DNA of 11,240 nucleotides from Synechococcales cyanobacterium PMM_0073. Lineage in GTDB: Bacteria; Cyanobacteriota; Cyanobacteriia; Elainellales; Elainellaceae. Both the position numbers and the translations under genes were made by a program. Under the pieces are notes generated by a model that saw only the letters and a program-made list of their open reading frames with translations, was not told where the DNA came from and ran no database searches. Every line of letters starts with the position of its first letter. Position 1 is the stretch's first letter. Positions 1 through 11,240 of this stretch are shown one piece after another. The DNA lies in NCBI GenBank assembly GCA_949127695.1, contig CASBQH010000475.1:1-11240 (forward strand), given 5' to 3'.

Positions 1-149
1 CTTTAGAGCAACAGCAACAGCAGACGGAACAATATTTGCAGCAGGCTCAACAGCAGATTGAGGCGATGGAAACCAGCAAGTTTTGGAAGATTAGGCAATC
101 CTGGTTTGCCTTCAAAAAAGCCTTTGGGCTACCCTCTAATGAATCGTAG
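1..149 (+). CDS. C-terminal end of an unidentified coiled-coil protein (5'-truncated)
   Basis: An open frame enters from the left edge (first full codon at base 3) and ends at TAG 147-149, giving 48 residues. It begins with a Gln-rich heptad-like stretch (LEQQQQQTEQYLQQAQQQIE), most likely the end of a coiled coil. It finishes with METSKFWKIRQSWFAFKK and a short hydrophobic tail. From memory, this SKFW-R-W-K tail is found in cyanobacterial methyltransferases and glycosyltransferases of polysaccharide loci, at the end or start of a coiled coil. The next gene carries the same motif near its N-terminus, and its ATG lies inside this gene's last codons, so the two are probably cotranscribed and translationally coupled. 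The catalytic part lies outside the window, so the function is not called. Confidence 0.7.
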   Translation, partial: LEQQQQQTEQYLQQAQQQIEAMETSKFWKIRQSWFAFKKAFGLPSNES

Positions 150-2097
150 AGTCACCCGTCAACAGCATCAGCTAGAGCAGCGCATCCGTGAGCTGGAGCG
201 CGAAGTAGAGCTAGCCCACGCCGAACGCGACCAGTATCGCGGCAGAGTGGCGGCGATTGAGAGCAGCAAATTCTGGCAACTCCGCCGCCGCTGGCTACAG
301 CTCAAAAACCGGATCGGTGGCCAAGAGCTACTAGATTGGCAGCCTCAAATACCGGATATTCCCCTACCTGCTGAGCCGTCTGACCCCGTTGAAACCGACT
401 ACGACCGCTGGCGGAGAGAGTTTGCCCCACGGCCTGCTGACTATGCCTGCATGGCCGAAACGGTGAATATTTTTCCAGCTAAGCCGCTGATCAGCGTGAT
501 TGTTCCTGTCTACAACCCGCCCGAAGCCTACCTGAGAGCCGCAATTGAGTCAGTGCTGGGGCAGATTTACCCGCATTGGGAGCTGTGCTTGGCAGACGAC
601 GCCTCTACGTTGCCTCATGTACGCCCGCTGCTAGAAGCCTACGCCGCTCAAGACTCCCGCATTAAAGTGACGTTTCGCGATGCAAACGGGCATATTTCCG
701 CCTGCTCTAATTCGGCGCTGGCACTCGCTACAGGCGAATTCATCGCCCTACTCGACCACGACGATCTGCTCGCTCCAGAAGCGCTTTATGAAGCGGCACT
801 GCTGCTCAACAAACATCCCGAAGCAGATTTTATCTATTCAGACGAAGACAAAATCGACGAGCAGGGAAATTTTAGCAACCCGGTATTTAAGCCCGACTGG
901 GCACCCGACTCTTTTCTCTGCCGCATGTATACCTGTCATTTGAGCCTGTATCGCCGCTCAATGGTCAACGCGATTGGCGGATTCAGAGTCGGCTTTGAGG
1001 GCAGTCAAGACTATGATTTAGTCCTGCGCTTCACAGAGCAAACAAAGCAAGTCTTTCATATTCCCAAGGTGCTATACCACTGGCGGATTCACGATGCCTC
1101 AATCGCTCATAGCGCTGCTGCCAAACCCTACGCCTATGATGCTTCTGAGCGGGCTTTGCAGGAAGCAATTCAGCGACGCGGGGAGCCAGGGCAGGTTCTG
1201 CGTGTACTTCCACATCCGGGGCACTATCTGATCCGCTACGAGATTTTAGAGCATAAACGAGTCAGCATCATTATTCCAACTCGCGATTTTGGAGAGATGC
1301 TAGATCAGTGTCTAGAGTCTATCTTTAGCCAGAGCAGTTACCCCAATTACGAAGTAATCGTGATTGATAACGGCAGCATTGAAGCGGAGACGCAAACAGT
1401 ATTTAGCAAATGGCAGACTAAAGAGCCTAATCGGTTCCAAGTTTATCCGCTTGATATTCCTTTTAACTATTCACAAATCAATAATTTTGCAGTCACAAAA
1501 GCGACTGGTGAGTTTCTGCTGTTTCTCAACAACGACACCAAAATCATCACGCCCGACTGGATTACCGCAATGGTAGAGCAGGCACAGCGCCCATCGATTG
1601 GCGCAGTTGGGGCAAAGCTGCTGTATCCCAACCAAACCATTCAACATGCCGGAGTGGTGCTAGGAATTGCTGCTGCCACCGGACATAGCCACAAGCATTA
1701 CCCAGCCGATGCCTTTGGTTATTTGGGGCAAATTGTCAGCATCTGCAACTATGCAGCTGTCACTGCCGCCTGCCTGATCTGCCGCAAAACAATCTTTGAA
1801 CAAGTCGGCGGCTTTGAAGAAACGCTGACCGTTGGCTATAACGACATTGACCTTTGCCTCAAGTTTCTAGAGCAAGGCTTACAAAATATCTATCTGCCTC
1901 ACGTCCAGCTTTACCACTATGAGTCAAAAAGTCGCGGCGAAGATCTGGCTCCCGATAAGCAGGCACGATTTTTTCAAGAAACGGCCTGGATGCAGCAGCG
2001 CTGGCCAGACTGGATGCAGCGCGATCCTTACTACAATCCAAATCTGACTCGTCGTTACGAGAACTACCAGATTTGCGATCCGGAGTTAGAGCCGTAG
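139..2097 (+). CDS. Two-domain family 2 glycosyltransferase with N-terminal coiled coil
   Basis: This 652-residue protein is probably a cytoplasmic or membrane-associated enzyme that adds sugars from nucleotide donors to a surface polysaccharide. Residues 1-38 form a charged coiled coil. An SKFW motif follows at about 39-60 and a variable linker to about 113. The first GT-A domain begins with PLISVIVPVYNPP (about 115) and has the metal-binding DHDD at 206-209 and a GFEGSQDYDLVLR acceptor-side motif at about 285-295. The second begins with VSIIIPTRDFG (about 375) and has the DxD-equivalent NNDT at 464-467 and GYNDIDLCLKF at about 566-576. Both halves look catalytically complete, as in bifunctional chain-building enzymes. 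I chose ATG 139, which overlaps the upstream stop by 11 bases. A longer reading from 58 would only translate the upstream gene's tail out of frame. Sugar specificity cannot be read from the sequence. Confidence 0.93.
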   Translation: MNRRVTRQQHQLEQRIRELEREVELAHAERDQYRGRVAAIESSKFWQLRRRWLQLKNRIGGQELLDWQPQIPDIPLPAEPSDPVETDYDRWRREFAPRPADYACMAETVNIFPAKPLISVIVPVYNPPEAYLRAAIESVLGQIYPHWELCLADDASTLPHVRPLLEAYAAQDSRIKVTFRDANGHISACSNSALALATGEFIALLDHDDLLAPEALYEAALLLNKHPEADFIYSDEDKIDEQGNFSNPVFKPDWAPDSFLCRMYTCHLSLYRRSMVNAIGGFRVGFEGSQDYDLVLRFTEQTKQVFHIPKVLYHWRIHDASIAHSAAAKPYAYDASERALQEAIQRRGEPGQVLRVLPHPGHYLIRYEILEHKRVSIIIPTRDFGEMLDQCLESIFSQSSYPNYEVIVIDNGSIEAETQTVFSKWQTKEPNRFQVYPLDIPFNYSQINNFAVTKATGEFLLFLNNDTKIITPDWITAMVEQAQRPSIGAVGAKLLYPNQTIQHAGVVLGIAAATGHSHKHYPADAFGYLGQIVSICNYAAVTAACLICRKTIFEQVGGFEETLTVGYNDIDLCLKFLEQGLQNIYLPHVQLYHYESKSRGEDLAPDKQARFFQETAWMQQRWPDWMQRDPYYNPNLTRRYENYQICDPELEP

Positions 2098-2111
2098 CAG
2101 ATTCGCAAGCT

Positions 2112-2792
2112 TTACTCAGATTGATTCACCACCTGAATTTGCTGCATCAGCCAGTTCGCTGCGGCTGTATTAGTTTCTTCTGTCAAGCGCTCCAGCGTCT
2201 GCGTGACTAGCTCAATAGATAGACCGGGCAACGTTTGCGAGACCTGAATCGGCTCATAGGCTCCATCTGGCGTTAAGCCAAAGGCAAACAGCCGCGTCCC
2301 TTTAACATCAATTACCCAATATTCCGCAATGCCTAAGCTGGCGTAGAGCTGCTTCTGCTCATCCAGATCCAGGCTAAGAGAAGTATCGGCAATTTCGCCC
2401 ACCAGATCCGGCAACCGATGCCGCGTTAGTTCAATGCGGCGTGGCTCTCCGGGTCGCCATCTAGGAATATTGTCGCCCTGATACAGCACCAAATCTGGCG
2501 CACAGGCATGAGTTTCGGGTAGATCAATCAGGCAGCGGCCAAAGGATTGCAGTACAGGTTCAGGATAAATAGATGCCCAGATGAAGAAAATTGCTGTCAT
2601 TAAATCGCTAAACGAAGCGTGCCCCGGTCCTTCAGTTCCCATATCTGCCCAGAGCCATCCTTGATAAAACGCAATTTTACGCCAGTTTAGCTGGGGATCT
2701 GTGCTGTCTCGCAGCGCCAAATAGTCTTGCCAAGTGGCATCCCGCCGCTGCAAAATGTCCGAATCAGTAAACTTCTGAAAAGCAATTGTCAT
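2112..2792 (-). CDS. Uma2 family (DUF820) nuclease-fold protein
   Basis: This 226-residue protein belongs to the Uma2/DUF820 group, which has a PD-(D/E)XK nuclease fold and is greatly expanded in cyanobacteria. Its cellular role is generally unknown. Visible signatures are PDLVLY with PD at 99-100, then LVGEIADTSLSLDLDEQKQLY with E133 and K147, then GIAEYWVIDV at 154-163. These are the usual acidic and lysine positions, so the active site looks intact. The N-terminal 40 residues, with WQDYLALRD, also fit the family. The gene follows the RND exporter on the same strand after 50 bp. That gap holds a consensus -10 box, and AAGGCAGG lies 7 bases upstream of the ATG, so it probably has its own promoter. 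It meets the glycosyltransferase tail to tail. No functional link to either neighbour is visible. Confidence 0.9.
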   Translation of the reverse strand: MTIAFQKFTDSDILQRRDATWQDYLALRDSTDPQLNWRKIAFYQGWLWADMGTEGPGHASFSDLMTAIFFIWASIYPEPVLQSFGRCLIDLPETHACAPDLVLYQGDNIPRWRPGEPRRIELTRHRLPDLVGEIADTSLSLDLDEQKQLYASLGIAEYWVIDVKGTRLFAFGLTPDGAYEPIQVSQTLPGLSIELVTQTLERLTEETNTAAANWLMQQIQVVNQSE

Positions 2793-2819
2793 AGCCCAAC
2801 CTGCCTTGCTTTAAGCCTG

Positions 2820-2825
2820 ATTATA
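2820..2825 (-). promoter_or_regulatory. Consensus -10 box for the Uma2 gene
   Basis: Reading on the minus strand, TATAAT is a perfect sigma-70 -10 hexamer, 27 bases upstream of the Uma2 ATG. No good -35 lies 16-18 bases further up: the best spacing gives CCGTGA, inside the end of the exporter gene. The box therefore suggests, but does not prove, that the Uma2 gene is transcribed independently of the exporter. Confidence 0.4.
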
Positions 2826-2842
2826 GCGCTCCATCTCCGGCC

Positions 2843-5554
2843 TCACGGTTTCCGCCACCTCAGCCGCCACTCGTCCAGCAGATCGTAGATCACCGGCACC
2901 ACCAGCAAACTGAGCAACGTGGACGTCACCAGTCCGCCCATAATCGCCACCGCCATGGGAGCGCGCAGCTCAGCCCCAGCCCCCAAGCCCAGCGCAATCG
3001 GCAGCATTCCCAGAATGGTCGAAGCAGTCGTCATTAAAATTGGGCGGAGCCGAATGGGCACGGCTTCCAGGATGGCCGCACGGCGCGGCAGTCCGGCCTG
3101 TCGCTGTTGCTTGATGTAATCGACAATCAAAATCGCGTTTTTGTTGGTGAGGCCAAGCAAGAAGATAATCCCAATCAGCGAGATCATGCCAAAGTCGCTC
3201 TGAGTCACTAACAGACCCAGCATTGCCCCCACCACCGCCAGCGGCAGCGACAGAAAAATTACCAGCGTATCCACCCAGCTCCTAAACAGCCAGAGCAGCA
3301 CCAGCAGAATGCAGAGCACCGAGAGCGCCAGCGTTGCGCCAAAGCCACCCAAGACCTCACCAGCTCTAGCCGAATCGCCGCCCAAATCCAGCTTCAAATC
3401 AGCAGGCAGAATCGCTTCAGCTTCGGCCACCGCTCGATCTGTGGCTTCCCCCAGCGTCAAGCCCTGCCCCAAATTAGCGCTGACCACCGCCAGCCGCTGA
3501 CCGTTAGAGCGCTTGATCTCTAGGATATTGCCGCCTGCGTTGCGCTCACCGGTTGCCGTCACATCCTCAAAGCCAGCGATTGCTTCGAGCTTTGCTTTCA
3601 GGGCGCTGGCCATCTGGTCGAGCGCGGCCAAATCATCCCCCACAATTTTGATCTGCACTGGCTTCTCACCGCCCGTATCGACAAACTGAATATCTTCAAC
3701 GCTGGTGGTAACGCCCGCTGGCGTAGGCAGGGTTTGCCGAAACTCATCCTGAACCGTAGCCGTATTGGCCGTTCTCTTTGCTTTCAGCTTGACGTAGATT
3801 AAGCCTTTATTCGGCTCTCCCTGCTTTGTGCCCACAACGGTAAAGGTACTCTCTACCTGGGGTGACTGACGCAGGTGATCATCCAGCGTTTCGGCCACTT
3901 TGAGCGACTCTGCCAGCGGATTAAACTGCGGCGGCTTAGCAATAGTCTGACTAGCAGCAGTTTGATTGGCAGCAGTTTGAGGGCTAGAAGCCGATCTCGA
4001 AAGCTGAGGTAATGGAGCAGTATATGCAACATTAAACTCACCGCGATCAAGTTTAGGAATAAAGCCTTTGGGAATGAGCGGAATTAAGGCCAGTCCGGCC
4101 ACAAAGCTAAGGCAGGCAATGCCCAGCACCCAGCCGCGATGCCGCAGCGACCAGTCCAGCAGTCGGCGGTAGCTGTGATTAATTCGATCTAGCCAGTGCG
4201 GCTGATTCGCGACTTTGGACGGCTTCAGCCAGTAAGCCGCCAGCAGCGGCGAGAGCGTCCGCGCCACCAGCAGCGAGGTGATCATGGCCGCCGCAACGGT
4301 GATGCCAAACGGCTTAAAAAACTGCCCCAGCACGCCGCCCATTAAGCCAACGGGTAGAAAGACCGCAACGGCTGTGAGCGTGGCTGCGGTGATGGTCAGG
4401 CCAATTTCTTGGGTGGCGATGATGGCGGCCTGTCGGGGTGGCTCGCCCTTTTCCAGATGGCGGGAAATATTTTCCACCGCTACAATTGCATCATCAACAA
4501 TATTGCCAATTGCTAGCGCTAAAGCCAGCAGCGTCAGCGTCTCCAGATTAAAGCCATAGATCGCCATCACAATAAAAGTGCCCAGCAGCGACAGCGGAAT
4601 TGCCAAAGCCGAAATGAGCGTGGCGCGCCAGTTTCGCAAGAACGGAAAAATCACCACAACCGACAAAATAATGGCCTCGATCAGCGCCTGAATGGTTTCG
4701 CCTGTGGCCGCTCGAATATAGTTAGCCTGCGTGGCGGCAATGCTAATCTCTAAATCTGGGAACTGCTGCCGCAATTGGCTCACCGTATCTTCCACCTGCC
4801 GCACCACTTGCAGCGCGTTGGCATCTCCCTGCTTCACCACCTGAATTGCCACAGCTTCTGCGCCGTTGAATCGGACGATTGTGGGAGCTACTGTCGGGGC
4901 TGCTGGAATAGAAGAGGGCACTTTGGAGGGCGGCACTTTAGCAGGCACTTTAGCAGGCGGTGCCTTGAGCGGTTCACCCAGCAGCGTTACCTTCAACACC
5001 TCTGGCAGCTTGGCAATCGCCGGAATAATCTGGGCTTGAGTAATGCTGCTAATCTCGCTCAGTGGCTCAGTCTCACTCTGAATGGCGTAGCTGATTACGG
5101 CAGCTTCGTTCAGGTTAATCGGAATAATTTCTGGCGCGGCTCCAGGCAAATCCAGATTTTGTAAGCTGGCCTCAGTGGCCTGTCGAGCCTCTTCTAAGTC
5201 AGTACCGACCGCAAAATTCAGGCTGACCACCGAACGGCCTGGATAGGTGAGCGAATCGGTGCGTTTTAGCCCTTCCAGGCTTTGCAGCTTAGCCTCCAGC
5301 GGCAGAGTTAGCTCTGTTTCAGTCTCTGCGGCGCTGGCTAGAGGCGCGGCTGCGTTGACCACCACCACCGGGAAGGTAATATCAGGGAACAGCGCATAGT
5401 TCAACGAGCGAAAGGCCAGCAGCCCCGCGACGGTCACGGCAATCCAAAACCCCAGCGTCAGCCAGGAATACTGAATGGCCAGCTGCGAAATATTGAATCG
5501 CTCGCGCCGAGCAGATTGGGGAGCAGACTGGGGTGGTTGCTGGGGTTCAGCCAT
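2843..5554 (-). CDS. RND-type efflux permease lacking both docking subdomains
   Basis: A 903-residue inner-membrane exporter of the AcrB/ACR_tran superfamily, whose usual length is about 1,030-1,060. TM1 is at about 30-50, TM2-6 at about 288-443, TM7 at about 474-496 and TM8-12 at about 738-892. The proton-relay residues are present: GNIVDDAIVAVEN with D354/D355 in TM4, and GLTNKNAILIVDY with K805 in TM10. Porter elements PN1, PN2, PC1 and PC2 are recognisable (FPDITFPVVVV at 56-66, VRFNGAEAVAIQVV at 227-240, FTVVG at 571-575). Compared with remembered AcrB, the segment between VTLLGE (about 194) and VRFNG (227), normally the roughly 95-residue DN docking subdomain, is a Pro/Ala/Lys linker. 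In the second half the DC subdomain is missing at about 668-690. A further low-complexity insertion lies at 516-546. No membrane-fusion or outer-membrane partner gene adjoins it; upstream is the divergent nadC. The start is ATG 5554, without a clear ribosome-binding site. Substrate unknown. Confidence 0.92.
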   Translation of the reverse strand: MAEPQQPPQSAPQSARRERFNISQLAIQYSWLTLGFWIAVTVAGLLAFRSLNYALFPDITFPVVVVNAAAPLASAAETETELTLPLEAKLQSLEGLKRTDSLTYPGRSVVSLNFAVGTDLEEARQATEASLQNLDLPGAAPEIIPINLNEAAVISYAIQSETEPLSEISSITQAQIIPAIAKLPEVLKVTLLGEPLKAPPAKVPAKVPPSKVPSSIPAAPTVAPTIVRFNGAEAVAIQVVKQGDANALQVVRQVEDTVSQLRQQFPDLEISIAATQANYIRAATGETIQALIEAIILSVVVIFPFLRNWRATLISALAIPLSLLGTFIVMAIYGFNLETLTLLALALAIGNIVDDAIVAVENISRHLEKGEPPRQAAIIATQEIGLTITAATLTAVAVFLPVGLMGGVLGQFFKPFGITVAAAMITSLLVARTLSPLLAAYWLKPSKVANQPHWLDRINHSYRRLLDWSLRHRGWVLGIACLSFVAGLALIPLIPKGFIPKLDRGEFNVAYTAPLPQLSRSASSPQTAANQTAASQTIAKPPQFNPLAESLKVAETLDDHLRQSPQVESTFTVVGTKQGEPNKGLIYVKLKAKRTANTATVQDEFRQTLPTPAGVTTSVEDIQFVDTGGEKPVQIKIVGDDLAALDQMASALKAKLEAIAGFEDVTATGERNAGGNILEIKRSNGQRLAVVSANLGQGLTLGEATDRAVAEAEAILPADLKLDLGGDSARAGEVLGGFGATLALSVLCILLVLLWLFRSWVDTLVIFLSLPLAVVGAMLGLLVTQSDFGMISLIGIIFLLGLTNKNAILIVDYIKQQRQAGLPRRAAILEAVPIRLRPILMTTASTILGMLPIALGLGAGAELRAPMAVAIMGGLVTSTLLSLLVVPVIYDLLDEWRLRWRKP
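3911..4003 (-). repeat. Low-complexity insert in the exporter's PC1 loop
   Basis: This encodes residues 518-548 of the RND protein, a Ser/Ala/Gln/Asn-rich stretch (with QTAANQTAASQT) in the loop between the first strand and helix of the second porter half, where AcrB-like proteins have a short PPGTS-type turn. At DNA level GCAGCAGTTTGA occurs at 3954-3965 and again at 3969-3980, a 15-bp period, so the insert may have grown by in-frame duplication. Confidence 0.7.
4880..4969 (-). repeat. Pro/Lys-rich linker in place of the DN docking subdomain, with 12-bp tandem repeat
   Basis: This encodes residues 196-225 of the RND protein, built from repeated (A/S)KVP units (PAKVPAKVPPSKVPSS). GCACTTTAGCAG is repeated in tandem at 4933-4944 and 4945-4956, with a diverged copy next to it. 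The reading frame is kept. It sits where other RND exporters carry the docking subdomain with its inter-subunit arm. Confidence 0.75.
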
Positions 5555-5775
5555 GGCTAGTTCAGAATTGCTGAGTGGCTCTTCGCCTTTTATCCTACCG
5601 CTTCTCTAGAGCTGAGTTCACGTAGCGCCCCTCAGGGCAGGCCGTTCGTCTAGCTCCTCTGCTCCCCAAAACGCGCTAGCAAGCAGGCTCGGCCAGCTAA
5701 ACCTGAGACAATTACCTGAGAAAATTAAAGGATAATAAGAGCTGTTGCGCTTTCAGCAAGCCTGCTGCCAATCTC
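5555..5775. promoter_or_regulatory. Divergent intergenic region, exporter / nadC
   Basis: This is 221 bp between two outward-facing starts. For nadC, a -10-like GATAAT lies at 5731-5736, with a 13-bp tandem repeat immediately upstream. For the exporter, a weak minus-strand pair is GTGAAC (5616-5621) and TAGGAT (5592-5597) with an 18-base spacer. Neither start has an obvious Shine-Dalgarno. I see no RNA gene or open frame of note here. Confidence 0.4.
5701..5726 (+). repeat. 13-bp tandem direct repeat upstream of nadC
   Basis: ACCTGAGACAATT (5701-5713) is followed directly by ACCTGAGAAAATT (5714-5726), matching at 12 of 13 bases. It covers the place where the -35 should be for the -10-like GATAAT at 5731-5736. 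It is therefore placed like an operator for a regulator of nadC. No regulator is identified. Confidence 0.75.
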
Positions 5776-6636
5776 ATGAATGCCGTTCTCCCCCCATTCA
5801 TTTTGCTCGACCGACTGCTGCAAGATTGGCTGCTCGAAGATATTGGCCGGGGTGATCGGACGACGCAGGCGCTCTGGCTCGAAACCCCGCCGATGGGGCA
5901 GGCGACCTGGACGGCCAAAGAAGCAGGCATCATTGCCGGACTGCCGATTGCCGCACGGGTGTTTGCGCTCTTAGATCCAGCGGTGCAGTGGAAAGCTACC
6001 GCAGCAGAAGGAGCCTGGTGCGAGCGCGGCCAGCAGATTGCTAAAATTCAGGGCAGGCTAGATGCGCTGCTCACAGGCGAACGGGTGGCGCTTAATTTGG
6101 CAATGCGGCTGAGCGGAATTGCCAGCCTCACCCATCAATACGCAGCGCAAATTGCCGATCTGCCAACTCAGCTAGTCGATACGCGCAAAACAACGCCGGG
6201 GCTGCGAATCCTGGAAAAATATGCCACCCAGGTCGGCGGAGCTATGAACCATCGGCTCGGTTTAGATGATGGCGTGATGATTAAAGATAATCATATTGCA
6301 GCAGCGGGCGGCATCACCCAGGCTGTTCAAACGATCCGGGCGCGCATTCCTTATCCGCTGACTGTTGAGGTCGAAACTGAGAATATTATTCAGGTAACTG
6401 AAGCATTAAAATCAGGCGCAGATATTATTATGCTAGATAATATGCCGCTTGAGCAGATGCAGCAGGCCGTTCAGATGATTCGAGCAGCAAACTCACGGAT
6501 TAAAATAGAAGCATCAGGCAACATTACGCTAGAGAGCATTCGAGCCGTTGCCGAGACTGGCGTAGACTATATTTCCAGCAGCGCCCCGATCACCCGCTCT
6601 ACCTGGCTAGATTTGAGTATGCGAATTTTGGGTTGA
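5776..6636 (+). CDS. nadC: Nicotinate-nucleotide pyrophosphorylase (carboxylating), quinolinate phosphoribosyltransferase
   Basis: This cytoplasmic enzyme converts quinolinate and PRPP to nicotinate mononucleotide, CO2 and pyrophosphate, in de novo NAD synthesis. Its 286 residues match the usual length. The N-terminal domain has WLLEDIGRGDRTT (18-30) and a WTAKEAGIIAGL barrel-sandwich segment. GERVALN is at 101-107. The barrel carries the substrate-binding signatures DTRKTTPGLR (135-144), HRLGLDDGVMIKDNH (159-173), EVE (198-200), MLDNM (219-223) and EASGN (245-249). It ends in SAPITRSTWLDLSMRI, a form typical of cyanobacteria. The start is ATG 5776, just ahead of the conserved LLDRLLQDWLLEDIG; another ATG at 5780 is out of frame. 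No strong ribosome-binding site is seen. The gene faces coaE tail to tail, 11 bp apart. A tandem repeat upstream may be an operator. Confidence 0.97.
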   Translation: MNAVLPPFILLDRLLQDWLLEDIGRGDRTTQALWLETPPMGQATWTAKEAGIIAGLPIAARVFALLDPAVQWKATAAEGAWCERGQQIAKIQGRLDALLTGERVALNLAMRLSGIASLTHQYAAQIADLPTQLVDTRKTTPGLRILEKYATQVGGAMNHRLGLDDGVMIKDNHIAAAGGITQAVQTIRARIPYPLTVEVETENIIQVTEALKSGADIIMLDNMPLEQMQQAVQMIRAANSRIKIEASGNITLESIRAVAETGVDYISSSAPITRSTWLDLSMRILG

Positions 6637-6647
6637 GGCGATAAATC

Positions 6648-7274
6648 TCAGCTTGGCGGCTTGTTGACCCACTGCAAGGCTTGATCAATCTGGCTCAATA
6701 AATCTCGTTGACTGCCGGAATTGTCCAGCACCCAATCGGCCTGGGCAATCTTCTGCTCAATCGGCATCTGGCTGCTGATTCGAGCTTGAATTTGCGCCAG
6801 ACTCAGCTGCGGATCACGCTGCCGAAGCCGCTCTAGCTGCAACGCTGCCGAACTCTGCACCACCCAAATTTCACTCACCAGATCGCGCATGTTGGCCTCA
6901 AACAGCAGCGGAACCACCACCACAGCAGTCGGCTGTTTTTCAGCAGTCAGAGCCTGTAGATCAGCCTCAATTTGGCAATGAACTGCCGGATGAATGAGTT
7001 GCTCAATCCAGGCTCTTTCTGCCGCATCACCAAACAGAATTTCTCCTAGCCGCTGCCGATTTAATCTGCCGTCGTCGCCTAGAATATTTGCCCCATAGCG
7101 GGCGACAATCTGCGGCAGTAGCTGTCCCGGTTCAACCGCCTGTCGCGCATAGAGATCGGCATCTAGAATCGGCAGTTGATAGGCTTTAGCAAGATAGTTA
7201 GAAACCGTCGTTTTTCCCATACCGACGTTGCCTGTAAGGCCAATCACACGCAGCGAATTAAGAGAATTAGCCAT
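6648..7274 (-). CDS. coaE: Dephospho-CoA kinase
   Basis: This cytoplasmic enzyme catalyses the last step of coenzyme A synthesis, the ATP-dependent phosphorylation of the 3'-hydroxyl of dephospho-CoA. At 208 residues it has the usual length. The P-loop is GNVGMGKT (15-22), in place of the commoner GGIATGKS/T but keeping G-x4-GKT. DADLYARQAVEPG follows at 38-50, then IHPAV (94-98), VPLLFEANM (121-129), RISSQMP (165-171) in the lid, and ADWVLDNSGS (179-188). All are landmarks of the family. ATG 7274 is preferred because it lies a typical distance before IGLTGNVG. It begins 15 bp after the hemD stop and is probably cotranscribed with cobA and hemD. The pairing of a CoA gene with tetrapyrrole genes looks organisational rather than mechanistic. 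Confidence 0.95.
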   Translation of the reverse strand: MANSLNSLRVIGLTGNVGMGKTTVSNYLAKAYQLPILDADLYARQAVEPGQLLPQIVARYGANILGDDGRLNRQRLGEILFGDAAERAWIEQLIHPAVHCQIEADLQALTAEKQPTAVVVVPLLFEANMRDLVSEIWVVQSSAALQLERLRQRDPQLSLAQIQARISSQMPIEQKIAQADWVLDNSGSQRDLLSQIDQALQWVNKPPS

Positions 7275-7289
7275 AGTCCAGATATATAC

Positions 7290-8111
7290 TCAGTGATTCC
7301 GGCGATCCATCCAATCGACAATCACCTGCGTCAGCCCTTCTAAGGTATAGTCTACGGCTTCGAGATCAACCCGACCAAAGCAGGCTTGACAGGTGATCGA
7401 AGTCTGCGGCCCAATTGAGGCCAAACAGCAGCCAGAATCGACCGAGAGCGCCTCAGACTTCAGCAGCTGATCAAAGCAGGAAACGGTTTTAGAACTCGCG
7501 AAGGTAATCATCTGGATACGCTGCTGCTGTAGTGCTATCGCGACTTCTGGCGGCATCCTGGCTGTGCATCTGGACTGGTAGGCCGCCACTTCAGTCACAA
7601 TCGCACCTTTCGCGGCCATCGCCTGCACTAACAGCTCGCGTCCACCTGTTTCCACTCTGGGAAACAGCAGCCTCAGCCCAGATGGCGCAACTGGAAAATG
7701 CTCAACCAGCGCATCGGCCACAAAGCTGAGCGGCACAAAGTCAGCAGGGCAACCCTGAGCCTCCAGGCAAGCAGCAGTCTTCTGCCCCACGACCGCAATC
7801 TTCAGGTGAGCCAACGCTGCCTGCTGTGCCTCTGCGCTCAGATGTTGCGTCGCCAGTCGCTTAAAAAAAGCATCAACGCCGTTGGTAGAGGTGAGAATCA
7901 GCCAGTCAAACTGGTCGAGCTGGGCAATCGCCTGATCAAGATCTGCCCAGCTAGAGGGCGGCGTGATCTCGATGGCGGGCAGCTCCAGCACCTCAGCACC
8001 CGCCTGCTGCAACAGCTGGGTAAACTGGCTCGACTGTCCGGCAGCGCGCGTGACCAGAATAGTGGGGGGAAAGGGCGCAGAGATCACAGGCAGCAAAAAA
8101 CAAAACAGCAC
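7290..8111 (-). CDS. hemD: Uroporphyrinogen-III synthase
   Basis: HemD closes the linear tetrapyrrole hydroxymethylbilane with inversion of ring D to give uroporphyrinogen III, the precursor of heme, chlorophyll, bilins, siroheme and cobalamin. Landmarks are ILVTRAAGQSSQF (18-30), LPAIEI (44-49), LILTSTNGVDAFF (71-83), IAVVGQKTA (105-113), VAAYQS (175-180), ITFASSKTV (202-210), ASIGPQTS (231-238) and DYTLEGL (254-260). This two-lobed family diverges strongly, but these positions fit. The frame opens at GTG 8111, 4 bases after the cobA stop, which would suit coupling. However, the first eight residues are unusually hydrophobic. A second GTG at 8087 would start the protein nearer the conserved ILVTR, giving 265 residues. 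Neither has a clear ribosome-binding site, so the start is open while the identity is not. Confidence 0.93.
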   Translation of the reverse strand: MLFCFLLPVISAPFPPTILVTRAAGQSSQFTQLLQQAGAEVLELPAIEITPPSSWADLDQAIAQLDQFDWLILTSTNGVDAFFKRLATQHLSAEAQQAALAHLKIAVVGQKTAACLEAQGCPADFVPLSFVADALVEHFPVAPSGLRLLFPRVETGGRELLVQAMAAKGAIVTEVAAYQSRCTARMPPEVAIALQQQRIQMITFASSKTVSCFDQLLKSEALSVDSGCCLASIGPQTSITCQACFGRVDLEAVDYTLEGLTQVIVDWMDRRNH

Positions 8112-8115
8112 GACT

Positions 8116-8856
8116 CTATTGTGCAGCGGAATTGCCGCTTAGGTAAGGCATCAGCCGCACGACTTCGCCAATCACAATCACCGCTGGCGAGATCGGCTGC
8201 TGCGCGGTCTGGCGCAAAATATTGCCCAAGTTTCCAGTCCAGATCTGCTGCTGGGGTTGGCTAGCCCAGCGAATAATTGCCATTGGCGTTTCCAGCTTGC
8301 GTCCGTGGCGCAGCAGCTGTTCAATAATTTCAGGCAGCTGCTTGGCTCCCATCAGCAGCACCAGCGTCTCAAGCTGAGAGAGCGCCTCCCAGTCGAGTGC
8401 ATCTGGCTCATGGGCAGTAGCCACCGCAAAGCAGCGGCTCAGCACTGGATCGGTGAGCGGAATCCCCGCAAGCAGAGGGGCAGTTAGGGCAGAAGAGAGA
8501 CCCGGAACTGTCTCAAACGCACAGCCCGCCTGACTGAGCGCCTGAATTTCAGCGGCTGAGCGGCCAAAAATAAACGGGTCGCCGCTCTTGAGCCGAACGA
8601 CCTGCTTACCCTGCTCTGCCTGCTCCACCAACAGCTGATTGATTTCTGCTTGAGCCGCGCTGGGCTGGCCACCGCGTTTGCCCACCTGAATCTGCTCGCA
8701 GTGATCTGGCACCAAGGCAAGCAGCTCATCGCCCACCAGCGCATCATAAACCAGCACCTCTGCCTGCTGTAGCAGCCGATGCGCTTGCAGGGTCAAATGC
8801 TCTATGCGGCCTGTGCCTGCCCCCACCAGGTAGACTTTGCCAGCTTTGCGCGTCAT
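8116..8856 (-). CDS. cobA: Uroporphyrinogen-III C-methyltransferase
   Basis: CobA transfers two methyl groups from S-adenosylmethionine to uroporphyrinogen III, giving precorrin-2 for siroheme and cobalamin. The sequence shows KVYLVGAGTG (7-16), VYDALV (36-41), VGKRGG (58-63), VVRLKSGDPFIFGRS (86-100), VPGLSSA (117-123), AGIPLTDPVLSR (130-141) and PAVIVIGEVV (224-233), in family order. It has no fused HemD or CysG N-terminal domain. The usual GAGPG glycine loop reads GAGTG here. I chose ATG 8856 (246 residues): GAGG stands 8 bases upstream, and KVYLVGAG normally begins close to the start. The longer frame would need TTG 8922 and adds an unconserved leader. It is followed at 4 bp by hemD, which makes its substrate, so it is the first gene of a cobA-hemD-coaE unit. 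Confidence 0.95.
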   Translation of the reverse strand: MTRKAGKVYLVGAGTGRIEHLTLQAHRLLQQAEVLVYDALVGDELLALVPDHCEQIQVGKRGGQPSAAQAEINQLLVEQAEQGKQVVRLKSGDPFIFGRSAAEIQALSQAGCAFETVPGLSSALTAPLLAGIPLTDPVLSRCFAVATAHEPDALDWEALSQLETLVLLMGAKQLPEIIEQLLRHGRKLETPMAIIRWASQPQQQIWTGNLGNILRQTAQQPISPAVIVIGEVVRLMPYLSGNSAAQ

Positions 8857-8864
8857 ATCCTGTG

Positions 8865-8868
8865 CCTC
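8865..8868 (-). promoter_or_regulatory. Ribosome-binding site that decides the cobA start
   Basis: On the minus strand GAGG lies 8 bases before ATG 8856. This supports the internal ATG over the upstream TTG at 8922. Confidence 0.6.
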
Positions 8869-8965
8869 AGCAAAATCGCCGGAAATCTCACTCCCCAACT
8901 CTACAGCATCCGGCAGCGTCAAGCGGCTCGTCGATTATCGAGATGCGCCCACTAAAATTGGATTT

Positions 8966-8976
8966 TGTCAAGCGCT
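8966..8976. repeat. TGTCAAGCGCT repeat, copy 1
   Basis: Read on the minus strand this is AGCGCTTGACA, which contains a consensus -35 hexamer pointing at cobA. An identical 11-mer lies exactly 100 bp to the right. A shortened copy, GTCAAGCG, lies 49 bp to the left. Confidence 0.7.
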
Positions 8977-9065
8977 ATAAATTGGGTTTTTGGGCAGAAA
9001 GTCCGCGAGATATCTCAGCGCTTTAGCGCAATATTCGCAAATTGAGATTCTTTAAAAATGGCGGA

Positions 9066-9076
9066 TGTCAAGCGCT
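9066..9076. repeat. TGTCAAGCGCT repeat, copy 2
   Basis: This is the second exact 11-mer. Its AGCGCT half is itself palindromic and also appears alone at 9017-9022. A TATAGT at 9088-9093 follows on the plus strand with 16 bases between, so it may equally serve rightward transcription. Confidence 0.7.
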
Positions 9077-9154
9077 GGACTCCGTTTTATAGTTTGAGAC
9101 GAGGAAGCCTAATCAGACAGAACCAAGTCAGAACTGTACGCCTGCTCTTGCGAT

Positions 9155-9173
9155 TTCATTTTTCAAAAGTGAA
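9155..9173. promoter_or_regulatory. Imperfect 19-bp inverted repeat, possible operator
   Basis: TTCATTTTTCAAAAGTGAA pairs over eight positions each side of a 3-base centre, with one T:G mismatch. It lies about 120 bp upstream of the DUF4912 start. It has no T-run after it on either strand typical of a terminator, so a protein-binding dyad is the more natural reading. Confidence 0.4.
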
Positions 9174-9281
9174 GTTGAGGGGGCAGGTTTTTGCTGGGCA
9201 GGGTTGTTTCTAATTAGCAGGCGATTTAGATGCTTTGCAGGTCATTAGAATAGAGGTGAGCCATCCCAGATCTCAGCTTCC

Positions 9282-9286
9282 AGGAG
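9282..9286 (+). promoter_or_regulatory. Ribosome-binding site that decides the DUF4912 start
   Basis: AGGAG stands 8 bases before ATG 9295. It selects this start over a TTG at 9235 in the same frame, and puts the signal peptide at the very N-terminus. Confidence 0.75.
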
Positions 9287-9294
9287 TCCTCTCT

Positions 9295-10326
9295 ATGTCT
9301 GCCGCCATGCCGCCTGATCAAGATCGGAGCCGCGCTAGATTTCAGCCTCCGCCAGCCATTGTTGCTGTCTTGATCCTGTTTGCGATTCCCGCTACGCCTA
9401 GTCTGGCCGCCGATTTAACCGCCAAACTGACGACAGTTAGGCCACTGGCCGAGATTTCTGGATCATCACCTGTGTTAAAAGCTGGCGCTGAAGCAGGCAA
9501 CGTAGAATCCCCCATCCCGCAGCCTGACACAGAGATCGCCATCTCGGAGCCACAGCCCGCACCCGCTTGGCCTCTATGGCCTGTGGGTCTAGCCATCCCG
9601 ATGCTGGGCGGCTCGCTCTGGTGGCTGGTCACTCGTGAGGCCAAGGGATTAGGACTGGGCGGTAGTCCAGCAGCTCTGCCTGCCTCTGCCTCAAATCTAG
9701 CTGCCAATTCAGTCCAGCAAGCTGCCGATCCTGCTCCAGACGGGTCTGAGCCAAGTTCAGAACTCCAAGACTGGCTACGCCTCACGTCTCAGGCTGCCGG
9801 GGAGTTGCAAGCAAGCTGGAAAATCTCGGCGGCACGTCGGCTGGAGCTACGCCAGCAAGGTGGCCGCAAGCTGATGCTGCATCTGCATGAAGCGACAGGA
9901 ACAACCGACGGCTCGATTGCCCCTGTGGTTGGGCAAGTGGTTGGGCAAGTGGTTGGGCAATATGAATGCAGTGAACAAGCTCAGAGCCTACGACTCCGCC
10001 CGCCCATTCCAGCCCTCGACTATACAGCCGAACTGGGCTACATCACGCTAGATGGCCGCTGGCTCAAACTGGTGAGTTCAGCGCCAGTTGCGCCGGTGCC
10101 GTCTCAGTCAGCGGGCAAGGCAATGGGCAAGACAGCGCCAGAATTCACAGAATTAGATCTACTAGATCAACCGGCTCAGCCCATTCAGCAGGGAGGCAGC
10201 CAACTGGCCGCTTCGTTTCTGGTTAGAGCCGCTGATGCTGCTCACCATTGCTGTGCTCTGGCTGCTGACTGCTGGCCTCAAGCTGCTGACTGCTGGCCTG
10301 CTGTACGGCAGCTTACTCTTAGATAA
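9295..10326 (+). CDS. DUF4912-domain protein with signal peptide, probably frameshifted near its end
   Basis: As read, this is 343 residues. Residues 1-39 look like a Sec signal peptide: basic RSRAR, then IVAVLILFAIPA, with likely cleavage near SLA-AD. A Pro-rich spacer follows, then a second hydrophobic segment at about 92-112 (WPLWPVGLAIPMLGGSLWWLV). Residues about 165-265 match the DUF4912 pattern: ASWKISAARRLELRQQGG, LMLHLHEATG, YECSEQAQ and YTAELGYITLDGRWLKLV. The loop before YECSE is swollen by three VVGQ units. The domain's molecular role is not established to my knowledge. After about residue 300 this frame turns into an implausible Cys/His/Ala stretch (AADAAHHCCALAADCW), while frame +2 holds a good membrane helix. 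I infer a one-base frameshift between 10166 and 10235, so the intact protein would end at 10417 with about 373 residues. A HEAT-repeat gene follows. Confidence 0.8.
   Translation: MSAAMPPDQDRSRARFQPPPAIVAVLILFAIPATPSLAADLTAKLTTVRPLAEISGSSPVLKAGAEAGNVESPIPQPDTEIAISEPQPAPAWPLWPVGLAIPMLGGSLWWLVTREAKGLGLGGSPAALPASASNLAANSVQQAADPAPDGSEPSSELQDWLRLTSQAAGELQASWKISAARRLELRQQGGRKLMLHLHEATGTTDGSIAPVVGQVVGQVVGQYECSEQAQSLRLRPPIPALDYTAELGYITLDGRWLKLVSSAPVAPVPSQSAGKAMGKTAPEFTELDLLDQPAQPIQQGGSQLAASFLVRAADAAHHCCALAADCWPQAADCWPAVRQLTLR
9925..9960 (+). repeat. Three tandem copies of GTGGTTGGGCAA in the DUF4912 domain
   Basis: Three perfect 12-bp units encode VVGQVVGQVVGQ, just before YECSE. The last GQYE aligns with the QQYECDE I remember from related proteins, so the extra units look like a recent in-frame expansion of a loop. 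Confidence 0.9.
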
Positions 10327-10417
10327 GCTGCTGCCCCCCACCGTCAAAGTTCGACTGCCCAAGCGTCAGATGCCCGGACTGAGCGCGCATTACGGCATGA
10401 AGCTACCTGAAACGTGA
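10166..10417 (+). pseudogene. Displaced 3' end of the DUF4912 gene (membrane helix in frame +2)
   Basis: Frame +2 is open from after a TAG at 10163-10165 to TGA 10415-10417. It encodes WPLRFWLEPLMLLTIAVLWL, continues LLTAGLKLLTAGLLYGSLLLDKLL, and then has a basic tail with KVRLPKRQMPG. This is a convincing transmembrane helix with a cytoplasmic-type basic flank, and ordinary codon use. Frame +1 over the same bases gives a non-protein-like Cys-rich end. The simplest reading is that both frames are one gene interrupted by a one-base insertion, perhaps in GGGAGG at 10191-10196, either real or an assembly error. The alternative is a separate 60-residue membrane protein from ATG 10235, but no ribosome-binding site is visible there. 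Confidence 0.6.
10261..10299 (+). repeat. 18-bp direct repeat with 21-bp period
   Basis: GCTGCTGACTGCTGGCCT occurs at 10261-10278 and at 10282-10299. In frame +2 it encodes a seven-residue duplication (LLTAGLK, LLTAGLL) inside the membrane helix. The 21-bp period preserves the frame. Confidence 0.9.
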
Positions 10418-10465
10418 GCCTTGCTTTAAAGCCTTCTTAAGCCGCGCCCCCAAGCTACAGTTGCT

Positions 10466-11240
10466 ATGCCGAATGCTATGCCAAAATCCCGCAAGCTTGC
10501 AGCGCTTCAGGCGAGCCTCAACCAGATCCGCGCAGAGCCCCAAACCGAAGCTGCCGCCGCAGGGCTACGCGAAGCTTTGGCAAGCAAGCAGCCGATTGCA
10601 ATTGCCCAAGCCGCCCGAATTATTCGAGATGCCGACCTCCGCAGCCTGATCCCTGAGCTGCTAGACAGCTTTGAGCGGCTGATGCAAACTCCCGTCGCCG
10701 CCGATCCCAACTGTCTGGGCAAGCAGGCGATTATTGACGCGCTCTATCGGCTCGACTACCCAGAGCCAGAGCCGTTTTTGACCGGGATACGGCATCGACA
10801 GCTGGAACCAGCCTGGGGTGGCTCGGTCGATACAGCAGCCGGACTGCGGGCAGTGGCAGCACTCGGCCTGGTGCGGGTCAACTACCCAGAGATTATGAGC
10901 GAGCTAGCCGATCTGCTGGCCGATGCTGAATTAGAGGCTCGCATTGGCGCAGTTCGAGCCTGTAGCTATAGCGCCAGCCCTGCGGTGGTGCCGCTGCTGC
11001 GGTTGAAGGTGCAGTTGGGCGATCAGGCGGCAGTGCTGGCCGAATGTTTTTCTGTGCTGCTCCAGCTAGCCCCAGCCCCTGCTCTGCCGTTGGTCAGCCA
11101 AGCCTTACAGCAGCCAGAGCGGGAAATATCCGAGATGGCAGCACTGGCGCTGGGTGAATCGCGCTTGCCTGCGGCGCTGCCAATTTTGCAGCAGTGGTGG
11201 CGCTCCAGCCCAGACCGCGACCTGCGCCAGACGGGGCTAC
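10466..11240 (+). CDS. HEAT-repeat protein, N-terminal part (runs off the window)
   Basis: An open frame starts at ATG 10466 and has no stop before the edge, giving 258 codons so far. The translation is a chain of paired helices. After a basic start (MPNAMPKSRKLAALQ) come LREALASKQPIAIAQAARII, a DPNCLGKQAIIDALYRLD segment, FLTGIRHRQLEPAWGGSVDT, LRAVAALGLVRVNYPEIMSE, LADLLADAELEARIGAVRAC, and later MAALALGESRLPAALPIL. These are HEAT/armadillo-type repeats with the usual Ala/Leu helix faces, a scaffold for protein-protein contacts. From memory, GIRHxQxEPxWGGSVDTA marks a bacterial HEAT subfamily without an assigned role. HEAT repeats also occur in phycobilin lyases of the CpcE/NblB type, but no specific link is visible. 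A second in-frame ATG lies at 10478, and neither has a clear ribosome-binding site. It starts 48 bp after the displaced end of the DUF4912 gene, so the two may be cotranscribed. Confidence 0.85.
   Translation, partial: MPNAMPKSRKLAALQASLNQIRAEPQTEAAAAGLREALASKQPIAIAQAARIIRDADLRSLIPELLDSFERLMQTPVAADPNCLGKQAIIDALYRLDYPEPEPFLTGIRHRQLEPAWGGSVDTAAGLRAVAALGLVRVNYPEIMSELADLLADAELEARIGAVRACSYSASPAVVPLLRLKVQLGDQAAVLAECFSVLLQLAPAPALPLVSQALQQPEREISEMAALALGESRLPAALPILQQWWRSSPDRDLRQTGL

Follow-up and report, generated by a model that had tools for sequence, protein, structure and literature searches.

The stretch of DNA analysed here (the window) is an entire contig of 11,240 b (C475) from a draft cyanobacterial genome of 3.6 Mb that is 78% complete (G000), and it contains, on the minus strand at 2843..5554, an open reading frame for a 903-aa RND permease of the HAE-1 type that lacks docking subdomains. 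The protein matches PF00873 (ACR_tran) at 621 bits against a cut-off of 28, compared with 66 bits for Pfam MMPL, and the solved structures matched by its sequence are HAE-1 pumps, with MdtB the best. Its neighbours are genes that we take, from their sequences, to be nadC-like (5776-6636, plus strand) and Uma2-like (2112-2792, minus strand; no NCBIfam match). A 679-aa open reading frame at 58-2097 on the plus strand resembles, by eye, a two-domain glycosyltransferase. No adaptor gene and no hopanoid gene adjoins the permease within the 11,240-b window.

The permease retains the whole working core of an RND pump. A preliminary description of this DNA had reported TM1-TM12, the TM4 DD pair, K805 and four porter elements, all of which are confirmed by alignment and by a confident single-chain structure prediction (pLDDT 89.5). 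In the model, the four porter modules are complete, namely PN1 (residues 62-147; 5114..5371), with its full b-a-b-b-a-b secondary structure, PN2 (residues 152-275; 4730..5101), PC1 (residues 506-620; 3695..4039) and PC2 (residues 633-725; 3380..3658), all on the minus strand, as are the features that follow. The proton relay consists of D354-D355 in TM4 (4490..4495), K805 in TM10 (3140..3142) and the TM11 Arg/Thr pair, R835 (3050..3052) and T842 (3029..3031), which are the counterparts of AcrB R971 and T978. What is missing are the docking subdomains DN and DC, which alignment reduces to loops of 26 and 12 residues versus 92 and 89 in AcrB. By alignment and model, the DN remnant is a Pro/Ala-rich loop of low confidence inside PN2 (residues 193-225; 4880..4978), and the DC remnant is a loop inside PC2 (residues 668-679; 3518..3553). 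The predicted structure agrees with this reduction, upholding the earlier claim that both subdomains are lost, and rules out that DN or DC is folded from elsewhere in the chain. PC1 also carries a low-complexity insert (residues 516-546; 3917..4009) that is weakly conserved and differs among members, as seen in the alignment and the dN/dS comparison. In known pumps, DN and DC contact the adaptor and the channel, and the AcrB trimer is locked by the DN arm; because that lock needs the DN arm, the oligomeric state of the present permease may differ from that of AcrB. Operation without a TolC-type channel would fit this anatomy.

The architecture is shared by a whole family. Members were aligned in 326 rows (313 distinct sequences), comprising 86 loci, the window included, and 240 database proteins that were chosen for similarity, since they were taken as best-scoring matches. 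Every row has lost both DN and DC, and the five relay residues are invariant throughout. Between fixed anchors, members have 9-42 residues at DN and 19-35 at DC, where seven full-length references have 95-101 and 110-113, respectively, with no intermediate spacing among the 326 member rows. In a quick tree built without the docking columns, 24 diverse docking-less members form one clade (SH-aLRT 100) against 26 full-length pumps, nested inside the HAE-1 rows near full-length cyanobacterial pumps. Judged from these sequences, a single loss of the docking subdomains accounts for the data. The distinct subclass that had been suggested is therefore real in the sense of a monophyletic group with both deletions in common, and the comparison of homologues that had been proposed as a check speaks for shared deletions rather than a one-off degenerate gene. 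The closest named relative by permease protein, among the matches listed, is Pegethrix bostrychoides (L048; 78% identity), and the pair gives a dN of 0.149, a dS of 0.94 and a dN/dS of ~0.16, constraint being strongest in the TM parts and weakest in the DN remnant and the PC1 insert. Shared architecture, this constraint and the confident fold rule out a degenerate or misassembled gene. Members include proteins of Synechocystis PCC 6803 (P0153, 890 aa), Nostoc punctiforme (P0103), Crocosphaera and the endosymbionts of Epithemia and Rhopalodia, and one database source labels a member 'multidrug efflux pump subunit AcrB'. In the Rhopalodia/Epithemia diatom endosymbionts the pump is kept (P0201, P0203) on contigs of ~2.8-3.0 Mb. 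Cyanobacterial titles were found on all of the best 80 of 286 loci matched in genome contigs, and no plasmid match covering 80% of the query occurred among the 5000 best-scoring records.

Adaptor genes were sought with a home-made adaptor profile against the open reading frames in available flanks. Of 24 full-length RND loci, 17 gave an adaptor (3 of these contain profile seeds), compared with 8 of the 93 docking-less loci, among which 70 are flanked by 5 kb or more on each side. None of the latter adaptors lies nearer than 4.9 kb in the available flanks, so that what had been noted for the window, a permease with no adjoining adaptor gene, extends to the subclass (0/93 loci). At least one RND-adaptor pair (L001) is encoded elsewhere in the window's genome. 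The permease shares with the HAE-1 permeases (AcrB, AcrD, MdtB/C) the fold, the 12 TM helices, the four porter modules, the proton relay and the position in the tree, but differs from them in lacking DN/DC and an adjoining adaptor and in its linkage to hopanoid genes. It thus descends from HAE-1 pumps but lacks two features of the HAE-1 family, the docking subdomains and the adjoining adaptor.

Hopanoids are bacterial sterol-like lipids that underlie the hopane fossil record. At least one hopanoid gene lies in the flanks, up to 10 kb, of 79 of the 86 deduplicated loci (75 if the HpnG-like family is not counted), and the figure of 79 is unchanged when all open reading frames are counted, overlapping antisense ones included. 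The 80 named loci, which scored best among 286, are mostly Nostocales and hence not independent. The usual arrangement has an hpnG-like gene diverging from the pump, with hpnA and then hpnH following the pump. HpnA occurs in 69/86 loci (downstream on the same strand in 68, at a median distance of 36 b), the HpnG-like gene is divergent upstream in 70/86, and HpnH, HpnB and SHC (squalene-hopene cyclase) are found in 64, 18 and 15 loci, respectively. A Scytolyngbya locus (L039) carries, in order, hpnB, SHC, hpnG-like, pump, hpnA, hpnH, a squalene-synthase-like gene and hpnJ. Hopanoid gene names were assigned with NCBIfam at this locus only, where HpnA scores 477 bits (cut-off 368), HpnH 558 (225), SHC 914 (431), HpnB 576 (379) and HpnJ 805 (578), and the HpnG-like protein 76, below its cut-off of 187; names at the remaining loci rest on BLAST likeness. 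The seven loci without any hpn gene are those of the window and its genus mate Pegethrix, together with L040, L044, L050, L070 and L093, and L050 and L070 have <0.5 kb of downstream sequence. Linkage to some hpn gene recurs in 12 family-level groups (f1, f2, f11, f14, f16, f21, f27, f28, f29, f30, f34 and f37), through the HpnG-like gene alone in f11 and f27. Phylum-wide, the pump is within 15 kb of HpnH in 28 of 76 genomes, of SHC in 15 and of either in 38; the other 38/76 pump genes, among them that of the window, have neither HpnH nor SHC within that distance. The hopanoid tie lies outside the window and for that reason was not visible in the preliminary description. Two further conserved neighbours were observed. 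A protein of ~290 aa (family f9), ferritin/di-iron-like by eye, lies near the pump at 15 loci, L057:345-1220 (minus) among them, in most cases separating the pump from the hpnG-like gene, and is a possible new hopanoid-linked enzyme. A radical-SAM-like protein (by eye) of 371-416 aa (family f23) follows hpnH downstream of the pump at six loci, one of them L059:15097-16245 (plus).

The distribution of the pump follows that of SHC. At a pump search threshold of E 1e-120, 386 genomes of the phylum yielded the pump in 76 (broken in G432 and in two pieces in G208), HpnH in 84 and SHC in 87 (86 over cut-off). SHC accompanies the pump in all 76 cases, and the 299 genomes without SHC are all pump-free (Fisher p 4e-69, a statistic that ignores shared ancestry); HpnH is present in 73 of the 76, missing in G105, G149 and G432. 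In a set of 60 relatives that partly overlaps with the 386, the pump was found in 10 and SHC in 18 (17 over cut-off), and all pump genomes were again SHC-positive. In the window's family of 36 genomes, several of them incomplete drafts, the pump set equals the SHC set (G000, G002, G014 and G028), the matches in G014 being partial, with SHC below cut-off. Both states are present in genera g1 and g12, with pump and SHC matched within the genus, and in genus g49 of the larger set, three genomes have both (G081, G240, G387) and two have neither (G076, G096). In G432, the pump and HpnA are in pieces (L177, G432:C1:4341000-4360500), SHC, elsewhere, carries stops, and HpnH was not found; the hopanoid gene set of this genome seems to decay together. 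A single in-frame TAG was seen in the SHC matches of G147, G149, G283, G285, G301, G359 and G404 (f28, g66), and genome G198 keeps both SHC and HpnH.

The pump is missing in 11 of the 87 SHC genomes of the larger set and in 8 of the 18 of the smaller one, G051 being in both, so hopanoid production does not always require it. In G210 (L161) and G421 (L166), hpnH-hpnA faces an hpnG-like gene with no pump in the usual slot between them. The docking-less pump was absent from stretches around SHC or HpnH in G065, G210, G141, G051, G421 and G343, which represent 6 of the 11 (the others being G289, G228, G295, G328 and G085), and from stretches of 7 other SHC-positive, pump-negative genomes of the 60. 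The RND open reading frames in these stretches are full-length only. One in G210 lies ~3.8 kb from SHC (22% identity), another in G210, on a different contig, is accompanied by an adaptor, and one in G065 lies ~21 kb from SHC.

The known hopanoid transporter is the proteobacterial HpnN (HAE-3), which resembles the present subclass in being of RND type, in its tie to hopanoid genes and in having no AcrB-type docking funnel. Linkage to and co-occurrence with hopanoid genes, an HpnN trait, are thus found in the subclass, the linkage at loci other than the window's. The window permease itself is ruled out as an HpnN by its score, since the HpnN model TIGR03480 gives 29.2 bits against a cut-off of 751.85. 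HpnN dimerises and carries helical inserts that make up PD3/PD4 (PMC8277102), and no such extra periplasmic helices occur in the model of the window permease. The same source gives MmpL3 two PD modules, as opposed to the four porter modules here. HpnN structures were absent among the 50 fold matches listed for the permease, which carries no weight either way. MmpL3 and other HAE-2 lipid exporters are likewise of RND type and are not known to need TolC. In a search of 80 of the 87 SHC genomes, which among pump-negative SHC genomes covered the 11 of the 386 set only, the HpnN model passed its cut-off in none, as it did in none of 14 named control genomes, so that the search had no positive control; weak HpnN cross-matches at E 1e-5 occurred in 37/80. 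Every predicted hopanoid producer among the alphaproteobacteria is reported to carry hpnN (PMC12583986), outer-membrane hopanoids of R. palustris require HpnN (Doughty 2011, cited in PMC12583986 and PMC3883690), and hopanoids of Nostoc punctiforme akinetes are located mainly in the outer membrane (PMC3883690). The akinete hopanoids and the lack of an HpnN over cut-off indicate that a route for hopanoids to the outer membrane is required in cyanobacteria, where the known one seems to be missing. In the literature searched, which was mostly open-access, we found no explanation of that route, no RND transporter named in cyanobacterial hopanoid clusters and no docking-less HAE-1 pump.

Because the permease occurs only in genomes with SHC in the sets searched and often beside hopanoid genes, it is probably a hopanoid transporter; linkage together with presence and absence supplies a specific substrate hypothesis. 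We consider it likely that the protein is an RND transporter of HAE-1 type, driven by the proton motive force, whose docking subdomains were lost once and which became dedicated to hopanoids in cyanobacteria. With slightly less confidence, we favour the further reading that it is the missing cyanobacterial hopanoid transporter, a drug-type HAE-1 pump that shed its funnel once, became TolC-independent and converged on HpnN's job from another RND branch. Hopanoids, probably bacteriohopanepolyols, would be taken up by the porter out of the inner membrane's outer leaflet. Proton influx via the TM4/TM10 relay would drive the porter cycle and push them out, as what is known of HAE-1 pumps and HpnN suggests, and they would be set free in the periplasm or handed to a carrier bound for the outer membrane, with no sealed TolC tunnel. 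Such a pump would work like HpnN and MmpL3 without belonging to either family.

A different substrate that the cells make or need along with hopanoids would also be compatible with the linkage and co-occurrence. The strongest competing explanation, which we regard as unlikely but deserving of weight, is accordingly that the permease acts in the hopanoid pathway without carrying hopanoids to the outer membrane, by flipping a precursor or exporting a by-product or another needed lipid. The substrate is not named by either line of evidence and 11 of 87 SHC genomes manage without the pump, as this explanation would have it, but lipophiles are what RND permeases with a complete porter usually export. 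The outer-membrane location of akinete hopanoids (PMC3883690) and the absence of an HpnN over cut-off from 80 SHC genomes, with controls that did not pass either, also speak for export of hopanoids.

Considerably less probable is a pump that is still tripartite, its porter gripped directly by an adaptor encoded elsewhere; the RND-adaptor pair elsewhere in the window's own genome means that adaptors exist in the cell, but the elements that contact adaptor and channel in known pumps are missing throughout the family, and the 93 loci, 70 of them with flanks of 5 kb or more on each side, showed no adaptor gene closer than 4.9 kb. A general exporter of drugs or solvents sitting by chance in hpn clusters would suit the nearest sequence families, which are multidrug permeases, as well as the AcrB label of one database source. 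We hold it to be very improbable given the 299 SHC-less genomes without a pump, the matched presence and absence within genera and the co-decay in G432. A broken or misassembled pump gene, which the short length and the window without partner genes might suggest, is scarcely credible against an invariant relay and common architecture in 326 rows, a dN/dS of ~0.16 and a confident fold.

If a hopanoid transporter of HAE-1 descent is indeed what these genomes encode, loss of the docking funnel can turn an AcrB-type pump into a lipid transporter, and hopanoid transport by RND proteins arose twice. Annotations like 'multidrug efflux pump subunit AcrB' would then need correcting. The orthologue in Synechocystis PCC 6803 makes the idea directly testable in a standard strain.
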